From contig NZ_JAKZMM010000011.1 in assembly GCF_022809355.1 (NCBI RefSeq), forward strand, positions 1 to 64,000: a DNA stretch of 64,000 nucleotides, read 5' to 3'. Below, piece after piece: positions 1 through 64,000 of this stretch. Both the position numbers and the translations under genes were made by a program. The stretch's first letter is position 1. Each line of letters begins with the position of its first letter. This DNA comes from Parabacteroides faecalis. Its GTDB lineage: Bacteria > Bacteroidota > Bacteroidia > Bacteroidales > Tannerellaceae. The notes below the pieces were generated by a model. It searched no databases. It was not told the DNA's origin and saw only the letters and a program-made list of their open reading frames with translations.

Positions 1-1
1 A

Positions 2-58
2 AACGGACAATTTGAACTCAATACTGAATTTGCGATGACTGATTCCTTTCTTTCCCAT
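2..58 (-). CDS. Possible start of a transposase-like gene, cut by the left edge
   Basis: An ATG on the minus strand (bases 58-56) opens a frame that runs off the window after 19 codons, reading MGKKGISHRKFSIEFKLSV. The segment FSIEFKLSV resembles the opening of IS3/IS911-type OrfA helix-turn-helix proteins, which often start with basic residues followed by a (Y/F)S-x-EFK-x-x-V pattern. That is family knowledge applied to a very short piece. The piece is too short to prove coding, and no terminal inverted repeat could be confirmed. Bases 59-234, between this start and the ileS promoter, are AT-rich and hold nothing else I can support. Confidence 0.35.
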   Translation of the reverse strand, partial: MGKKGISHRKFSIEFKLSV

Positions 59-234
59 TGCTTTCTCTTTTTTTGTTAAATGGGTGTAAAGTAAATCTGT
101 AGCATGACAAATTTTTTCATACATACCCAGAACCTTTTTAGCCTGTCTACATATCAGCCTTACTTCTGAGAAACTTTTCTAAAAAATAAAGAGAAAAGAG
201 ACACATTTACATCATGCTTCCTAACTGTTCTCCG

Positions 235-265
235 TTGTCTATTTGAAATTAAATAGCTACCTTTG
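235..265 (+). promoter_or_regulatory. Promoter of ileS
   Basis: TTG at 235-237, a 20-bp gap and TACCTTTG at 258-265 match the Bacteroidetes sigma-ABfr consensus (TTTG, 19-21 bp, TAnnTTTG). Transcription should begin near 272, giving a leader of about 30 nt before the ileS ATG at 304. Confidence 0.6.
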
Positions 266-303
266 CGCGTAATTTTTTGTAGCAAAACAAATAACATCAC
301 GAT

Positions 304-3300
304 ATGAGTAAGAAATTTGCCGAATATTCAAAATTCGACTTGTCGAATGTGAATAAGGAAATACTGAAGAAATGGCAAGACGGCGACGTCTTCCACAAGA
401 GTCTTGAAATCCGCGAGGGTCATCCTTCTTTCGTATTCTACGAAGGACCACCTTCTGCTAACGGTATGCCGGGTATTCACCACGTCATTGCCCGTTCGAT
501 TAAAGATATTTTCTGTCGTTACAAGACCATGAAAGGTTACAAGGTGAACCGTAAGGCGGGCTGGGATACTCACGGACTGCCGGTAGAATTGGGCGTAGAA
601 AAATCATTAGGTATTACCAAAGAAGATATTGGCAAAAAGATCTCTGTAGCCGAATATAATGCGGCTTGTCGTAAAGATGTCATGAAGTTCACCAAAGAAT
701 GGACCGACCTGACACAAAAGATGGGATATTGGGTAGATCTGGAGAACCCGTATATCACATATGACAATCGGTACATCGAAACTTTGTGGTGGTTGTTGAA
801 GCAACTATACAACAAAGGCCTTTTATATAAAGGTTATACTATCCAACCGTATTCTCCGGCAGCTGGAACTGGCTTAAGTTCTCACGAATTGAACCAGCCG
901 GGATGTTATCGGGACGTGAAAGACACCACTGTAGTAGGCCAGTTCAAGATGAAGAATCCGAAGCCGGAAATGACGCAGTGGGGAACTCCTTATTTCATCG
1001 CTTGGACTACTACTCCATGGACTTTGCCATCCAACACCGCCCTTTGCGTTGGTCCGAAGATTGATTACGTAGCCGTACAAACTTACAACGCGTATACCGG
1101 CGAAAAAATGACTGTCGTTTTGGCTAAGCCTCTTTTATATGCTCATTTCAACAAAAAAGCAGAAGGAATTGCTTTGGAAGACTACAAGCCAGGCGATAAA
1201 TTGGTGCCATTCAAAGTGGTTGGAGAATATAAAGGTACTGACTTGGTTGGTATGGAATATGAGCAACTGATTCCATGGGTAAAACCAGTAGAAGCTACTG
1301 AAGACGGATGGAAAGAAGCCTCTGCCAAAGCATTCCGGGTAATTGCTGGAGATTATGTGACAACGGAAGATGGTACCGGTATCGTTCACATTGCACCGAC
1401 ATTCGGTGCCGACGATGCTTTCGTGGCAAAAGCTGCCGGAATCCCATCGTTGTTTATGATTAATAAGAAAGGCGAAACCCGCCCGATGGTTGATCTGACC
1501 GGTAAATTCTATCTGTTGGACGAACTGGATGAAAAATTCGTTGCCGAATGTGTGGATGTAGAAAAATACAAAGAATACGAAGGTAAATGGGTAAAGAATG
1601 CCTATGATCCACAATTTACCATCGATGGCAAATACGACGAGAAAGCTGCCCAAGCTGCCGAATCACTGGATATTTATATCTGTATGAAGATGAAGCAAGC
1701 TAACTTGGCTTTCAAGATCGAAAAGCATGTACACAATTATCCGCATTGCTGGCGTACCGACAAGCCGGTATTGTATTATCCGTTGGATAGCTGGTTCATT
1801 CGTTCAACAGCTTGTAAAGACCGGATGATTGAACTCAACAAGACAATCAATTGGAAACCGGAATCTACCGGAACAGGCCGTTTCGGTAAGTGGCTGGAGA
1901 ATTTGAACGACTGGAATCTAAGCCGTTCTCGTTATTGGGGAACTCCGCTTCCGATTTGGCGTAGTGAAGACGGTGAAGAAATCTGTATCGGTTCGGTAGA
2001 AGAACTGTACAACGAAATCGAAAAAGCTATTGCTGCAGGATTCATGACTGAGAATCCATATAAGAAATTAGGTTTCGAACCGGGCGTTTATACGAAAGAT
2101 AATTACGAAAAGATAGACTTGCACCGTCCATATGTAGATGATATTACTTTGGTATCACCTTCAGGCAAGCCGATGAAACGCGAAAGTGACCTGATCGATG
2201 TTTGGTTCGATTCAGGAGCTATGCCATATGCACAATTACATTATCCATTCGAAAATAAAGAATTGGTAGACAGTCGTACCTATTATCCAGCTGATTTTAT
2301 AGCAGAAGGTGTAGACCAGACTCGTGGCTGGTTCTTCACATTGCATGCCATCGCAACGATGATCTTCGACAGTGTGGCTTATAAGGCTGTTGTTTCTAAC
2401 GGTCTGGTTCTCGACAAGAATGGAAACAAGATGTCAAAACGATTGGGCAATGCTGTAGATCCTTTTGCAACGATCGAGAAATACGGTTCTGATCCATTAC
2501 GTTGGTATATGATCACTAACGCCTCACCGTGGGACAACTTGAAGTTTGATATTGAAGGCGTAGAAGAAGTTCGTCGTAAATTCTTCGGTACCTTATATAA
2601 TACGTACTCATTCTTCGCCCTGTATGCAAATGTAGATGGATTCGATTTCTCGCAACCGGAAGTTGCCTGGGAAAAGCGTCCGGAAATCGACCGCTGGATT
2701 CTTTCTCTGCTTAATTCGTTGATTAAAGACGTAGACAACTTCCTGAACAGCTACGAACCGACTCGCGCCGGACGTGCTATTTCAGATTTTGTCAATGACC
2801 ATTTAAGTAACTGGTATGTTCGTTTGAACCGCAAACGTTTCTGGCAGGGTGGATTGACAGAAGACAAGTTGTCGGCTTACCAGACATTATATACATGTTT
2901 GGAAACTGTAGCTAAACTGATGGCACCGATCGCTCCGTTCTATGCTGATCAGTTATTCTGCGATTTGATCTCTGTAACAGGTCGTGAGCAAGTTTATTCT
3001 GTTCACTTGTCAGACTTCCCAGTATGTCAGGAAGCACTTATCGACAAGAATCTGGAAGAAAGAATGCAGATGGCACAAACTATCTCATCAATGGTATTGG
3101 CATTGCGTCGTAAGGTTAACATTAAGGTTCGTCAGCCGTTGCATGTCTTAATGGTTCCTGTTTTGGACGAGCACCAAAAGGAAAGTATCGAAGCCGTAAA
3201 ACAGCTTATCCTGAACGAAGTCAACGTAAAAGACATGAAGTTTGTGGATAATACAGCAGGTATCTTAGTAAAACGTATCAAGCCAGATTTCAAGAAACTC

Positions 3301-3792
3301 GGCCCGCGTTATGGTAAGATTATGAAAGCCCTTGCTGCCGCTATTCAGCAGATGAGTCAAGACGATATCAATGCATTTGAAAAGGCTGGAACATTCACTC
3401 TACAGGTAGATGGTCAGGAAGCAGTTTTGGAAAGAGCAGATGTAGAAATCATCTCCGAAGATATTCCAGGATGGCTGGTTGCCAACGAAGGTAGACTGAC
3501 TGTAGCGCTCGATATTACCGTAACCGACGAGTTAAAGAAGGAAGGACTTGCCCGCGAATTGGTTAACCGTATCCAAAATCTGCGCAAGAGCAGCGGTTTC
3601 GAGATTACAGACAAAGTAAACATTACCCTTGCATCTTCAGCAGAAATGGATGGAGCCGTAGAAGCTTATCAAGAGTACATCAAGTCACAGGTATTGGCCA
3701 ATAACCTTGTTATAACAGCCAAACCGATTTCAGATGCTACATCACTTGACTTCGAAGATTTCACATTAGCTGTAAAGGTGGAGAAAATTTAA
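304..3792 (+). CDS. ileS: Isoleucyl-tRNA synthetase, long (type 2) form
   Basis: Charges tRNA-Ile with isoleucine in the cytoplasm; class I synthetase of 1162 residues. The N-terminal Rossmann part carries the class I signature as GIHH (residues 57-60) instead of the usual HIGH order, and KMSKR lies at 709-713. The central region (about 190-430) is the CP1 editing domain, with GTGIVHIAPTFGADD visible near 360. The C-terminal part is the long anticodon-binding and extra domain typical of the eukaryote-like IleRS2 group. The length and the first- and third-position swap of the HIGH motif both point to type 2, a group known to be insensitive to mupirocin. It has its own promoter and a strong terminator behind it. 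Confidence 0.97.
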   Translation: MSKKFAEYSKFDLSNVNKEILKKWQDGDVFHKSLEIREGHPSFVFYEGPPSANGMPGIHHVIARSIKDIFCRYKTMKGYKVNRKAGWDTHGLPVELGVEKSLGITKEDIGKKISVAEYNAACRKDVMKFTKEWTDLTQKMGYWVDLENPYITYDNRYIETLWWLLKQLYNKGLLYKGYTIQPYSPAAGTGLSSHELNQPGCYRDVKDTTVVGQFKMKNPKPEMTQWGTPYFIAWTTTPWTLPSNTALCVGPKIDYVAVQTYNAYTGEKMTVVLAKPLLYAHFNKKAEGIALEDYKPGDKLVPFKVVGEYKGTDLVGMEYEQLIPWVKPVEATEDGWKEASAKAFRVIAGDYVTTEDGTGIVHIAPTFGADDAFVAKAAGIPSLFMINKKGETRPMVDLTGKFYLLDELDEKFVAECVDVEKYKEYEGKWVKNAYDPQFTIDGKYDEKAAQAAESLDIYICMKMKQANLAFKIEKHVHNYPHCWRTDKPVLYYPLDSWFIRSTACKDRMIELNKTINWKPESTGTGRFGKWLENLNDWNLSRSRYWGTPLPIWRSEDGEEICIGSVEELYNEIEKAIAAGFMTENPYKKLGFEPGVYTKDNYEKIDLHRPYVDDITLVSPSGKPMKRESDLIDVWFDSGAMPYAQLHYPFENKELVDSRTYYPADFIAEGVDQTRGWFFTLHAIATMIFDSVAYKAVVSNGLVLDKNGNKMSKRLGNAVDPFATIEKYGSDPLRWYMITNASPWDNLKFDIEGVEEVRRKFFGTLYNTYSFFALYANVDGFDFSQPEVAWEKRPEIDRWILSLLNSLIKDVDNFLNSYEPTRAGRAISDFVNDHLSNWYVRLNRKRFWQGGLTEDKLSAYQTLYTCLETVAKLMAPIAPFYADQLFCDLISVTGREQVYSVHLSDFPVCQEALIDKNLEERMQMAQTISSMVLALRRKVNIKVRQPLHVLMVPVLDEHQKESIEAVKQLILNEVNVKDMKFVDNTAGILVKRIKPDFKKLGPRYGKIMKALAAAIQQMSQDDINAFEKAGTFTLQVDGQEAVLERADVEIISEDIPGWLVANEGRLTVALDITVTDELKKEGLARELVNRIQNLRKSSGFEITDKVNITLASSAEMDGAVEAYQEYIKSQVLANNLVITAKPISDATSLDFEDFTLAVKVEKI

Positions 3793-3840
3793 TCAGAAGT
3801 CGGAAAGATAATACGAACAAATAAATTGAAGTAAATATTG

Positions 3841-3888
3841 ATGGAGGGCGCGGAAAGGCTTGAAATCCGCGCCCTCCGTCATTTTTTC
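3841..3888 (+). terminator. Rho-independent terminator of ileS
   Basis: GGAGGGCGCGGA (3843-3854) and TCCGCGCCCTCC (3866-3877) form a perfect 12-bp GC-rich stem with an 11-nt loop. A run of six T follows within 5 bases. It lies about 50 bp after the ileS stop codon. Confidence 0.9.
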
Positions 3889-3920
3889 CTGCAAAAATGC
3901 GCATAATATGATAATTATAT

Positions 3921-3928
3921 TATCTTTG
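3921..3928 (+). promoter_or_regulatory. -7 element of the dksA-lspA operon promoter
   Basis: TATCTTTG matches TAnnTTTG exactly, just after the ileS terminator and about 80 bp before the DksA-like start. No good -33 TTTG is visible at the right distance. Confidence 0.45.
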
Positions 3929-4009
3929 CCGACAAATCGGTAAAGATATTTCCATAAAAGCCGTTTTTGAATAATAAACTTGAATGTTAAACTTAAAATT
4001 AAATTTGCC

Positions 4010-4390
4010 ATGGCAGAAAAGACAAGATACTCAGATGCGGAACTCGAAGAATTTCGAGCCATCATATTAGACAAGCTTGAAAAAGCAAAAAGAGATTATG
4101 AAATGTTGAGATCGGGTGTTACCAATTCAGATGGAAACGATGTAGCTGATACATCACCTACATTTAAAGTTCTGGAAGAAGGTGCCACTACCCTTTCCAA
4201 AGAAGAAGCCGGCCGATTGGCACAGCGACAAATGAAATTCATACAGAATTTGCAGGCAGCGCTAGTACGTATCGAAAATAAAACGTATGGCATTTGCCGG
4301 GAAACTGGGAAACTGATTCCGAAAGAAAGGTTACGGGCTGTACCTCACGCAACATTAAGTATTGAAGCTAAACAAGGAGGCGCAAAGTAA
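4010..4390 (+). CDS. DksA/TraR-family protein without zinc ligands
   Basis: Probable RNA-polymerase secondary-channel binding regulator of 126 residues. The ATG at 4010 is preferred over an in-frame TTG at 3980 because MAEKTRYSDAELEEF is the usual family start. Residues 10-90 are predicted coiled coil, and DVAD at 44-47 matches the acidic DxxD tip that DksA inserts towards the polymerase active site. The C-terminal finger is degenerate. Only one cysteine (Cys96 in YGICRETG) remains of the CxxC...CxxC zinc site, and the second pair is replaced by PHATL. It is followed without any gap by lspA, so the two are almost certainly co-transcribed. Confidence 0.9.
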   Translation: MAEKTRYSDAELEEFRAIILDKLEKAKRDYEMLRSGVTNSDGNDVADTSPTFKVLEEGATTLSKEEAGRLAQRQMKFIQNLQAALVRIENKTYGICRETGKLIPKERLRAVPHATLSIEAKQGGAK

Positions 4391-5008
4391 ATGAAATATT
4401 CAAAAGGAAAAGGAGCAGTATGCATTGTAATACTGCTCCTTCTTTTAGACCAAATCTTGAAAATTTGGATCAAAACTCATTTGGAATTGCACGAAAGTAT
4501 AAAGATTACTTCGTGGTTCTATCTTTATTTTACAGAAAATCCGGGCATGGCCTTCGGTATAGAAGTGATTGGTAAGTTATTTTTATCAATCTTTCGAATT
4601 GTAGCCGTCGGTTTCATCGGTTACTACCTATATTCATTGGTGAAAAAGAATTATCCATTCGGATTCATCGCCTGCGTTTCACTCATTCTGGCAGGAGCCA
4701 TCGGTAATATTATAGATTCCGTTTTCTATGGCGTTATTTTCGACCATAGTTTTGGCCAAGTAGCAACGCTATTTCCGGAAGGAGGCGGATATGCCGGTTG
4801 GCTACATGGTAAAGTAGTAGATATGTTCTATTTCCCTCTTATTGAGACAACATGGCCTGATTGGTTACCTATTTGGGGTGGTCAGGAATTCATCTTTTTC
4901 CGTCCGATATTCAATTTGGCAGACTCTGCTATCTGTGTAGGTGTATTCCTCCTTTTATTGTTCTATCGAAACACGTTTTCGAAAAGTTTGGGTAACGAAG
5001 AAAAATAA
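4391..5008 (+). CDS. lspA: Lipoprotein signal peptidase (signal peptidase II)
   Basis: Inner-membrane aspartyl protease that removes signal peptides from prolipoproteins after lipid attachment. At 205 residues it is longer than the roughly 165 of proteobacterial enzymes. Four hydrophobic segments are visible. Motif GNIID lies at 105-109, and the catalytic dyad is Asp144 (in KVVDMF) and Asp178 (in FNLADS). The extra length is in a loop around 115-138 and a second stretch at 150-168, as is usual in Bacteroidetes. The ATG follows the stop of the DksA-like gene directly. Its many substrates include lipoproteins encoded in this window. Confidence 0.96.
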   Translation: MKYSKGKGAVCIVILLLLLDQILKIWIKTHLELHESIKITSWFYLYFTENPGMAFGIEVIGKLFLSIFRIVAVGFIGYYLYSLVKKNYPFGFIACVSLILAGAIGNIIDSVFYGVIFDHSFGQVATLFPEGGGYAGWLHGKVVDMFYFPLIETTWPDWLPIWGGQEFIFFRPIFNLADSAICVGVFLLLLFYRNTFSKSLGNEEK

Positions 5009-5014
5009 TGTAAT

Positions 5015-5803
5015 ATGTGTAAACACTGGTTCATATACGGTCTAACTTCCTTATGCGCACTATCTGCTTGTAGTCCGGTACCCGAGAATATTCTTTCTCA
5101 AAAGGAAATGCGAGCAGTCCTGGCAGACATGCAAATAGCAGAAGCTATCATCAATGCTGATCAGGATACTTACAGGGACGATGCTAAAAAGTTGGCCTTA
5201 TACGAATCCGTGTTCAATAAATATCATATTACACAAGCTGAATACGACAGTTCACTCACTTGGTATGCACAGAATCTGGATATCTACATGCGCGTATACA
5301 ATTTGGTCAGCAAAGATATAGAAGATCGTATCCATGATTTAGGAGATGTTGAAAGGACGGAGGTTGACACTCAAAAGAGTGATTCTGTCGACATTTGGTC
5401 AAGAAGAAACTATCTTACCTTCTCGCCCAAGGCTTCTTTTAACGGAACTACATTCAACATAGAACCCAAAGAATCCTATCCGCCGGGAAGTACATTTAAA
5501 CTAGGTATGAACGTATGGGGTATTCCTCAACAAGCCAAGCATAAACCTCAAATCCGTATCTGTTTGGATCAAGGAGACACAACGGTCGTTATCAACGATC
5601 AAATCATGCGTGACGGTTATCATGAGACAACACTCAAGAGTGTCGTCACCAAACGTACCAAACGTGTATATGGTTTCATCTATCTGAACAATCGGGATAT
5701 GAATTATTATAAAATCTACACCGATAGTATTTCTCTCATGCGTTACAATTACAAATCTGTAGGCTTTGAGACTACTAAAGAAGTAAAGCCCAGAGAAAAT
5801 TAA
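5015..5803 (+). CDS. DUF4296 lipoprotein
   Basis: Unknown-function lipoprotein of 262 residues. The signal peptide ends in a lipobox LSAC with Cys19 as the lipidated residue. Residues 25-110 fit DUF4296, a short helical region with an MxxxLxDMQIAEA pattern found in Bacteroidetes lipoproteins. The rest is beta-rich and not recognised. It starts 6 bp after lspA, and this lspA-DUF4296 neighbourhood is common in Bacteroidales. A role in the envelope is inferred only from lipidation and context. Confidence 0.85.
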   Translation: MCKHWFIYGLTSLCALSACSPVPENILSQKEMRAVLADMQIAEAIINADQDTYRDDAKKLALYESVFNKYHITQAEYDSSLTWYAQNLDIYMRVYNLVSKDIEDRIHDLGDVERTEVDTQKSDSVDIWSRRNYLTFSPKASFNGTTFNIEPKESYPPGSTFKLGMNVWGIPQQAKHKPQIRICLDQGDTTVVINDQIMRDGYHETTLKSVVTKRTKRVYGFIYLNNRDMNYYKIYTDSISLMRYNYKSVGFETTKEVKPREN

Positions 5804-5823
5804 CCCAATACAAAGAGTTTACT

Positions 5824-6195
5824 ATGTCACGTTGGGCAACTCATTTTCTATTATTAGGAACGAAGGCATACAAAATGCATTGCTTGGAACTGGATGCAAC
5901 CGGAAATCTCCAGCGATATTTTCCTCTCACAGAAGAAATAGCAGGAACTTCCTTTGTCGAAGGAATTCTATTAGCAGTTCCTGCATCATTAGCTCCTACC
6001 CAAGAAGAAATTCGTCATTGGCTGTCATCCAAACAATTTCCTGACTATTCTTCGTTAATTACTTTTTTCATGGAGAAAGCCTTGCATACTCCCGGATTGG
6101 GAGAAAAAGTCCGTTTATTTCAAATCCGGCTTCATCCCCTCTCTGCGTCTGAACTCAGCACAGACTACAGCAGTGGCAATTGCCACATTCAATGA
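5824..6195 (+). CDS. Unknown small protein, last gene of the lspA operon
   Basis: A 123-residue frame starting 20 bp after the DUF4296 gene. It has no signal peptide, no membrane segment and no motif I recognise. Its last 81 bp overlap the 3' end of the convergent RNA methyltransferase gene, which limits its C-terminal sequence. Coding is supported by its position in the operon, an ATG start and a composition like its neighbours. The tail SSGNCHIQ lies wholly in the overlap, so the real family may end earlier. Confidence 0.6.
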   Translation: MSRWATHFLLLGTKAYKMHCLELDATGNLQRYFPLTEEIAGTSFVEGILLAVPASLAPTQEEIRHWLSSKQFPDYSSLITFFMEKALHTPGLGEKVRLFQIRLHPLSASELSTDYSSGNCHIQ

Positions 6196-6891
6196 TTCCG
6201 CTGTTTCTCTCTCTGGTGGATAATTGGGAATATAAAGTTTCTCTGAAACTAATGCTTCAATTTCTGGCCGAATACCATTTCCTTCATTTCCCATTACAAT
6301 CACACCTCGAGATGAAATGGTCCGGTCATACATGTTCTCTCCATCCAGAAAAGTACCATACACCGGTATGGATTGCTTACGACAAGCTGTCAAATAAGTT
6401 TCCAAATCCGTATAACAAACCTTTACATGAGCCAAAGCTCCCATCGTTGCCTGTACAACTTTCGGATTAAATACATCAGCCGTATCCTTACTACATACAA
6501 TATGCTCAATACCGAACCAATCGGCCAAGCGAATAATCGTTCCTAAATTCCCCGGATCCTGAATTCCATCAAGAGCTAATACCAAATCCTGCTGCGGTGA
6601 AGCCGTTTCTATTTGCCAGTCTGGCATAGCAAAAACGGCCAATACATCTTGTGGATTCTTCAGGAAACTCGCCTTCCGAATATCCTCTTCTTCAGCCACA
6701 AGCAATTCTTCGGCAGAAATATCTCCCTGTGTTGCCATCCAGCAAGGTTTAGCCACTAACAACTTACAAGCGAAAAAAGGAAGCATATCAGCTACTAACT
6801 TATTCCCTTCAGCAACAAAAGCTCGTTCCGCAATCCGGTTTTTCTTCAATTCCAGCGAATGTATGTACTTTATTTTATTTTTACTAAGCAT
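6115..6891 (-). CDS. TrmH/SpoU-family RNA 2'-O-methyltransferase
   Basis: Predicted SAM-dependent methyltransferase of rRNA or tRNA ribose, 258 residues. The N-terminal 100 residues form the RNA-binding substrate domain (KNRIAERAFVAEGNKLV). The SPOUT domain shows all three motifs: LDGIQDPGNLGTIIRLADW (with the catalytic Arg), IVMGNEGNGI and LYIPNYPPERETAESLNVAIA. Its exact target cannot be told from sequence; RlmB-like and TrmH-like members both occur. It is divergent from the TamL-like gene, an arrangement often kept in Bacteroidetes, and its 3' end overlaps the small unknown gene at 5824. Confidence 0.9.
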   Translation of the reverse strand: MLSKNKIKYIHSLELKKNRIAERAFVAEGNKLVADMLPFFACKLLVAKPCWMATQGDISAEELLVAEEEDIRKASFLKNPQDVLAVFAMPDWQIETASPQQDLVLALDGIQDPGNLGTIIRLADWFGIEHIVCSKDTADVFNPKVVQATMGALAHVKVCYTDLETYLTACRKQSIPVYGTFLDGENMYDRTISSRGVIVMGNEGNGIRPEIEALVSEKLYIPNYPPERETAESLNVAIATAVVCAEFRRREGMKPDLK

Positions 6892-6911
6892 CTTTCCTTA
6901 TTTTAGCCTCG

Positions 6912-6941
6912 CAAAAATAGAGAAATATTCTGCAAATTCAA
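6912..6941 (-). promoter_or_regulatory. Promoter of the RNA methyltransferase gene
   Basis: Read on the minus strand, TTG (6941-6939), a 19-bp gap and TATTTTTG (6919-6912) fit the Bacteroidetes consensus. Transcription would start near 6905, about 14 nt before the ATG. Confidence 0.5.
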
Positions 6942-6942
6942 C

Positions 6943-6950
6943 TATTTTTG
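6943..6950 (+). promoter_or_regulatory. -7 element of the TamL-like gene
   Basis: TATTTTTG, 20 bp before the ATG at 6970. The -33 region is not clear. It is the same octamer as the divergent -7 box on the other strand. Confidence 0.4.
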
Positions 6951-6969
6951 TGATTCAAAACAAATACGA

Positions 6970-9324
6970 ATGAAGGAGTTCCTGCAATATCTATTGCTTA
7001 GTTTGGTAAGCATACTTATATTGAATGGATGTAGTTCCACCAAATTTGTTCCGGATAATCAATATTTGTTGGACAAAGTTGAAATCATTTCAGACAATAA
7101 ACAATTCAAATCGTCTGAACTTCGGGATTATCTTCAACAACGTCCTAATTTTAAAGTATTCGGATTAATGAAATGGCAGCTATATCTGTACAATTGGTCT
7201 GGAAAGAATGAAAAAAACTGGTTCAACAAGCAGTTTCGCCGTATGGGAGAAGCTCCAGTCATCATGGACACGATTCTGATAACTGAATCTGAAAAAGAAT
7301 TGCAGCAATTCCTAATTAACAAAGGATATATAAATGCACAAGTGACTCATAGAGTTGATACCAGTAAACATAAAAAAGCAACTGTCACTTATACCATCCA
7401 TTCCAATGAGCCTTACCGTATCAGAGATTATCAGATGCGATTAAATGATCCCGTAATTGATAGTATTGCTCATATAAAGCCTAGAAAACGTTCTTGGTTG
7501 TCAAATGCATTTCATACTTCTACAGATGATTATACTTCACTCATCCTAGATAGTTGTTTATTTGACCGTGACATGTTGGACCAGGAACGTGATCGGATTA
7601 CTAAGCTACTTCGTTATCGGGGTTATTATGGTTTTAACAAAGAATATTTGACTTATCTGGCAGATAGCTCATTCCAAAAGAATGTAGTAGATCTGGAAAT
7701 GTTCTTAAAACCATACAGAAAGTTATTACCTGATGGAAATATCCAGGAAATGCCGCATCGTCCTTATTACCTGAACAAAATAACAATTCTATCCGATTAT
7801 GACCCTTTAAAACCGGAAAGTGAAAATGCCCTTCAATTAACGGATACTTTACACCAAGGTCACATAGAAATTGTGTATGGGAAAAACGGCCGATTTATCA
7901 GACCTTCTGTCTTAGCTCGTTCTGTGTATTTAATGCCTGGCAGACTATATAATGAACGTTCTGTAGAACAAACGTATTCATCCTTTGCCCGTTTACGTGC
8001 ACTGAAAAACATCAACCTTCGCTTTCAGGAGTTTGAAGAAAATGATTCTCTTAAACTGAATTGTACAATCCTGACTTCACCTAGTAAGCTACAAGGTTTC
8101 GGCGTGGATTTGGAAGGAACGAACTCTGCCGGAGATCTAGGATTTGCATCGAGTATCAATTATCAACATCGCAATCTATTCAAAGGTTCGGAAGCTTTTA
8201 CTGCCAAAATCAGGGGAGCATACGAAAATCTAGGATCGTCGTCAGACAACAGTGTCGGCAATTATTGGGAAATTGGAGCAGAAACAGGAATTTCTTTTCC
8301 TCAGTTCTTGTTCCCTTTCCTGAGTGAACGTATTGCCCGACGCCTGCGGGCAACCACTGAATTCAAAGTAAGCTATAGTTTCCAAACACGTCCGGAATAT
8401 CAACGAGCTATTTTATCGGGAGGATGGAATTACATTTGGCAAGATCGATTTAATACCCAAGCAAAACATGTATTCAAGTTGATAGACATTGATTATGTTC
8501 ATTTACCTAAAATAGATCGAGCTTTTGCCGACAGTCTGCCGGAATCTACCAAGCTATACAATTTTACCGACCAGTTTGTATTGGGAACAGGTTATACGTA
8601 TTCCTTCAGCAATTATGTCCCACAGAATAAATTGCGGAATACTCACTCGCTGCGTTTCTCTTTTGAAATGGCAGGAAACTTGTTATATGGTATTTCGAAA
8701 TTGACACATCAAGGGAAGAATCCTGACGGTATGTATGAATTATTTGGCATACCGTATTCGCAGTTTACTAAGGTAGATTTCGATTTCAGTAAAAGTATGG
8801 CAATTGATGCACGAAACAAGGTTGCCTATCACATTGGTGTTGGTGTCGGTTATCCGTATGGGAACACACGAAAACTCCCCTTTGAGCGCAGTTATTTCTC
8901 TGGTGGCGCCAACAGTGTACGTGGCTGGTCTGTACGTTCTCTTGGCCCTGGTAGTATGGGGATGGAATACGCAGGCACATTTGCCGATCAAATCGGCGAT
9001 ATCCGTTTAGACCTAAATCTGGAATATCGCACCAAGTTATTTTGGAAATTTGAATTAGCCGCTTATGTAGATGCGGGTAATATCTGGTTATTTCATAATG
9101 ATCCGGATCATCCAAACGGTAACTTCGACTTTTCCCGCTTTTATAAAGAAATAGCCGTATCATACGGATTAGGACTTCGATTAGACTTCGATTTCTTCTT
9201 GCTTCGTTTTGACACGGGTATGAGAGCCTACGATCCCCAACAACGCGGAGGAGATCGCTGGGCAATCAAGAACCCTAACTTTGATAACTTTGCCTGGCAT
9301 TTTGCCGTCGGATATCCATTCTGA
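6970..9324 (+). CDS. Omp85/BamA-family outer-membrane lipoprotein (TamL-like)
   Basis: Predicted outer-membrane barrel of 784 residues, probably assisting assembly or transport of envelope components. The signal peptide ends in a lipobox LNGC with Cys21, so it is a lipoprotein, the feature that separates Bacteroidetes TamL from BamA and TamA. POTRA-like repeats fill about 25-380, followed by a 16-strand barrel region. The barrel carries the loop-6 motif in GGANSVRGWSVR (VRGW) that is diagnostic of the superfamily, and the chain ends in the aromatic WHFAVGYPF. In other Bacteroidetes the partner TamB is usually next door, but no tamB is visible here. It is divergent from the SpoU methyltransferase. 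Confidence 0.9.
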   Translation: MKEFLQYLLLSLVSILILNGCSSTKFVPDNQYLLDKVEIISDNKQFKSSELRDYLQQRPNFKVFGLMKWQLYLYNWSGKNEKNWFNKQFRRMGEAPVIMDTILITESEKELQQFLINKGYINAQVTHRVDTSKHKKATVTYTIHSNEPYRIRDYQMRLNDPVIDSIAHIKPRKRSWLSNAFHTSTDDYTSLILDSCLFDRDMLDQERDRITKLLRYRGYYGFNKEYLTYLADSSFQKNVVDLEMFLKPYRKLLPDGNIQEMPHRPYYLNKITILSDYDPLKPESENALQLTDTLHQGHIEIVYGKNGRFIRPSVLARSVYLMPGRLYNERSVEQTYSSFARLRALKNINLRFQEFEENDSLKLNCTILTSPSKLQGFGVDLEGTNSAGDLGFASSINYQHRNLFKGSEAFTAKIRGAYENLGSSSDNSVGNYWEIGAETGISFPQFLFPFLSERIARRLRATTEFKVSYSFQTRPEYQRAILSGGWNYIWQDRFNTQAKHVFKLIDIDYVHLPKIDRAFADSLPESTKLYNFTDQFVLGTGYTYSFSNYVPQNKLRNTHSLRFSFEMAGNLLYGISKLTHQGKNPDGMYELFGIPYSQFTKVDFDFSKSMAIDARNKVAYHIGVGVGYPYGNTRKLPFERSYFSGGANSVRGWSVRSLGPGSMGMEYAGTFADQIGDIRLDLNLEYRTKLFWKFELAAYVDAGNIWLFHNDPDHPNGNFDFSRFYKEIAVSYGLGLRLDFDFFLLRFDTGMRAYDPQQRGGDRWAIKNPNFDNFAWHFAVGYPF

Positions 9325-9338
9325 TGGCAAAGCTTGTT

Positions 9339-9923
9339 TTATACAAATCTCTTCAATTCCTGATATAGGCGTTGTACGGGTAACCCCATAACATTATAGA
9401 AACTCCCGGAAATACTTTCAACGCCTACATATCCGATCCATTCTTGAATTCCATAGGCTCCAGCCTTATCGAAGGGTTTGTATTTATCAACATAATAAAT
9501 AATTTCTTCGTCAGTCAAAGACGCAAAACGAACAGAAGAAACAACAGAAAAAGTTTCCTGCTTCTTTGTTGTTGTCAGACAAACCCCAGTTACGACCTGA
9601 TGTTCATGCCCGGATAAACTGCGTAACATACGAATCGCATCTTCCCGATCTTTAGGCTTTCCGATTACTTCCGTCTCGTTCCAGACAATAGTATCTGCTG
9701 TAATTAATAAAACTTGATCTTCCAACGTAGACAAATAGGCTTCAGCCTTCTGCTTGGATAAAAAGACCGGTATTTCCTGTGGTTGTAACGAATCCGGATA
9801 ATTCTCTTCCAACCCAGGAATAACATGCACATCAAATGAAAGATCCAATCCGGCTAACAGTTCTCTCCTTCGTGGAGAATTGGAACCGAGTATGATACGA
9901 TAAGCTGCTAAATTTTCCAACAT
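9339..9923 (-). CDS. maf: Maf-family nucleoside triphosphate pyrophosphatase
   Basis: Hydrolyses non-canonical or pyrimidine nucleoside triphosphates (dTTP, UTP, modified bases) to monophosphates, as known for the family; 194 residues, cytoplasmic. The N-terminal signature ILGSNSPRRRELLAGL is complete, and ITADTIVW contains the conserved acidic metal site. It lies downstream of kdsC on the same strand, the pair being separated by a 200-bp gap that holds the four-unit palindrome array at 9962-10047. Read-through from kdsC is therefore uncertain. Confidence 0.95.
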   Translation of the reverse strand: MLENLAAYRIILGSNSPRRRELLAGLDLSFDVHVIPGLEENYPDSLQPQEIPVFLSKQKAEAYLSTLEDQVLLITADTIVWNETEVIGKPKDREDAIRMLRSLSGHEHQVVTGVCLTTTKKQETFSVVSSVRFASLTDEEIIYYVDKYKPFDKAGAYGIQEWIGYVGVESISGSFYNVMGLPVQRLYQELKRFV

Positions 9924-9961
9924 ATTACCTCAATAGTTCTCGTGTTAATAATTAAGAAATC

Positions 9962-10047
9962 TTTATTCGCCCAGGGCGAACATATATTCGGCGTCGAAGA
10001 TTATATGTTCGCCGTGGGCGAATATATAATCAACGTGAGCGAATAAA
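9962..10047. repeat. Four-unit 21-bp palindrome array (element A)
   Basis: Four imperfect dyads follow one another with an exact 21-bp period (equivalent C residues at 9968, 9989, 10010 and 10031). Unit 1 is TTCGCCCAGGGCGAA, unit 2 TTCGGCGTCGAA, unit 3 TTCGCCGTGGGCGAA, and unit 4 is degenerate ending GAGCGAA. AT-rich 6-7 bp spacers such as CATATA separate them. Outer arms TTTATTCGC (9962) and GCGAATAAA (10039) close the 86-bp element. An extra 12-bp inverted repeat joins 9975-9986 to 10002-10013. It lies between kdsC and maf. Function unknown. Confidence 0.85.
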
Positions 10048-10072
10048 ATAAAAATCATCTATTCTTCCATAA

Positions 10073-10108
10073 AATAATACTTCGGTCCAGATTTACCGAA
10101 GTATTATT
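10073..10108 (-). terminator. Stem-loop behind kdsC, probable terminator
   Basis: AATAATACTTCGGT (10073-10086) and ACCGAAGTATTATT (10095-10108) form a perfect 14-bp stem with an 8-nt loop. On the minus strand it is followed by a weakly T-rich stretch, 15 bp after the kdsC stop. Confidence 0.65.
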
Positions 10109-10122
10109 ATCTTATTTATAAA

Positions 10123-10644
10123 TTACCATCCAAAAGCTTCACCTTGCATCCAACGACCTTGTGCTCTCATCGTCTGCTCTATCACGTCACGAGCAATGCC
10201 ATCACCGCCGTTTTTCTGACAAATATATTTAGCGATCTGCTTTATTTCCGGAGCAGCATCAGCAGGCGCAACCGGAAGTCCGGCTTCGCGCATCACCTCA
10301 TAATCAGGAATGTCGTCTCCACAGTATGCAACCTCTTCTGGTTTTAATCCGGTTTTCTGTAAGAAATCATGATAATCATGGATCTTAACCGCGCTTCGCA
10401 TATAAATATGGCGAATACCCAGCCGTTCAAAACGAACACGTACAGCTTCTGTATACCCTCCGGTGATAATAGCTACCTCATATCCCATTTTCACAGCCAA
10501 TTGCAGGGCATAACCATCTTTTATATTTACGGTACGCATCGGATCACCATCAGGTGACAGAGGAATGACTTCACGCGACAACACACCGTCCACATCAAAA
10601 ACAAAGGCTTTTATCTTTCTTAAATCATAAGGAATCGTACTCAT
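10123..10644 (-). CDS. kdsC: KdsC-like 3-deoxy-D-manno-octulosonate 8-phosphate phosphatase
   Basis: HAD-superfamily (type C0, capless) phosphatase of 173 residues that removes phosphate from KDO-8-phosphate in LPS core synthesis. Motif I is VFDVDGVLS (Asp nucleophile and Asp+2), motif II is IITGG, Lys lies in SAVKIHDY, and motif IV is [10 protein letters not shown]. The GGxGxxR-like tail [12 protein letters not shown] is typical of KdsC tetramers. It starts 1 bp after the DUF2520 gene, so these are co-transcribed. Other HAD-IIIA phosphatases (CMP-sialate related) are an alternative, but the tail favours KdsC. Confidence 0.9.
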
Positions 10645-10645
10645 A

Positions 10646-11410
10646 TCAGACTTTTTTATGGATACTCTGGCTCAACAAACGATATAACATCTGTACGTCC
10701 GGATAGTCTGCCAACATACCCAGATGCTTGTTAATTATATTTTCATCATATCGGATTGCCGGACCTGTCTGTGCTTCCCGTGCCGGCAGTTCGTGCACCT
10801 TGGCTGCCGTTTCATCGATTAAAGGAAACAGGTAATCGCGAGATAAACCTTCTTTTGCCAGAATCTCTTCTGCCAACGCATAAATATGATTGGTAAAATT
10901 ACAGGCAAAGACAGCGGCCAAATGTAACGAGCGCCGCTTTTCGGAAGAAAGTTCGCACACCTTACCAGACAAACGACGAGCCAAATCTTCCAGGCAGTTC
11001 TTATCTTCTTCGCGATGGCATTCTATAAACAACGGAATTCCCCGAAAAGAGATTTCCCGGCTTTTGGAGAATGTCTGTAACGGATATAACACACCATATC
11101 GTTCGGTATAACCAGCAAAGACTTGCATCGGCATGCTTCCAGAGGTATGCAACCACAGTCCGTTGTTGGCAGGCACTGCACGTATTACCGGTTCCAAAGC
11201 TTGATCTTTCAAGGCAAAGAGATATACATCAGCATCCCTCCGAATTTGAGTAGGATCGGTAATAAAATCACAATTCAACCGTTCAGCCAAAATCTGTGCA
11301 TGGGCTTCAGTAGGACTATAAACCTGACAGATTTCAATCCCTTCCAACGATGCCATCGCCAACGACAGATGGGTAGCTACATTTCCTGAACCTACAATGA
11401 CAACTTTCAT
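10646..11410 (-). CDS. Rossmann-fold DUF2520 oxidoreductase-like protein
   Basis: 254 residues. The ATG at 11410 is chosen because [18 protein letters not shown] starts the NAD(P)-binding fold directly and its ATGA overlaps the nitroreductase stop by 4 bp; a longer frame upstream has no family support. Residues 1-120 are an F420-dependent NADP reductase-like Rossmann domain (GSGNVA), and 130-250 is the all-helical DUF2520 domain. Members are related to ProC and ketopantoate-reductase folds, but the substrate is unknown. The tight coupling to the nitroreductase and kdsC may only reflect operon packing. Confidence 0.85.
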
Positions 11411-11970
11411 ACCTCGTCCTTTTCTGCTTTTTCTTCCGGCAATTGGTAGGTACCTAAATGGATCTTCTCCCACTGCAGACGAGATTCATCAAATGGTTTG
11501 TTGGGCTGCTCTTTATAACCAAAACCAATAACCGACAATACTTCCAATTGATACGGGATATTCAGCAATCCACGAATATACTGCGAAGCATCTTCTTCAT
11601 GTTCTGTCTGTCGATTCCGAATCTGGCACCAACAACTACCCAGCCCTAAATCTTCAGCCTGCAACTGCATAAAAATAGAAGCTATGGAAGCGTCTTCTAT
11701 CCAAACATCGCTTTCCATCACGTTTGCCAAAACAACTACCGCCAAGGCACAACCTTCCAAAAAGGCAGCCCCATGCGGTTTGCAAGCGGACAGTTTCTTC
11801 AACATTTCCTTATCTTCCACGACAACAAACTGCCACGGATTTTTCCTTTTTGAAGCCGGAGCCATCAACCCTGCTTTCAGAATAGCTGCTACTTGGTCAG
11901 GATTCAACAGTTGGCTGGTAAACTTTCGTGTACTTCTTCTCTCTTTGATCAATGATGCGAAGTCTTTCAT
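11407..11970 (-). CDS. Nitroreductase-family FMN protein
   Basis: 187-residue FMN-dependent oxidoreductase of the nitroreductase superfamily, cytoplasmic. ERRSTRKF near residue 10 is the phosphate-binding start typical of the fold, KRKNPWQFVVVED follows, and GLGSCWCQIRNRQ forms the second flavin contact region. The physiological substrate is not evident. It is the first gene of a nitroreductase-DUF2520-kdsC series, overlapping the DUF2520 gene by 4 bp. Confidence 0.9.
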   Translation of the reverse strand: MKDFASLIKERRSTRKFTSQLLNPDQVAAILKAGLMAPASKRKNPWQFVVVEDKEMLKKLSACKPHGAAFLEGCALAVVVLANVMESDVWIEDASIASIFMQLQAEDLGLGSCWCQIRNRQTEHEEDASQYIRGLLNIPYQLEVLSVIGFGYKEQPNKPFDESRLQWEKIHLGTYQLPEEKAEKDEV

Positions 11971-12036
11971 ATGCTCTTTATTCTACTTTATATATTCTTA
12001 TGCAGACAAAGATAATACGAATCAGTCACATTTTGG

Positions 12037-12741
12037 CTAAAACACCTTCGCATTCGTCAACACTTGATTGACTTGAGCTGCATAACATTCACCGATAGGC
12101 AACAAAGAAGTTGTCTTTTCCAATTGAATATAATTTTTCGTAAACCGCTCCACTTTCTTAATAGAAATAACATAAGAGCGATGAATACGTAGGAAAAGTC
12201 CCGGTGGCAACATTTTCTGAATACTTTTCAAGTTCGTGTGCGAAAGGACATAACCACCACTCGACCGGAAAATCTTGATGTAGTTTCCTAAAGCTTCAAT
12301 ATAGAGAATATCTTCCAAGGCAATACTCACATTGCTATATTCCTGCTTGACGACCAAACAATCGGGAACAGCCGCAGGACGAGCCTCTAGGCGACGGATT
12401 GCTTTTTCGACTGCAATCTCAAAACGCTCGTAGGCAAAAGGTTTGTGTAAGAAATCAACAGCATCGAGATTAAAGCCATCGAGGGCATATTGAGCATGAG
12501 CGGTTGTGAAAATAAAACAGCACTCGCGTGGTAACAAATCGGCTATCTCCAACCCACTAATACTATTCATCTGAATATCCAAGAACACCAAATCTGGCTT
12601 TCGGCGACGGATTTCCTCCAAACCGACATGAGGCTCACTATAGGTGGTTAACTCCATTCCTCCTTTGCGACGACAAAACTGCTCGATGACTAATAAAGCC
12701 ATCGGTTCGTCGTCTATCGCTATACACGTAATCGTTCTCAT
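12037..12741 (-). CDS. LytTR-family response regulator
   Basis: Two-component response regulator of 234 residues. The receiver domain (1-120) has the acidic pocket at Asp10-Asp11 and the phospho-acceptor Asp55 in LVFLDIQMN, with the conserved Lys in LHKPFAY. Residues 135-234 are a LytTR DNA-binding domain (EDILYIEALGNYIKIF ... RIHRSYVISIKKVERF). Proteins of this class bind two direct repeats about 21 bp apart. Exactly such repeats occur in the divergent region at 13814-13842 and 13991-14019. The start overlaps the stop of the histidine kinase gene by 4 bp. Control of the RND pump operon is a strong inference. Confidence 0.95.
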   Translation of the reverse strand: MRTITCIAIDDEPMALLVIEQFCRRKGGMELTTYSEPHVGLEEIRRRKPDLVFLDIQMNSISGLEIADLLPRECCFIFTTAHAQYALDGFNLDAVDFLHKPFAYERFEIAVEKAIRRLEARPAAVPDCLVVKQEYSNVSIALEDILYIEALGNYIKIFRSSGGYVLSHTNLKSIQKMLPPGLFLRIHRSYVISIKKVERFTKNYIQLEKTTSLLPIGECYAAQVNQVLTNAKVF

Positions 12742-13745
12742 CGTAACTGTATGGTTAATTTTGTTCTATACAAAGAGCCTTCCGGACCAGACAATAATTT
12801 ATACCGGTCGGGATAAAGTAAGTCCAGACGTTTCCGGCAATTAGCAATACCGATAGCAGGTCTTCCTTCCTCATGCGTCCGCATAATCTGATTCTCAGTT
12901 TCTAATATTAACTGCCCATTATATAAACGGATAAGAATCCGGATCACACAATCCTTTTCCGACGAAGTTCCGTATTTGAAAGCATTTTCTACGAAAGTAA
13001 TAAGAATCATGGGAGGAACAGGAGTTTGTTCATTGTCTGTTTCTACCGTCAGTTCCACCTGGGTATGTCGATTCAACCGCAGAGACTGTAAATCTACATA
13101 TTGCCGGATATAGTCGATTTCCTGTTTCACGGGTATCGTTTCCGAATGGGTTTGGGAATACATATAACGCAAAATGTTGGAAAACTTCACAAATGCAGAT
13201 TCGGTTTTCTCTGACCCAGAAAGGACCAAGGCATACAAGGTATTGAGCGTATTAAAAAGGAAATGCGGATTAATTTGAGCCTTGTAGAGAGCTAACTCTG
13301 CTTTATTTTTCTCGGCTTCCATTTCCTGTCGGGAGAGAATCTGACGAAATAGTTCGAAAGTCAGTTCAATAGCCAACGAAAATCCTGTTACCATAAGGAA
13401 AAAGAACCAGATAGTTTGTGTACGGACACGTAAACGAGCTTCTACCGTTTTAGTAGTACTATCAGCCCAGCCAGAAGGAATCGGAAAATAAGTTAATGCC
13501 ACCGTAATCCCCACTAACGCCAACATCATCACAGAGATCTGCACATAATTCTTTTGCATGAACATCTTGGGCAGACAGGCCCAACGGTAAACAAAATAAA
13601 GCAAATAGACATAAACGACAAGCGTCACCAGAAAAGCCGTGTTATTCACGATCCAATGATCTACCGGAAGCAACATAATGACCAACGGCATAATGACCAG
13701 GCAAAACAACAAATCGATGTAAAGTGAAATATGATTATTCTTCAT
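12738..13745 (-). CDS. LytS-type sensor histidine kinase
   Basis: Membrane sensor kinase, 335 residues from the ATG at 13745; an upstream in-frame ATG would add 8 residues of no family likeness. Four transmembrane segments lie at about 8-26, 33-53, 68-88 and 111-131. The His_kinase domain follows, with phospho-acceptor His161 in INPHFLFNTLN. The ATPase part shows the N-box PPMILITFVENAFKYG and a late GIGIANCRKRL-like G box. No separate extracellular sensor domain is present, so the ligand or stress is sensed in or at the membrane. Its gene pair is divergent from the RND operon it probably controls. Confidence 0.94.
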   Translation of the reverse strand: MKNNHISLYIDLLFCLVIMPLVIMLLPVDHWIVNNTAFLVTLVVYVYLLYFVYRWACLPKMFMQKNYVQISVMMLALVGITVALTYFPIPSGWADSTTKTVEARLRVRTQTIWFFFLMVTGFSLAIELTFELFRQILSRQEMEAEKNKAELALYKAQINPHFLFNTLNTLYALVLSGSEKTESAFVKFSNILRYMYSQTHSETIPVKQEIDYIRQYVDLQSLRLNRHTQVELTVETDNEQTPVPPMILITFVENAFKYGTSSEKDCVIRILIRLYNGQLILETENQIMRTHEEGRPAIGIANCRKRLDLLYPDRYKLLSGPEGSLYRTKLTIQLR

Positions 13746-13766
13746 CAGGAGCAATTTTATCCTGCA

Positions 13767-13774
13767 CAAAGATA
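13767..13774 (-). promoter_or_regulatory. -7 element of the histidine kinase-regulator operon
   Basis: On the minus strand TATCTTTG matches TAnnTTTG, 21 bp before the ATG. No convincing TTTG lies 19-21 bp upstream, which would suit an activator-dependent or weak promoter. Confidence 0.5.
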
Positions 13775-13813
13775 GGATATTTTAAGAAGAGATGAACATC
13801 AAGCGAATGCTTG

Positions 13814-13842
13814 TTCGTCACTACATTTTCGGTATTCATCAC
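13814..13842 (+). promoter_or_regulatory. Candidate LytTR operator, site 1
   Basis: TTCGTCAC (13814-13821) and TTCATCAC (13835-13842) are direct repeats with starts exactly 21 bp apart (8-bp half sites, 13-bp gap). This is the layout known for LytTR regulators such as BtsR and YpdB. The site lies about 70 bp upstream of the kinase start, within 353 bp of non-coding DNA between the kinase and pump genes. Autoregulation is inferred. Confidence 0.6.
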
Positions 13843-13990
13843 CAGAAGTCTGGTAAAACAAACGGCTTGGATACATCAAGAGTAAAGCTTCCCTATATTG
13901 AAAGATATGATAACAAGACATCACATTTTAACATCAAAAAGGAAACATAATCTCAGTCGTAAACGTGCAGCTGACCGTCCGTAGTATCGA

Positions 13991-14019
13991 TTCATCACTT
14001 AATTCACACCATTCGTCAC
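13991..14019 (+). promoter_or_regulatory. Candidate LytTR operator, site 2
   Basis: TTCATCAC (13991-13998) and TTCGTCAC (14012-14019), again 21 bp from start to start and in the same orientation as site 1. The downstream half site extends to TTCGTCACTACA, identical to the first half of site 1. The site ends 7 bp before the -33 box of the RND promoter, the position expected for an activator. Confidence 0.68.
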
Positions 14020-14026
14020 TACACTG

Positions 14027-14057
14027 TTTGAAAACTCACCTATTTTATATAGATTTG
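14027..14057 (+). promoter_or_regulatory. Promoter of the RND efflux operon
   Basis: TTTG (14027-14030), a 19-bp gap and TAGATTTG (14050-14057) give a full match to the Bacteroidetes promoter. The start would be near 14064, 35 nt before the adaptor gene. Confidence 0.7.
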
Positions 14058-14098
14058 TCATGTAGCAAACACGACAAAATATAAAACACTATATAATT

Positions 14099-15217
14099 AT
14101 GAAGATGAAGACTAGTATGTACCTCATGCTATGCAGCATGTCGTTGTTGTGTGCATGTGGAGAAAAGAAGCAGACAATGCCAGGCGAAAAGTACAAAACA
14201 CTGACTGTAGAGACCAGTAATCAGACCTTACAATCCACGTATCCAGCATCTTTACGTGGACAACAATCGGTAGAAATCCGTCCACAAGTGAGCGGAACTA
14301 TTACCGACATCCGTATTAACGAAGGCGATCTGGTTCGGAAAGGACAAGTATTGTTTATCATCGACCAAGTTCCTTACAAAGCAGCGTTAGAAACAGCTCT
14401 TGCCAATGTAAAAAGTGCAGAGGCTAAATTACAAACAGCCCGCCTGACGGCCAACAGTAAAGAAGAATTGTTTAAAGAAAACATTGTATCTGATTTCGAC
14501 CGACAGACGGCACGTAACCAATTACTCGAAGCGGAAGCCGCATTAGCACAAGCCAAAGCGGAAGAGACCAATGCTAGGAATAATTTATCCTATACAGAAG
14601 TGAAGAGTCCTGTTGACGGTGTAGCCAGTATGATTCCATACCGTATTGGTGCTTTAGTTAATAGTAGTATCTCAGACCCCCTTGTTACTGTATCAGATGA
14701 TTCCCAAATCTATGCCTATTTCTCAATGGCCGAAAGCCAAATGCTCGACCTTATTCAACAATATGGATCACTGGAAGAAGCCAAAGAGAAAATGCCGGCA
14801 GTTAGTCTGACATTAAGTAATGGCCAAATCTACAACTACGAAGGACGCATTGATGCCATCAGTGGTACAGTAGATGAAGGTACTGGCGTAGTAAGCTTAC
14901 GTGCCACTTTCCCAAACACAGGTCATTTACTGCGTAATGGAGGTAGCGGAACAATCTCTGTCCCCACAGTACATAAAAATTGTATCGCCATTCCTCAAGC
15001 GGCTACCTACGAATTACAGAATCGAGTTTTTGCATGGAAGGTTGTTGATGGAAAAACACAATCAACACCTATTACCATATATAAATATAATGACGGAAAA
15101 ACCTACATCGTTCTTTCCGGTTTAGCAGAAGGCGATATGATTATTGCCGAAGGAGCTGGTCTGATGCGTGAAGGTACAGCCGTTAATACCGAATCATCAA
15201 CCGAACCCATAAAATAA
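14099..15217 (+). CDS. RND efflux periplasmic adaptor (membrane fusion protein)
   Basis: Adaptor linking the inner-membrane pump to the outer-membrane channel, 372 residues. The signal peptide has lipobox LCAC with Cys20, so it is anchored in the inner membrane by lipid. The order is beta-barrel strand, lipoyl half (PQVSGTITDIRINEGDLVRKGQVLF), a helical hairpin at about 95-155, lipoyl half (VKSPVDGVASMIPYRIGALV), barrel and membrane-proximal domains. This is the AcrA/MexA layout. It is the first gene of a three-gene pump operon, 9 bp ahead of the pump gene, behind a promoter flanked by putative LytTR sites. Confidence 0.95.
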   Translation: MKMKTSMYLMLCSMSLLCACGEKKQTMPGEKYKTLTVETSNQTLQSTYPASLRGQQSVEIRPQVSGTITDIRINEGDLVRKGQVLFIIDQVPYKAALETALANVKSAEAKLQTARLTANSKEELFKENIVSDFDRQTARNQLLEAEAALAQAKAEETNARNNLSYTEVKSPVDGVASMIPYRIGALVNSSISDPLVTVSDDSQIYAYFSMAESQMLDLIQQYGSLEEAKEKMPAVSLTLSNGQIYNYEGRIDAISGTVDEGTGVVSLRATFPNTGHLLRNGGSGTISVPTVHKNCIAIPQAATYELQNRVFAWKVVDGKTQSTPITIYKYNDGKTYIVLSGLAEGDMIIAEGAGLMREGTAVNTESSTEPIK

Positions 15218-15226
15218 GCACGCCCT

Positions 15227-18200
15227 ATGAAAATCAGAACATTTATTGACCGCCCCATCTTGGCGAGTGTCATCTCAGTGCTTATCCTACTATTAGGAAT
15301 GATCGGTCTTACTCAATTGCCGATCGAACAATTCCCGGAAATCGCTCCTCCGACAGTCAGCGTATCGGCTTCATATACGGGAGCAAATGCAGAAACCGTA
15401 CAGAAGAGTGTAGTCGTACCATTGGAAGAAGCGTTGAACGGTGTGGAAAACATGATGTATATGACTTCTACTGCTGCAAACAATGGATCGGCACGTATTA
15501 CGGTTTATTTCCGTCAGGGAACAGATCCGGATATGGCTACTGTCAATGTGCAGAATCGTATTGCCACTGCAGAAGGATTACTTCCTGCCGAAGTAACCAA
15601 AAGTGGTATCACGGTACGTAAACGACAGACAAGTAACATCAAGCAATTAGCTGTTTATAGTCCAGATGACTCATTTGACCAGAGTTTCCTGAACAATTAT
15701 ATGAAAATCAATATCGAACCACGCTTGTCTCGTATTGCAGGTGTGGGAGAAGTCAATGTGTACGGCTATGACTACTCTATGCGTATCTGGCTTGATCCAA
15801 ATAAGATGAAGAAATATTCATTAGTACCTTCTGACATTACAGCCGTTTTGGATGAACAGAACGTAGAAGCAGCTACAGGTACATTAGGTGCTGAATCAGA
15901 AAACACGTTCCAATATGTATTGAAATATCGTGGCCGCTATGAAAATGAAGTAGACTACGAGAATCTGGTTATTAAATCACTTCCAAACGGAGAAATTCTC
16001 CGATTGAAAGATGTGGCAACAGTCGAGCTGGGAACACGTGCCTACGACTATATTGGTCAGGTAAACGGTCATCCGGGTTGTAACATCATGATTGCCCAGA
16101 CATCCGGTTCGAATGCGAATGAAATCATTGAGGAAATAGACCGTACTATTGCGGAAATCTTGAAAACCTTACCTAAAGGTATCAAGATTGCAGACTTGAT
16201 GAGTACAAAAGACTTCCTCGACGCTTCAATCAAAAGCGTGGTCAAGACATTGATCGAAGCCATCATTTTGGTTGTCCTCGTGGTTTATGTATTCTTACAG
16301 AGTTTGCGTTCTACGTTTATTCCGGCCTTATCCATCATTGTATCACTCATCGGTACATTTGCGTTCCTTTCCTTGGTAGGATTCAGTCTTAATATGCTAA
16401 CTTTATTTGCCTTGGTTCTTGTTATCGGAACGGTCGTGGATGATGCCATTGTGGTAGTTGAAGCCGTGCAAGCAAAATTCGATGAAGGATATAAATCTTC
16501 TTATCTGGCAACGATCGATGCGATGGATGGTATTACCTCGGCTTTGGTAACAACTACATTCGTATTCATGGCAGTATTCATTCCAGTAAGTTTTATCGGT
16601 GGAACTACAGGAACTTTCTATACCCAATTCGGTCTGACGATGGCTGCCGCCGTAGCTATTTCCTTGCTAAATGCATTGACATTAAGTCCGGCTCTTTGTG
16701 CTCTCATCATGACACCTCACCAAACGACCGGAGGAGGAAACAAGATGAGTTTCTCTTCCCGTTTTCATATTGCCTTTGATACGGCGTTCCATCGGTTGGT
16801 TATGAAATACAAAGTAGGTGTTCTGTTCATGCTCAAACGTAAATGGTTAGCAGGAATACTACTCCTTATTGCCTGCGGAGGTTTTGCCGTTCTGATGATG
16901 ACAACGAAAACAGGACTTGTTCCCAACGAAGATATGGGAACCATCTATGTAGATGTACGAACTTCTCCGGGAAGTAGTCTTCAAGAAACCAGCATTGTCA
17001 TGGAGCAAGTAGATAGCTGTTTACGTACCATTCCGCAAATCGAACTGTATTCTACGATTACCGGTAACTCCATGCTGAGTGGACAAGGTGCTTGTAACGG
17101 TATGTTTACCATTCGCTTGAAAGATTGGAGTGAACGTACCAGCAAAGAAGATGCTATTGATGCCGTCATGGATAAAATCAGCCGTAGTACAGCTTTTATT
17201 TCAAGTGCAGACATCATGCCGTTTACTCGTCCTATGATTCCTGGTTACGGAGCAAGTAGCGGTTTTGAACTATATGTCCAAGACCAAAAAGGTGGTTCGA
17301 TTGAAGACCTGCTCAAATATACCCGTCAAATTATTGATGAACTCAAGAAACGTCCGGAAATTGGACGTGCAACAACATCGTTTGATACCAAATTCCCGCA
17401 GTATTTATTGGAAGTAGATGCCGCTCTTTGCAAGCGTAACGGCGTATCTCCTTCAGACGTATTAAGTACGCTTTCGGGATATATTGGTGGTAATTATGCT
17501 TCTAACATGAACCGTTTCTCCAAACTCTATCGTGTCATGGTACAAGCTCCACCTGAGTTTCGTCTTAATACTGAATCGCTCAACAATATTTTCGTCCGTA
17601 ATGATGCCGGTGAAATGACACCTATCAAACAGTACTTAAAGCTGACTCGTATTTACGGTTCTGAAACATTGACACGATTTAACTTGTTCTCGGCTATTCA
17701 GGTCAATGGCGCAGCGGCTACCGGTTATAGTTCCGGACAAGCAATCCAAGCCGAGAAAGAAGTAGCAGCACAAGTTTTACCGACCGGATACGGTTATGAA
17801 TTTGGAGGTATGTCACGTGAAGAATCCAATACAGGAAATACAACTACACTTGTCTTCGTGATTTGCGTAGTATTTATCTACCTGATTCTTTGTGCTCTTT
17901 ATGAGAGTCTGTTTGTCCCGATGGCCGTCATTCTTTCTGTTCCTTTCGGATTGGCCGGTAGTTTCCTTTTTGCCAAGATGTTCGGATTGGAAAACAACAT
18001 CTATTTGCAAACTGGTTTGATCATGTTGATCGGATTACTTTCCAAGACGGCTATCCTGCTTACGGAATATGCTTCCGAACGCCGTCATCATGGTATGAGT
18101 ATCATGCAGGCAGCCATCTCGGCTGCACAGGTTCGCTTACGTCCGATTCTCATGACTTCATTGACCATGATCTTCGGTATGTTGCCTATGATGTTCTCTA

Positions 18201-18385
18201 CCGGTGTAGGTGCCAATGGTAATATATCTATCGGTGTAGGTACAGTTGGCGGTATGCTTATCGGAACAATTGCATTACTGTTCATCGTACCACCTTTATT
18301 CATGGTATTCCAGTATCTGCAAGAGAAAATTATGCCAGCACGTCAATTACCACAATCAGAAAAAGAACTAAGAGGAAATGAATAA
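15227..18385 (+). CDS. RND multidrug efflux pump, AcrB/HAE1 family
   Basis: Proton-driven inner-membrane exporter of 1052 residues, the usual length for HAE1 pumps. It has twelve membrane segments in two repeats, each followed by a large periplasmic loop. TM4 carries the proton-relay acidic pair in GTVVDDAIVVVEAV, and LSKTAILLTEYA supplies the TM10 lysine region. N-terminal FIDRPILASVIS and QLPIEQFPEIAPPTVSV are classical. Likely substrates are amphiphilic compounds such as bile salts or antibiotics, which is family knowledge rather than something read here. It overlaps the outer-membrane factor by 8 bp. Confidence 0.97.
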   Translation: MKIRTFIDRPILASVISVLILLLGMIGLTQLPIEQFPEIAPPTVSVSASYTGANAETVQKSVVVPLEEALNGVENMMYMTSTAANNGSARITVYFRQGTDPDMATVNVQNRIATAEGLLPAEVTKSGITVRKRQTSNIKQLAVYSPDDSFDQSFLNNYMKINIEPRLSRIAGVGEVNVYGYDYSMRIWLDPNKMKKYSLVPSDITAVLDEQNVEAATGTLGAESENTFQYVLKYRGRYENEVDYENLVIKSLPNGEILRLKDVATVELGTRAYDYIGQVNGHPGCNIMIAQTSGSNANEIIEEIDRTIAEILKTLPKGIKIADLMSTKDFLDASIKSVVKTLIEAIILVVLVVYVFLQSLRSTFIPALSIIVSLIGTFAFLSLVGFSLNMLTLFALVLVIGTVVDDAIVVVEAVQAKFDEGYKSSYLATIDAMDGITSALVTTTFVFMAVFIPVSFIGGTTGTFYTQFGLTMAAAVAISLLNALTLSPALCALIMTPHQTTGGGNKMSFSSRFHIAFDTAFHRLVMKYKVGVLFMLKRKWLAGILLLIACGGFAVLMMTTKTGLVPNEDMGTIYVDVRTSPGSSLQETSIVMEQVDSCLRTIPQIELYSTITGNSMLSGQGACNGMFTIRLKDWSERTSKEDAIDAVMDKISRSTAFISSADIMPFTRPMIPGYGASSGFELYVQDQKGGSIEDLLKYTRQIIDELKKRPEIGRATTSFDTKFPQYLLEVDAALCKRNGVSPSDVLSTLSGYIGGNYASNMNRFSKLYRVMVQAPPEFRLNTESLNNIFVRNDAGEMTPIKQYLKLTRIYGSETLTRFNLFSAIQVNGAAATGYSSGQAIQAEKEVAAQVLPTGYGYEFGGMSREESNTGNTTTLVFVICVVFIYLILCALYESLFVPMAVILSVPFGLAGSFLFAKMFGLENNIYLQTGLIMLIGLLSKTAILLTEYASERRHHGMSIMQAAISAAQVRLRPILMTSLTMIFGMLPMMFSTGVGANGNISIGVGTVGGMLIGTIALLFIVPPLFMVFQYLQEKIMPARQLPQSEKELRGNE

Positions 18386-19751
18386 GAATATGAAAAAGAT
18401 ATTGTTATGTATATGGGGAATCGTAACCCTCAGCGGATGTCATATTTATCGGGCTTACGAACGCCCGGACATAGCTGTTTCCGACAGCCTTTATCGTCAG
18501 TCGACTTCGACAGCGGACACGACATCCTTAGCTTCTCTTTCCTGGAAAGAGCTCTTTACCGATCCTCAACTGCAACAGCTCATTGAGATTGGTCTCAATA
18601 ACAATACGGATTTAAATATCGCTTATCTGAAAGTTAAAGAGGCTGAAGCTTTGCTGATGACTTCTCGTCTGGCTTATCTGCCAGCGATATCACTCACACC
18701 ACAAGGTTCCATCAGCAGCCAAGATGGAGCCAAAGCCACCAAGACGTATGATCTGGCAGCGGCAGCGGAATGGGAAATTGATATCTTCGGTAAATTACTC
18801 AATGCCAAACGAGGTGCTAAAGCGGCTCTTGAACAAAGTGAAGCTTATCGGCAAGCAGTACAAACACAACTGGTAGCTACTATTGCCAATAGTTATTATA
18901 GTTTATTGATGTTGGACGAGCAGCTGGATATTACACGCCGAACCGCTGAAACATGGAATGAAAACGTCCGTGCCATGAAAGCATTGAAGCGTGCCGGACA
19001 AACGACCGAAATGGCCGTTGCACAAACCGAAGCCAGTAAGTTGTCGGTCGATGCATCTGTGCTTTCACTCGAACAGCAAATCAATGCCATGGAAAATTCC
19101 TTATCGGTTCTGTTGGGCATGAATCCACAAGAAATCGGTCGTTCAACATTGGATGCACAAGTTTTCCCCGACTCTATTTCTACCGGAGTTCCGTTACAAC
19201 TCTTGAGTCGTCGACCGGATATCCGGCAAAGTGAAGCGGCTTTAGCTGCTGCCTATTATGCCACCAATGAAGCCCGTTCGGCCTTTTATCCCAGTATTAC
19301 ACTGAGTGGTTCGGCCGGATGGACGAATGCCGGAGGCGCAGCTATCTCCAATCCGGGACAATGGTTACTATCAGCGGTTGGTTCGTTGGTTCAACCATTG
19401 TTTAACAAGGGACAAAACCTGGCTAATCTGGAAATAGCCAAAGCGCAACAGGAAGAAGCATTGCTTTCTTTCCGCCAAAGTTTATTGGATGCTGGGGCGG
19501 AAGTAAATGACGCGTTGGTACAATGGCAAACAGCCCGGAAACGAATTCTGCTGGATAAACAGCAAGTCGTTTCCCTCCAATCTGCCTTGCGTAGTTCTGA
19601 ATTGCTGATGCAACACAGCTCACAAAATTATCTGGAAGTATTGACAGCCCGTCAGGCTTTACTGCAAGCCGAACTGGATGTTGCTTCCGATCGCTTTGAT
19701 GAAATCCAGGGAGTCATCAATCTATATCATGCCTTAGGTGGCGGTTATTAA
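18378..19751 (+). CDS. Outer-membrane efflux lipoprotein, NodT/OprM family
   Basis: TolC-like channel subunit of 457 residues closing the tripartite pump. The signal peptide has lipobox LSGC with Cys21. Two OEP repeats follow (about 55-240 and 265-450), with FTDPQLQQLIEIGLNNNTDLNIA, the repeat-equivalent LLSRRPDIRQSEAALAAAYY and GSLVQPLFNKGQNLA. The start ATG overlaps the pump gene by 8 bp; an in-frame ATG at 18390 would be a non-overlapping option. It is the last gene of the operon, followed by a structured 86-bp palindrome. Confidence 0.95.
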   Translation: MNKNMKKILLCIWGIVTLSGCHIYRAYERPDIAVSDSLYRQSTSTADTTSLASLSWKELFTDPQLQQLIEIGLNNNTDLNIAYLKVKEAEALLMTSRLAYLPAISLTPQGSISSQDGAKATKTYDLAAAAEWEIDIFGKLLNAKRGAKAALEQSEAYRQAVQTQLVATIANSYYSLLMLDEQLDITRRTAETWNENVRAMKALKRAGQTTEMAVAQTEASKLSVDASVLSLEQQINAMENSLSVLLGMNPQEIGRSTLDAQVFPDSISTGVPLQLLSRRPDIRQSEAALAAAYYATNEARSAFYPSITLSGSAGWTNAGGAAISNPGQWLLSAVGSLVQPLFNKGQNLANLEIAKAQQEEALLSFRQSLLDAGAEVNDALVQWQTARKRILLDKQQVVSLQSALRSSELLMQHSSQNYLEVLTARQALLQAELDVASDRFDEIQGVINLYHALGGGY

Positions 19752-19764
19752 AATACATTCTTCA

Positions 19765-19850
19765 AGTCCGCTTGAAACAATTGTGATCTTTTAAGACAAT
19801 CATAGCTTGTCTAAGAGAATCTTTCCTACATGCAATGTTTCAAGCGGACT
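19765..19850. repeat. 86-bp palindromic element (element E)
   Basis: Outer arms AGTCCGCTTGAAAC (19765-19778) and GTTTCAAGCGGACT (19837-19850) are a perfect 14-bp inverted repeat. Inside are short dyads centred near 19768, 19791, 19810 and 19833, and a second pair AGACAA/TTGTCT (19794, 19807). Total length and dyad spacing match the arrays at 9962, 25442, 35238 and 51779, though the units are more diverged. It could also help end transcription of the pump operon, but no T-run follows. Confidence 0.6.
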
Positions 19851-19868
19851 CTTCCATTTATTATGTTC

Positions 19869-19899
19869 TTGCCATTTTATGATGAATCACGTACCTTTG
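19869..19899 (+). promoter_or_regulatory. Promoter of the TonB-dependent receptor gene
   Basis: TTG (19869-19871), 20 bp, TACCTTTG (19892-19899). The predicted start near 19906 leaves a leader of about 114 nt. Confidence 0.6.
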
Positions 19900-19963
19900 C
19901 ACAAATAAAAACAAACGGTTTATACGTTTCTATCCTTTTTTACGTTATATACATTTAGAACAA

Positions 19964-19997
19964 CATTCATGTATAATGAAGGATGTACGCATGAATG
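19964..19997 (+). other. Stem-loop in the receptor leader
   Basis: CATTCATG (19964-19971) and CATGAATG (19990-19997) pair perfectly around an 18-nt loop, 22 nt before the start codon. It could modulate translation. It does not resemble a cobalamin or other riboswitch that I know. Confidence 0.35.
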
Positions 19998-20019
19998 GAA
20001 CAGACGAACATCATAAAAT

Positions 20020-22437
20020 ATGAAAATACGAACAATTATTTCTTTGTTATTCTTCCTCACAGTAACAACTGTATATGCCCAAAAGCGGGTAAAAGTAACT
20101 GGTTACGTGCGAGATGCCGACGGCAATCCGCTGGAACTGGTAAATATTCTGGTGAAGAATACGCTTAACGGAACCATGACCAACGAAAAAGGTTTCTATT
20201 CGCTGAACGTCACTCCCGGCGATTCGGTCACCTTTATCTATTCTTGCCTAGGTTATAATAAGGCAGAACGCATCGTTCCTTCCCTGCAAGCCGATATGCG
20301 TCTGAATGTAAAGATGAATTATACGTCCATCAATTTGGGAGACTTTGCCGTAACGGCTATCCGAAAACAAACTTCCACGATGGAAACCATGCAAGCCGAT
20401 AAGGTTAAGTTATTACCTGATCCATCGGGTGGAAGTATCGAAAGTCTGGTGGTAACCTTTGCCGGCGTATCTTCCAACAACGAATTAAGTTCCCAATATT
20501 CGGTACGCGGAGGAAGTTACGACGAAAACATCATCTACGTAAATGGGATTGAGGTTTTCCGTCCTTTGCTGATTCGTTCCGGGCAACAGGAAGGATTGAG
20601 CTTCGTCAATCCGGATCTGACGCAGGAAGTCAACTTCTCTGCCGGAGGTTTTGAAGCACGGTATGGAGACAAGATGAGTTCTGTCCTTGATATTACCTAT
20701 AAGAAACCCAAAGAGTTCGAAGGGTCGGCTTCGGCCAGTTTACTGGGTGGTAACGTGTCTGTCGGCAGTTCAATCGGGAATTTTACCCAAGTTACCGGTT
20801 TCCGTTATAAAAGCGGTCGTTCTTTGTTAGGAACAATGGATACCGATGCGGAATACGATCCTCGCTTCATGGACTTACAAACTTATATGACTTATGCCTT
20901 TTCTCCGAAATGGGAAGCTACTTTCCTAGGAAACTTCGCCACCAACAAATATCGTTTCGTGCCTCATAGCCGGGAAACGACTTTCGGTACAATCGAAAAC
21001 AGCCAGAAGTTTACCGTCTGGTTTCCGAACAGTAATGAAAACGATAAGTTCCAAACCCTGTTTGGGGCATTGACGCTTGCTTACAAACCTAATGACAATA
21101 CGACATTAGGCATACAAGCCTCTGCTTTCGACAGTCAGGAAGACGAACGCTATGATATCGCCGGAGAATATTGGCTTAATGATGGAAGTAGCGACGACTC
21201 AGCTTTAGATGCCGGAAGTTCTGCTCTTTCTGTTGGACGTTATCAGGAACATGCCCGCAACCGGCTTCATTCCAACATTATGAATGTAGGGCATTACGGA
21301 AGTGCACGCTTATTGAACAACACCATCAAATGGGGAGCTCAGGTACAAATGGAACGAATCAGCGATAAAATAGTAGAATGGGAAAAGCGGGATTCGTCCG
21401 GCTATTCATTGCCTCATACCGGAGATGGAGTGAATCTGTTCTCTAATTTATATTCACAAAACAAGCTGGAAAGTACTCGTCTGTCGGCCTACGTACAAGA
21501 TGCGTTCAAGTTCCGTACCAAACAAGGTCTTTTCAATGTGACCGGTGGTATCCGAGGCAGTTATTGGAGTTATAATAAAGAATTTATCTTCAGTCCGCGT
21601 GTCTCTGTCGGATTTATCCCCAATGCCAACCAAGATTTGACGTTCCGCCTGGCGACTGGTCTGTATTATCAATCGCCATTCTATAAAGAATTAAGACAAG
21701 TGGTTACGGATGAAGAAGGAAATGATATTGTTCAACTGAACGATCAGCTTAAATCCCAGCGTTCCATTCACTTTATAGCCGGCGGTGATTATACCTTCCG
21801 TGCTGTCGACCGTAACTTTAAGGTAACAGCAGAACTCTATTATAAGAAATTGGATAATCTGATTCCTTATACGGTAGATAACGTCAAAATCAGATATTAT
21901 GGTGAGAACTGTGCCAAAGGATATGCAGCCGGACTGGATGTCAAATTCTTCGGTGAATTTGTTCCTGGTACCGACTCCTGGATCAGTTTCTCTTTGATGA
22001 AGTCCGAACAAACAATCCGGGAAACTACGAAAGCTCCACTTCCCAATAGTCCCGGTTATAATATCGGATTGTTCTTCCAAGATTACTTCCCCGGTTATAA
22101 ACGTGTCCAGCTAAACTTGAAAGGCGTATTGTCAGGAGGACTTCCTGTTACTATTCCAAACAAAGGATATGAAGACGGCTACTTCCGTACACCAGCCTAT
22201 AAACGTGTGGACATGGGTATTTCTTATCAATTAATAGAAGAAGACGATCTAATCCGTAACCGTGGTTTCTTCCGTTACCTGAAGAATGCCTGGCTAGGAT
22301 TAGATGTATTCAACCTATTTGATATGAAGAATGTCAACTCCTATTACTGGATTACGCGCTCAGACAATAATCAGTTTGCCGTACCTAATTACTTGACCGG
22401 CCGACAGATCAATGTCCGACTATTGATTGATTTCTAA
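20020..22437 (+). CDS. TonB-dependent outer-membrane receptor with carboxypeptidase-regulatory-like domain
   Basis: Outer-membrane active transporter of 805 residues. The signal peptide ends near residue 20 (VYAQ). A CarboxypepD_reg-like domain (about 22-110; VKVTGYVRDADGNPLELVNILV) precedes the plug (about 120-230; SQYSVRGGSYDENIIYVNGI), and a 22-strand barrel runs to the aromatic end INVRLLIDF. There is no SusD partner, no anti-sigma signalling extension and no sigma gene nearby, so it is not a SusC-type glycan importer. The ligand is unknown. Convergent with a DUF5020 gene whose stop overlaps by 4 bp. Energy would come from TonB-ExbBD systems such as the one at 37-39 kb. Confidence 0.93.
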   Translation: MKIRTIISLLFFLTVTTVYAQKRVKVTGYVRDADGNPLELVNILVKNTLNGTMTNEKGFYSLNVTPGDSVTFIYSCLGYNKAERIVPSLQADMRLNVKMNYTSINLGDFAVTAIRKQTSTMETMQADKVKLLPDPSGGSIESLVVTFAGVSSNNELSSQYSVRGGSYDENIIYVNGIEVFRPLLIRSGQQEGLSFVNPDLTQEVNFSAGGFEARYGDKMSSVLDITYKKPKEFEGSASASLLGGNVSVGSSIGNFTQVTGFRYKSGRSLLGTMDTDAEYDPRFMDLQTYMTYAFSPKWEATFLGNFATNKYRFVPHSRETTFGTIENSQKFTVWFPNSNENDKFQTLFGALTLAYKPNDNTTLGIQASAFDSQEDERYDIAGEYWLNDGSSDDSALDAGSSALSVGRYQEHARNRLHSNIMNVGHYGSARLLNNTIKWGAQVQMERISDKIVEWEKRDSSGYSLPHTGDGVNLFSNLYSQNKLESTRLSAYVQDAFKFRTKQGLFNVTGGIRGSYWSYNKEFIFSPRVSVGFIPNANQDLTFRLATGLYYQSPFYKELRQVVTDEEGNDIVQLNDQLKSQRSIHFIAGGDYTFRAVDRNFKVTAELYYKKLDNLIPYTVDNVKIRYYGENCAKGYAAGLDVKFFGEFVPGTDSWISFSLMKSEQTIRETTKAPLPNSPGYNIGLFFQDYFPGYKRVQLNLKGVLSGGLPVTIPNKGYEDGYFRTPAYKRVDMGISYQLIEEDDLIRNRGFFRYLKNAWLGLDVFNLFDMKNVNSYYWITRSDNNQFAVPNYLTGRQINVRLLIDF

Positions 22438-23135
22438 TCAAACGACCATTTAATAGCCAAAGTAGGTATGGCATAAAAGCCGTTTCTGAAACTGAAGTTA
22501 TGGCTTAACTCAACTTCCGTACCTACACTCAGCTTAAACTTGTCGTCTATCTTCTCAAATCGGTTCAGATTCAACCAGAATTGTGGTTCTGTCAGGAAGA
22601 TAAAGTTTCCATGCGGATTCTTTTCACGCCACCAATCCGCAAAACCGCTGAAGGTACAAAGACCGTTCTTGGCAAAATGTACATACCAAGTTCCTGTCAA
22701 TTGGAAGTTATTGGGCTTTTCAGATTTTTGGATGTATTTATACATACCAGTCAAAGTAAAGCCTTTCGTAAAATCTTTCGTATTGAACGTATAGGTCAAA
22801 CCACCCAGATAAGCATTATTGAACGACGACTGGTTACTTAGTTCTCCATTGTATTCTACATGCACCGAAAAAGGAGCTTTCCAGAAACTCAGCTCACGAG
22901 CTATTTCCCAATAAGCAGAAGCAATTCCTTTGGAAGTATAATCCATATCCACAAAGAAATAAGTACTACCCCATTTATCCGGCTTGAACATTTCAACCGT
23001 ACTGGTCAATACCGGACGACCATCTAAATCTTTATCATACAAAGCTCCTCCAAGATCATAATGTAATTGTACATTCTGACTTTTACCTGCCCAAACAGCC
23101 AACGATAACAAGGCTAATAAAAATAATTTCCGCAT
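22434..23135 (-). CDS. DUF5020 exported protein
   Basis: 233-residue protein with a signal peptide (cleavage near residue 19) and a beta-rich body (VQLHYDLGGALYDKDL; DKWGSTYFFVDMDY; final aromatic-rich strands ending IKWSFD). DUF5020 proteins look like small outer-membrane barrels of the Tsx nucleoside-channel type; that likeness is fold-level knowledge, and no ligand can be assigned. Its stop overlaps the TonB-dependent receptor stop tail to tail by 4 bp, so the two are not co-transcribed, though they are neighbours and may share a substrate. Confidence 0.85.
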   Translation of the reverse strand: MRKLFLLALLSLAVWAGKSQNVQLHYDLGGALYDKDLDGRPVLTSTVEMFKPDKWGSTYFFVDMDYTSKGIASAYWEIARELSFWKAPFSVHVEYNGELSNQSSFNNAYLGGLTYTFNTKDFTKGFTLTGMYKYIQKSEKPNNFQLTGTWYVHFAKNGLCTFSGFADWWREKNPHGNFIFLTEPQFWLNLNRFEKIDDKFKLSVGTEVELSHNFSFRNGFYAIPTLAIKWSFD

Positions 23136-23221
23136 ACTCTGTTTACTATCTTTACGTTAAGAAAGCGCAAAAATAGTAAATCTTTTCCATATACCTATAT
23201 AAAATCAGATTCACACATAAA

Positions 23222-23251
23222 AAGAGGCTGAAGTTTCAACCTCAGCCTCTT
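23222..23251 (-). terminator. Terminator of the small membrane-protein operon
   Basis: AAGAGGCTGA (23222-23231) and TCAGCCTCTT (23242-23251) form a perfect 10-bp stem with a 10-nt loop. On the minus strand the stem runs into TTTTT. It separates the small membrane genes from DUF5020. Confidence 0.8.
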
Positions 23252-23388
23252 CATTATGGGTACACATGTCGCCTGGAATATCTCCATATCTGATGATTTA
23301 TAGCAAGTTTAAAAATAGGCAGAAAAATAAGCGACAGATAATCCCGGCATCCCGACGGAATAGCAACAATTGTACTTTATCTAAAGGG

Positions 23389-23571
23389 TTAGTGTGTCTG
23401 TTTTTTCCCTCCCCAAAATCTGACAGCGCCCATAAATACCGCCAAAACGGCCATCACTGTCATCAATATCGCTTTTGTGGATGCTGATTCAAAAGTTGTT
23501 GTTCCGATCAATACCAAAACAATACATGCAACCATCATCACTGCATCTGCTAAATCTTTACTTATTTTCAT
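23389..23571 (-). CDS. Small two-segment membrane protein
   Basis: 60 residues with two hydrophobic segments (about 9-27 and 34-52) and a basic tail GGKKQTH. No family recognised. It lies 33 bp behind a second small membrane gene of the same topology, and the pair may be old duplicates: both have a charged N-terminus, a VxxVLxxIG-like first helix and a short loop. Coding is supported by position, length and the terminator that follows. Confidence 0.7.
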   Translation of the reverse strand: MKISKDLADAVMMVACIVLVLIGTTTFESASTKAILMTVMAVLAVFMGAVRFWGGKKQTH

Positions 23572-23604
23572 GATAAATTCCTCCTTTGTTTTTTAATTTA
23601 ACCA

Positions 23605-23802
23605 TCATTTATTCACTACATCTGCTTCTTCAGATGTACTTAATGCTTTCATAATTCCATACAGACCGTATGCCAAAGATGCCAATACTACTACCAGTTT
23701 CAGGTAATCATTTGAAATAATAGAACTACAAGCCAATACACAGCCTACCAGGATTAATACGATAGAAACCCAAAGATTGAATTTATTTGATTTTTTAGCC
23801 AT
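23605..23802 (-). CDS. Small two-segment membrane protein
   Basis: 65 residues from the ATG at 23802 (MAKKSNKFNLWVS); a longer upstream frame is rejected because it adds an arginine-rich stretch across the intergenic inverted repeat. Two hydrophobic segments at about 9-27 and 33-50 are followed by an acidic tail STSEEADVVNK. Family unknown. First gene of a two-gene unit with the 60-residue protein at 23389. The start codon lies 8 bp downstream of one arm of a 15-bp inverted repeat. Confidence 0.7.
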   Translation of the reverse strand: MAKKSNKFNLWVSIVLILVGCVLACSSIISNDYLKLVVVLASLAYGLYGIMKALSTSEEADVVNK

Positions 23803-23810
23803 AATAATTT

Positions 23811-23998
23811 TCTTTTTTGTGATGTGAATAATAAGCTGGTCACGACGAATCCTCCGCGACCGGATAATAATAAATAAAGGATTAAAGAAAACACATAAGG
23901 GAAGACACAACTGCAAACGAACTGTAATAAACAGTCCATATCCAGATAATACCCACGCAACAGCCGGGCATAACTTCTCCTTACATCACAAAAAAAGA
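23811..23998. repeat. 15-bp inverted repeat flanking 157 bp
   Basis: TCTTTTTTGTGATGT (23811-23825) and ACATCACAAAAAAAGA (23983-23998) are inverted copies differing by one extra A/T. They enclose the whole non-coding gap between two minus-strand genes. The size resembles the invertible promoter segments of Bacteroides, but I see no clear promoter inside and no recombinase nearby. Inside the segment a GGTC-type hairpin lies near 23838-23861. Confidence 0.45.
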
Positions 23999-24403
23999 CT
24001 AAATCAGTAACTTCCGTAACGCAAAGACATGATAACCGTTACGGGTAAGTAAAGCGGAATAATTTATATGATGAGTAATGGAATTATATTCCAATAGTTT
24101 GGAAATCAAATCATGTCCTTTTAACCGCAAATACTGGGTCGTTTTTTCGACCTGGTTTTGCGTGCGCAAATTAAAATTATAAGTAATGGTTTGGATAACC
24201 CGGCGCGGAGAAAGCAAGTTGCTGTTCTTCATATCACTAGTCAAAACAGCCAGACAAGTCTGCATATCCTTCGTTTCCGAATCTTCCATGACAGCTTCTT
24301 TTGTCAGAGCAGACAATACATCGAATGGCTGTGCTTTCTCACTCTGATTGAAGAAAAGCACAGTTCCCAATACAAATCCGATGACTAATAGAAACTGTTT
24401 CAT
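23999..24403 (-). CDS. Unknown exported protein
   Basis: 134 residues with a signal peptide or N-terminal anchor (MKQFLLVIGFVLGTVLFF). The mature part is helical and charged, with YLRLKGHDLISKLLEYN and ITHHINYSALLTRNGYHVFALRKLLI. Not recognised. A TATATTTG box (24415-24408, minus strand) lies only 4 nt before the ATG, so if it is the promoter the transcript would be nearly leaderless. Divergent from menA. Confidence 0.7.
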   Translation of the reverse strand: MKQFLLVIGFVLGTVLFFNQSEKAQPFDVLSALTKEAVMEDSETKDMQTCLAVLTSDMKNSNLLSPRRVIQTITYNFNLRTQNQVEKTTQYLRLKGHDLISKLLEYNSITHHINYSALLTRNGYHVFALRKLLI

Positions 24404-24486
24404 GCCGCAAATATAGAATGTTTTTTCGGAATAGAAAAAAAGTGTATTGGTAAAATAGTTTTAATTTTGCGTCCAAAATAAATGTT

Positions 24487-25380
24487 ATGAATAATTTATC
24501 ATCTCCAAGTAAAGGAAAAGCCTGGCTGGAAGCGGCCCGTCCACGCACACTTCCGGCATCTTTAAGTCCGGTACTGGTCGGAGCAGCGTTGGCTTTTCGT
24601 GACGGTTGTTTTCAATGGGTTCCTACCCTGCTTTGTGTTTTAGTAGCCTTGTTAGCACAGATTGCCAGCAATTTTGCCAATGATTATTTCGATTTCAAGA
24701 AAGGTGCCGATGGAGCCGACCGGCTCGGTCCGGAAAGAGCCGTTGCCCAAGGTTGGATTCAGCCCCAAAGTATGCTAAAAGGCACTTTCATCACCTTGGG
24801 ATTGGCTTGCTTTTGCGGATGTATGCTCCTGTTCTTTGCCGGCTGGGAACTGATTCCTGTAGGAATTGCCATCGCCTTGTGCGTACTTGCCTACTCAGCG
24901 GGCCCGTTTCCTTTGGCCTACAATGGATTGGGTGACGTTTGTGTCTTATTATTCTATGGTATTATTCCCGTCTGCTTTACTTACTACGTACAGGCGTTGA
25001 GTTTCTCTTTGCTGTCTTTGCTATTATCCATTGCCGTCGGTTTGTTATCGGTCAATATCCTGGTCATCAACAATTATCGGGACTATGTACAAGACAAAGC
25101 TGCACGGAAACGTACAACCATCGTCCTTTTCGGACGTCGTTTCGGGCGGATTCTTTATCTGCTGAACGGAATCATTGCCCTGTTGCTTGTCTTTCCTTTT
25201 CTGATGCAAGCCAGCACCTGGATGTTGGCCGCCTTCGGACTATTCTTTGTCCTGTTTATGGCTACATGGCAGGAAATGAGACATAAGAACGGAAAAGAGC
25301 TGAACCAGACATTAGCCCATACAGCTCGCAATGTGTTGCTCTTCTCCATCTTGCTGTCTGTCTTTCTGATTTTATACTAA
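24487..25380 (+). CDS. menA: 1,4-dihydroxy-2-naphthoate polyprenyltransferase
   Basis: Integral membrane prenyltransferase (297 residues, 8-9 helices) that attaches the polyprenyl tail to DHNA in menaquinone synthesis. The UbiA-family aspartate motifs are present: NFANDYFDFKKGADGADR (first Asp-rich motif) and NNYRDYVQDKAARKRTT (second). The N-terminal LEAARPRTLPASLSPVLVGAA is the MenA signature. It stands alone, away from other men genes in this window. A stem-loop follows 17 bp after the stop. Confidence 0.95.
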   Translation: MNNLSSPSKGKAWLEAARPRTLPASLSPVLVGAALAFRDGCFQWVPTLLCVLVALLAQIASNFANDYFDFKKGADGADRLGPERAVAQGWIQPQSMLKGTFITLGLACFCGCMLLFFAGWELIPVGIAIALCVLAYSAGPFPLAYNGLGDVCVLLFYGIIPVCFTYYVQALSFSLLSLLLSIAVGLLSVNILVINNYRDYVQDKAARKRTTIVLFGRRFGRILYLLNGIIALLLVFPFLMQASTWMLAAFGLFFVLFMATWQEMRHKNGKELNQTLAHTARNVLLFSILLSVFLILY

Positions 25381-25396
25381 AAATAAAGGGCATACA

Positions 25397-25422
25397 ATAC
25401 GTTCTATATGATCAGAACGTAT
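25397..25422. other. Stem-loop after menA
   Basis: ATACGTTCT (25397-25405) and AGAACGTAT (25414-25422) form a perfect 9-bp stem with an 8-nt loop. No T-run follows on either strand, so it is a weak terminator candidate. It lies 20 bp before the array at 25442. Confidence 0.45.
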
Positions 25423-25441
25423 AAAAATAGTGAACATTCAA

Positions 25442-25529
25442 TTTTTTGACAACTGTGCTAAAGCTTTTCCATATATGTGATAAAGCTTTTTGACAGATAT
25501 GGAAAAGCTTTTCGACAGCTGTCAAAAAA
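25442..25529. repeat. Four-unit 22-bp palindrome array (element D)
   Basis: AAGCTT occurs at 25461, 25483 and 25505, exactly 22 bp apart, separating four 16-17 bp units. The fourth spacer position (25527) is degenerate, AAAATT. The whole element is one nested palindrome centred on the middle AAGCTT. Outer arms are TTTTTTGACA (25442) and TGTCAAAAAA (25520); inner arms of 15 bp are AAAGCTTTTCCATAT (25460-25474) and ATATGGAAAAGCTTT (25497-25511). It lies between the convergent genes menA and DUF2200. Confidence 0.85.
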
Positions 25530-25606
25530 ATTAAAATCCTACGAGATTCGGAGTTGTTTCCAGACTAGAAGATACATCGATACCCGCTTTTCCGAAGAAA
25601 CAACCG

Positions 25607-25957
25607 CTAAACTCTCAAGATTTTCTCCATAACTTTCCCTTTGGCAAGTTCGTCAATCAATTTATCCAGATAACGGATTTCCTGCATCAAAGACTCTTGT
25701 ATTTCTTCTACTTTTATACCACAAATCGAACCTTTTATCTTCTTCCGATTCGGATTCAAGGCAGGAGCTTTTCGGAAAAAATCGCCGTATGAAGTCGGTT
25801 GTTCCAACAGTTCCACCAATTGTTCCTGCGTATAACCCGTCAGCCAACGGATAATCTCGTCCACTTCTGCCTGTGTCCGGCCTTTTCGCAAAGCCTTGTT
25901 TACCAGCAAAGGATAAACTTTAGCCAAAGGCATCTGATAAACCTTTTCATTGTCCAT
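25607..25957 (-). CDS. DUF2200 family protein
   Basis: 116 residues from the ATG at 25957 ([22 protein letters not shown]); an in-frame TTG that overlaps the upstream stop is less likely. The whole protein fits DUF2200, a small soluble family of unknown function with the pattern KVY ... [17 protein letters not shown] ... [15 protein letters not shown]. Last gene of a five-gene minus-strand series (TIGR04076, double GNAT, GNAT, HXXEE, DUF2200). Confidence 0.85.
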
Positions 25958-25983
25958 TTTATTATATTGAGTATTATTAAAAA

Positions 25984-26493
25984 TCAAATTCTTTTCAATA
26001 GTCTATCACCTACAATTTTATGCATTACAAACAAGTTCAATGCACCAAACAAGATTCCAATCAAAGCATATCCAACTTGTTCACAGGGTGTAAAGAACTT
26101 ATAAGTTTCCCAAAAAGCCCAAATACAATAAGGCAGGCAGCACAATGAAGTAACTATAGCCGGTATATATCCACGCCACAACAAAAACTGAAAAAGATGA
26201 ACGACAAGATGAAAACCAAAAGCCACCAAACAACAATACCAAGCTATCCAATTACCAGTATATGCACTTAGGAATGTACAGAAAGAAACAAGAATAAACT
26301 CTTCTGCAACAATAACGGTAAACGCTGGTGTTGTTATGGAACCCAACCTACGGATTGTTTGTCTAAAACGAGGGAAACGATTGTAAAGTGCTGCCCCATT
26401 TTTATCCATCCAAAGCCGAATCCCAATAATCTCTTCCAATTCATGAAGCATAAAAAAAACAGGCAACAGGAAAACTATTAGTATCGTATCCAT
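25984..26493 (-). CDS. HXXEE-motif membrane protein
   Basis: 169 residues, four or five hydrophobic segments. The N-terminal helix carries HELEE (residues 17-21), the motif that names the HXXEE family, and a second conserved acidic/histidine patch, VVAEEF and [11 protein letters not shown], follows. The family function is unknown, although the metal-ligand-like motifs inside helices suggest a membrane enzyme or metal site. It starts 5 bp after the GNAT gene. Confidence 0.85.
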
Positions 26494-26498
26494 TCTTC

Positions 26499-26966
26499 CT
26501 AACGATTAAAAGTTAAACTCCTCCGGAAATAAATCATATCCGTCAAGACTTTCCCATCTTCTACAATCGGATGATCATAATTCTCCGTAAAGAAACCAGG
26601 AAGCGTATGCGAATAAGTAAAACCACAACTCTGATAAAAAGAAACCGTTTGTCGGCTATCGCCCGTACCCACCAATAGGGTATGTCCCGTTTGCTGATAA
26701 TGGCGGCAAAGGAAATCAACCATTTGCCTTCCGAATCCTTTTCGTTGGTAAGCAGGATCAACCGCCAGATTCTTCAATTCATAGACACCTTCTTCCTCTT
26801 CCGTTACTACAGCCACGGCAATCCATGTTGCTTCATCCACATACATCACGAACAAATTGCCCCGATCCAAATAACGGTCGATCATCGATTCCTGTTCGTC
26901 TGCCAAAAGAAGCAAAGAAAGGAATTGCTTTTTATTCGTTGAAACTTGTTTTATTTGCCAGTCCAT
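26499..26966 (-). CDS. GNAT-family N-acetyltransferase
   Basis: 155 residues from the ATG at 26966 (MDWQIKQVSTNKKQFL); an ATG five codons upstream is also possible. The acetyl-CoA binding motif A is LAVDPAYQRKGFGRQMVDFL (Q/RxxGxG/A), and SFYQSCGF is motif B. The protein is similar in layout to stand-alone GNATs whose substrates are unknown. It overlaps the preceding double-GNAT gene by 16 bp, indicating translational coupling. Confidence 0.88.
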   Translation of the reverse strand: MDWQIKQVSTNKKQFLSLLLLADEQESMIDRYLDRGNLFVMYVDEATWIAVAVVTEEEEGVYELKNLAVDPAYQRKGFGRQMVDFLCRHYQQTGHTLLVGTGDSRQTVSFYQSCGFTYSHTLPGFFTENYDHPIVEDGKVLTDMIYFRRSLTFNR

Positions 26967-27895
26967 TCGTCTTTCAAACATTCAAAATAATGTAAGTCCA
27001 TAAAGCCTCCGTTCTTGAAACACGCTTGGCGAAAAACTGCAACTTGTCGGAATCCTACTTTTTCAAGGACACGCATGGAAGCCATGTTACCTTCGTACAC
27101 GTGCGCAAACCAACGCTTTACATCCGAATTTCCCCCATACAAATACATCGCTTCCCGCAAAGCCTCGCCCATAATTCCCTGATTCCAATAGGGTTCTGCC
27201 AACCAATACCCAACTTCGGTATTGAAACGTTCCACATCAGTTCCTCGCATAAAACTGATATTCCCGGCCGCTTCGCCACCGATCTCAATACAGAACTCAT
27301 TCCATTCCTGCTGGGCTACCGCATAATCAATAAAGGCGTGTGCATCATCTTCCGTATAAGGAAAAGGAAGGCGATCCCGGCAATTGTCCCAGATCTTTTT
27401 GTTGTTCAAATACCGGGCCAACGACATTGCATCCGATTTCTGCCAAGGGCGAAGCCGAAAAGAAGTCCGCTTCATCGGCACACTGATCAATCCATGATAA
27501 TTCTGCGGTCCATCCAAAGGAAGAAACCCCAGGCTTTTATAGAAAGGCACAGCATAGGTTGAAGAGTTCACCGTAATACTTCGATAAGGATGTTCTTGTA
27601 TCGCAAAGGTAAACAAAGCCCGTCCAATTCCTTTCCGGTGATAATCGGGATGAATGAAAAACATCGACAGATGCAGATCTTTTTCCCGCATCGCCAACAT
27701 TCCCACCAACGCCCCGGTTTCCTCGAATGCTCCCCAAAAGGTTAGTTCCTGCAAACGTCCTTCATCATGAATGAAACTCTTAAACACGCCTAAGCCTTCT
27801 TCATCATAGTCTGCTTTTCCGCAAGTGAGATACACATCCAATGCCAACGAGATTGCCTGTGCTTGTTCAGTTTGATGTAGTTTTCTGATCTCCAT
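26951..27895 (-). CDS. Two-domain GNAT acetyltransferase
   Basis: 314 residues made of two GNAT folds. Domain 1 (1-150) has motif A MFFIHPDYHRKGIGRALFTF and PFYKSLGFLPL. Domain 2 (about 152-310) is RimJ/RimL-like: TSFRLRPWQKSDAMSLARYL, then VGYWLAEPYWNQGIMGEALRE and NMASMRVLEKVGFRQV. Both cofactor loops look intact, so both halves may be active. The fusion is unusual enough to note, but the substrates cannot be read. It starts 16 bp after the TIGR04076 gene. Confidence 0.88.
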   Translation of the reverse strand: MEIRKLHQTEQAQAISLALDVYLTCGKADYDEEGLGVFKSFIHDEGRLQELTFWGAFEETGALVGMLAMREKDLHLSMFFIHPDYHRKGIGRALFTFAIQEHPYRSITVNSSTYAVPFYKSLGFLPLDGPQNYHGLISVPMKRTSFRLRPWQKSDAMSLARYLNNKKIWDNCRDRLPFPYTEDDAHAFIDYAVAQQEWNEFCIEIGGEAAGNISFMRGTDVERFNTEVGYWLAEPYWNQGIMGEALREAMYLYGGNSDVKRWFAHVYEGNMASMRVLEKVGFRQVAVFRQACFKNGGFMDLHYFECLKDEWTGK

Positions 27896-27911
27896 ATTTA
27901 GGGTATTCTCT

Positions 27912-28259
27912 CTAATCTTTCACTGGTGTATAATCAATTTCCGCCTCTTCATCGGTCGCTTCCAACTTAAAGATAACCGGACGCAAACCATCGTTACAAC
28001 TACAGATAGCCACTCCCGGTTTACGAATCCAATCGCCATAATAGAATAACTGATTACCGGCTCCATGAGCCAAAGCGAATACATACTGATAAATAGCCTT
28101 CCAGGCTTCATCACAGAATCCTTTCGGTTTGGCATAATCGGCATAAAAGACTTGTCCTTCCTGCAACATCGGACACTTGGTTAATCCTTCGGTACCATAT
28201 TCCTTAGCCAAATCTTCAATAAGCGTTTTCCTCAACACCGTAATCTTTACTTTCTTCAT
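27912..28259 (-). CDS. TIGR04076-family protein
   Basis: 115 residues. VKITVLRKTL at the start, the central CPMLQEGQVFYAD and GFCDEAWKAIYQYVFALAHG, and the C-terminal WIRKPGVAICSCNDGLRPVIFKLE match TIGR04076, a small soluble family with conserved cysteines and unknown role. First gene of the five-gene minus-strand unit ending with DUF2200. Confidence 0.85.
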   Translation of the reverse strand: MKKVKITVLRKTLIEDLAKEYGTEGLTKCPMLQEGQVFYADYAKPKGFCDEAWKAIYQYVFALAHGAGNQLFYYGDWIRKPGVAICSCNDGLRPVIFKLEATDEEAEIDYTPVKD

Positions 28260-28403
28260 AACGATTCGTTTTTATTGTTTTTCTCAACTGAGAAGTTAAT
28301 CAACTACAAATAATTAGCTTGTATCTGCTATTCGCATCCGACTACATACAAGTTTCAGCGATTAAAGATAGGAAAGTTTTACACGTGTCTCTCATAAAAT
28401 AAC

Positions 28404-28411
28404 TACTTTTG
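28404..28411 (+). promoter_or_regulatory. -7 element for the lipoprotein hydrolase gene
   Basis: TACTTTTG matches TAnnTTTG, 29 bp before the ATG. The -33 element is unclear (GTTTT about 24 bp upstream). Confidence 0.4.
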
Positions 28412-28440
28412 TAAAATCAACCACTAATAAATATACGGAA

Positions 28441-29688
28441 ATGACTTGGAATATGACAAACAGATGGTGGATTGTGCTTTTGCTGGTCGCATTGGTGGCC
28501 TGTAACAAAGACAATGACTTAGAGATACAGGAAGGAAACCAGTATCTGACCCATGTGATTGAAGAAAGGAAAATCGAAAAGACTGAATTAGCAGCCCAAA
28601 TAACCGATTTTATCTCCGGTCAAGGAATCAATTTGCCCGAAGCCTTGATTCTAGGTTTTCTGCGTGATATCGACGTGGCAGCAATCGAATACAACACGGT
28701 CGGAGCAGACGGCTCTACAGTGACGGCCTCAGGTGTGATTGCTATTCCGAGCGGTACTATTTCATACGACCATTTGCTCAGTATACAGCATGTAACATTA
28801 GATATCGATCAAGCTCCGTCACGTCAAGACTTCTATTTTGAGATGATTCCGGTAGTAAATGGACATATCGTCGTCATGGCAGATTACTTGGGATACGGCT
28901 CCAGTCAGACTCCCGACCGGCAACATCCTTACTTACATGCCCGACTGACAGGAACAGCATGCGCCGATATGATTGAAGCTGCGCGGGAATATCTGCATGA
29001 TAAAGGAATCAAAGAAGAAACGGATAGCCTCGAACTAATTGGTTATTCGCAAGGCGGACAAGCAACCATCGCCACCGTTCTTGAACTCGAACGGCGCGGT
29101 AAAGGGAAAAGTATCCGAGCAGTCTATGCCGGCGGAGGTGTTTACGACTTGGAAGAGACTTTACAAACTTTTATCTCTTCTACCGATGCACTAGATTCTT
29201 ACTCGCATACCGGCTATGCACCTTATCTCATTCGTGGAATGGCGTATGGAGAACAACTAGATGTACAAGATGAGAATGTATATGCACCGGAAGTAATCAG
29301 CAAAGGATTGAACAAGATGTTCTCCACTCGCCCACTTTCGGAATGGCATCAGGCATTGGGTACCGACATTACCCGTGTAATGCATCCGGACTTCTTCGCA
29401 CAACCATCATTTAATGGTAATGAAGATGTACTGGCTATTGTTGAAGCGCTTCGAACCAACTCATTGCTGAATGCTTCGCCCCAACCACAAACATACATTC
29501 ATCTATATCATTCACCAAAAGATGAGCAAGTGCCTTATTCTAATTCAGTAAATGCACACTCCTCTTGGCCTGCCACTAGCCTAACAGACCTTGAGATGTC
29601 TAAACATGGTACCTGCGGAGTAGAATTCATCATGCGTTACATGGGATTATGGGAAATCTTCGGGCCACTCATCAAGGCTGGGAAGTAA
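28441..29688 (+). CDS. Secreted alpha/beta-hydrolase lipoprotein (lipase/esterase-like)
   Basis: 415 residues with lipobox LVAC (Cys21), so surface or periplasmic. The alpha/beta-hydrolase core shows the oxyanion region and VMADYLGYGSSQ, the nucleophile elbow GYSQGG, and late acidic and histidine candidates in HSPKDEQVPYSNSV and MSKHGTCGVEFIMRYM. This arrangement is like secretory lipase (LIP) and related esterases. The natural ester is unknown. It stands alone on the plus strand, and its last 17 bp overlap the convergent GNAT gene. Confidence 0.88.
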   Translation: MTWNMTNRWWIVLLLVALVACNKDNDLEIQEGNQYLTHVIEERKIEKTELAAQITDFISGQGINLPEALILGFLRDIDVAAIEYNTVGADGSTVTASGVIAIPSGTISYDHLLSIQHVTLDIDQAPSRQDFYFEMIPVVNGHIVVMADYLGYGSSQTPDRQHPYLHARLTGTACADMIEAAREYLHDKGIKEETDSLELIGYSQGGQATIATVLELERRGKGKSIRAVYAGGGVYDLEETLQTFISSTDALDSYSHTGYAPYLIRGMAYGEQLDVQDENVYAPEVISKGLNKMFSTRPLSEWHQALGTDITRVMHPDFFAQPSFNGNEDVLAIVEALRTNSLLNASPQPQTYIHLYHSPKDEQVPYSNSVNAHSSWPATSLTDLEMSKHGTCGVEFIMRYMGLWEIFGPLIKAGK

Positions 29689-30214
29689 AGCACACCATCA
29701 CATATTCTTCGTCTGTCTCGCGCACAGTTTTAAAGCCTAATCGTTCATATAAACGAGCAGCTGGGTTTGCTTTCTGTACCGAAAGAGACACCTTCTTATA
29801 TCCTTCACTGTACAATAAGCCAAGCACAGCTTGTAACAACGCAGTCCCAATTCCTTTTCCCCGATATGCTGCATAGAGTGAAATAGCCAGCGAAGGCGTT
29901 TGGTCATCCACATGCCCATAATCGTTCATCAAACGAACCCATACAGCACCAAGTACTCTTCCAAAACTTTCAGCAACGAGGGCATAATCGCCTATACGAC
30001 TACCAAAATCTTGGATGTATACTTGTAGTTCTGGTAAGTCAACCACATTACGAGGTGGAGCATTCATTCCTTCGGGCACAAAAATTGCTTCGTAAAGAAA
30101 ATCGCGCAACAAAGATGTTTCGTTTACTTGTAAAGAACGAATGATAAAAGATGGCTTCTCTTCCTGAAGTTTAATCTTGGGAACTGATTCATCATAATAA
30201 GCATCACGATTCAT
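29672..30214 (-). CDS. GNAT-family N-acetyltransferase
   Basis: 180 residues. Motif A is LAISLYAAYRGKGIGTALLQA and motif B ANPAARLYERLGFKTV; the ending EEYVMVCFTSQP is usual for the fold. The first 35 residues are an extra basic/acidic tail. Third GNAT protein within 4 kb. It follows the AAA-ATPase gene by 21 bp and overlaps the hydrolase gene tail to tail by 17 bp. Confidence 0.88.
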   Translation of the reverse strand: MNRDAYYDESVPKIKLQEEKPSFIIRSLQVNETSLLRDFLYEAIFVPEGMNAPPRNVVDLPELQVYIQDFGSRIGDYALVAESFGRVLGAVWVRLMNDYGHVDDQTPSLAISLYAAYRGKGIGTALLQAVLGLLYSEGYKKVSLSVQKANPAARLYERLGFKTVRETDEEYVMVCFTSQP

Positions 30215-30235
30215 TCCTAAAGCTATTCAAGTCCT

Positions 30236-31786
30236 TTACTCTACAACCCAACGCTCGATATTACGCGTTTCGTTACTGAAATTCACACCAATCTTATAAA
30301 GCGTACGTGTATCAGCTACAAAAGGTGTTGCATAATTCTTGGCATTGATTTGCGCCAACGCTTCCTCAGCCGTTCCCTGGAATTTGAATTCCATTACATA
30401 AATATAATCGGAAGTCTTCACCATAAGATCAATACGCCCTTGTGAAGTATGATATTCCGCCTCGGTATAAAAGCCTAATAACTTAAAGACAATAAAAAGT
30501 ACATTCTGGTAGTGTAATTCCTGTTCACGGATAAGCTCATAAGGCGTATCTGCTAGAAAACTTTGTAAGCGCAACATAAAGTCGTCAACATGTCCCATAC
30601 GAACATCCTTCACAAATTGCTTTATTTGAAATGAGGAATCACTCGTATCAATGTTCACATAAGTAGGTAATAAGAAATTGATGAAACCCTGTTCGACTTC
30701 TTTATTAGGAAAACCAAGCGTATAAATCCGAAATTCACGGTCGTAATCTTTAATTGTCAAGTAACCACTTTGGAACAGTAATGGGATAGGATTCTTCTGT
30801 ATATTCTCCAAACCAGTCAGATTATCGGCTGAAGCTTCTACGTTCCCATCCAAGTTACTCAAATTATAATGGTTCTGTTGCAAGAGTTTTACTAAAATAG
30901 TCGGCGTACCCGTGCTGAACCAATAATTATCCGGAGACATCCGGTAGAATGTATTCAGCAGACTAAAAGGATTATATATACCTTCACCGCCGGGAACAAA
31001 ATGATATCCGTCAAACTTATTGCGCAAGAGTGTACAAGCTTCCTCAAAACTGATCTTCTGCCGTTGTGCCAATTCTTGAATATCTTCCTCAAAATTGGGT
31101 AAAAGTTCGGATTCGGTAATTCCACACATAGTGGCATATTGTGGATCCATCGTTACATCATTCAGGTTATTCAAGTCGCTAAAGATGCTAACTCGACTAA
31201 AACGTGTCACACCTGTCAGCAGAGCAAAACGAATATAACCGTCGCACGATTTTAAATTCCCATAGAAGGCCTTCAGAATATTACGATATTCATCCTGCAA
31301 CTCTTCATTACCTAATGCCTGAATAAGAGGTTTGTCGTATTCATCAATAAGAATTGCCACATTCTGCCCCGTCTGTTTGGCTGCGCGACGGATAACACCT
31401 CCAAAACGAAGGGATAATGAATTACCTCCCGGATCACGACCGTACTGTTCTTCCCAACGCGTTAAGTAACCATCCAGAATATCTTCCAAGCTTTTACGAG
31501 AGTTATATTCCTGGCTATTCAGATCAATATGCAAAACCGGACGCTCAATCCAGTCTTTTTCCAACTGCTCCATCGCAAGTCCTTCGAAAAGTTCTTTCTT
31601 ACCTTCGAAGTATGCTTCCAATGTAGAAATCATCAGACTTTTACCAAAGCGGCGCGGACGACCAAAGAAATAATAACTACCGGTACTAACCAACCGATGA
31701 AGTAGTGCCGTCTTGTCCACATAAACATATCCGCCCGTACGGATCTTCTTGAAGTCTTGTATGCCAACTGGATATAATTTTGCCAT
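30236..31786 (-). CDS. AAA-ATPase-like / PD-(D/E)XK nuclease-fold protein
   Basis: 516 residues. The N-terminal AAA-ATPase_like domain (about 5-280) has YVDKTALLHRLV, a Walker A-like GRPRRFGKS at about 42-50 and Walker B VAILIDEYDKPLI. The C-terminal PDDEXK_9 domain (about 410-505) keeps the nuclease core as GRIDLMVKTSDYIYVMEFKF (D ... E-x-K). This fused family occurs in many copies in Bacteroidales genomes, and its role is not established; links to mobile elements or defence have been suggested but nothing in this neighbourhood supports either. It has its own promoter. Confidence 0.9.
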   Translation of the reverse strand: MAKLYPVGIQDFKKIRTGGYVYVDKTALLHRLVSTGSYYFFGRPRRFGKSLMISTLEAYFEGKKELFEGLAMEQLEKDWIERPVLHIDLNSQEYNSRKSLEDILDGYLTRWEEQYGRDPGGNSLSLRFGGVIRRAAKQTGQNVAILIDEYDKPLIQALGNEELQDEYRNILKAFYGNLKSCDGYIRFALLTGVTRFSRVSIFSDLNNLNDVTMDPQYATMCGITESELLPNFEEDIQELAQRQKISFEEACTLLRNKFDGYHFVPGGEGIYNPFSLLNTFYRMSPDNYWFSTGTPTILVKLLQQNHYNLSNLDGNVEASADNLTGLENIQKNPIPLLFQSGYLTIKDYDREFRIYTLGFPNKEVEQGFINFLLPTYVNIDTSDSSFQIKQFVKDVRMGHVDDFMLRLQSFLADTPYELIREQELHYQNVLFIVFKLLGFYTEAEYHTSQGRIDLMVKTSDYIYVMEFKFQGTAEEALAQINAKNYATPFVADTRTLYKIGVNFSNETRNIERWVVE

Positions 31787-31801
31787 AATCGTGGATTATT
31801 A

Positions 31802-31848
31802 ACTATCTTCCTCTTGCGAAGATAGTATTTTTCAGACAGAAGCGCAAA
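31802..31848 (-). promoter_or_regulatory. Promoter and hairpin before the AAA-ATPase gene
   Basis: On the minus strand TTTG (31848-31845), 20 bp and TATCTTCG (31824-31817, one mismatch to TAnnTTTG) make a likely promoter. The -7 box lies inside a perfect 9-bp inverted repeat, ACTATCTTC (31802-31810) and GAAGATAGT (31818-31826), which could be an operator or a leader hairpin. Confidence 0.45.
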
Positions 31849-31859
31849 GGATAAGGCGT

Positions 31860-32414
31860 TTATTCCTTCCAGTCCTTTAACCTTTCCAGCATCCGTCGTA
31901 AATTAGTTTCATTTTCTTCGTCCGATATTGTCGGATCTTTCATGAAACGAACACAAGGTAATTCCGGACATCCTCCGCAGTTCTGTTTCTTTTTATTCCG
32001 GCAACATTGATAAATGGGACATACATCATCTCCGGTATTAGGTAACCAGAAAGCTTTTCCCCGAATCTTTCGGCAACCAACACAAGCTGAAGGATAATAG
32101 TTGCATTCTATACATACTGCCCCACAAGGCGATGGATTCACAAAATCATCTTTCCACAACCACCATTTGCACTTGATCGGATCAGGATTATCGGTATTCA
32201 CAAAATACGCAACAGCCCGATAAAGATAAAGTTGGCAACGGTCGATAACACAACCCCGCAGACGACATTCCTCCGCGTAAAGCTCTTCTGCCCGTTTACC
32301 CTTCAAAGAGTCTATCGTCGTGTAACCCATCGCGATCAAATCCCGTTGGGTCTGAACTCCTACGTTCGGTATTTTTCGTAGTTCATGCTGCTTTGTTCCT
32401 TCTTTTTTCGTCAT
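31860..32414 (-). CDS. Helix-hairpin-helix / DUF3795 cysteine-rich fusion protein
   Basis: 184 residues. The N-terminal part (1-85) is a Cdd1-like helix-hairpin-helix domain (LRKIPNVGVQTQRDLIAMGY; GCVIDRCQLYLYRAVAYF). The C-terminal part (about 95-165) is a DUF3795-type cysteine cluster (CGAVCIECNYYPSACVGC ... CPIYQCCRNKKKQNCGGC) that probably binds zinc or an iron-sulfur cluster. Both families are of unknown function, and the fusion is worth noting. Last gene of the channel-SDR-membrane protein-methyltransferase series. Confidence 0.85.
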   Translation of the reverse strand: MTKKEGTKQHELRKIPNVGVQTQRDLIAMGYTTIDSLKGKRAEELYAEECRLRGCVIDRCQLYLYRAVAYFVNTDNPDPIKCKWWLWKDDFVNPSPCGAVCIECNYYPSACVGCRKIRGKAFWLPNTGDDVCPIYQCCRNKKKQNCGGCPELPCVRFMKDPTISDEENETNLRRMLERLKDWKE

Positions 32415-32432
32415 CTAGCTCCGATATTAAGA

Positions 32433-33047
32433 TCATTTACATTTCTCTCCCGTTATAATAAATGCAGTGGCATTTGTACGTTCATACTGGATATTACTGA
32501 ACGAAGCCTGAATAACTAATTTAGTTATTTCCTCTTTCGAATAGATGTGCACATCACCATCATGACTAAATCGAATAAAGAGATTCATTAGTTGTCTCAA
32601 TGGGAAACCAATACTATAATCACAAATCAAAAGGTTACCGCCTCCTTTAAGAACCCTGCGAAATTCTGCAAGAACTTTCTGTGGATTCGGATAATGATGA
32701 AACGAATCACTACAAACAATTAAATCAAATGTAGCATCACTAAAAGGTAACATCTCTGCATCGGCCCATAATAATGTAGCTTTATTTCCAATTTTCACTT
32801 TGGCCACTTCTAGCATTTTCTCTGATATGTCAACTCCTGTAAGTGAAACCTCCGGATAACGTTTATGTATTCGTTTTAAGATTTCACCAGTACCACATCC
32901 TACATCTAGTACATTCGCGAACCGAAAGTTTTCCATTTTCTGTAATATGATTGAATATTGTTCCCGAGCATGAGAACCATTTCTATCCATATCATAGGTT
33001 AAAGCTTGTCGGTCAAACGACTCTTGCGATTCTTTCTTTGCATTCAT
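32433..33047 (-). CDS. Class I SAM-dependent methyltransferase
   Basis: 204 residues. Motif I is VLDVGCGTGEILKRI, followed by the acidic SAM-ribose contact LTGVDISEKML, DAEMLPFSDATFDLIVCSDSFHHYPNP, and LKGGGNLLICDYS. This is the UbiE/Methyltransf_11 layout acting on small molecules. The substrate cannot be named. Start is 6 bp after the upstream membrane protein gene. Confidence 0.9.
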   Translation of the reverse strand: MNAKKESQESFDRQALTYDMDRNGSHAREQYSIILQKMENFRFANVLDVGCGTGEILKRIHKRYPEVSLTGVDISEKMLEVAKVKIGNKATLLWADAEMLPFSDATFDLIVCSDSFHHYPNPQKVLAEFRRVLKGGGNLLICDYSIGFPLRQLMNLFIRFSHDGDVHIYSKEEITKLVIQASFSNIQYERTNATAFIITGEKCK

Positions 33048-33053
33048 AATTGT

Positions 33054-33443
33054 TTATCTCCTTTCCTTATTACTTACTAGTCTTGGTGCCCCGAATGTAG
33101 TTATGACTACCAACAGCCATAAATTACCTGACATTGGGTTATAGGCAGACAATAATTCTCGGAATGAAATGTCGCCCATCAAACCAAAAGTGAATTCAAA
33201 TCCGATTGTTAGCAGCATCCATACGATTCCGATCCGGTAACTTTCTTTCTGGTTGTACCTGACAATACGGGGTAAAAGCAGCCAGGTAATTAATAAGATA
33301 AATAAGCTAAGCAGTACACCACTCAAGGCATTCGCTCCTACTTCGCCTAACCATCGGACAAGAACATATTGCCTCAACCCGCCGTTTAAGATAGCGACGG
33401 GTATGAAGCATAGCCAAACCAGCAAAGAACGAATCACGTTCAT
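33054..33443 (-). CDS. Unknown four-segment membrane protein
   Basis: 129 residues from the ATG at 33443 (MNVIRSLLVWLCFIP), which clears the SDR stop by 11 bp; an ATG ten codons upstream would overlap it. Four hydrophobic segments alternate with short basic loops, and the motif ILNGGLRQYVLVRWLGE is visible in the first half. I do not recognise the family with confidence. Within a five-gene minus-strand operon. Confidence 0.8.
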   Translation of the reverse strand: MNVIRSLLVWLCFIPVAILNGGLRQYVLVRWLGEVGANALSGVLLSLFILLITWLLLPRIVRYNQKESYRIGIVWMLLTIGFEFTFGLMGDISFRELLSAYNPMSGNLWLLVVITTFGAPRLVSNKERR

Positions 33444-33454
33444 TTCTTTCCGGT

Positions 33455-34216
33455 TTACTTCTGTCGGTGACACACGGTACCGGTTGCCTGATAAGTAGGC
33501 ATCACCAAAACTTCGGCTATTTGCACATGGGCCGGAGCTGAAGCAGCATAATAAACAACATCGGCGATATCGTCGCCTGTCAACGGACGAATACCGTCAT
33601 ATACCGCATCGGCTTTCTGCTTATCACCCCGGAAACGAATAACAGAGAAGTTCGTTTCTACCATACCCGGTTTGATGTTGGTCACGCGTACTGGTGTATC
33701 GACCAAATCAATCCGTAATCCGTCGGATAAGGCTTTCACAGCTGCCTTGGTTGCACAATAGACACTTCCTCCGGCATAGGCTGCATCTCCGGCAATGGAG
33801 CCGATATTGATTACATGTCCGCAACCTCGTTCTACCATTCCGGGCACAATCATCCGAGTCATGGCCAACAAGGCTTTGATATTGGTATCAATCACGACGT
33901 CCCACTCGTCTAAACAACCTTCGTATTCCTTATCCATCCCGATAACCAGTCCGGCATTATTGATCAGCACGTCAATCGCTTTCCATTTTCCTTCAAGCGA
34001 ATCGACAGCCTGGCGCATAGCCTGGCGGTCACGGACGTCTAAAGGCAATGTCAATACATCCACTCCTTGTGCCGTCAGTTCCTGCTTCAAAGCTTCCAAC
34101 TTTTCTGTATTCCGTCCGTTCAATATCAGGTTGCTGCCCATCGCCGCAAACTTGCGGGCACAACCTTCACCGATACCACTTGTAGCACCGGTGATGAAAA
34201 TCACTTTTCCTTTCAT
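33455..34216 (-). CDS. Short-chain dehydrogenase/reductase (YdfG-like)
   Basis: 253-residue NADP-dependent oxidoreductase. The cofactor motif is ITGATSGIGEG, with Arg in LNGRN favouring NADP. NNAG and the catalytic Ser/Tyr/Lys are seen in INIGSIAGDAAYAGGSVYCATKAAVK (only the ends matter: Ser of GSIAG and the YCATK motif). The tail LVMPTYQAT is typical of the YdfG/serine-3-dehydrogenase branch acting on 3-hydroxy acids. It follows the ion-channel gene by 27 bp. Confidence 0.92.
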   Translation of the reverse strand: MKGKVIFITGATSGIGEGCARKFAAMGSNLILNGRNTEKLEALKQELTAQGVDVLTLPLDVRDRQAMRQAVDSLEGKWKAIDVLINNAGLVIGMDKEYEGCLDEWDVVIDTNIKALLAMTRMIVPGMVERGCGHVINIGSIAGDAAYAGGSVYCATKAAVKALSDGLRIDLVDTPVRVTNIKPGMVETNFSVIRFRGDKQKADAVYDGIRPLTGDDIADVVYYAASAPAHVQIAEVLVMPTYQATGTVCHRQK

Positions 34217-34243
34217 ATGCTATCTGTTTTATAAATTATCTCC

Positions 34244-35146
34244 TTAAAGTTTCATATCGTCCGACTGCTTCTCTTCTTTCCGAACACGCTCCGTCTTCAA
34301 CTTAGCCCCGCAATATTTACAATAAAGAGCTTCCGGTTCATGTCCGTCGCGGTGACAACGTGGGCAACGGCGTTTCTCCAATGCTTTATGTTGTCGGACC
34401 ATCGTTGCCGAAACAATACCAGTCGGGACAGCAATAATCGTATAACCGATCAGCATGATAACGGCCGAAAAGAAACGTCCCAAAGGCGTTGCCGGCGTAA
34501 TATCGCCATACCCGACGGTCGTCATCGTAACAATCGCCCAATAAATGCTATTCGGAATATTATTAAACCCGGAATCCGGATTCGTCCCTTCTATCATATA
34601 CATCACCGTTCCCATCGAAGTTACCAGGATCAAGACAAAGAAAAAGAAGATAAAGATCTTCGGAGCGCTGATCCACAAAGAGCGCAAAAGCAGATTTCCT
34701 TCGTTGATAAACTGGAAGAGTTTGAAGATACGGAATATCCGGATCAGACGAAAAGCCCGGATCACTAACAGGTAATGCGAACCATGCAAAAAGAAACTCA
34801 GATATACCGGCAGGGTTGCCAGCAAATCGACAATACCAAAGAAACTGAGAACATACGTCCGGGGTTGTTTCAGACAATAAATACGGGCCAGATACTCAAT
34901 CGTAAAGAATAAGGTCAGCAGATATTCCAGCACGCGCAAGACGATATATGCCGAATGCGGGAATATATGCATGCTTTCCAAAATCACCAACAACACACTC
35001 AGGATAATACTTCCGATCAGCACGATATCGAACAGTTTTCCTTTCGGTGTATCCGACTCAAAAACGATGGTGTAAATTTTTTCCTTTAATTCTTCATTAT
35101 GCAGAAAGTCATTCCAACGCTGATATAATTTCGCAATATAGTTCAT
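34244..35146 (-). CDS. Voltage-gated potassium channel-like ion transporter with zinc-ribbon tail
   Basis: 300-residue inner-membrane channel. Six segments are predicted; S4 carries regularly spaced arginines (VIRAFRLIRIFRIFKLFQF), so it is voltage-sensor-like. The pore helix and filter are YWAIVTMTTVGYGDITP, giving the potassium-selective TVGYGD. After S6 a cytoplasmic tail contains a small zinc ribbon, CPRCHRDG ... CKYCGAK, an addition seen in some bacterial members. It heads an operon with SDR, membrane protein, methyltransferase and HhH-DUF3795 genes, though a shared function is not evident. Confidence 0.92.
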   Translation of the reverse strand: MNYIAKLYQRWNDFLHNEELKEKIYTIVFESDTPKGKLFDIVLIGSIILSVLLVILESMHIFPHSAYIVLRVLEYLLTLFFTIEYLARIYCLKQPRTYVLSFFGIVDLLATLPVYLSFFLHGSHYLLVIRAFRLIRIFRIFKLFQFINEGNLLLRSLWISAPKIFIFFFFVLILVTSMGTVMYMIEGTNPDSGFNNIPNSIYWAIVTMTTVGYGDITPATPLGRFFSAVIMLIGYTIIAVPTGIVSATMVRQHKALEKRRCPRCHRDGHEPEALYCKYCGAKLKTERVRKEEKQSDDMKL

Positions 35147-35237
35147 CTTTCCTTTTCCGTTTCCATTAGCCGAGGTAAAGGTAGTAATAAAAACGTCCAG
35201 AACCTACCAATTATTCGGATAGAAACAAGGAGATTTT

Positions 35238-35325
35238 CTTTGTTCGCCCTGGGCGAACATATAGTTGCCCACGACGAATATATATTCTCCGACGGCGAAT
35301 ATAAAATCGCCACCGAAGAACAAAG
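35238..35325. repeat. Four-unit 21-bp palindrome array (element B)
   Basis: Units begin at 35243, 35265, 35285 and 35306. Unit 1, TTCGCCCTGGGCGAA followed by CATATA, equals unit 1 of the array at 9962 except for one central base. Spacers are TATATA-like. The element is concentric about 35281.5: outer arms CTTTGTTC (35238) and GAACAAAG (35318), centre GAATATATATTC (35276-35287). It lies between the potassium channel gene and EamA. Confidence 0.85.
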
Positions 35326-35430
35326 TTTTATTCATTGGATTGAGAAGAAGAGACAAATAGCTTCGTAAGAATATATCCTCAGGAATTTATTCAACGCTCT
35401 TCTCTCTGACAGTAAAAACTCAGGGAAGGA

Positions 35431-36348
35431 TCAGGCATGGCGCGGACGAATCTTCCGGACCACCGTAGATAATGTTTTCTGAATCGTTTTCGAGAGGATA
35501 ATCAGTGTTACGGCTGTAATGATCAATAGAATACCGAAGCCAGACTGCCAGGTAAATTCTTCCTGGAAAACAAAGGCACCGATGCAGACTGCCGTCACCG
35601 GTTCCATAGCACCCAGTACCGAAGTCAGCGTTCCACCGATATGATGAACAGCCAAAACCAGCGTAATATTCGAAATTACTGTCGGGACAACAGCCAACAA
35701 AAACAGGTTTATCCAGGAAAGAGCATCAGGAACCGGCTGAATCCCTTCGTTAGACATGGCTTTGACAGCGAAAAGCAAGGTACTCACAATAAAGACATAA
35801 AAAGCCAGTTTGCGCCCATTCATCGAACGGACACGTGATTTGTTCACCACAATGATATAAGAGGCATAAGCCATGGCAGAAAGAATTACAATCAGCATAC
35901 CCAGCGGATCGAGTGTCAGTTCGTTTCCTTTAATCGACAGCTTCGCCACGCCGGCTATTGCCAATAATATGGCCAGCCAGGTAATCCAGGAAGCCTTCTC
36001 ACGGAAGAAAACAAACATCAGCAGGGTAACAAATATCGGATACGTAAAATGAATCGTTGTAGCGACGCCGGCTCCCATGAAATTATATCCCCAGAAAAGA
36101 AACATAGCCGAACCCGTATAAAGCAAACCCAATAAAATCAATACCGGAACGTCGCGCATCTGTATCCGGAAGGTCTCCTTTTTCAGCAACATCATCACGC
36201 CCAATGCAGCGGTAGCCAACAGGAAACGATAAAACAAGATGGAATCAAAAATCAATCCTTTCGCCATCAGCGGCAAAGTAAACAACGGGATTAATCCGAA
36301 TGTAACCGAAGTAGCTATCCCGTACAAAAAACCTTTCAAATTATTCAT
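35431..36348 (-). CDS. EamA/DMT-family transporter
   Basis: 305 residues from the ATG at 36348, three codons inside an alternative ATG at 36357. Ten hydrophobic segments fall in two EamA repeats (about 5-140 and 150-290). GAGVATTIHFTYPIFVTLLM and GGTLTSVLGAMEPVTAVCIG are the repeat signatures at the ends of the third/fourth and eighth/ninth helices. Such exporters carry amino acids or other metabolites; the substrate is unknown. It is monocistronic, flanked by the array at 35238 and the terminator at 36425. Confidence 0.9.
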   Translation of the reverse strand: MNNLKGFLYGIATSVTFGLIPLFTLPLMAKGLIFDSILFYRFLLATAALGVMMLLKKETFRIQMRDVPVLILLGLLYTGSAMFLFWGYNFMGAGVATTIHFTYPIFVTLLMFVFFREKASWITWLAILLAIAGVAKLSIKGNELTLDPLGMLIVILSAMAYASYIIVVNKSRVRSMNGRKLAFYVFIVSTLLFAVKAMSNEGIQPVPDALSWINLFLLAVVPTVISNITLVLAVHHIGGTLTSVLGAMEPVTAVCIGAFVFQEEFTWQSGFGILLIITAVTLIILSKTIQKTLSTVVRKIRPRHA

Positions 36349-36424
36349 GACATACACCTTCTATAAAATGAGCGGCAAATTTCTGAAAAATCGCCTTATC
36401 TGCCAAAAACAAGAAACAAAAAAA

Positions 36425-36451
36425 CCCGGAAAGACAGGAAATCTTTCCGGG
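36425..36451 (-). terminator. Terminator of the pdxJ-exbBD-tonB operon
   Basis: CCCGGAAAGA (36425-36434) and TCTTTCCGGG (36442-36451) form a perfect 10-bp stem. On the minus strand it is followed by GTTTTTT, 25 bp after the stop of the DJ-1 gene. Confidence 0.88.
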
Positions 36452-36475
36452 ATAAAAACAATTTATATACAATAC

Positions 36476-37021
36476 TTATAACAACATTCCTGCAGCAGTC
36501 TCTTCGGCAACCGGATTACCTTTGATAGCAGCCACCAAAGCCAAACCAAACTTAAATACCAGCGACGGACCTTTACCTGTAATGACATTGCCATCCACTT
36601 CAACGTCGGCGCCACAAGTTTCAGCACCAATCAGATATTCTTCAAAGCCCGGATAACAAGTAGCCTTACGACCTTTCAACAAACCTAATCCACCCAATAC
36701 CAACGGAGCAGCACAAATTGCAGCCACAATTCCACCGTCCCGATACTGCTGTAATAAAGCTTCTTTCAAAGGAACACAAGCATTCAAGTTTGTTGCCCCA
36801 GGCAGTCCGCCCGGCAATATCAAAGCGGCAGCATTTGCCAGCGGAGCTTCTTCCAGCAGATAATCTGCTTCAATCGTTACTTGATGAGAACCTGTCACAA
36901 GCTTACTGCCTGTAATGGATACGGTTGCCGCCTGAATACCAGCACGACGCAATACATCTACCGTTCCAATAGCTTCCGTTTCTTCGAAGCCTGTAGCTAA
37001 AAATACAAATGCACTTTTCAT
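36476..37021 (-). CDS. DJ-1/PfpI-family protein (YajL-like)
   Basis: 181 residues, cytoplasmic. The nucleophile elbow is GGIVAAICAAPLVLG with Cys103, and the partner glutamate is Glu15 (GFEETEAIG). Proteins of this clade act as redox-sensitive chaperones or are proposed to repair glycated groups, and the activity is debated in the literature. Last gene of the operon, 12 bp after tonB. Confidence 0.92.
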   Translation of the reverse strand: MKSAFVFLATGFEETEAIGTVDVLRRAGIQAATVSITGSKLVTGSHQVTIEADYLLEEAPLANAAALILPGGLPGATNLNACVPLKEALLQQYRDGGIVAAICAAPLVLGGLGLLKGRKATCYPGFEEYLIGAETCGADVEVDGNVITGKGPSLVFKFGLALVAAIKGNPVAEETAAGMLL

Positions 37022-37033
37022 CTTGTTGTCTGT

Positions 37034-37882
37034 TTATTTAAGTTTATACACATAGGTGATTGTACCACTCTGATTGTTTGCACCGCTGATGCTGTTGAAA
37101 GTTGCCCGCTTGGCAGCTTCAAGGGCACTTTTTCTCATCGAAGCATTATCAATGTTTGTACCTCGACCTATTTCAGCAAATATAACTTTACCTTTCGGAT
37201 TAACGGTTATATTAATCACAATCTTTCCCTCTTCCTGGATCGTATAAGCCGGACGAGGCAAACCTCCGGCACCAATCGAACGGCCATTCAGGTTGAACGA
37301 ACCATATCCTCCGATGCCATCATTCTCACCATGATCCGAATTTCCGAACGGACTTCCCTGATTGCCTGTACCGGTTTCGGCATCACCCTGGTTATTTCCT
37401 TCGGCACTACCGATACCAAACGCACCCGCCACCTTATTACTGATGGCTTCGGCCTTCTTACGCTGCTCTTCAGCAATACGCTTGGCCTCGGCTTCTTTCT
37501 GCTTACGGATACGTTCTTTTTCCTCAGCTTCTTTCCGTTTCTTCTCTTCTTCCTCTTTCTTGCGCTTCTCCTCTTCCTTCTTCTTATCATCCAAAGAAAC
37601 ACTTTCTTCCAAATCCTGCGTCAACAAATCTTCCTTGGGCGTTTCCACCTTTGGTGTAGGAGTTGGAGGCGGAGGAGTCGTTGTCTCTTGCGGAAGCTGC
37701 TGTCCGGTATATTGCGGTTCGAAAGTTCCGGCAGAAGAATCAACGTTTCCGAAGTTAACCAAAACGCCTCCATCTTCCTCAGGAACGACCGTCTTCAGGA
37801 CAGTAAACCAGAGAATCAGAAAAATGACCGCATGGAAAGCCAACGATCCGATTGCTCCATATATGTCATCTTTATTAAACAT
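37034..37882 (-). CDS. tonB: TonB-family energy transducer
   Basis: 282 residues. One N-terminal membrane anchor (about 10-30) is followed by a proline-rich piece (TTPPPPTPTPK, near 70), a long K/E-rich coiled or extended stretch (about 95-150) spanning the periplasm, a Gly/Asn-rich linker and a C-terminal TonB domain (about 205-282). PAYTIQEEGKIVINITVNPKG and SALEAAKRATFN lie in the last part. The acidic-basic rod resembles TolA, and TolA-like annotation is possible, but the exbB-exbD context favours TonB. It would energise outer-membrane receptors such as the one at 20-22 kb. Confidence 0.9.
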   Translation of the reverse strand: MFNKDDIYGAIGSLAFHAVIFLILWFTVLKTVVPEEDGGVLVNFGNVDSSAGTFEPQYTGQQLPQETTTPPPPTPTPKVETPKEDLLTQDLEESVSLDDKKKEEEKRKKEEEEKKRKEAEEKERIRKQKEAEAKRIAEEQRKKAEAISNKVAGAFGIGSAEGNNQGDAETGTGNQGSPFGNSDHGENDGIGGYGSFNLNGRSIGAGGLPRPAYTIQEEGKIVINITVNPKGKVIFAEIGRGTNIDNASMRKSALEAAKRATFNSISGANNQSGTITYVYKLK

Positions 37883-37894
37883 ATCTACATCCGA

Positions 37895-38311
37895 TTATTT
37901 CTGCGGTCTGGTAGCAAGTACCATTTTGAATTTATTCTCGTTTGCGATATTCAGAATCTTAACAATCTCTTTATAAGGAACTGTTTCGTCTGCATACAAA
38001 GCCACATACATTTCCGGTTCTTTGGCATAACAATCCTGCAGGAAAGGAGTAATCTCCTGGAAAGAGACCTGCACTTCCTTCTGCTTGCCGAATGCCACAT
38101 AATAATTCAAAGAAGCATCGATGGTAACACGTGTCAGCGGTTTAGCCGCCGTTTGCTTTTGAGCTTGCGGCAAAGTTACCTTGATTGCATTCGGAATTAC
38201 GACCGTCGATGTCACCATAAAGAAGATCAACAGCAGGAAAATCACATCCGTCATAGATGCCATGCTGAAAGCTTCTGATACTTTAGTTCTTCTTTTTAAC
38301 CCCATAACCAA
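37895..38311 (-). CDS. exbD: Biopolymer transport protein ExbD
   Basis: 138 residues with one membrane helix (about 22-42) carrying the essential aspartate in SMTDVIFLLLIFFMV, the proton-path residue of ExbD/TolR. The rest is the periplasmic domain. It sits between exbB and tonB with spacings of 27 and 12 bp. Together with ExbB it forms the proton-driven motor for TonB. Confidence 0.94.
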   Translation of the reverse strand: MVMGLKRRTKVSEAFSMASMTDVIFLLLIFFMVTSTVVIPNAIKVTLPQAQKQTAAKPLTRVTIDASLNYYVAFGKQKEVQVSFQEITPFLQDCYAKEPEMYVALYADETVPYKEIVKILNIANENKFKMVLATRPQK

Positions 38312-38338
38312 TCAATTTATAGATGGATGAATATACTA

Positions 38339-39055
38339 TTAATTGGCAGGCTCATTTAATAAGTCCATGAATTCCATCGTGCGGGCTTCCATCTTATTGA
38401 CTACATTGTCAACCTGCGATACCAAATAGTTGTATGCAAACAAAGCAATAATACCCACAACCAATCCACCTACAGTTGTTACCAAAGCTTCATAAATACC
38501 ACTTGATAATAAAGAGACATCCACATTCGTTCCAGCATTTGCCATATCAAAGAAGGCACGAACCATACCGGTTACTGTTCCTAAAAAGCCTAACATCGGA
38601 GCACCAGCAGCCGTCGTTGCAATCACCGGGAAACCTTTTTCCAACTTAGCAACTTCCAAGTTACCTACATTTTCAATAGCAACCAATACATCATTCATCG
38701 GACGTCCTAAACGTGTAATTCCTTTTTCGATCATACGGGCAGAAGGAGTATTTGTCGAACGGCATAAATTCAAGGCCGATTCTACCTTGCCTTCATGTAT
38801 ATAATCCTTGATGCGATTCATAAAGTTCTCATCTTCCTTACCGGCCCGCTTAATAACCATAAAGCGCTGGATAAAAATATAGATAGCCAGCAACGACAAT
38901 AACAACAACACTACCATAATCCACCCTCCTTTGAAAGCCAGATCAATAATGTTTATCTGTGCTTCCGTTGGAACTGTTGTTTCTGCCACCTGCGTCAAAT
39001 CAGGCATCTGATCAGCAGCCTGAGCGGCTGACTGCAATAAAAGAAATAGACTCAT
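38339..39055 (-). CDS. exbB: ExbB/TolQ-family proton channel protein
   Basis: 238 residues. An N-terminal hydrophobic start is followed by a first membrane helix (about 45-68), a long cytoplasmic part, and two closely spaced helices (about 125-165 and 170-200) containing GAPMLGFLGTVTGMVRAF and IYEALVTTVGGLVVGIIAL, the MotA/TolQ/ExbB signature. It follows pdxJ by 26 bp and precedes exbD. Confidence 0.94.
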   Translation of the reverse strand: MSLFLLLQSAAQAADQMPDLTQVAETTVPTEAQINIIDLAFKGGWIMVVLLLLSLLAIYIFIQRFMVIKRAGKEDENFMNRIKDYIHEGKVESALNLCRSTNTPSARMIEKGITRLGRPMNDVLVAIENVGNLEVAKLEKGFPVIATTAAGAPMLGFLGTVTGMVRAFFDMANAGTNVDVSLLSSGIYEALVTTVGGLVVGIIALFAYNYLVSQVDNVVNKMEARTMEFMDLLNEPAN

Positions 39056-39081
39056 CGTTTAAATAGGTTTTTATTAATATT

Positions 39082-39798
39082 TTATTGTTCCAAACAAGCT
39101 TTATATTGTTTGATCGTTTCCTCTAATCCTAAGTACAAAGCATCACAAATAAGCGCATGACCAATTGACACTTCATCTAAAAAAGGAATATTCTTGCTGA
39201 AGAAAGCCAGATTCTCCAGACTCAAGTCATGTCCGGCATTGACACCTAAGCCTAAATTCTTGGCAAAACGTGCCGCTTCCACAAAAGGAGCAACAGCAGC
39301 ATCGCGGTCTTTCGGATAAAGAGATGCGTATGGTTCCGTATAAAGCTCGATACGGTCGGTTCCCGTCTTGGCTGCCCACTCTATATTTTCCAACTCCGTT
39401 CCAACAAAGATCGAAGTCCGAATACCATGGCTTGTGAAGCGTTCTACCAAATCCTGCAAGAAAGCATGATTCGTCTTGACATCCCAACCGGCATTTGATG
39501 TAATGGCATCAGGAGCATCCGGCACTAAAGTAACTTGCGTTGGTCTTATCTTTAATACCAAATCAATGAACTTATCGCACGGATAACCTTCGATATTAAA
39601 CTCCGTCCTGATCAACGGCTTTAAGCCGTACACATCACTGTAGCGAATATGACGCTCATCCGGACGAGGATGAACCGTTATACCTTGTGCTCCGAACGCT
39701 TCCGCATCCTGAGCAAACTTCAATACATCCGGCATATTGCCACCTCTGGCATTACGGATTGTTGCTACTTTGTTAATGTTTACACTTAAATTTGTCAT
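39082..39798 (-). CDS. pdxJ: Pyridoxine 5'-phosphate synthase
   Basis: TIM-barrel enzyme of 238 residues that condenses 3-amino-2-oxopropyl phosphate with deoxyxylulose 5-phosphate, the last step of de novo vitamin B6 synthesis. The start [17 protein letters not shown], then [45 protein letters not shown] and the end [20 protein letters not shown] match PdxJ through the whole length. First gene of pdxJ-exbB-exbD-tonB-yajL, divergent from the CBS-nadK pair. Confidence 0.96.
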
Positions 39799-39826
39799 CG
39801 TATATCATTAAATCTTTTTCTTTGAT

Positions 39827-39834
39827 TACTTTTG
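39827..39834 (+). promoter_or_regulatory. -7 element of the CBS-nadK operon
   Basis: TACTTTTG, 49 bp before the CBS gene start. On the opposite strand CAAAATTA at 39849-39856 reads TAATTTTG, a possible -7 for pdxJ. Neither has a clear -33. Confidence 0.35.
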
Positions 39835-39882
39835 TACCTAGTAATTTGCAAAATTAGCAGTATTTAGGAAATAAGCAGACAA

Positions 39883-40551
39883 ATGTTGGTGAAAGATTTC
39901 ATAACAAAGGAAATCCCCGTGTTAAAAAGTTTTGATACGGGTGAGTATGCATTGACCTTGATGGACGACTATAAGCTGAAGCATCTACCCGTTGTATCGG
40001 ATAATTCATTCTATTACAAAGGAATTATTTCGGAAAAAGAACTGCTTTCGCATACAGACCTATCCACAAATATCGGGAATCTGTATTTGGCGGAAGTACC
40101 TTCTGTACGGCTAGAAACACATCTTTTTGAGGTCTTGACGCTGATCACCCGCAACAAGCTGAGTATTCTTCCTGTCATATCCGACATGGATGAGTACGAA
40201 GGCGTCGTAACCCGCGAACATTTAGTCGATGTCTGCACAGACTTTTTCCAGGCAGACGCACCAGGAAGTACAATCGTTCTGGAAGTTGTTCCTTCTGATT
40301 ATTCCGTGACAGATATTGCCCGTATCGTAGAATCGAACAATGCGCATATACTTTCCATGCAGACACATCCTGAAGAAAAGAACGGACAACTTTTGATTAC
40401 CTTAAAACTTGATTCGGAAGATGCCTCTGCCGTTATCCGGAGTTTTGAGCGTTTTAACTATACTGTCCTATGGCACTTTATGGAAAACGGTCTGGTAGAT
40501 GATATTTTTCAACAACGAATGAACGAATTAATACATTACATGAATATATGA
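39883..40551 (+). CDS. CBS-domain protein with ACT-like tail
   Basis: 222 residues. Two CBS motifs fill about 1-125 (VKDFITKEIPVLKSFDTGEYAL; YLAEVPSVRLETHLFEVLTLI), a module that binds adenosyl nucleotides. Residues 135-215 look like an ACT-type fold (STIVLEVVPSDYSVTDIARIV ... INA-like strand). The layout resembles AcuB-like sensors. Overlap with nadK by 4 bp (ATGA) suggests coupled translation, and an adenylate-sensing role next to NAD kinase is an inference. Confidence 0.88.
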   Translation: MLVKDFITKEIPVLKSFDTGEYALTLMDDYKLKHLPVVSDNSFYYKGIISEKELLSHTDLSTNIGNLYLAEVPSVRLETHLFEVLTLITRNKLSILPVISDMDEYEGVVTREHLVDVCTDFFQADAPGSTIVLEVVPSDYSVTDIARIVESNNAHILSMQTHPEEKNGQLLITLKLDSEDASAVIRSFERFNYTVLWHFMENGLVDDIFQQRMNELIHYMNI

Positions 40552-41423
40552 AAGTAGGAATTTTTGGCAGTCAATATCAGCAAGAAAAGCAGAGTATCAT
40601 CCGACGGGTATTCAGTAAACTGACTTCTTTAGAGGCAGAGATTTATGTGGATACACTTTTTCACGACTATCTGCTGGATGCTTTTGGATTTGAGCCACCA
40701 ATAAACGGCCTCTTAACAGGTGATATTTTCGACCTCGATGTTGCCATCAGCCTCGGAGGAGACGGAACTTTTCTTCGGACAGCAGCCAGAGTCAACCGCC
40801 AGAATATTCCTATTCTCGGTATCAATACCGGCCGGTTAGGCTTTCTGGCCGATGTAGGTAGCACAGACGTAGAAGACACACTCGAAGAGCTTTTCAAGCA
40901 TTACTATAAAGTAGAAGAGCGTATTCTGCTCCGATTGGAAACTGAAAGCCGGGCTTATAAAGGTTATAACTATGCGTTGAATGAAGTAGCCGTATTAAAG
41001 CGTGATACTTCTTCCATGATTACCATTCATACTTCCTTGAATGGAGAATATCTGACTTCCTATCAAGCCGACGGACTGGTTATTGCAACACCAACCGGTT
41101 CAACGGCTTATTCCATGAGTGTAAACGGCCCGATCATTCTACCGCAAGATAATAGCATCGTATTGAGTCCGGTAGCACCTCATTCACTGAATGTTCGTCC
41201 GCTGGTAATTCCTAATGACTTTGAGATTACGTTGGGTGTGGAAAGCCGTAACCGCACGTTCCTCATCTCGCTGGATGGAAGATCAGAAATATTCCCGGCT
41301 GGAATCCAGCTTAAGGTCAGCAAAGCGGATTATACGACTAAGGTGATCAAACGATATAACCATACATTCTACGAGACACTTCGGGAAAAACTGATGTGGG
41401 GAGCAGATGTCAGAATGAAATAA
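40548..41423 (+). CDS. nadK: NAD kinase
   Basis: Phosphorylates NAD to NADP; 291 residues, cytoplasmic. GGDGT at 70-74 is the diagnostic motif, followed by GINTGRLGFLADV, the NE-rich YNYALNEVAVLKRD and TPTGSTAYSMSVNGPI. Full family length. Co-translated with the CBS protein. A large inverted repeat with T-run just after it probably ends transcription. Confidence 0.96.
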   Translation: MKVGIFGSQYQQEKQSIIRRVFSKLTSLEAEIYVDTLFHDYLLDAFGFEPPINGLLTGDIFDLDVAISLGGDGTFLRTAARVNRQNIPILGINTGRLGFLADVGSTDVEDTLEELFKHYYKVEERILLRLETESRAYKGYNYALNEVAVLKRDTSSMITIHTSLNGEYLTSYQADGLVIATPTGSTAYSMSVNGPIILPQDNSIVLSPVAPHSLNVRPLVIPNDFEITLGVESRNRTFLISLDGRSEIFPAGIQLKVSKADYTTKVIKRYNHTFYETLREKLMWGADVRMK

Positions 41424-41469
41424 ATCAGGCGCAGAAGATAAAGCAACCGCAAACGACTTCACAAAGTAG

Positions 41470-41543
41470 AATCTTGATAGAATTTATCGTTACCTCAGAC
41501 AAGAGGATGTTATTAAAATCCCCAAAGATGTTCTATCAAGATT
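41470..41543 (+). terminator. Possible terminator of nadK extending into mntP
   Basis: AATCTTGATAGAA (41470-41482) and TTCTATCAAGATT (41531-41543) are a perfect 13-bp inverted repeat with a 48-nt loop, followed on the plus strand by TTTTT. The second arm lies within the last codons of the convergent mntP gene. Confidence 0.45.
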
Positions 41544-42076
41544 TTTACTCCTATTCCGATTAGGATAACACCACCTATCAAGTCTAACTTCAAATCCACT
41601 TTGTTTCCGACTTTCACACCAAAGCAAACACCAAAAGAAGAAAACAGGAAAGTCACAATTCCAATTGTCCAGGTAATGACAGACAACGATGTTTGCATAA
41701 TGGCTAATGAAACTCCTACGGCCAATGCATCTATACTAGTGGCAATTCCTAATCCACAAAGAGTCTTCAGACAAAGCGGATTCATCTTTTTATCCTCTTC
41801 CTTTTCCTGACGGCTTTCCCAGATCATCCGTCCACCCAAATAAAGTAACAGCCCAAAAGCAATCCAATGATCGATTGTTTCTATCAGTTTCAGAAAACTA
41901 AAACCCAATAAATAACCAACCAAAGTAAACATGGCCTGAAAAAAAGCCAAGACAAACGCAATCTTAACAACCCGGCGCACGGAACATTCCTTCATAACGG
42001 CTCCACTAGTCACCGATACAGCCAGACTGTCCATCGACAAGCCGACTGCCAACAACAAGATTTCAAGAAAAGACAT
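41513..42076 (-). CDS. mntP: Manganese efflux pump MntP
   Basis: Six-helix exporter of 187 residues. Two DUF204 repeats each carry the ion-site aspartate: LAVGLSMDSLAVSVTSG at about 10-25 and GIATSIDALAVGVSLAI at about 108-125. Regulation by a yybP-ykoY riboswitch is common in other phyla, but I see none in the 84 bp upstream. Convergent with nadK. Confidence 0.94.
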   Translation of the reverse strand: MSFLEILLLAVGLSMDSLAVSVTSGAVMKECSVRRVVKIAFVLAFFQAMFTLVGYLLGFSFLKLIETIDHWIAFGLLLYLGGRMIWESRQEKEEDKKMNPLCLKTLCGLGIATSIDALAVGVSLAIMQTSLSVITWTIGIVTFLFSSFGVCFGVKVGNKVDLKLDLIGGVILIGIGVKILIEHLWGF

Positions 42077-42113
42077 ACAAGATGAATGAGATATATAGCG
42101 TATTAAAAACAGG

Positions 42114-42148
42114 AAAGATTGTGTCCAAAGGAACAGGACACAATCTTT
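42114..42148 (-). terminator. Terminator of the GT2 gene
   Basis: AAAGATTGTGTCC (42114-42126) and GGACACAATCTTT (42136-42148) form a perfect 13-bp stem with a 9-nt loop. CCTGTTTTT follows on the minus strand, 13 bp after the glycosyltransferase stop. Confidence 0.88.
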
Positions 42149-42160
42149 ATTATCTAAGCA

Positions 42161-43111
42161 TTATAATTCTTCTGCAATCTTATAATTATTACGATTAGGA
42201 GAACTTCGGGAAATCAATTCTCCGACAAATCCGGATAAAAACATCTGAGTTCCCAAAATCATACCTGTCAGTGCCACATAGAAATAAGGCGAATCCGTTA
42301 CTAAACGCATTGGCATACCAGCCATCAGAGAAACCATTTTAGCTCCCAATACAATCAGTAAAGAAATGAAACTGACAAAGAACATGACACTTCCCCACAA
42401 GCCGAAGAAATGCATTGGTTTTTTACCGAACTTAGATGTAAACCAAAGCGTAATCAGATCCAAATAACCATTGACAAAACGATCCAAACCAAATTTGGTT
42501 GTTCCATACTTTCGAGCCTGATGATGAACCACCTTCTCTCCTATCTTGGTAAAGCCGGCAATCTTAGCCAGATAAGGAATATAGCGGTGCATGTCATTAT
42601 AAATCTCAATATTCTTCACCACTATTTTCTTATAAGCTTTCAATCCACAATTAAAATCATGCAGATTATGAATACCCGAGATACGGCGGGCCGTTGCATT
42701 AAACAACTTGGTTGGTATTGTCTTTGACAGCGGGTCGTACCGTTTCTTCTTCCATCCGGAAACCAAATCATAACCGTCTTCAGTAATCATCCGGTACAAT
42801 TCGGGAATTTCATCCGGACTATCCTGCAAATCGGCATCCATCGTAATCACAACATCACCTTCTGCACGCTGAAATCCACAGTGCAAACCTGGAGACTTTC
42901 CATAATTCCTACGGAAACGGATTCCTCTTACAACTGATGATTTCTGTCGAAAACCTTCTATGATTTCCCATGAGTTATCGGTACTACCATCATCTACAAA
43001 AATAACTTCATACGAAAAATGGTTTTCTTCCATCACACGCTCAATCCAAGCAAACAGCTCCGGAAGTGATTCAGCTTCATTATATAACGGAATTACGACT
43101 GATATATCCAT
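42161..43111 (-). CDS. Family 2 glycosyltransferase, DPM1/ArnC-like, membrane-anchored
   Basis: 316 residues. The GT-A domain (1-225) opens ISVVIPLYNEAESLPEL and has VDDGSTDNSW and the metal-binding DxD in ITMDADLQDS. Two C-terminal membrane helices at about 235-262 and 272-298 anchor it. This is the layout of polyprenyl-phosphate mannosyl/glucosyltransferases, which load a lipid carrier for later transfer outside the membrane. It follows a DUF4199 gene by 38 bp. Confidence 0.93.
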   Translation of the reverse strand: MDISVVIPLYNEAESLPELFAWIERVMEENHFSYEVIFVDDGSTDNSWEIIEGFRQKSSVVRGIRFRRNYGKSPGLHCGFQRAEGDVVITMDADLQDSPDEIPELYRMITEDGYDLVSGWKKKRYDPLSKTIPTKLFNATARRISGIHNLHDFNCGLKAYKKIVVKNIEIYNDMHRYIPYLAKIAGFTKIGEKVVHHQARKYGTTKFGLDRFVNGYLDLITLWFTSKFGKKPMHFFGLWGSVMFFVSFISLLIVLGAKMVSLMAGMPMRLVTDSPYFYVALTGMILGTQMFLSGFVGELISRSSPNRNNYKIAEEL

Positions 43112-43149
43112 ATTATTTTATTTATAACCGATGTTTCTTTTATTCCATA

Positions 43150-43656
43150 TCAGCTCTTTCTCCGGCAAACCAAAGCAGCTACAGGAAGAGACAATATGAT
43201 ACCGTAAAATATATTATTCAAAATACCTTGAAGTGCCATGTGAATCGGCGAGAAATTCATGGACTCAATAGAGGAAATGATCTTACTATCTACCTGCATC
43301 TGCTTTAAGGAAGCAATTGTCTGCTCTACTGCCGATGATAAGAAATCAGGAGGAGCTACAAATCGATAAAACACATAATGCATGATAGATACAAGCATAG
43401 CAGCAAACAAATAGATAAGGACACCAAACCGCCATGCCTGACTAAATGAAATAACACCTCCTAAATCTTCCCGGTAACGCTTCGTCAGCAAATAAGCCAA
43501 ATAAGGAACTACCAGCGACATTCCCCAATAGATAACAACTAAATAAGAGAAGCGCATACTGAACATATAGAATATATATTTCACTATCCAGAATATTCCT
43601 AAAGAAAAACCATAGGACATAGCAGCCGACATGAGTCCACTATTTTTATTTTCCAT
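43150..43656 (-). CDS. DUF4199 membrane protein
   Basis: 168 residues, four hydrophobic segments (about 12-30, 37-54, 72-95, 140-160). The family is restricted to Bacteroidetes and has no known function. The C-terminal half includes SIESMNFSPIHMALQGILNNI. The gene lies directly before the GT2 gene, a common pairing in the order. Confidence 0.88.
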   Translation of the reverse strand: MENKNSGLMSAAMSYGFSLGIFWIVKYIFYMFSMRFSYLVVIYWGMSLVVPYLAYLLTKRYREDLGGVISFSQAWRFGVLIYLFAAMLVSIMHYVFYRFVAPPDFLSSAVEQTIASLKQMQVDSKIISSIESMNFSPIHMALQGILNNIFYGIILSLPVAALVCRRKS

Positions 43657-43684
43657 ACTTCAAATATATCGATTCTTTGCGCGA

Positions 43685-43715
43685 CAAAAATACGTTTTTT
43701 AGACTAATCTACAAA
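43685..43715 (-). promoter_or_regulatory. Promoter of the DUF4199-GT2 operon
   Basis: On the minus strand TTTG (43715-43712), 19 bp, TATTTTTG (43692-43685), 28 bp before the ATG. Confidence 0.6.
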
Positions 43716-43754
43716 AAGCAATGATATTGTTTTCATTATCCTCAGAATGAAAGA

Positions 43755-43788
43755 AAGCCTTTTACAGTTTTCTTGCTGTAAAAGGCTT
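43755..43788 (-). terminator. Terminator of the tRNA-Lys cluster
   Basis: AAGCCTTTTACAG (43755-43767) and CTGTAAAAGGCTT (43776-43788) form a perfect 13-bp stem with an 8-nt loop. A T-rich tail follows on the minus strand, 20 bp after the last tRNA. Confidence 0.8.
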
Positions 43789-43808
43789 CCCATCTAAGAT
43801 AATTACTG

Positions 43809-43881
43809 TGACCTCGGAGGGGATCGAACCCTCGACCCAATGATTAAGAGTCATTTGCTCTACCAGCTGAGCTACGAAGTC
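43809..43881 (-). tRNA. tRNA-Lys (CTT), copy 3 in transcription order
   Basis: 73 nt. Acceptor GACTTCG pairs with CGAGGTC, the D arm is GCTC/GAGC, the anticodon loop CTCTTAA gives anticodon CTT, the T arm is GAGGG-TTCGATC-CCCTC, and the discriminator is A. CCA is not encoded. Confidence 0.97.
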
Positions 43882-43905
43882 ATTTTTTCTATTTCCTGAA
43901 AGAAG

Positions 43906-43978
43906 TGACCTCGGAGGGGATCGAACCCTCGACCCAATGATTAAGAGTCATTTGCTCTACCAGCTGAGCTACGAAGTC
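43906..43978 (-). tRNA. tRNA-Lys (CTT), copy 2
   Basis: Identical in all 73 nt to the copies on either side. The 24-bp and 21-bp spacers share the words CTATTTCCTGAAAG, so the cluster arose by tandem duplication of gene plus spacer. CCA is not encoded. Confidence 0.97.
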
Positions 43979-43999
43979 ATTCTTCTATTTCCTGAAAGG

Positions 44000-44072
44000 T
44001 GACCTCGGAGGGGATCGAACCCTCGACCCAATGATTAAGAGTCATTTGCTCTACCAGCTGAGCTACGAAGTC
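44000..44072 (-). tRNA. tRNA-Lys (CTT), copy 1
   Basis: First transcribed of three identical genes; 5' G at 44072, discriminator A at 44000, anticodon CTT. Its promoter lies 38 bp upstream. Confidence 0.97.
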
Positions 44073-44109
44073 AACACTTTATCTACAATCTCCTTCGCGA
44101 TTGCGGGTG

Positions 44110-44140
44110 CAAAGATAGGAACATTTTTTGAAATACCAAA
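44110..44140 (-). promoter_or_regulatory. Promoter of the tRNA-Lys cluster
   Basis: On the minus strand TTTG (44140-44137), 19 bp, TATCTTTG (44117-44110): a full consensus match. The start would be near 44103. Confidence 0.7.
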
Positions 44141-44164
44141 AACTTTCCCGCCTTTTTCTATAAA

Positions 44165-44971
44165 TTAATCATCAAACTCATAAACATCCGAAGGAGTCGT
44201 TCGCTTCAATGCTACCAATGAAACATCCTTTCCGACACGGATTCCTTCTTCAAAAAGACGGATATCTACTGTCTTATAAGCCAGTTCCGGATGGTTGTTA
44301 TCCCGGCTTAAATGGCAAAGCCAGATATTCTTCAAATCGAGTGTATAATGTGTTGCCAAAAATTCAGCAGCTTCCTGATTACTCAGATGCCCGATTGGTC
44401 CGGCTACCCTTTCTTTCAAGAACTGCGGATAATTTCCATACCGAAGCATTTCATCATCATAATTGGCTTCAAGCACCAAATGATTTGCCTTGCAGATGTA
44501 TTCACTGACTTTCTCATTGATATGTCCCACATCGGTTGCAATTGTGAAACGATGCTTTCCATACTTTATATAATACCCGACACTGTCGGTACTGTCGTGA
44601 GGAACAGGGAATGCTGTTACTTCAAAATCCCGGATAAAGAATGGGACTTCTTTCTCAATGACCCGCTTAGAGGTTGTAAGAGTTTCTTCCACATACCGGC
44701 TTTTTGCTATTCCCCGGTGAACACCTTCGGTTGTATATACCGGAATACTCATTTTTTCTCCCAAATAACCTACCGTCTTAATATGGTCTGCATGGTCGTG
44801 TGTGACCAAGATAGCCACAATCTGCGATAAATCAATGGAACGATCTTTCAATACCTTTTTGATAGTACGGATACCGATTCCGGCATCAATCAGCAATCCG
44901 TACTCCGGCGTCCCCAAATAGTAGCAATTACCACTGCTACCACTAGCCAGGCTAAAAAAAATCAATTTCAT
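44165..44971 (-). CDS. MBL-fold metallo-hydrolase (YycJ/WalJ-like)
   Basis: 268 residues, cytoplasmic. The metal motif THDHADH is at about 59-65, with ATDVGHI and the late HLSRDNNHPE supplying further ligands. The start FSLASGSSGNCYYLG is characteristic of the YycJ/WalJ branch, whose Gram-positive members are 5'-3' exonucleases linked to DNA repair; the same activity here is only inferred. It follows ansA by 24 bp and is probably co-transcribed with it. Confidence 0.92.
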   Translation of the reverse strand: MKLIFFSLASGSSGNCYYLGTPEYGLLIDAGIGIRTIKKVLKDRSIDLSQIVAILVTHDHADHIKTVGYLGEKMSIPVYTTEGVHRGIAKSRYVEETLTTSKRVIEKEVPFFIRDFEVTAFPVPHDSTDSVGYYIKYGKHRFTIATDVGHINEKVSEYICKANHLVLEANYDDEMLRYGNYPQFLKERVAGPIGHLSNQEAAEFLATHYTLDLKNIWLCHLSRDNNHPELAYKTVDIRLFEEGIRVGKDVSLVALKRTTPSDVYEFDD

Positions 44972-44995
44972 ATATTGTTCTATTTTTATTCTTCT

Positions 44996-46057
44996 TCAAG
45001 AGCGCACAAACGAATCGGGAATGGTTATTTCACCTATCAGCGAACAATTCATATGCTCTTTTACCTCATTCGGAGTTAATCCGTGCCCGAACAGGAACAT
45101 CAGTTTGGTCACGGCACTTTCCGTTGTACTGTCGTACCCACTGATAACACCTATCTCGAGTAATTTCTGCCCGGTTTCATACCGATGCATCTCAACACTT
45201 CCAGCCCGACATTGCGTAACGTTTACGATAACCACCCCACGTCCAACGGCTTCTTCCAACATTTGCAAGAACCACTTGTCAACGGGCGCATTTCCGCTAC
45301 CGAATGTTTCCATAACAACACCCTTCAATCCGGGAATGTTCAGAATAGATTCAACTACCGAAGGCGATATTCCCGGGAAAAGCTTCAGGATGGCAATATT
45401 CCGATCCAATAAATAATGAGGTTTCAAAGGTCTGCGAGATACCGGATAATAAATCTGAGTCACGTCATACTTGATATGAATACCGGCATGTGCCAACGAG
45501 GGATAATTATACGAACGGAAGGCATTGAAGTTATCCGCATTGGCCTTACAGGTACGATTGCCGCGCATCAATTCATTCTCAAAGAATACGCAGACTTCTG
45601 GAACTATCGGGAAACCGTTCTCTTTGGCAGCAGCAATCTCTATGGCGGTAATCAGGTTTTCCTTCCCGTCCGTCCGCAACATACCGATTGGCAACTGAGA
45701 ACCGGTCAGAATCACCGGCTTAGTCAGATTCTCCAACATAAAGCTCAGGGCCGAAGCCGTATATGACATGGTATCCGTTCCGTGCAGGATCACAAATCCG
45801 TCATACTTCTGATACGTATCCGCAATAATCTTTACGATTTTCATCCACGAATCAGGCCCCATGGCTGATGAATCCAATGGCGGATCAAACTGATAGGTAT
45901 CGACATGGTGTCCCAAGAACTTCAATTCCGGAACATTCTCGGCCAGATGCTGAAAGTCGAATACTTCCAACACTCCGGTTTCCGGGTTTTCAATCATACC
46001 GATTGTTCCACCTGTATATATCAATAAGATAGATGCCTGCTGCTTATTATCCGTCAT
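44996..46057 (-). CDS. ansA: Type I (cytoplasmic) asparaginase
   Basis: 353 residues without signal peptide, so the low-affinity cytoplasmic type. The first catalytic threonine lies in IYTGGTIGMIE and the second in VILHGTDTMSYTASALSFML. The Lys of the active site falls in the region of MLRTDGKENL. It hydrolyses asparagine to aspartate and ammonia. A -7 box, TATCTTTG (46084-46077, minus strand), lies 20 bp before the ATG, though the -33 is unclear. Confidence 0.95.
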   Translation of the reverse strand: MTDNKQQASILLIYTGGTIGMIENPETGVLEVFDFQHLAENVPELKFLGHHVDTYQFDPPLDSSAMGPDSWMKIVKIIADTYQKYDGFVILHGTDTMSYTASALSFMLENLTKPVILTGSQLPIGMLRTDGKENLITAIEIAAAKENGFPIVPEVCVFFENELMRGNRTCKANADNFNAFRSYNYPSLAHAGIHIKYDVTQIYYPVSRRPLKPHYLLDRNIAILKLFPGISPSVVESILNIPGLKGVVMETFGSGNAPVDKWFLQMLEEAVGRGVVIVNVTQCRAGSVEMHRYETGQKLLEIGVISGYDSTTESAVTKLMFLFGHGLTPNEVKEHMNCSLIGEITIPDSFVRS

Positions 46058-46147
46058 AACCTTTGTTTTTGAATCACAAAGATAACCAAACTAGCGGAAA
46101 TTTCCTCTATCTTGGGAAAAGAATCTACCCTATTGACTTTCTAATTT

Positions 46148-46205
46148 GATTCCAACGAGAATCAAAATCGATTCTCGTTTATCTTGAAAACATTCTTCGT
46201 TTATC
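46148..46205. repeat. Short palindrome array (element F)
   Basis: Units beginning GATTC, GATTC and CATTC start at 46148, 46170 and 46191 (22 and 21 bp apart). AACGAGAATC (46154-46163) and GATTCTCGTT (46170-46179) are a perfect 10-bp inverted repeat with a 6-nt loop. A fourth, poorly preserved unit may precede at about 46127. The same 10-mer pair recurs at 62810 and 62848. It lies between the TRIC-like gene and ansA. Confidence 0.55.
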
Positions 46206-46237
46206 TAAAAAGGACATCCGGACAAAGGGAGAAACCA

Positions 46238-46849
46238 TTATTCCTCCCCTTTCAAAGCCGGCAAACTGATATGATACTTGACTGCTACGACACGTGCGAT
46301 AAAAACTGATGCCGCCGATACGAATTGGGTAAGAGGAAGAGGCAGCTCAAAGCAAGTACAGAGATAATAAATCAATCCGCCGAATACACAGGCCAAAGCA
46401 TAAATATCTTTCCGGAAGATAAGAGGCTCTTCGTTAATCAGAATATCTCGCATCATACCGCCAAATGCTCCGGTAATCGTTCCCATGACAACGGCCACCC
46501 ACATCGGGAAACCGAAGTCGAGCGTCTTGGCAATACCCACCACAGCAAAAAGCCCCAGTCCGATGGCATCAAATATAAAGAATGTATTATTCAGGCGAAC
46601 GACGTATTTCCGGAATACCAATACAAACAACAGGGCTAACCCGGAAATAACCAAATAAGATAATTGCAACATCCAGAAAGGCGTAGCATTCAACAACACA
46701 TCTCGAATGGTTCCACCACCGACGGCTGTTACCACACCCACAACATAAGCCCCGAACCAGTCGAATTTCTTGGCAGATGCCAAACGGATTCCACTGATAG
46801 CGAAAGCAAATGTTCCTACATAATCACATAAAGTAATGAAGTCTATCAT
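46238..46849 (-). CDS. TRIC/YadS-family (UPF0126) membrane protein
   Basis: 203 residues from the ATG at 46849 (MIDFITLCDYVGTFAFAISG), where the family begins; a frame open further upstream is non-homologous in look. Seven helices form two three-helix repeats, each with the glycine-rich motif AVGGGTIRDVLL and GAFGGMMRDILI. These are trimeric monovalent-cation channels in the families studied, while some members are proposed glycine transporters. Monocistronic. Confidence 0.92.
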   Translation of the reverse strand: MIDFITLCDYVGTFAFAISGIRLASAKKFDWFGAYVVGVVTAVGGGTIRDVLLNATPFWMLQLSYLVISGLALLFVLVFRKYVVRLNNTFFIFDAIGLGLFAVVGIAKTLDFGFPMWVAVVMGTITGAFGGMMRDILINEEPLIFRKDIYALACVFGGLIYYLCTCFELPLPLTQFVSAASVFIARVVAVKYHISLPALKGEE

Positions 46850-46864
46850 TTTATTTTTTAGGCG

Positions 46865-46896
46865 CAAAGATAAGAACTGTTTTCTATCCAAACCAA
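46865..46896 (-). promoter_or_regulatory. Promoter of the TRIC-like gene
   Basis: On the minus strand TTG (46896-46894), 21 bp, TATCTTTG (46872-46865), 15 bp before the chosen ATG. This placement also supports the shorter start. Confidence 0.5.
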
Positions 46897-47014
46897 CGTA
46901 TTGGCTGAAAAAGCCCTTCTGTCTTGCGAAAACAAATACTTTTATAGTGATATTGACCATTGATATAAAAAGATTTTTACAGATATTTGCCGTTCTAATT
47001 CAAACTATCGACAC

Positions 47015-48493
47015 ATGAAGTTCAAGTATCTACTTATTATATTCTTATCTATCTTTACTTTCAGATACAGTTATAGCCAGGAATACTTGCCTCAGATGGA
47101 ATCTCGTTATTTCACCAGTGATTCGATCTCTGTATTGAAACCCAAACCTTTTTGGGCTGCCGGCGAAGTTATCGGAACCAATCTGGCCGTATGGGCTTTT
47201 GACCGTTATGTAGTAAAAGAAAGCTGGGCTCGCATCAATTGGAACACCATCAAAAACAATTTCAAGCGCGGACCGGTATGGGACAGCGATAAATTCACCA
47301 CCAATCTGTTTGCTCATCCGTATCATGGCGGATTATACTTCAACGCAGCACGTAGTAATGGCTTGAACTTTTGGCAATCCATACCTTATTCGGCCGGCGG
47401 AAGCCTGATGTGGGAGTTTTTCATGGAAACGGAAGCTCCTTCCATTAATGACATGATGGCTACTACTTTCGGAGGAGTTGCCTTGGGAGAAATCACCTAC
47501 CGGCTGTCGGACTTATTTATCGATAACCGAGCAACCGGCTGGGAACGTGTCGGACGCGAATTGCTTACCGGTATCATTTCGCCCATGCGGGGAATCAATC
47601 GTCTTATCACCGGCGAATCCTGGAAACGGAGAAGTTATAAAGGTCGCAGTTATTCGAATGTTCCCGTCAACTTGATCCTCAGTATGGGTCCGCGGTTTCT
47701 GGCAGACGAAGAGAAATCGAGAAAAGGCTCTTCCAGCTTGCATTTTGATTTAGCCTTGAATTATGGTAATCCATTTAATGATGAGAATTATACACCCTAC
47801 GAATGGTTTCGCTTCAAATTGGGCATGGATGTAATTAATCAGCCTCTCATCAACCAGGTAAATGCAATCGGAGCCTTGTGGGGAAAGAATATATGGCAGA
47901 AAGACAACCGCTCACTGATGTTCGGAATCTTCCAGCATTTCGACTATTACGATTCTGATATTAACTCGAAAAACAACCAGCTAATTGCTCCTTACCGTAT
48001 ATCCGAAGCGGCCGCAGCCGGTCTGGGCGCTATTTATTATAAGAATCCGGATCCGGGAAACAAGACATTGGTATATGGCGAATTATACACCAACGGAGTT
48101 GCTTTGGGAGCTAGTCTCTCGGATTATATGAAGTTGGGCGAACGCGATTATAATTTGGGAAGCGGATATAGTATCAAAGGCGGAGCCGGTTTGATTTATA
48201 ACAAACAGTTAGCTCTCTTGCTTAACCTGGAAAACTATCATATCTTTACCTGGAAAGGATACGATCCGGACTTAGACTGGAGCACGGTTGATCCGAATGA
48301 ATTAAGTGTGCAAGGCGACAAAAGCAATGCCCGACTGACGGTATTCTCCATTCTTCTGGCCTATCAGTTCAAGAAACAATGGAGCATTGCTCTTTCCAAT
48401 CGTTTCTTCAACCGGAAAACCGATTACAAATATCACGATACCGTAGATTACGCTACATACGATCTGATGCTAAAAGTGGGGTATCGTTTATAA
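47015..48493 (+). CDS. DUF3943 exported protein
   Basis: 492 residues with signal peptide (cleavage near SYSQ, residue 22). The DUF3943 region (about 60-190) includes WDSDKFTTNLFAHPYHGGLYFNAARSNG (cut here at the ends), GGSLMWEFFMETEAPSINDM and FGGVALGEITYRLSDLF. The remainder is rich in beta strands and ends in LMLKVGYRL, as outer-membrane barrels do. The repeated His, Glu and Asp residues in the first half suggest an enzyme or lipid-binding site inside a barrel, but no activity is established. The stop codon lies in the loop of its terminator. Confidence 0.85.
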   Translation: MKFKYLLIIFLSIFTFRYSYSQEYLPQMESRYFTSDSISVLKPKPFWAAGEVIGTNLAVWAFDRYVVKESWARINWNTIKNNFKRGPVWDSDKFTTNLFAHPYHGGLYFNAARSNGLNFWQSIPYSAGGSLMWEFFMETEAPSINDMMATTFGGVALGEITYRLSDLFIDNRATGWERVGRELLTGIISPMRGINRLITGESWKRRSYKGRSYSNVPVNLILSMGPRFLADEEKSRKGSSSLHFDLALNYGNPFNDENYTPYEWFRFKLGMDVINQPLINQVNAIGALWGKNIWQKDNRSLMFGIFQHFDYYDSDINSKNNQLIAPYRISEAAAAGLGAIYYKNPDPGNKTLVYGELYTNGVALGASLSDYMKLGERDYNLGSGYSIKGGAGLIYNKQLALLLNLENYHIFTWKGYDPDLDWSTVDPNELSVQGDKSNARLTVFSILLAYQFKKQWSIALSNRFFNRKTDYKYHDTVDYATYDLMLKVGYRL

Positions 48494-48503
48494 CCCCACT
48501 TTT
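48472..48503 (+). terminator. Terminator overlapping the DUF3943 stop codon
   Basis: AAAAGTGGGGT (48472-48482) and ACCCCACTTTT (48493-48503) form a perfect 11-bp stem with a 10-nt loop. A T-rich tail with TTTTTT follows. The left arm encodes the last residues of DUF3943, and TAA is at 48491-48493. Confidence 0.85.
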
Positions 48504-48538
48504 CTATTTTCGTTTTTTATCTCATCAACGTTTGAACA

Positions 48539-49489
48539 TCATTTCCCTTCCTTCTTCCGCTTCTTCCAAAGCTGATAGCTATTGATGATGTTTTGCCATA
48601 AAACGTATGAACCGGGAGCCAACGACGATACCGGATCCAAATACGTATAAGCCATCCAGATTGCCAAGACGGTATTCTTTTGTCCCAAAGCCTGGCCTGC
48701 ACTGATCCGGTCGTGATAATGCGTACCTATCTTCTTTCCCAACAAGAATTGGACAGCACAAGCAAACAAGCCGGCTAAAGCGATCAGTATCTTGACAGAT
48801 GCAGGAGTATCACTTTCCACCAACGATTTAAAGGTCTGTGCCGTTACGATGGTTAATGCAACAGCCCACAGATAAAAAGCCAAGTCATGCATATTCAATA
48901 ACCATTGATGTATTTTCGGCAAATACAGACGAATCAGCCAGGCAGCAAAGAACGGACATAGTAATAATGGAAAGACTTTACTTAATATCTTCAGGAAAGC
49001 GGTAAAGAAAGACAAATCGGCATGTGGTTCGACCAATGGGAACAATAAAGGCACGGCCACAGCGGCCAAGATATTGGATAACAACGTATAGGTTGTCAGC
49101 GCAGAAACACTTCCTCCCAACTTACCGGTAATAACTGCAGCAGCCGTAGCTGTCGGACAAATCAGACAAACCATCGCTCCTTCGAATACTTCCCGATAAG
49201 CCACATCCAGTTTACTCAACAATAAAACAGCTACCATCAGCAGACAAGAGATTATCTGAAACAAGAGTAACCAACCATGCCAGCGCACCGGCATTAAATC
49301 CCGAATATTTACCTTACAGAAAGTAAGCAATAACTGAGCAAAAATCAATGAAGGAGTCAGAAAAGCGATCAGTTGATTTACGAGGGGTTTGGTTGGTTCT
49401 AACAAGGGGACATGAACAAACAATAAATATCCCAGGACACCTGCCAGCATGGCAATAGGTAATGTCCAGTTTTTGATGAAATTCAACAT
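48539..49489 (-). CDS. BASS-family (bile acid:sodium symporter-like) transporter
   Basis: 316 residues, nine or ten hydrophobic segments. The family signatures are LICPTATAAAVITGKLGG in the crossover region and ISAGQALGQKNTVLAIWMA near residue 265. Members carry bile acids, pyruvate, pantothenate and other organic anions, and the substrate here is unknown. It is convergent with DUF3943. Confidence 0.88.
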   Translation of the reverse strand: MLNFIKNWTLPIAMLAGVLGYLLFVHVPLLEPTKPLVNQLIAFLTPSLIFAQLLLTFCKVNIRDLMPVRWHGWLLLFQIISCLLMVAVLLLSKLDVAYREVFEGAMVCLICPTATAAAVITGKLGGSVSALTTYTLLSNILAAVAVPLLFPLVEPHADLSFFTAFLKILSKVFPLLLCPFFAAWLIRLYLPKIHQWLLNMHDLAFYLWAVALTIVTAQTFKSLVESDTPASVKILIALAGLFACAVQFLLGKKIGTHYHDRISAGQALGQKNTVLAIWMAYTYLDPVSSLAPGSYVLWQNIINSYQLWKKRKKEGK

Positions 49490-49589
49490 AACTTTATTGT
49501 ATCATTTAAATCGGGTGCAAAATAAACGATTATTTTCCAAATAATAGCACAATCGAAAGGAGAGATTAATGAAGGCCAACAAAAACAAA

Positions 49590-49616
49590 GGCTGCGAGAT
49601 TCACATCTAGCAGCCT
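49590..49616 (-). terminator. Terminator of tpx
   Basis: GGCTGCGAGAT (49590-49600) and ATCTAGCAGCCT (49605-49616) pair with one mismatch around a short loop. On the minus strand the stem is followed by TTTGTTTTTG. Confidence 0.75.
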
Positions 49617-49661
49617 CCTACACTAACCCTTAACTTTAACCAATGAAAAACAATAATCTAT

Positions 49662-50162
49662 TTATTTCAATACAGCTAACGCTGCTTCATAATTGGGCTC
49701 GTTTATAATCTCAGATACCAATTCTTCATAAATTACTTTTCCGGCTTCGTCAACAACGATAACACCTCGAGCCAACAGACCTTTCAATGGACCATCCGTC
49801 ATCAACATTCCGTAACCATCCTCAAAACAAGAACAACGGAAAGCAGATAAACTGATCACGTTCTCAATTCCTTCTGTCGTACAAAAACGACTCTGAGCGA
49901 AAGGTAAATCTTTGGAAACAGCCAATACCACTGTATTGGGAAGAGAGGCGGCCTCTTTATTAAAACGCCTTACCGAATTTGCACACACAGGTGTATCTAA
50001 ACTGGGGAAGACATTCAAGACTACACGTTTGCCTTTCAAATCAGTTAAAGATAATTCAGACAAATCGTTTTTAACACCTCTGAAATTGGGAGCTTCAGCT
50101 CCTACTTGGGGTAAGTTTCCGTTCGTATGAACGGCCATCCCTTTAAATGTTATTTCTGCCAT
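49662..50162 (-). CDS. tpx: Thiol peroxidase, atypical 2-Cys peroxiredoxin
   Basis: 166 residues from the ATG at 50162 (MAEITFKGMAVHTNG), the normal Tpx length; an upstream ATG adds 11 basic residues. The peroxidatic cysteine is Cys60 in PSLDTPVCANSVRRF, the resolving cysteine is Cys94 in QSRFCTTEG, and Thr57 and Arg65-like positions complete the site. It reduces lipid and other hydroperoxides using thioredoxin. Its promoter is at 50203-50234. Confidence 0.96.
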   Translation of the reverse strand: MAEITFKGMAVHTNGNLPQVGAEAPNFRGVKNDLSELSLTDLKGKRVVLNVFPSLDTPVCANSVRRFNKEAASLPNTVVLAVSKDLPFAQSRFCTTEGIENVISLSAFRCSCFEDGYGMLMTDGPLKGLLARGVIVVDEAGKVIYEELVSEIINEPNYEAALAVLK

Positions 50163-50202
50163 GGATTTTTGTTTTCTATTATTAAACATTACCAAAGCGT
50201 TA

Positions 50203-50234
50203 CAAATATAATACGCTTTTCATTTACCAAACAA
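50203..50234 (-). promoter_or_regulatory. Promoter of tpx
   Basis: On the minus strand TTG (50234-50232), 21 bp, TATATTTG (50210-50203), about 40 bp before the ATG. Confidence 0.5.
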
Positions 50235-50389
50235 GCATTTCCGCAAAAAGTTCCCCGTTTTAACTTCTTTTAAGCAGTGTGTTTTTGACATAAAAAATAT
50301 GGTTATACAGCTTCGTTCATCCGAAACATTCATTAATTTTGGCAGCCTTTAAAGAGGAAACAGATTCGTATAAATCAAAAACAAACAAT

Positions 50390-51655
50390 ATGGATTGGAT
50401 TATTCTCATTTTATTATTCTTGGTGTTACTTTTCCAGTTTTTCATCTGGAAACGGATTTCTGAGAAAGAATCGGTAAATCAAACAGACTTGTTACGTCGC
50501 GATATCCAGCAGGGCTTTGAACGGATTGAAAAGAACTTCCGCGAAGATTTCAAACTGAATCGCGAAGAAAGTCGTATGGTAGCCAAAGAGAACCGGGCGG
50601 AACTGGCTAATTCCATGAATGAATTCCGGGCAGCATTCGACCGGGGAATTGCCAGTTTCAATGCGTTGCAACGGGAAAAGTTTGCTTCACTGAACGAACA
50701 ACAACAGCTTTTGGTGAATCATACGGAAAAAAGACTGGAAGAAATCCGCATCACGGTAGAAGAAAAGTTACAGAAAACCCTCAACGAACGTATCAGCCAG
50801 TCGTTCCGCCTCGTCAACGAACAACTGGAGAATGTGCAGAAAGGTTTGGGTGAAATGCAGACTTTGGCGCAGGATGTAGGCGGATTGAAACGGGTATTAA
50901 GCAACGTCAAGACGAGAGGAAACATCGGAGAAATACAGTTAAGCATGTTGCTTGAGCAACTGTTGGCTCCCGAACAGTATGAAGCCAATGTAAAAACCAA
51001 GAAAGGTTCGGACGCGTTGGTCGAATTTGCCGTCAAATTGCCGGGAAAAGATGATCTGGCTCAATGTGTTTATCTACCGATCGACGCGAAGTTTCCAAAG
51101 GATATGTATGAACAACTGCTCGATGCGTACGATACGGCCGACCCGCAACAAATCGAGACGGCCGGGAAGAATCTGGAAACAACCATCCGGAAGATGGCGA
51201 AAGATATTTCAGACAAATACCTAGATCCGCCAGCTACGACCGAATTCGGGATTATGTTTCTGCCTTTCGAAGGGATATATGCCGAAGTGGTTCGCCGGTC
51301 GGCCTTGCTGGAAGATTTACAACGTAATTATCGCGTCGTAGTTACAGGCCCAACAACCTTGGCAGCCATCCTGAACAGTTTGCAAATGGGATTCCGTACC
51401 CTTGCCATTCAGAAATATTCGGGTGAGGTTTGGAAGATACTGGGAGCTGTCAAGAAAGAATTTGAATCGATGGGCGGAATGCTGGAAAAGGCAAAGAAAC
51501 ATCTGGAAACTGCCAACGGACAAATCGACAATGTCTTGGGAGTTCGTACCCGTGCGATCCAACGCCGCCTGAAAGATGTGGATACATTAAGTGCAGAAGA
51601 TGCCCGAAAAATCATTCCGGAAATCGGACCGCTGGAGGAAGATGAGAAAGAATAA
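50390..51655 (+). CDS. rmuC: RmuC-family DNA recombination protein
   Basis: 421 residues from the ATG at 50390 (MDWIILILLFLVLLFQFF); an in-frame TTG upstream is not needed. One N-terminal membrane helix is followed by a long coiled coil (about 30-150) and the RmuC nuclease-fold domain (about 160-380), with RGNIGEIQLSMLLEQLL, VYLPIDAKFPKDMYEQLL and GPTTLAAILNSLQMGFRTL. The family limits recombination between short inverted repeats in E. coli, a point of interest in a window rich in inverted repeats, though no link is shown. Confidence 0.93.
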   Translation: MDWIILILLFLVLLFQFFIWKRISEKESVNQTDLLRRDIQQGFERIEKNFREDFKLNREESRMVAKENRAELANSMNEFRAAFDRGIASFNALQREKFASLNEQQQLLVNHTEKRLEEIRITVEEKLQKTLNERISQSFRLVNEQLENVQKGLGEMQTLAQDVGGLKRVLSNVKTRGNIGEIQLSMLLEQLLAPEQYEANVKTKKGSDALVEFAVKLPGKDDLAQCVYLPIDAKFPKDMYEQLLDAYDTADPQQIETAGKNLETTIRKMAKDISDKYLDPPATTEFGIMFLPFEGIYAEVVRRSALLEDLQRNYRVVVTGPTTLAAILNSLQMGFRTLAIQKYSGEVWKILGAVKKEFESMGGMLEKAKKHLETANGQIDNVLGVRTRAIQRRLKDVDTLSAEDARKIIPEIGPLEEDEKE

Positions 51656-51778
51656 ACGAGTCAACCTCGTTCAGAAATAAGTTAAACGAAAGTCAACCCC
51701 TTTTATTTATAAAGAGATTTCAAGTCAACTAAATCCGTTAAATGACACTTCTAATTCCTTTAGAAAGCAATTTTTTAC

Positions 51779-51864
51779 CGTTTCACCCGGGTGGAACGAT
51801 CTCTTCACAGCTGTGGAACGATCGTTCCACCTAGGTGAGACGATCGTATCACAAGGGTGAAACG
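51779..51864. repeat. Four-unit 22-bp palindrome array (element C)
   Basis: Units TTTCACCCGGGTGGAA (51781), TTCACAGCTGTGGAA (51804), TTCCACCTAGGTGAGA (51825) and TATCACAAGGGTGAAA (51847) are separated by CGATCTC, CGATCG and CGATCG. The element is concentric about 51821.5: outer arms CGTTTCACCC and GGGTGAAACG, centre GTGGAACGATCGTTCCAC, a perfect 18-bp palindrome. It lies in the 321-bp convergent gap between rmuC and EamA. A small AACGAG/CTCGTT hairpin also overlaps the rmuC stop (51655-51671). Confidence 0.87.
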
Positions 51865-51893
51865 ATAAAAATATAACGGGAAACAGGAATAAA

Positions 51894-51919
51894 GTTCGTT
51901 AATATCGATATTGACGAAC
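51894..51919. other. 26-bp near-perfect palindrome
   Basis: GTTCGT (51894) and ACGAAC (51914-51919) flank the perfect dyad AATATCGATATT; 24 of 26 positions are symmetric. A second stem, AAACGAG (51920) and CTCGTTT (51939), follows directly. It may be a binding site or part of the 3' end of the EamA gene. Confidence 0.5.
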
Positions 51920-51976
51920 AAACGAGATGACAAAGAAACTCGTTTCAGCTGTTTTATTCAGTCCTAAAAATGAGTT

Positions 51977-52849
51977 TTATTGAGAAGAGAATTTTTGATA
52001 CACCATCTGAAGAACCAACGAAAGGACAATCAATGACAAACCTACATAAAAGGATGTTCCCAACATTTTGTCTTCATCAAATAAAAGAACTGCCAGCAGA
52101 ATACTGTAAACAGGCTCTAAATTAAAACTCAGACTCACGGTAAAAGCACTGATTGTCTTCTGTGCCCGGTTCAATAACATGCACATACAGACCGTACAAC
52201 CCAAGGCTAACAGGATCAAAAACACGAGATCTTCCCAAGAGGGAAGCAAGGATAACGAAGATTTGCTTACATGATAAAAAGGAAGTAGTAATCCTATGGC
52301 AAAAGTTCCACCTACCATCTGCAAAGCCGTTGTCTTTACGACCTGTCCCGACTGGTTAACTCGTTCGTTCAATGTAGCATAGAACGCAAACAGCAAAGAC
52401 GAAACAAATCCCAATACAATACCAATACGAAAAGAAGCATCAAAATGGAATATCAGCGAAATACCTGCCAAAGTCAGTGAACTGAGCAACAGTTCAACCC
52501 ACGAAATCCTCTTCCGGTTTATCCAGGGCGAAATAAGAGCCGTAAAGAAACCTGACAAACAAAAGCAAACTACTCCAACCGATACGTTCGCATACTTGAT
52601 GCTTCCATAGAAAAATATCCAATGAAAAGCCAATAACACTCCAAGCCACAGAATATGACTGTCTTTTCTACCAACGATAATCCTGCCATACTTTATGAAT
52701 AAAAGGAGTAACAGCATCACACTTGCCAACAGCATCCGGTATCCAGTAATCAATACTGGATCCAACGATATAAGATTTCCGAAGATACCGGAACAAGAAG
52801 CCAACAAAACAGCAAGATGTAATTGCAAAAAGGCCTGTTTCATCGCCAA
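51977..52849 (-). CDS. EamA/DMT-family transporter
   Basis: 290 residues, ten hydrophobic segments in two EamA repeats (about 8-135 and 148-280). The first repeat ends in YANVSVGVVCFCLSGFFTALI, here only a guide to position; the second includes ISAFTVSLSFNLEPVYSILLAV with the usual Pro after Glu. The substrate is unknown. It starts 50 bp after the GH92 gene on the same strand, so it may be read from the glycan operon, possibly by chance. Confidence 0.9.
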   Translation of the reverse strand: MAMKQAFLQLHLAVLLASCSGIFGNLISLDPVLITGYRMLLASVMLLLLLFIKYGRIIVGRKDSHILWLGVLLAFHWIFFYGSIKYANVSVGVVCFCLSGFFTALISPWINRKRISWVELLLSSLTLAGISLIFHFDASFRIGIVLGFVSSLLFAFYATLNERVNQSGQVVKTTALQMVGGTFAIGLLLPFYHVSKSSLSLLPSWEDLVFLILLALGCTVCMCMLLNRAQKTISAFTVSLSFNLEPVYSILLAVLLFDEDKMLGTSFYVGLSLIVLSLVLQMVYQKFSSQ

Positions 52850-52899
52850 ACGAATTAAACTCTAATTCTCTTTTCTTCAATAAGCCATTCAGGAACTCA

Positions 52900-55221
52900 T
52901 TATTCCCCTACGCCCCACTTTTTATTAGGCTGATCAGACAAAGTAAGCTCCAATACACCGCCTTGTACAACGTCCTGATAATCGATATAGCATTTTGTAT
53001 AAGGCTTACCGTTCAGTGTAGCAGACTGAATATACGTATTCTGCGGAGATTGTCCTTTGACACGGATCGTAAACACCTTGCCTCCGGCCAGCCGAAGCGT
53101 TACTTCGTCGAATAAAGGTGCGCTTAGTTCCATTCGTGTATCACCTGGACAGATCGGGTGCATTCCGATAGATGCCAACACATACCAGGCCGACATCTGT
53201 CCGACGTCTTCATTTCCCACCAAGCCTTTCACCTCATTCTTATAAGCCTTCTGGCAGATAAAGCGCGTCCAATACTGCGTTTTCCAAGGTTGTCCCAACC
53301 GATTGTAAAAGAAAGGAACATGATGTACCGGCTCATTCGCATGATTATAGAACTGATTCCAAAGGAAGTCGGTCGGTGTATTGGCAAACATATAATCCAG
53401 TTCTTCAATTGTCTTTTCCCGTCCGCCCATCAATTGAGTCAGACCTTCGATATCATGCGGAACAAACCAACCTTGCTGGAAAGGATTCGACTCAACACTT
53501 CCATAACCTTCCGTCAACCTTCCTTTTTCGGGCCAAGGCAAGAAATTTCCCTTTTCATCCTTCGGTCGGAAACTACGATGCTCGGCATCATAAATATGCT
53601 GATACGATTTAGCCAGCTTCCGATAATGCTGTTCTTCGGAAATCTTGCCCAAAGCCTTTGCCAGTTCAGCCATACACCATTCGGTATAAGCATACTCAAG
53701 CGTCGAAGAAATCGAACCCGGCACATAACCATACTTCGCATTACCAAACAGATGCGAAGATTCTTCCGCATATTGCCATGCCTTCTCCAAATCATAGTTC
53801 CGTATATGCTTCTTATAGGCATCAACCAGCACAGAAATAGCCGGATTTCCGATCATACATCCACTATAGGCATTCAGGAACTCCCAACGTTCCAAGTAAC
53901 CTTTTCCACTCTCATCAGCCAGCGTAATCAACGAATTGAGCATATCACTGATCACATCCGGACGAATCAAAGTCAGGAGCGGCATCTCGCTGCGGAAAAC
54001 ATCCCAACCACTGAAGATCGTCCGTTTCTGGAAACTACCCGTCTGATGAATCTTCTTGTCTCCGCCCATATACTCGCCATTCGCATCCGAATACAAACGC
54101 GGATCAATCATCGTACGATACAAAGCCGTATAGAAAATATGCTTCAGCTCTTCATCAGCCGAGGCCACTTCCACTTTCGACAACGCCTCATTCCAAGCCT
54201 GCTGATTGGATTGCAATACACGTTCGAAGTCCCAATCAGCTATTTCGGTTTCCAGATTCTCACGTGCATTCTCTTCGCTGACGAAAGAGATACCAGCTTT
54301 CATCAAGACTACCTCATCTTTAGTTGTTTCAAACTCGGTAAAGAAACCCAGATGTTTCCCTTCAAACGAAGAAACCTGTCGGTGAATCTCGGCTCCGGCA
54401 GTCAGCTGTTGAAACGCTTCCGATTCAACAAATTCCCGTTTTCGGGATTGTCCTTCGGGAATAGCCACCGACCAAACACCATAATTCTTCAACGGTTTGG
54501 AAAACTGTGCATAAAAATGGACCGTATAGTCAGGCTTTCCATCGCCATTTCCCCAACCGCCACCGCCGGGTGTACAAATCATCTTACCAGAAATCGTATG
54601 ATCATCCACCACTTTGATTTCCTGCCAAGTAGAAGTTCCGCCTACGCGACGTGCCAAATCAATCTGGATACGCGAATCCTTTCCTTCCGGGAAAGTAAAC
54701 CGAAGCATTCCTGCCCGCTGAGCTACCGTCGCTTCCGTCCGAATCCGGTAGTCCGACAAATAAACGGAATAATATCCGGCCCGGGCATATTCCGATGCTT
54801 TATCGTAACGTGAACGGTAACCGGCATCCGGATTCTCCAGTTTTCCGGAATTTGTATGCATCGGTCCGATCGTTGGCATGACTAAGAAATTTCCTAAATC
54901 GCCATACCAACCGATTCCACTCATCTGCGTAAAGGCAAAACCTTCGATACTTTCATGCTCATCACTGTAGCCCGAACCATTATCACCTCCGGTAATCGTA
55001 TTCGGACTCAGCTGTACCAACCCAAAAGGATAAGTCGCTCCCGGAATAGTCTTTCCCAATCCATGATAAGCACCGGCATCCCGCACATTCGTACTTGCAC
55101 CGATAAAAGGATTCACATATTCGGCAGCACGTTTCTCTTCTTGCATCTCCGGTTGCAAGGCTTCCGCCTGCCAGGAACAAGTCAGCAACACCGAAAACAA
55201 AACAGCTTTTACCATCATCAT
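52900..55221 (-). CDS. Glycoside hydrolase family 92 exo-alpha-mannosidase
   Basis: 773 residues with a signal peptide (first 21 residues). GH92 signatures run through the protein: VNPFIGAS, GATYPFGLVQLSPNT, AGYYSVYLSD, IFSGWDVFRSEMPLLTL, HVPFFYNRLGQPWKTQYWTR and GNEDVGQMSAWYVLASIGMHP. The family comprises inverting calcium-dependent mannosidases, mostly alpha-1,2 or alpha-1,3, that trim mannans and N-glycans. Linkage cannot be told here. It starts 11 bp after the sulfatase gene, so a target bearing both sulfate and alpha-mannose, or sequential use, is inferred. Confidence 0.95.
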   Translation of the reverse strand: MMMVKAVLFSVLLTCSWQAEALQPEMQEEKRAAEYVNPFIGASTNVRDAGAYHGLGKTIPGATYPFGLVQLSPNTITGGDNGSGYSDEHESIEGFAFTQMSGIGWYGDLGNFLVMPTIGPMHTNSGKLENPDAGYRSRYDKASEYARAGYYSVYLSDYRIRTEATVAQRAGMLRFTFPEGKDSRIQIDLARRVGGTSTWQEIKVVDDHTISGKMICTPGGGGWGNGDGKPDYTVHFYAQFSKPLKNYGVWSVAIPEGQSRKREFVESEAFQQLTAGAEIHRQVSSFEGKHLGFFTEFETTKDEVVLMKAGISFVSEENARENLETEIADWDFERVLQSNQQAWNEALSKVEVASADEELKHIFYTALYRTMIDPRLYSDANGEYMGGDKKIHQTGSFQKRTIFSGWDVFRSEMPLLTLIRPDVISDMLNSLITLADESGKGYLERWEFLNAYSGCMIGNPAISVLVDAYKKHIRNYDLEKAWQYAEESSHLFGNAKYGYVPGSISSTLEYAYTEWCMAELAKALGKISEEQHYRKLAKSYQHIYDAEHRSFRPKDEKGNFLPWPEKGRLTEGYGSVESNPFQQGWFVPHDIEGLTQLMGGREKTIEELDYMFANTPTDFLWNQFYNHANEPVHHVPFFYNRLGQPWKTQYWTRFICQKAYKNEVKGLVGNEDVGQMSAWYVLASIGMHPICPGDTRMELSAPLFDEVTLRLAGGKVFTIRVKGQSPQNTYIQSATLNGKPYTKCYIDYQDVVQGGVLELTLSDQPNKKWGVGE

Positions 55222-55232
55222 TCCCTTTCTGA

Positions 55233-56774
55233 TTACTTAGAACTTTCTGTTTCCAGTATTTTCTTCAGTTTCGCTACAATATCCGGATGTTCGGATGCGA
55301 CGTTATTCTTCTCGCCAATGTCTTCTTTCAAATGATAAAGCTGATCTTCCGGACTATTTCCTAATTCAGTATTCGTCAGTTTGGCATACGCCGGCTTATT
55401 ATTCGGTGTGATATACTTCCATTGTCCGTCAGACACCGACAATGCTCCGGCAAATTCAATCACATAATCACGACCTTTGGTATCTTTGCCCAAGAAAGCA
55501 TCCAGATAATCCTGACTGTCCACTCCAGCACCAGCTTCCAGAGTCTTCCCCATTAGCTTTGCCATCGAAGCATATAAATCAATGTGCGAAACCAACGCAT
55601 CCGATACTGCCGGCTTGACTTGTTTCGGCCAAGATACAATCAGCGGAACACGTGTTCCTGCCTCAAAGTTACTATACTTTCCACCTCGGAATTCACCCCA
55701 AGGACGATGATTTCCCAACAATTCTACAGCCCGATCCTGATATCCGTCATCTACCACCGGACCATTATCACTGGTAAGTACAATCAATGTATTTTCTGCT
55801 AACCCGTTTTTCTCCAATGCCTTCATGATCTCTCCCACAGTCCAGTCAAACTGCAACAAAGCATCTCCACGAAAACCCATACCGCTCTTACCCTGAAAAC
55901 GAGGATGCGGATAACGAGGAACATGTACATCATTCGTTCCTACATACAAGAAGAACGGTTCATCCTTATGACGGTCGATAAACTGCACTGCTTTCGTTGT
56001 GATACTATCCGCAATAAACTCATCTTCCCACAAAGCCTGCTTTCCTCCTTTCATATATCCGATACGGGAAATTCCGTTCACAATCGCCTGATCATGCCCA
56101 TGATTGACACTCGGCTTCAACTTTGTCAATAATTCCGGATGATCTTTTCCTAAAGGTTCTCCCGGGAACGGCGTTGTATAGCTCACCTCAATCGGATCAT
56201 TCGGATCTAAATTGACAATCCGTTGATTCTCCACCCAACAACACGGAACACGATCGCCCGTTGCTGCCATAATATAAGAATATTCAAATCCAATATCTTT
56301 TGGTCCCGGTGTAATGAAACCATTCCAATCCTGTTCACCTGTCTTATTTGCCAAGCCCAAATGCCATTTGCCAACTGCACCCGTCGCATAACCGCACGAC
56401 TGGAACATATCAGCTACTGTAGGCTGTTCAGGACGAATCACCATACCAGCATTTCCGGCAGCAATACCCGTATCATTTCTTCTCCAGGCATAATGTCCTG
56501 TAAACAACGAATAACGGGAAGGCGTACTGGTAGCCGCTACGGCATGAGCATCCGTAAAACGAACCCCTTGCGAAGCCAGTTTATCCACATTCGGCGTACT
56601 TATCTCTGTCGCACCATTACAACTAAAATCACCAAAGCCAATATCATCGGCCACTAAAAAGATTACATTCGGTTTTTGTATATCTGCAGAAGAATTTTCT
56701 TTCTTGGACTGGGAAGAACAGGAAGCCAACAAAGCAGCTGCCGCTCCTAAAATCAATACGGATTTCATAGACAT
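55233..56774 (-). CDS. S1-family sulfatase lipoprotein, serine type
   Basis: 513 residues with lipobox LASC (Cys19). The sulfatase signature is ATSTPSRYSLFTGHYAWR: Ser83-x-Pro85-x-Arg87, so the active formylglycine is made from serine and needs an anaerobic radical-SAM maturase (anSME), not encoded in this window. Metal ligands are Asp43-Asp44 (VADDIGFGDF) and a late TSDNGPV. It is an arylsulfatase-like S1 enzyme acting on a carbohydrate sulfate ester; position and sugar are unknown. It has its own promoter and precedes GH92 by 11 bp. Confidence 0.95.
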   Translation of the reverse strand: MSMKSVLILGAAAALLASCSSQSKKENSSADIQKPNVIFLVADDIGFGDFSCNGATEISTPNVDKLASQGVRFTDAHAVAATSTPSRYSLFTGHYAWRRNDTGIAAGNAGMVIRPEQPTVADMFQSCGYATGAVGKWHLGLANKTGEQDWNGFITPGPKDIGFEYSYIMAATGDRVPCCWVENQRIVNLDPNDPIEVSYTTPFPGEPLGKDHPELLTKLKPSVNHGHDQAIVNGISRIGYMKGGKQALWEDEFIADSITTKAVQFIDRHKDEPFFLYVGTNDVHVPRYPHPRFQGKSGMGFRGDALLQFDWTVGEIMKALEKNGLAENTLIVLTSDNGPVVDDGYQDRAVELLGNHRPWGEFRGGKYSNFEAGTRVPLIVSWPKQVKPAVSDALVSHIDLYASMAKLMGKTLEAGAGVDSQDYLDAFLGKDTKGRDYVIEFAGALSVSDGQWKYITPNNKPAYAKLTNTELGNSPEDQLYHLKEDIGEKNNVASEHPDIVAKLKKILETESSK

Positions 56775-56802
56775 TTATATTTAAGATTAGAATGATGATG
56801 CA

Positions 56803-56833
56803 CAAATGTACAACTTTCCTTTCGAAAAGCCAA
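56803..56833 (-). promoter_or_regulatory. Promoter of the sulfatase-GH92 unit
   Basis: On the minus strand TTG (56833-56831), 20 bp, TACATTTG (56810-56803), 28 bp before the sulfatase ATG. It lies just after the terminator of the preceding unit. Confidence 0.6.
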
Positions 56834-56869
56834 CCTCCATTAGATCTGTTCACCAAAACTACAGATATG

Positions 56870-56921
56870 AAAAAAGCCGGAGCTCCTTGTGGAGGCAAAG
56901 CCCATCCACCAGAAACTCCGG
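56870..56921 (-). terminator. Terminator of the epimerase-oxidoreductase-DUF1080 unit
   Basis: CCGGAG (56877-56882) and CTCCGG (56916-56921) close a longer imperfect hairpin with an inner TGGA/TCCA pair. On the minus strand it ends CTCCGGCTTTTTTC. Confidence 0.82.
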
Positions 56922-56943
56922 TAAACTTAGTATCGAGTAACTG

Positions 56944-59900
56944 TTATTTCAGTTCCTTAATGCGAATGTTACGGAACTTCACAGGCGAACCATGTCCTAA
57001 GAAACCGATATATCCTTTCTTATTGAACAATCCCGGATGCTCGTGACCGTCAGGAGTTCCGTTCTTCACGGCATCCCGAATATTGCCTTCTACGATGACA
57101 ATACCATTCACCGTTACCTTTATATTATCTCCGTCACAAACAATTTCCTCTTCATTCCATTCACCTACCGGCTTAATGGCTTTCTTATGATTCTCATTAG
57201 CTGGAATAATTCCATAAATAGAACCATGATGCTGGAGCGGAGTAATATCCTTATAAATCGGATGTTCACAATCCAGAATCTGACTTTCCATACCGACATA
57301 GGCAGCATCGCCTTCCAGCGGAGCACGTAAACCGACACCATTATTAGCACCCGGTGTCAATTGGAATTCAAATCGGTAGATGAAGTTGGCATATTCCTTC
57401 TTCGTATATAAGTTTCCACCAAAACTCTTGGAAGGATTCATGGCGATACAACCGTCTTCCAATACATAATCGACTGTATTACCCTGCCATTCGTACATAT
57501 TCGTACCATCGAACAGAATTTGGAAGCCTTCTTTCTTTTCCTGTTCAGACAACTGGAATGGCTCCTGCCGTTTCAGTTCCTTAATATACAAATTACGGAA
57601 AGAACACTTACTGCCATGAGCCTGCAGTTCTATCTGCTCAATCGGGAAGATAGGCAGACTACGATCCCAATAGTTTTCCAAGATTACATTATCGACAACC
57701 CGTTCTCCATTCAAATCTACGGTAACACGGTCGCCCACCATCTTGATGTAGAACGTATTCCATTCGCCCAACTTATTATCAGCCACCTTTGTCGGCTTGC
57801 TTTCATTCTTCTGGTTATTATACAAACCACCAGAACCAACCTGAGCACCTACATCAACCCGGGCAGTATCCCAAATCTGAACCTGAGGCGTACCACGCAA
57901 ATAAATACCGGCATCTGCTTCCGGTCCGGCCGGATCAAGCATCCATTCAACATACATCTCGAAGTCGCCATACTGCTTTTCGGTACACAAGTTATCAAAG
58001 CCGGAACCTTCAAATACCAGACAACCGTTTTCAACTTTCCAGTCCTTACGCATCTGTTCATCTGCCTTCGCCTGAGCTTTTGCCAACTGAGCAGGTTTCA
58101 TCTTTGCACGGGCAATCGGATTTTCCACCAAACCTTTCCAGCCAGTCAAATCCTTTCCGTTGAACATGGAAACAAACCCTACTTCATCCGGCATCTCAGC
58201 CAAATGTTTCTTGATACCTTCCTTCTGATAATGAGCATCCGGATTATCCAACACCTGCATAACCTTTTCCAACAGAGCTTTTACATTCTGTCCGGTATAT
58301 TCCTTATGGCCCAAAGCAATGTTCATCACCGCATTGGCTGCTGGTTGTTGAACGGCCTTATCATCCAGATATTCTCCAGCATACAACAGGGCCAAATACG
58401 TACCAGTATCCTGAACCTTGGATAAAATCAAACCTTTTACTTCGTTATCCTTAGCAACATCCATCGCCTTACGCAAACGAAGTAACTTGTTCTCACCCGT
58501 CATATCGGAAGAAGAAATCAAGTTCACATAGCGAGTCAATGCCTTAGAAGCTATCTGACCACCAGATTGAGCTACTTCATACAGATAATCAGCCGCTTCA
58601 ATACCTTTCCATTCCAACAAAGCTCCTACAGCAGCATCTTTTCCGGCACCTGTATTCTTTTCACATCCGTCAATAATGATTTGTAAAGCCTTCGGTTTAC
58701 CAGTTGAAGCCAATACCTTATAATATAAATGCTTCTTAGCATCACCAGCCTGATACATCCGGCGTGTAACAGTTTCTACCTGTTCTGCTTCCGGCATAAA
58801 ATGTACACAAGCGATAACGGCATCCTGCAAAGCTGCTTTTTCATCAGCTCCAGCAGATTCCAACATTCCACAGATCTGAGTAAAGTCTTTTGCAGCGACA
58901 ACACTCTTTAAAGTAGCATAGGCTGTTTTCTTCACTTCTGCCGATGAAGATTTCGTCTGTTCCAACACCGTATTGATCTTAGAATCTGCCATCCGAACAG
59001 CCAGCAACTCCATTCCTGCAATCTTTCCTGTATCCGAAGCCTTATTTATAGCTTTAGCTACTGCATCATCAATATCTCCAGGGAAAGCCAACAAAGCATC
59101 CTGTGCCAACAGAACAATTTGTTTATCAGAATCTGTCAACAAATTAGCTAATGTTGGAATATAACCTTTATCTCCTATTTTTACCATCGTCCAAACCGCA
59201 GCTTGTTGTACCGCAAAGTCGTTTACATTCAACTGCTGTGTCAAGACCTGAGCCAGTGATTGATCGAAGCGAAGCATCAACTTCTGAACAGTATCATGTT
59301 TCTTCGGGCACTTTGCTTCACGACCCAGCCAATTCAATATGTCAACCTTTACTTCAGGTTTGGCCTTTACCATCGTTTTCGCTATTTCAATATAAGAAGC
59401 TTCATCTACAAAATCAGAAGCATATCTTAATGCCGCATTCCGATAATCCTTGCAATCATCTTTCAATGCTGTCAAGACCAATTTAGTAGCAGCTGGCTTA
59501 TCGGCCGCAACAGATATCAATATCTGCAATGCTGCCTCACGAGTCTGCGTCTTACCAGCTTTCGTTGCTCGTTTCAACAAGTCCTTTGCTACCTTCTCTG
59601 CGGCCTTGGGATCTTGTTCTGCAATCCGTTTGATTAATGTAATATACGCTTCATTCGCACCGCTTGGTTCCATCGTATAATTAACAGCCTTAGCTGCGTC
59701 AGCCAACACGGATAAAGAAGCAACAGATCCTACCCGGCTTAATGCATAACGAGCTACTTTCTGCATATTGGGATCTTCATTGCTTACATAGACTTTTACC
59801 AAATCTTCTGTTCCGGCCACCTGAGCCTCAGCAATGGCTTCCAATATATCTTTCTGAGTCTCGGCTGTTCCCATCCGACGCATCAAACCAGCTTTCAAAG

Positions 59901-60399
59901 CTTGTCCGGCATTCTCTGTACCGATAGCAGCCAATGCACGTGCAGCAGGTCCACTTAATTCCGGATTACCTAAATAAGCAGAAAGTGCTTCAACAGCATC
60001 ATCTTGTCCGACTATCTGCAACTGACGGATGATAAATGCTTTTGTTTCCCGTTCTTCCACTTTATCCAATGCCTGAATATAAGCTTTTGCCACTACCTGA
60101 CGCGCATTTTCCTGTCCTTTTGCCATTACGAAATGACTCAAGCCACTCAATGCATAATCAACTTTAGCATTACTGCCCTTACCTGGGGCATTGATCATAT
60201 TAATCAACGTAAATACGGCTTCTTCGCCAGCAGCACTCAGTTCACTGATTTGTTTATTGTATTCAGCCTGTTGTTCTGCCTGCATCTGGGCCAACACATC
60301 TGCAGCAATAGTCTTTGCTGTACGGTTTGCCGGAGTTTGAGCAAATGATAAATTAGCACACAACAACAAGGCGCTGATTGAAATATATACCTTTTTCAT
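56944..60399 (-). CDS. HEAT-repeat protein with two DUF1080 (3-keto-disaccharide hydrolase-type) domains
   Basis: 1151 residues, exported (signal peptide about 1-20). Residues 25-735 are alpha-helical HEAT/PBS-like repeats (EEAVFTLINMINAPGKG; ELSGPAARALAAIGTENAGQ; VQQAAVWTMVKIGDKGYIP). DUF1080 domain 1 spans about 740-943 (FVSMFNGKDLTGWKG ... GIYLRGTPQVQIWD). Domain 2 spans about 955-1151 (FQILFDGTNMYEWQG ... GMESQILDCEHP; LQHHGSIYGI; VGEWNEEEI). DUF1080 proteins are concanavalin-like lectin folds, some of which cleave 3-keto-glycosides. Immediately upstream are the matching oxidoreductase and epimerase genes. The HEAT array may bind a partner or polymer. Both domains look complete, but which is catalytic is unknown. 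Confidence 0.92.
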   Translation of the reverse strand: MKKVYISISALLLCANLSFAQTPANRTAKTIAADVLAQMQAEQQAEYNKQISELSAAGEEAVFTLINMINAPGKGSNAKVDYALSGLSHFVMAKGQENARQVVAKAYIQALDKVEERETKAFIIRQLQIVGQDDAVEALSAYLGNPELSGPAARALAAIGTENAGQALKAGLMRRMGTAETQKDILEAIAEAQVAGTEDLVKVYVSNEDPNMQKVARYALSRVGSVASLSVLADAAKAVNYTMEPSGANEAYITLIKRIAEQDPKAAEKVAKDLLKRATKAGKTQTREAALQILISVAADKPAATKLVLTALKDDCKDYRNAALRYASDFVDEASYIEIAKTMVKAKPEVKVDILNWLGREAKCPKKHDTVQKLMLRFDQSLAQVLTQQLNVNDFAVQQAAVWTMVKIGDKGYIPTLANLLTDSDKQIVLLAQDALLAFPGDIDDAVAKAINKASDTGKIAGMELLAVRMADSKINTVLEQTKSSSAEVKKTAYATLKSVVAAKDFTQICGMLESAGADEKAALQDAVIACVHFMPEAEQVETVTRRMYQAGDAKKHLYYKVLASTGKPKALQIIIDGCEKNTGAGKDAAVGALLEWKGIEAADYLYEVAQSGGQIASKALTRYVNLISSSDMTGENKLLRLRKAMDVAKDNEVKGLILSKVQDTGTYLALLYAGEYLDDKAVQQPAANAVMNIALGHKEYTGQNVKALLEKVMQVLDNPDAHYQKEGIKKHLAEMPDEVGFVSMFNGKDLTGWKGLVENPIARAKMKPAQLAKAQAKADEQMRKDWKVENGCLVFEGSGFDNLCTEKQYGDFEMYVEWMLDPAGPEADAGIYLRGTPQVQIWDTARVDVGAQVGSGGLYNNQKNESKPTKVADNKLGEWNTFYIKMVGDRVTVDLNGERVVDNVILENYWDRSLPIFPIEQIELQAHGSKCSFRNLYIKELKRQEPFQLSEQEKKEGFQILFDGTNMYEWQGNTVDYVLEDGCIAMNPSKSFGGNLYTKKEYANFIYRFEFQLTPGANNGVGLRAPLEGDAAYVGMESQILDCEHPIYKDITPLQHHGSIYGIIPANENHKKAIKPVGEWNEEEIVCDGDNIKVTVNGIVIVEGNIRDAVKNGTPDGHEHPGLFNKKGYIGFLGHGSPVKFRNIRIKELK

Positions 60400-60420
60400 C
60401 TTTCTTCTTTAATTTATGGG

Positions 60421-61677
60421 TTAAATATTCCATGGTGCACGCATAGGTTGATCTAACAACCGGTTAGCGGCCTCATCGTTGATAAACTCTAATTTCACCG
60501 GATCAAATTCCAACGTACGATTCAAGCGAAGAGCAACAGCTCCCATATTCACAATCGTAGCAGAACGGAAACCATTCTGTTCATTTAAAGCAAATGGCTG
60601 GCGAGTCTTGATACATTCTATGAAATCTGTCACCTGCGGTTCCGGTTCCGGATAGTCTGATAATTTCTTTTCCCAATCAGGAATATCACATACAAAGTTC
60701 TTATAAACATTACCCTTCGGTCCTGCAATATACGGCGTATTCGGATCACCGAAATCACCACCCCACAAAACAATCTGACATCCGTCTTCGTAGGTATAAG
60801 TAATCGAACGCCATGTACCCACAGCATCCGGGTGTTGTTGAGGAGCATCTACTTCGACTTTCACCGGACTCGTATTATCTTTTCCTAAAATATACTGTAC
60901 CGGATCGATATAGTGCTGTCCCATATCACCTAAACCACCACCATCATAATCCCAATAACCACGGAAAGTCTGATGAACACGATGAGCATTATAAGGTTTG
61001 TAAGGAGCCGGACCTAACCACATATCGTAATCCAATTCTTTAGGTACAGGTTGCGGTTCGAGATATTCTTTACCTACCCAATAGAATTTCCAGTCAAAAC
61101 CTGTGTGTTTGCTGATCGTTACCTTCAACGGCCAACCTAATAATCCACTTTGTACTAATTTCTTTAAAGGCTTAACTGGAGTTCCTAAACCATAGAATTG
61201 GTCGGTAAAGCGGAACCAAGTATTCAGACGGAACATACGTCCGTACTGTTTCACTGCTTCCATCACACGCTTTCCTTCACCGATTGTTCTTGTCATAGGT
61301 TTCTCACACCAAATATCTTTACCTGCTTTAGCAGCCTCAACCGACATAATACCATGCCAATGAGGAGGTGTGGCAATATGAACAATATCCACATTCGGAT
61401 CCAATATCAAATCACGGAAATCATGATAAGCAGCAATCTTTTCTTTTACCAGATTCTTTCCCAACTCCAAATGATTCTTATCTACATCGCAAACGGCAAC
61501 CAAACGAGTTCCACCGTAATTTAAATGACCACGACCCATTCCTCCCGTTCCAATAATACCTTTTGTCAATTGATCACTCGGTGCAATGTAACCGTTCCCC
61601 AATACATGACGCGGCACAATCGAAAATAGCGCTACGCCTCCCAGGGTTTTTAGGAAGTCCCTCCTATTCGTTCCCAT
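60421..61677 (-). CDS. Tat-exported Gfo/Idh/MocA-family oxidoreductase
   Basis: 418 residues. A twin-arginine signal NRRDFLKTLGGVALFS lies at 4-19, so the folded, cofactor-loaded enzyme is exported. The Rossmann motif is GIIGTGGMGRGHL, with VAVCDVD for the ribose. The catalytic-lysine motif is WCEKPMTRTIGEG. The C-terminal domain carries GGGLGDMGQHYIDPVQYILG. In 3-keto-glycoside pathways such enzymes oxidise a sugar at C3. It lies 21 bp upstream of the DUF1080 gene and 75 bp after the epimerase gene. Confidence 0.93.
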   Translation of the reverse strand: MGTNRRDFLKTLGGVALFSIVPRHVLGNGYIAPSDQLTKGIIGTGGMGRGHLNYGGTRLVAVCDVDKNHLELGKNLVKEKIAAYHDFRDLILDPNVDIVHIATPPHWHGIMSVEAAKAGKDIWCEKPMTRTIGEGKRVMEAVKQYGRMFRLNTWFRFTDQFYGLGTPVKPLKKLVQSGLLGWPLKVTISKHTGFDWKFYWVGKEYLEPQPVPKELDYDMWLGPAPYKPYNAHRVHQTFRGYWDYDGGGLGDMGQHYIDPVQYILGKDNTSPVKVEVDAPQQHPDAVGTWRSITYTYEDGCQIVLWGGDFGDPNTPYIAGPKGNVYKNFVCDIPDWEKKLSDYPEPEPQVTDFIECIKTRQPFALNEQNGFRSATIVNMGAVALRLNRTLEFDPVKLEFINDEAANRLLDQPMRAPWNI

Positions 61678-61752
61678 AGTAACTATTTTTACTGATTAAC
61701 AATTAAATTCTGTACAATTTTTGATGTATCTGCTAATAATTTGTCAAATATA

Positions 61753-62643
61753 TTACTTATCTAGCAATTCCTGCAGATATTTACGAGTTTTAACCACATA
61801 GTCATGGCGTGTTCCATTTAATTCACATTCTATGGTAACAGCACCTTTGAAGCCTTGTTTCTTCAATTCGGCAATAACAGCCGGAAAATTTACTTCACCT
61901 GTAGGAATTGGAACTTCCGCTCCTAACTCATACGGATTATTCGGATCAGGATATTTCCCGTCTTTTGCATGAAACTCTTTAATCAGCGGACCAAACAGTT
62001 TTACAGCATCCAAAGAGTTGGCTTTACCATACATCAATAAGTTAGCCAAGTCGCAATTGATAAACACATTCCCCGTACCTATGTCCTTAATGGCACGAAT
62101 CAATGTAGTCGGTGTTTCCTGACCTGTTTCAAAGTAAATCATGACATTCCGTTCTTTCGCATAATTAGCCAAATCTTGCATGACTTTGATGAAATCTTTG
62201 TACTGGGCAGAAGACGGATCTTCCGGAATAAACCCAAAATGAGAATGCATGGCTGGAATATCTGCCATTGCACAGAAATCTATCATTTCATGGTAAACCT
62301 TTATCTTTTCAGCTCTTTCCTCTGTCGGAACCAGACCGATCGTAGCTGGTCCCTGTCGGAAATTCCAAACACTTTTAGAACCAGGAACACCCACAACTGT
62401 AGTTACTTTAATCTGATGTTTCTTGGATGCAGCCTTAACTTGTTCTGCAAATTCTTTCGTCAATGTATTACTCCTATAATTAATCTCACAAGAGCCAAAT
62501 CCCTGATCATGCAGATCCTTAAAGCTCTTATCAATATCACTCAAATCATACTGAATCACCCCTATTGTGATCTCATTCTCTGCCTGAACCGTCGTAAAAG
62601 CGAACAGCAAAGCTACTGCCAATAATGATAATTTTGTTTTCAT
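61753..62643 (-). CDS. Exported TIM-barrel sugar isomerase/epimerase
   Basis: 296 residues with a signal peptide (about 1-21, VQAE). The AP-endonuclease-2/xylose-isomerase-like barrel shows SHFGFIPED, MIYFETGQETPTTL (metal Glu), VFINCDLANLLMYGK (metal Asp), IKEFHAKDGKYPD (metal His) and AVTIECELNG (metal Glu). Export is unusual for a classical isomerase and fits the 3-keto-glycoside type, where related proteins act as lyases, hydratases or epimerases on keto sugars. First gene of the three-gene unit; a TAAATTTG -7 box lies at 62679-62672, minus strand. Confidence 0.9.
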   Translation of the reverse strand: MKTKLSLLAVALLFAFTTVQAENEITIGVIQYDLSDIDKSFKDLHDQGFGSCEINYRSNTLTKEFAEQVKAASKKHQIKVTTVVGVPGSKSVWNFRQGPATIGLVPTEERAEKIKVYHEMIDFCAMADIPAMHSHFGFIPEDPSSAQYKDFIKVMQDLANYAKERNVMIYFETGQETPTTLIRAIKDIGTGNVFINCDLANLLMYGKANSLDAVKLFGPLIKEFHAKDGKYPDPNNPYELGAEVPIPTGEVNFPAVIAELKKQGFKGAVTIECELNGTRHDYVVKTRKYLQELLDK

Positions 62644-62681
62644 CGTATTATATAGTTTAGTATTGATTCTACAAATTTAAG

Positions 62682-62708
62682 ACGGGGAACTTGAATCAAG
62701 CTCCCCGT
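62682..62708 (-). terminator. Hairpin between the GH43-like and epimerase genes
   Basis: ACGGGGA (62682-62688) and TCCCCGT (62702-62708), with an inner CTTG/CAAG pair, make a long hairpin just upstream of the epimerase promoter region. No strong T-run follows on the minus strand (TCTTAAATTTG). Confidence 0.5.
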
Positions 62709-62808
62709 ACCTATTAAATATAGTGAAAAGTTTTATTCACTAGAAAAATAAGATTCTTCCTACACATATCAGACAAAAGATTGCAGAAGGCTAAACTGCA
62801 AATAAAAA

Positions 62809-62858
62809 TAACGAGAATCAAAAACAATCTTCATTACGATTGAAAATGATTCTCGTTA
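62809..62858. repeat. Concentric palindrome (element G)
   Basis: TAACGAGAATCA (62809-62820) and TGATTCTCGTTA (62847-62858) form a perfect 12-bp outer pair. CAATC (62825-62829) and GATTG (62838-62842) form an inner pair about the same centre, 62833.5. The outer words are those of the array at 46148. It lies 10 bp after the GH43-like stop and, with a T-rich tail on the minus strand, may also serve as a terminator. Confidence 0.6.
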
Positions 62859-62868
62859 CTTCTGCTAA

Positions 62869-63906
62869 TTACTTCTTTCGTTCTATTGGCGATGGTACTT
62901 TCTTGAAGTAGCGATCTCTGTCACAAACAATTTTACCATCCACATATTCAAGTTCTGCTATCTGAATAGATGCTCGATGATAATTCCTGGTATTCTCTTC
63001 TACTTCCATGCCATCCATCTTGTAAGTACGGCCCGGATGCGTAAAATAGAAAATAAAAGCACGGTCATCGACAACGACTACATCACAATGACGACCTTGG
63101 TCAAAATCATCCGGACGAAGTCCTGGCTTGTTGAGTATGGTTGAATTATATGTCCAATGAGTTGCATCTTCTGATTCGTAACAATGCAAACCAACATAAC
63201 CCAAATTACACTCATCTATGATATTCCAATATTTACCTTTCCAATAAAACACAATGGGACCTTCATGAGGAACATCATCAATTTCACACAAGCCTGTGAC
63301 TTTCCAAGTTTCCAGATTCTTACTTACACCCGTATATGTCTTCGAATCTGGAGACTTATACCACATTTTCCAAGTTCCATCCGGCATTTGGAATGCAGAT
63401 GCATCGATACAACCATGTGTATTTTCTATTTCTTCAACCAATTCCCAATTCAACAAATCTTTACTTTTATAAAATACCAAACGGCAGTCACCACCCCAGA
63501 ATGGATGAATACCCGGAATGAAAGTAACGATCATATAATAAGTATCTTTGTCTCGGAACACATCCGGAGCCCAAAATGTACTTTGCCCTTGTTGTGGTTC
63601 CGGTATGTTTGCCGTACCTATATAATACCAGTTTCGCCCATAATCTTTGGTTGCAGCAATACCTATTTTAGAGCCATACACATTAGCAACTCCTTGTAAA
63701 TTCTCGACGTTGGCCCGACGTTGCGTATAAAACATCCACCATTCCTGACGTTCTTCATTCCATTCCAAGGTCGGATCTGTCGGACCATCATAAATAGGAC
63801 ATCGGAACAATGGAGCCGGAGCATGTTCGATATCAAATGGCTTCTGCTGGGCAAAAAGACTTGCCGTAGAAAACAAAGCAAATAAAATCAATAATACTTT
63901 TTTCAT
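62869..63906 (-). CDS. GH43/GH117-like five-bladed beta-propeller glycosidase
   Basis: 345 residues from the ATG at 63906 (MKKVLLILFALFSTASLFAQ, a clear signal peptide); an upstream ATG at 63945 would overlap the preceding gene. The propeller blades show the family acidic residues: YDGPTDPTLEWNEE, STFWAPDVFRDKDTYYMIV, GCIDASAFQMPDGTWKMWY and VPHEGPIVFYWKGKYW. Placement in a precise GH family is uncertain; GH43-like, GH117-like or GH130-like propellers are alternatives. It is preceded 20 bp upstream by the stop of a gene cut by the window edge. Confidence 0.82.
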   Translation of the reverse strand: MKKVLLILFALFSTASLFAQQKPFDIEHAPAPLFRCPIYDGPTDPTLEWNEERQEWWMFYTQRRANVENLQGVANVYGSKIGIAATKDYGRNWYYIGTANIPEPQQGQSTFWAPDVFRDKDTYYMIVTFIPGIHPFWGGDCRLVFYKSKDLLNWELVEEIENTHGCIDASAFQMPDGTWKMWYKSPDSKTYTGVSKNLETWKVTGLCEIDDVPHEGPIVFYWKGKYWNIIDECNLGYVGLHCYESEDATHWTYNSTILNKPGLRPDDFDQGRHCDVVVVDDRAFIFYFTHPGRTYKMDGMEVEENTRNYHRASIQIAELEYVDGKIVCDRDRYFKKVPSPIERKK

Positions 63907-63925
63907 ATACCAGACTATTTCTTGA

Positions 63926-64000
63926 TTAATATAAGGAGATTTCACCTAAACCAGCACGCCCTTCCGAAACTCCACTGATTATAACACGAAAATATTTTAT
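63926..64000 (-). CDS. C-terminal end of an edge-cut gene, F5/8-type C domain-like
   Basis: The minus-strand frame entering at 64000 reads 24 codons ending ISGVSEGRAGLGEISLY and then TAA (63928-63926). The ending GRAGLGEISLY resembles the last strand of discoidin/F5-8 type C carbohydrate-binding domains found at the C-terminus of many Bacteroidetes glycosidases. It stops 20 bp before the GH43-like ATG, so the glycan operon continues beyond the edge. Confidence 0.55.
   Translation of the reverse strand: MKYFRVIISGVSEGRAGLGEISLY

Follow-up and report, generated by a model that had tools for sequence, protein, structure and literature searches.

Evenly spaced palindrome arrays in a Parabacteroides genome: probable landing pads for ISAs1-family insertion sequences

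In a 64,000-nucleotide stretch of the Parabacteroides faecalis genome (contig NZ_JAKZMM010000011.1, positions 1 to 64,000; hereafter the window), the gap between maf and kdsC contains four imperfect palindromes, or dyads, repeated with a period of 21 bp (array A1, 9962..10047). The locus raises the question of what such an element is, and whether its spacing or its letters are what matters. A preliminary description had proposed an intergenic family defined by geometry: the same four-dyad plan would recur elsewhere in the window with mostly different sequence, arguing against a simple transposon copy.

Dyads were scanned by summing four dyad scores, tried at every period. The best score was 25 at 9962, 25 at 25442, 26 at 35238 and 27 at 51779, values that were reached by 0.1%, 0.7%, 0% and 0%, respectively, of 1000 local order-1 shuffles; the plan with a period of 21-22 bp is thus borne out at these four places. 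They correspond to array A1 (dyads TTCGCC..GGCGAA, family A), array C (25437..25536; four dyads TTTTGACA..TGTCAAAA with linker AAAGCTTT, period 22, family C), array A2, a second family A copy (35238..35325, period 21-21.5), and array D (51774..51869; four dyads TTCCACC..GGTGGAA with linker ACGATCGT, period 22, family D), none of which is assigned a strand. The fifth place, described as a diverged form (19765..19850, again without strand), drops out by dyad score, since its value of 23 is matched by 2.2% of 1000 local order-1 shuffles and only outer arms remain. This 86-bp inverted repeat is flanked by genes for an efflux protein and for a protein with a TonB-receptor plug domain; its outer arms (AGTCCGCTTGAAACA/TGTTTCAAGCGGACT) span 15 bp, and inner dyads are not clear. 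Array A1 itself lies in a longer stretch (9943..10078, no strand) common to a subset of A copies, the flanks being common to the window and the loci L003, L028_14546, L005 and L014. A terminator-like hairpin (AATACTTCGGT..ACCGAAGTATT, 10062-10110) adjoins the array, and the similarity of A1 to the copy at G000 C1:115367 runs on across it.

The proposed comparison of a genome scan with shuffled sequence gave a clear excess centred on periods of 21-22.5 bp. Across 1,229,659 bases of the same genome, scores of at least 27 were found 11 times at periods of 21-21.5 and 10 times at 22-22.5, whereas one Markov-2 copy of these bases had none in either range; some of the matches scoring 26-27 resemble chance hairpins. 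At the neighbouring periods of 20-20.5 and 23-23.5, six and three matches appeared at this threshold, partly the same arrays, and at 17-19.5 and 24-26.5 there was 0 or 1 each. A smaller scan of intergenic DNA only, with a threshold of 26, yielded seven matches at period 21 and four at period 22, versus 0, and also five at period 31, about one and a half periods. The plan extends to relatives: in 1.19 Mb around 80 kdsC loci, 16 matches at 21-21.5 and 16 at 22-22.5 scored at least 26 (two each in shuffles), three each scored at least 28 (0 in shuffles), and the 11 matches at 20-20.5 (versus 0) at 26 or above vanished at 28. In another Parabacteroides genome, G012, an excess at 22-22.5 (11 versus 0 at 26 or above) is in part a CRISPR-like array (L162, ~14270-14830), whose repeats, about 66 bp apart, give false matches in the dyad scan. 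Two further Parabacteroides genomes, G013 and G015, have one clear array each (L186 and L185, respectively) without a clear excess, and 215 kb from other families gave little.

Sequence comparison sorts the arrays into families A (TTCGCC), B (GTTCAC), C, D (TTCCACC) and E (ATTCAC), with a family F that has a single member in the genome sample. The whole genome holds family B at 23 places (23 of 25 candidates scored), family C at no fewer than 40 (40 of 65 candidates scored) and family D at 23, two of them weak. The arrays at 9962 and 35238 belong to one family, being about 80% identical over 70-72 bp. The statement that each locus has mostly its own sequence consequently holds between families and between species and fails between loci, and the argument against a simple transposon copy is not supported: each family is scattered through a genome in many similar copies, so copying does occur. 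Four units per array is the rule in family B (20 of the 23 aligned places, one of these adjoining an extra partial unit) and is not universal, given three units at two places, five at one and a two-unit array copy at L119. As short palindromes in many intergenic copies, the arrays share a property of REP/BIME elements. Further array-like stretches of other sequence lie at L024 (19623-19717), L124 (19812-19906), L121 (3095-3187) and L027 (8253-8346) and are possibly more families in the same genome. The flanks of family B (L213-L238) show weak, symmetric base preferences in fixed register up to 23 bp on both sides and are otherwise unrelated; this may stem either from a preferred target or from a further, degenerate unit at the outside. 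A CTCGTTA-like flank motif is common to C, D and E, its k-mers being only about 5- to 10-fold enriched.

Relatives carry different sequences on the same array plan. None of 40 relatives matched family A, and two of 37 gave weak matches to family B. With an excess over shuffles and with sequences that differ among families and species, the notion of an intergenic family defined by geometry stands. A viral origin was rejected: the A pattern, the B pattern and the core pattern of the relative G600 had no exact match in viral contigs, and the ISAs1 transposase discussed below had one relative there, at 39% identity.

The strongest evidence for a constraint on geometry comes from the arrays of G600 and G201, where spacing is kept as most letters of the linkers drift. 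Cores matching AACATSSSSATGTT were searched for with one mismatch allowed in ten fixed positions, a search that fixes the core letters and leaves linker length as the only free result. All 11 gaps between neighbouring cores are exactly 9 bp, whereas mean linker identity is 0.42, compared with 0.37 +/- 0.03 for random sequence; column 2 of the linker is T in 10 of the 11.

A second line of evidence is mobile DNA, a link absent from the preliminary description. Several C and D arrays lie at contig ends beside longer repeats, and in the G000 contigs C33, C63, C54, C50, C71 and C83 an array follows some 110-160 bases after the start. The assembly was probably broken by identical insertion sequence (IS) copies next to the arrays. 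A complete IS of 1288 bp lies at L117:7614-8901. Its PF13808 (DDE_Tnp_1_assoc) and PF01609 domains, inverted ends and target site duplication (TSD) of 9-10 bp place it in the ISAs1 family, whose TSDs are about 8-10 bp long; weak plasmid matches of its transposase are annotated as ISAs1 family transposase. A genome search with this IS returned at least 29 matches (40 of 63 candidates scored) and 26 distinct junction flanks, 13 per IS end. Two further flanks, L324 and L326, both adjoin C arrays and are as far from them as their twins L310 and L313 are; each pair has at least the first 40 bases of the flank in common, including part of the array, and diverges further into the array, possibly through gene conversion or assembly.

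Matching the 26 flanks by TSD joined ten pairs with exact duplications of 9-10 bp, where 0.013 pairs are expected by chance. All ten reconstructed insertions are inside or beside arrays of three sequence families: seven outside (six at C, one at D) and three inside (two in C, one in E), although DNA within 45 bp of an A-F array makes up only 0.62% of the sampled genome. The other six flanks are unpaired, two at arrays and four (L305, L308, L314 and L317) without an array. Among 28 clear flanks, 17 are array-side, and the 11 others comprise seven far sides of paired insertions and the four unpaired ones; a degenerate end-like copy, L325, also had no array.

Insertion is locked to the phase of the dyads. 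Junction phases were taken from alignment to the C, D and E consensus; an earlier automatic array grid had given scattered phases of the duplication centres. Fifteen of the 26 flanks could be placed on a consensus, eight outside the array, 28-30 bp away from the centre of the first dyad (one period plus about 7 bp), and seven inside. Modulo 22, 12 of these junctions fall at -6 to -8 and three at -2.5 to -3 (Rayleigh p 8e-6, paired flanks not being independent), the latter class being the other side of the same duplication. The phase alignment covered C, D and E, and no ISAs1 junction was seen at A or B: an IS end within 60 bp was found at 0 of 14 family A and 0 of 8 family B sample places, and an 8-base IS-end match beside one of the 23 B copies (L219) has the wrong orientation.

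Related elements in other species behave in the same manner. All 11 IS copies fetched in G042 (a partial gene), G294 (66% identity), G362 (64%), G201 (49%), G716 (67%, three copies with flanks alike on both sides, maybe not independent) and G600 (53%, four copies) touch arrays; a partial copy in G453 was left out. The arrays, with a period of 22 bp in G042, G294 and G362 and of 23 bp in G716, G600 and G201, have by reading sequences other than C and E, that of G294 resembling D. Nine copies lie outside, at 29.0 bp (L347 and L373, the latter read by eye, the script having placed its later dyads at 51 and 73), 29.5 bp (L374, L397, L407) and 30.0 bp (L399, L400, L403, L375). Inside an array, the duplication covers -7 to +3 of the dyad at L404/L405, and L395 lies at about -3.5 by reading. 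Matching 10-bp duplications were found for five insertions in other species. Among more distant IS relatives, L347 alone of 15 loci had an array beside the IS, and in a second set none was found in 18 of 21; since the detector also missed L373 and L375, these absences carry little weight. At L377 (43% identity) an end-like motif was located without an array on the side seen, and L349 contains a stretch scoring 26.

A second, mobile-element-like sequence, end2, keeps the same register. In the window, its relic (51658..51747, + strand; 90 bp, 90% identical to the query copy) follows directly on the rmuC stop codon, and its array-facing end stops 41 bp short of the centre of the first dyad in array D. 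A query of 111 bp has 15 matches in the genome, every one of them next to a D array towards which the query end points, at -19 to -21 (seven), -29 (one) and -41 to -42 bp (seven) from the first dyad centre (p 1.6e-5), so that the two main distance classes are one period apart. For end2, no transposase was recognised by eye among the ORFs around L334, and the other end of the element was not found. The restriction to D suggests that end2 has a sequence preference. With two IS-type elements inserting in dyad register and 11 of 11 linkers of 9 bp being near-random in sequence, the earlier proposal that structure matters is supported.

The surroundings of the arrays appear neutral. Thirty-seven placed intergenic elements occupy 22 tandem, 10 divergent and 5 convergent gaps, as compared with 157, 64 and 40 among 261 background gaps of at least 130 bp, without any excess between convergent or divergent genes; terminator or BIME-like placement was rejected on this ground. 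One of the 37 is also inside a called ORF, and a coding reading was rejected because a period of 22 is not a multiple of three. Alignment of orthologous loci, another check that had been proposed, was carried through for the maf-kdsC gap. The gap is syntenic at 55 of 80 loci and no longer than 125 bp in 52 of the 55. Of the other three gaps, L089 and L093 are longer, and L037, the one that was scored, has an array-like stretch of other sequence (score 26, p 0.008); the array at 9962 looks like a lineage-specific gain. In the orthologue search for the C locus, DUF2200 was present in four of 31 genomes, P. faecalis included.

Taken as a whole, the arrays are probably REP-like, spacing-constrained landing pads into which an ISAs1-clade transposase inserts at a fixed dyad phase. 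About four palindromic sites, two helical turns (21-23 bp) apart, occur in several unrelated sequence families per genome, and a dimeric protein, either a host protein or the transposase itself, may bind at every dyad, always from the same face of the DNA. The ISAs1-clade transposase inserts the IS at a fixed phase, with a target duplication from about -7 to +3 of the dyad. Insertions fall within the array or one period beyond it, the latter 28-30 bp away from the centre of the first dyad. One protein per dyad on one face fits insertion one period outside, insertion inside at the same phases and the use of different sequences; we infer that geometry rather than sequence guides the transposase, most likely via such a dimer. 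The IS may benefit from a safe, repeated, non-coding target.

On the main rival reading, the arrays are selfish repeats of an ordinary REP- or MITE-like kind, and the IS recognises an extruded hairpin or cruciform in the absence of any protein lattice. It is a rather unlikely reading with some observations in its favour: RNA folding of 12 array strands gave strong structures (z -4.4 to -14.5), the families are dispersed repeats without enrichment between convergent or divergent genes, and REP elements are known IS targets, some being cut at the palindrome axis (PMC1525189, in part). Nevertheless, the lock on insertion also holds one period beyond the array, where a dyad is degenerate at best, and single hairpins need no constant 9-bp linkers of near-random sequence. 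An ordinary MITE should moreover leave a target duplication, and no flanking direct repeats of at least 5 bp were present at the 18 B copies covered (of 23) or at the 11 C copies, among 30 loci, that had the anchor used. RAYT/REPIN elements were rejected: a PF01797 search of this genome for a Y1 (RAYT-type) transposase gave 0 matches, with positive controls in 5 of 14.

Operator-like dyads on one DNA face with fixed spacing would also be expected if the arrays were operators of a regulator of the neighbouring genes, IS targeting being a side effect. This is improbable: each family has many copies, most not close to gene starts (median distance 146 bp, compared with 78 bp to gene ends), and divergent gaps are not in excess (10 of 37 elements versus 64 of 261 background gaps).

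Each array could alternatively be transcribed and form a single hairpin, about 43 bp long, with a role in mRNA stabilisation or processing, which we consider very improbable. The long hairpins are near-complete, and family B has a strand asymmetry (counts of G-U versus A-C within dyads 36:7; in the orientation chosen, 13:23 for E and 0:5 for F), but A shows no such asymmetry (36:35), and in C (25:18) and D (16:11) it is weak. Within copies there is no compensatory change, either in local dyads (z -0.7 for C, -0.2 for D, 1.6 for B) or in the long hairpin (z -4.7 for C, -3.6 for D, 0.5 for B), orientation and gene context look neutral, and Rfam 15 at gathering score matched three tRNAs in the window and none of the arrays.

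That the arrays are parts or products of the IS, such as outer ends or scars, is extremely unlikely in spite of their constant distance from IS ends and of array C on both sides of the L117 copy. The L117 case is explained by recombination, as the TSD of each of its two flanks matches that of a flank elsewhere. Against this reading, one and the same IS end is found next to three different families, intact arrays reappear when the flanks of the three inside insertions are joined at their TSDs, and only four of 50 sampled A-E places have an IS end within 60 bp.

Returning to the landing-pad reading, a more far-reaching version can be put forward tentatively, on somewhat doubtful ground: the arrays might represent a class of Bacteroidales elements defined by spacing, the dyads carrying a periodic protein assembly whose ruler, one period plus 7 bp, addresses ISAs1-clade transposases, so that a single transposase could serve arrays unrelated in sequence. 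That IS can target repeated palindromes is already known from REP elements. Here, one transposase uses at least three unrelated array sequences in one genome, and related transposases elsewhere use still other sequences with a base-pair offset that is almost the same, which makes target choice by geometry directly testable. The results point to the possibility that Bacteroidales chromosomes carry a DNA-bound assembly that has gone unrecognised, may explain assembly breaks beside arrays and suggest a spacing-based address for DNA insertion. No account of such arrays, or of ISAs1 elements targeting them, was found among the titles and opening lines of abstracts listed from a literature collection that holds few subscription journals.

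Among known systems, IS30-type hot spots are palindromic and follow a single sequence consensus. As there, an IS is drawn to palindromic sites; in contrast, the feature common to the sites described here is a geometry carried by unrelated sequences. Binding of the IS30 target is mentioned in PMC1525189, the accessible part of which describes REP palindromes as specific targets of IS from several families, with all copies associated for some IS. The likeness to REP/BIME elements is that repeated intergenic palindromes serve as IS targets (Tobes and Pareja 2006, PMC1525189, in part); REP/BIME elements with RAYT carry a GTAG or CGTC tag at one end (PMC3733652, in part). Unlike REP/BIME elements, the present arrays comprise several unrelated families used by one IS, have a dyad spacing of 21-23 bp, receive insertions also one period outside the array and occur in a genome without a Y1 RAYT transposase. 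Porphyromonas is a related genus of Bacteroidales. Its species P. gingivalis harbours BrickBuilt, a MITE/minisatellite with intergenic 23-nt tandem repeats that is nearly confined to one species, according to the available part of PMC4596501. Intergenic repeats of similar period are shared with the arrays, but BrickBuilt has a leader, a tail and IS5-like terminal inverted repeats around a block of direct repeats (PMC4596501, in part), as against about 90 bp of palindromes here. Reading of the array alignments revealed no terminal repeats of the BrickBuilt type. IS1202-family IS target dif/pdif sites, and a contact of their transposase with the bound protein has been suggested in the part of PMC10132070 available. 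They resemble the ISAs1 elements in inserting at a fixed distance from a site, which is protein-bound in their case (PMC10132070, in part). They differ, as far as the same part of PMC10132070 goes, in their transposase family, a 5-bp TSD and an XerC-bound target, whereas the ISAs1 elements generate duplications of 9-10 bp and address arrays of several dyads.
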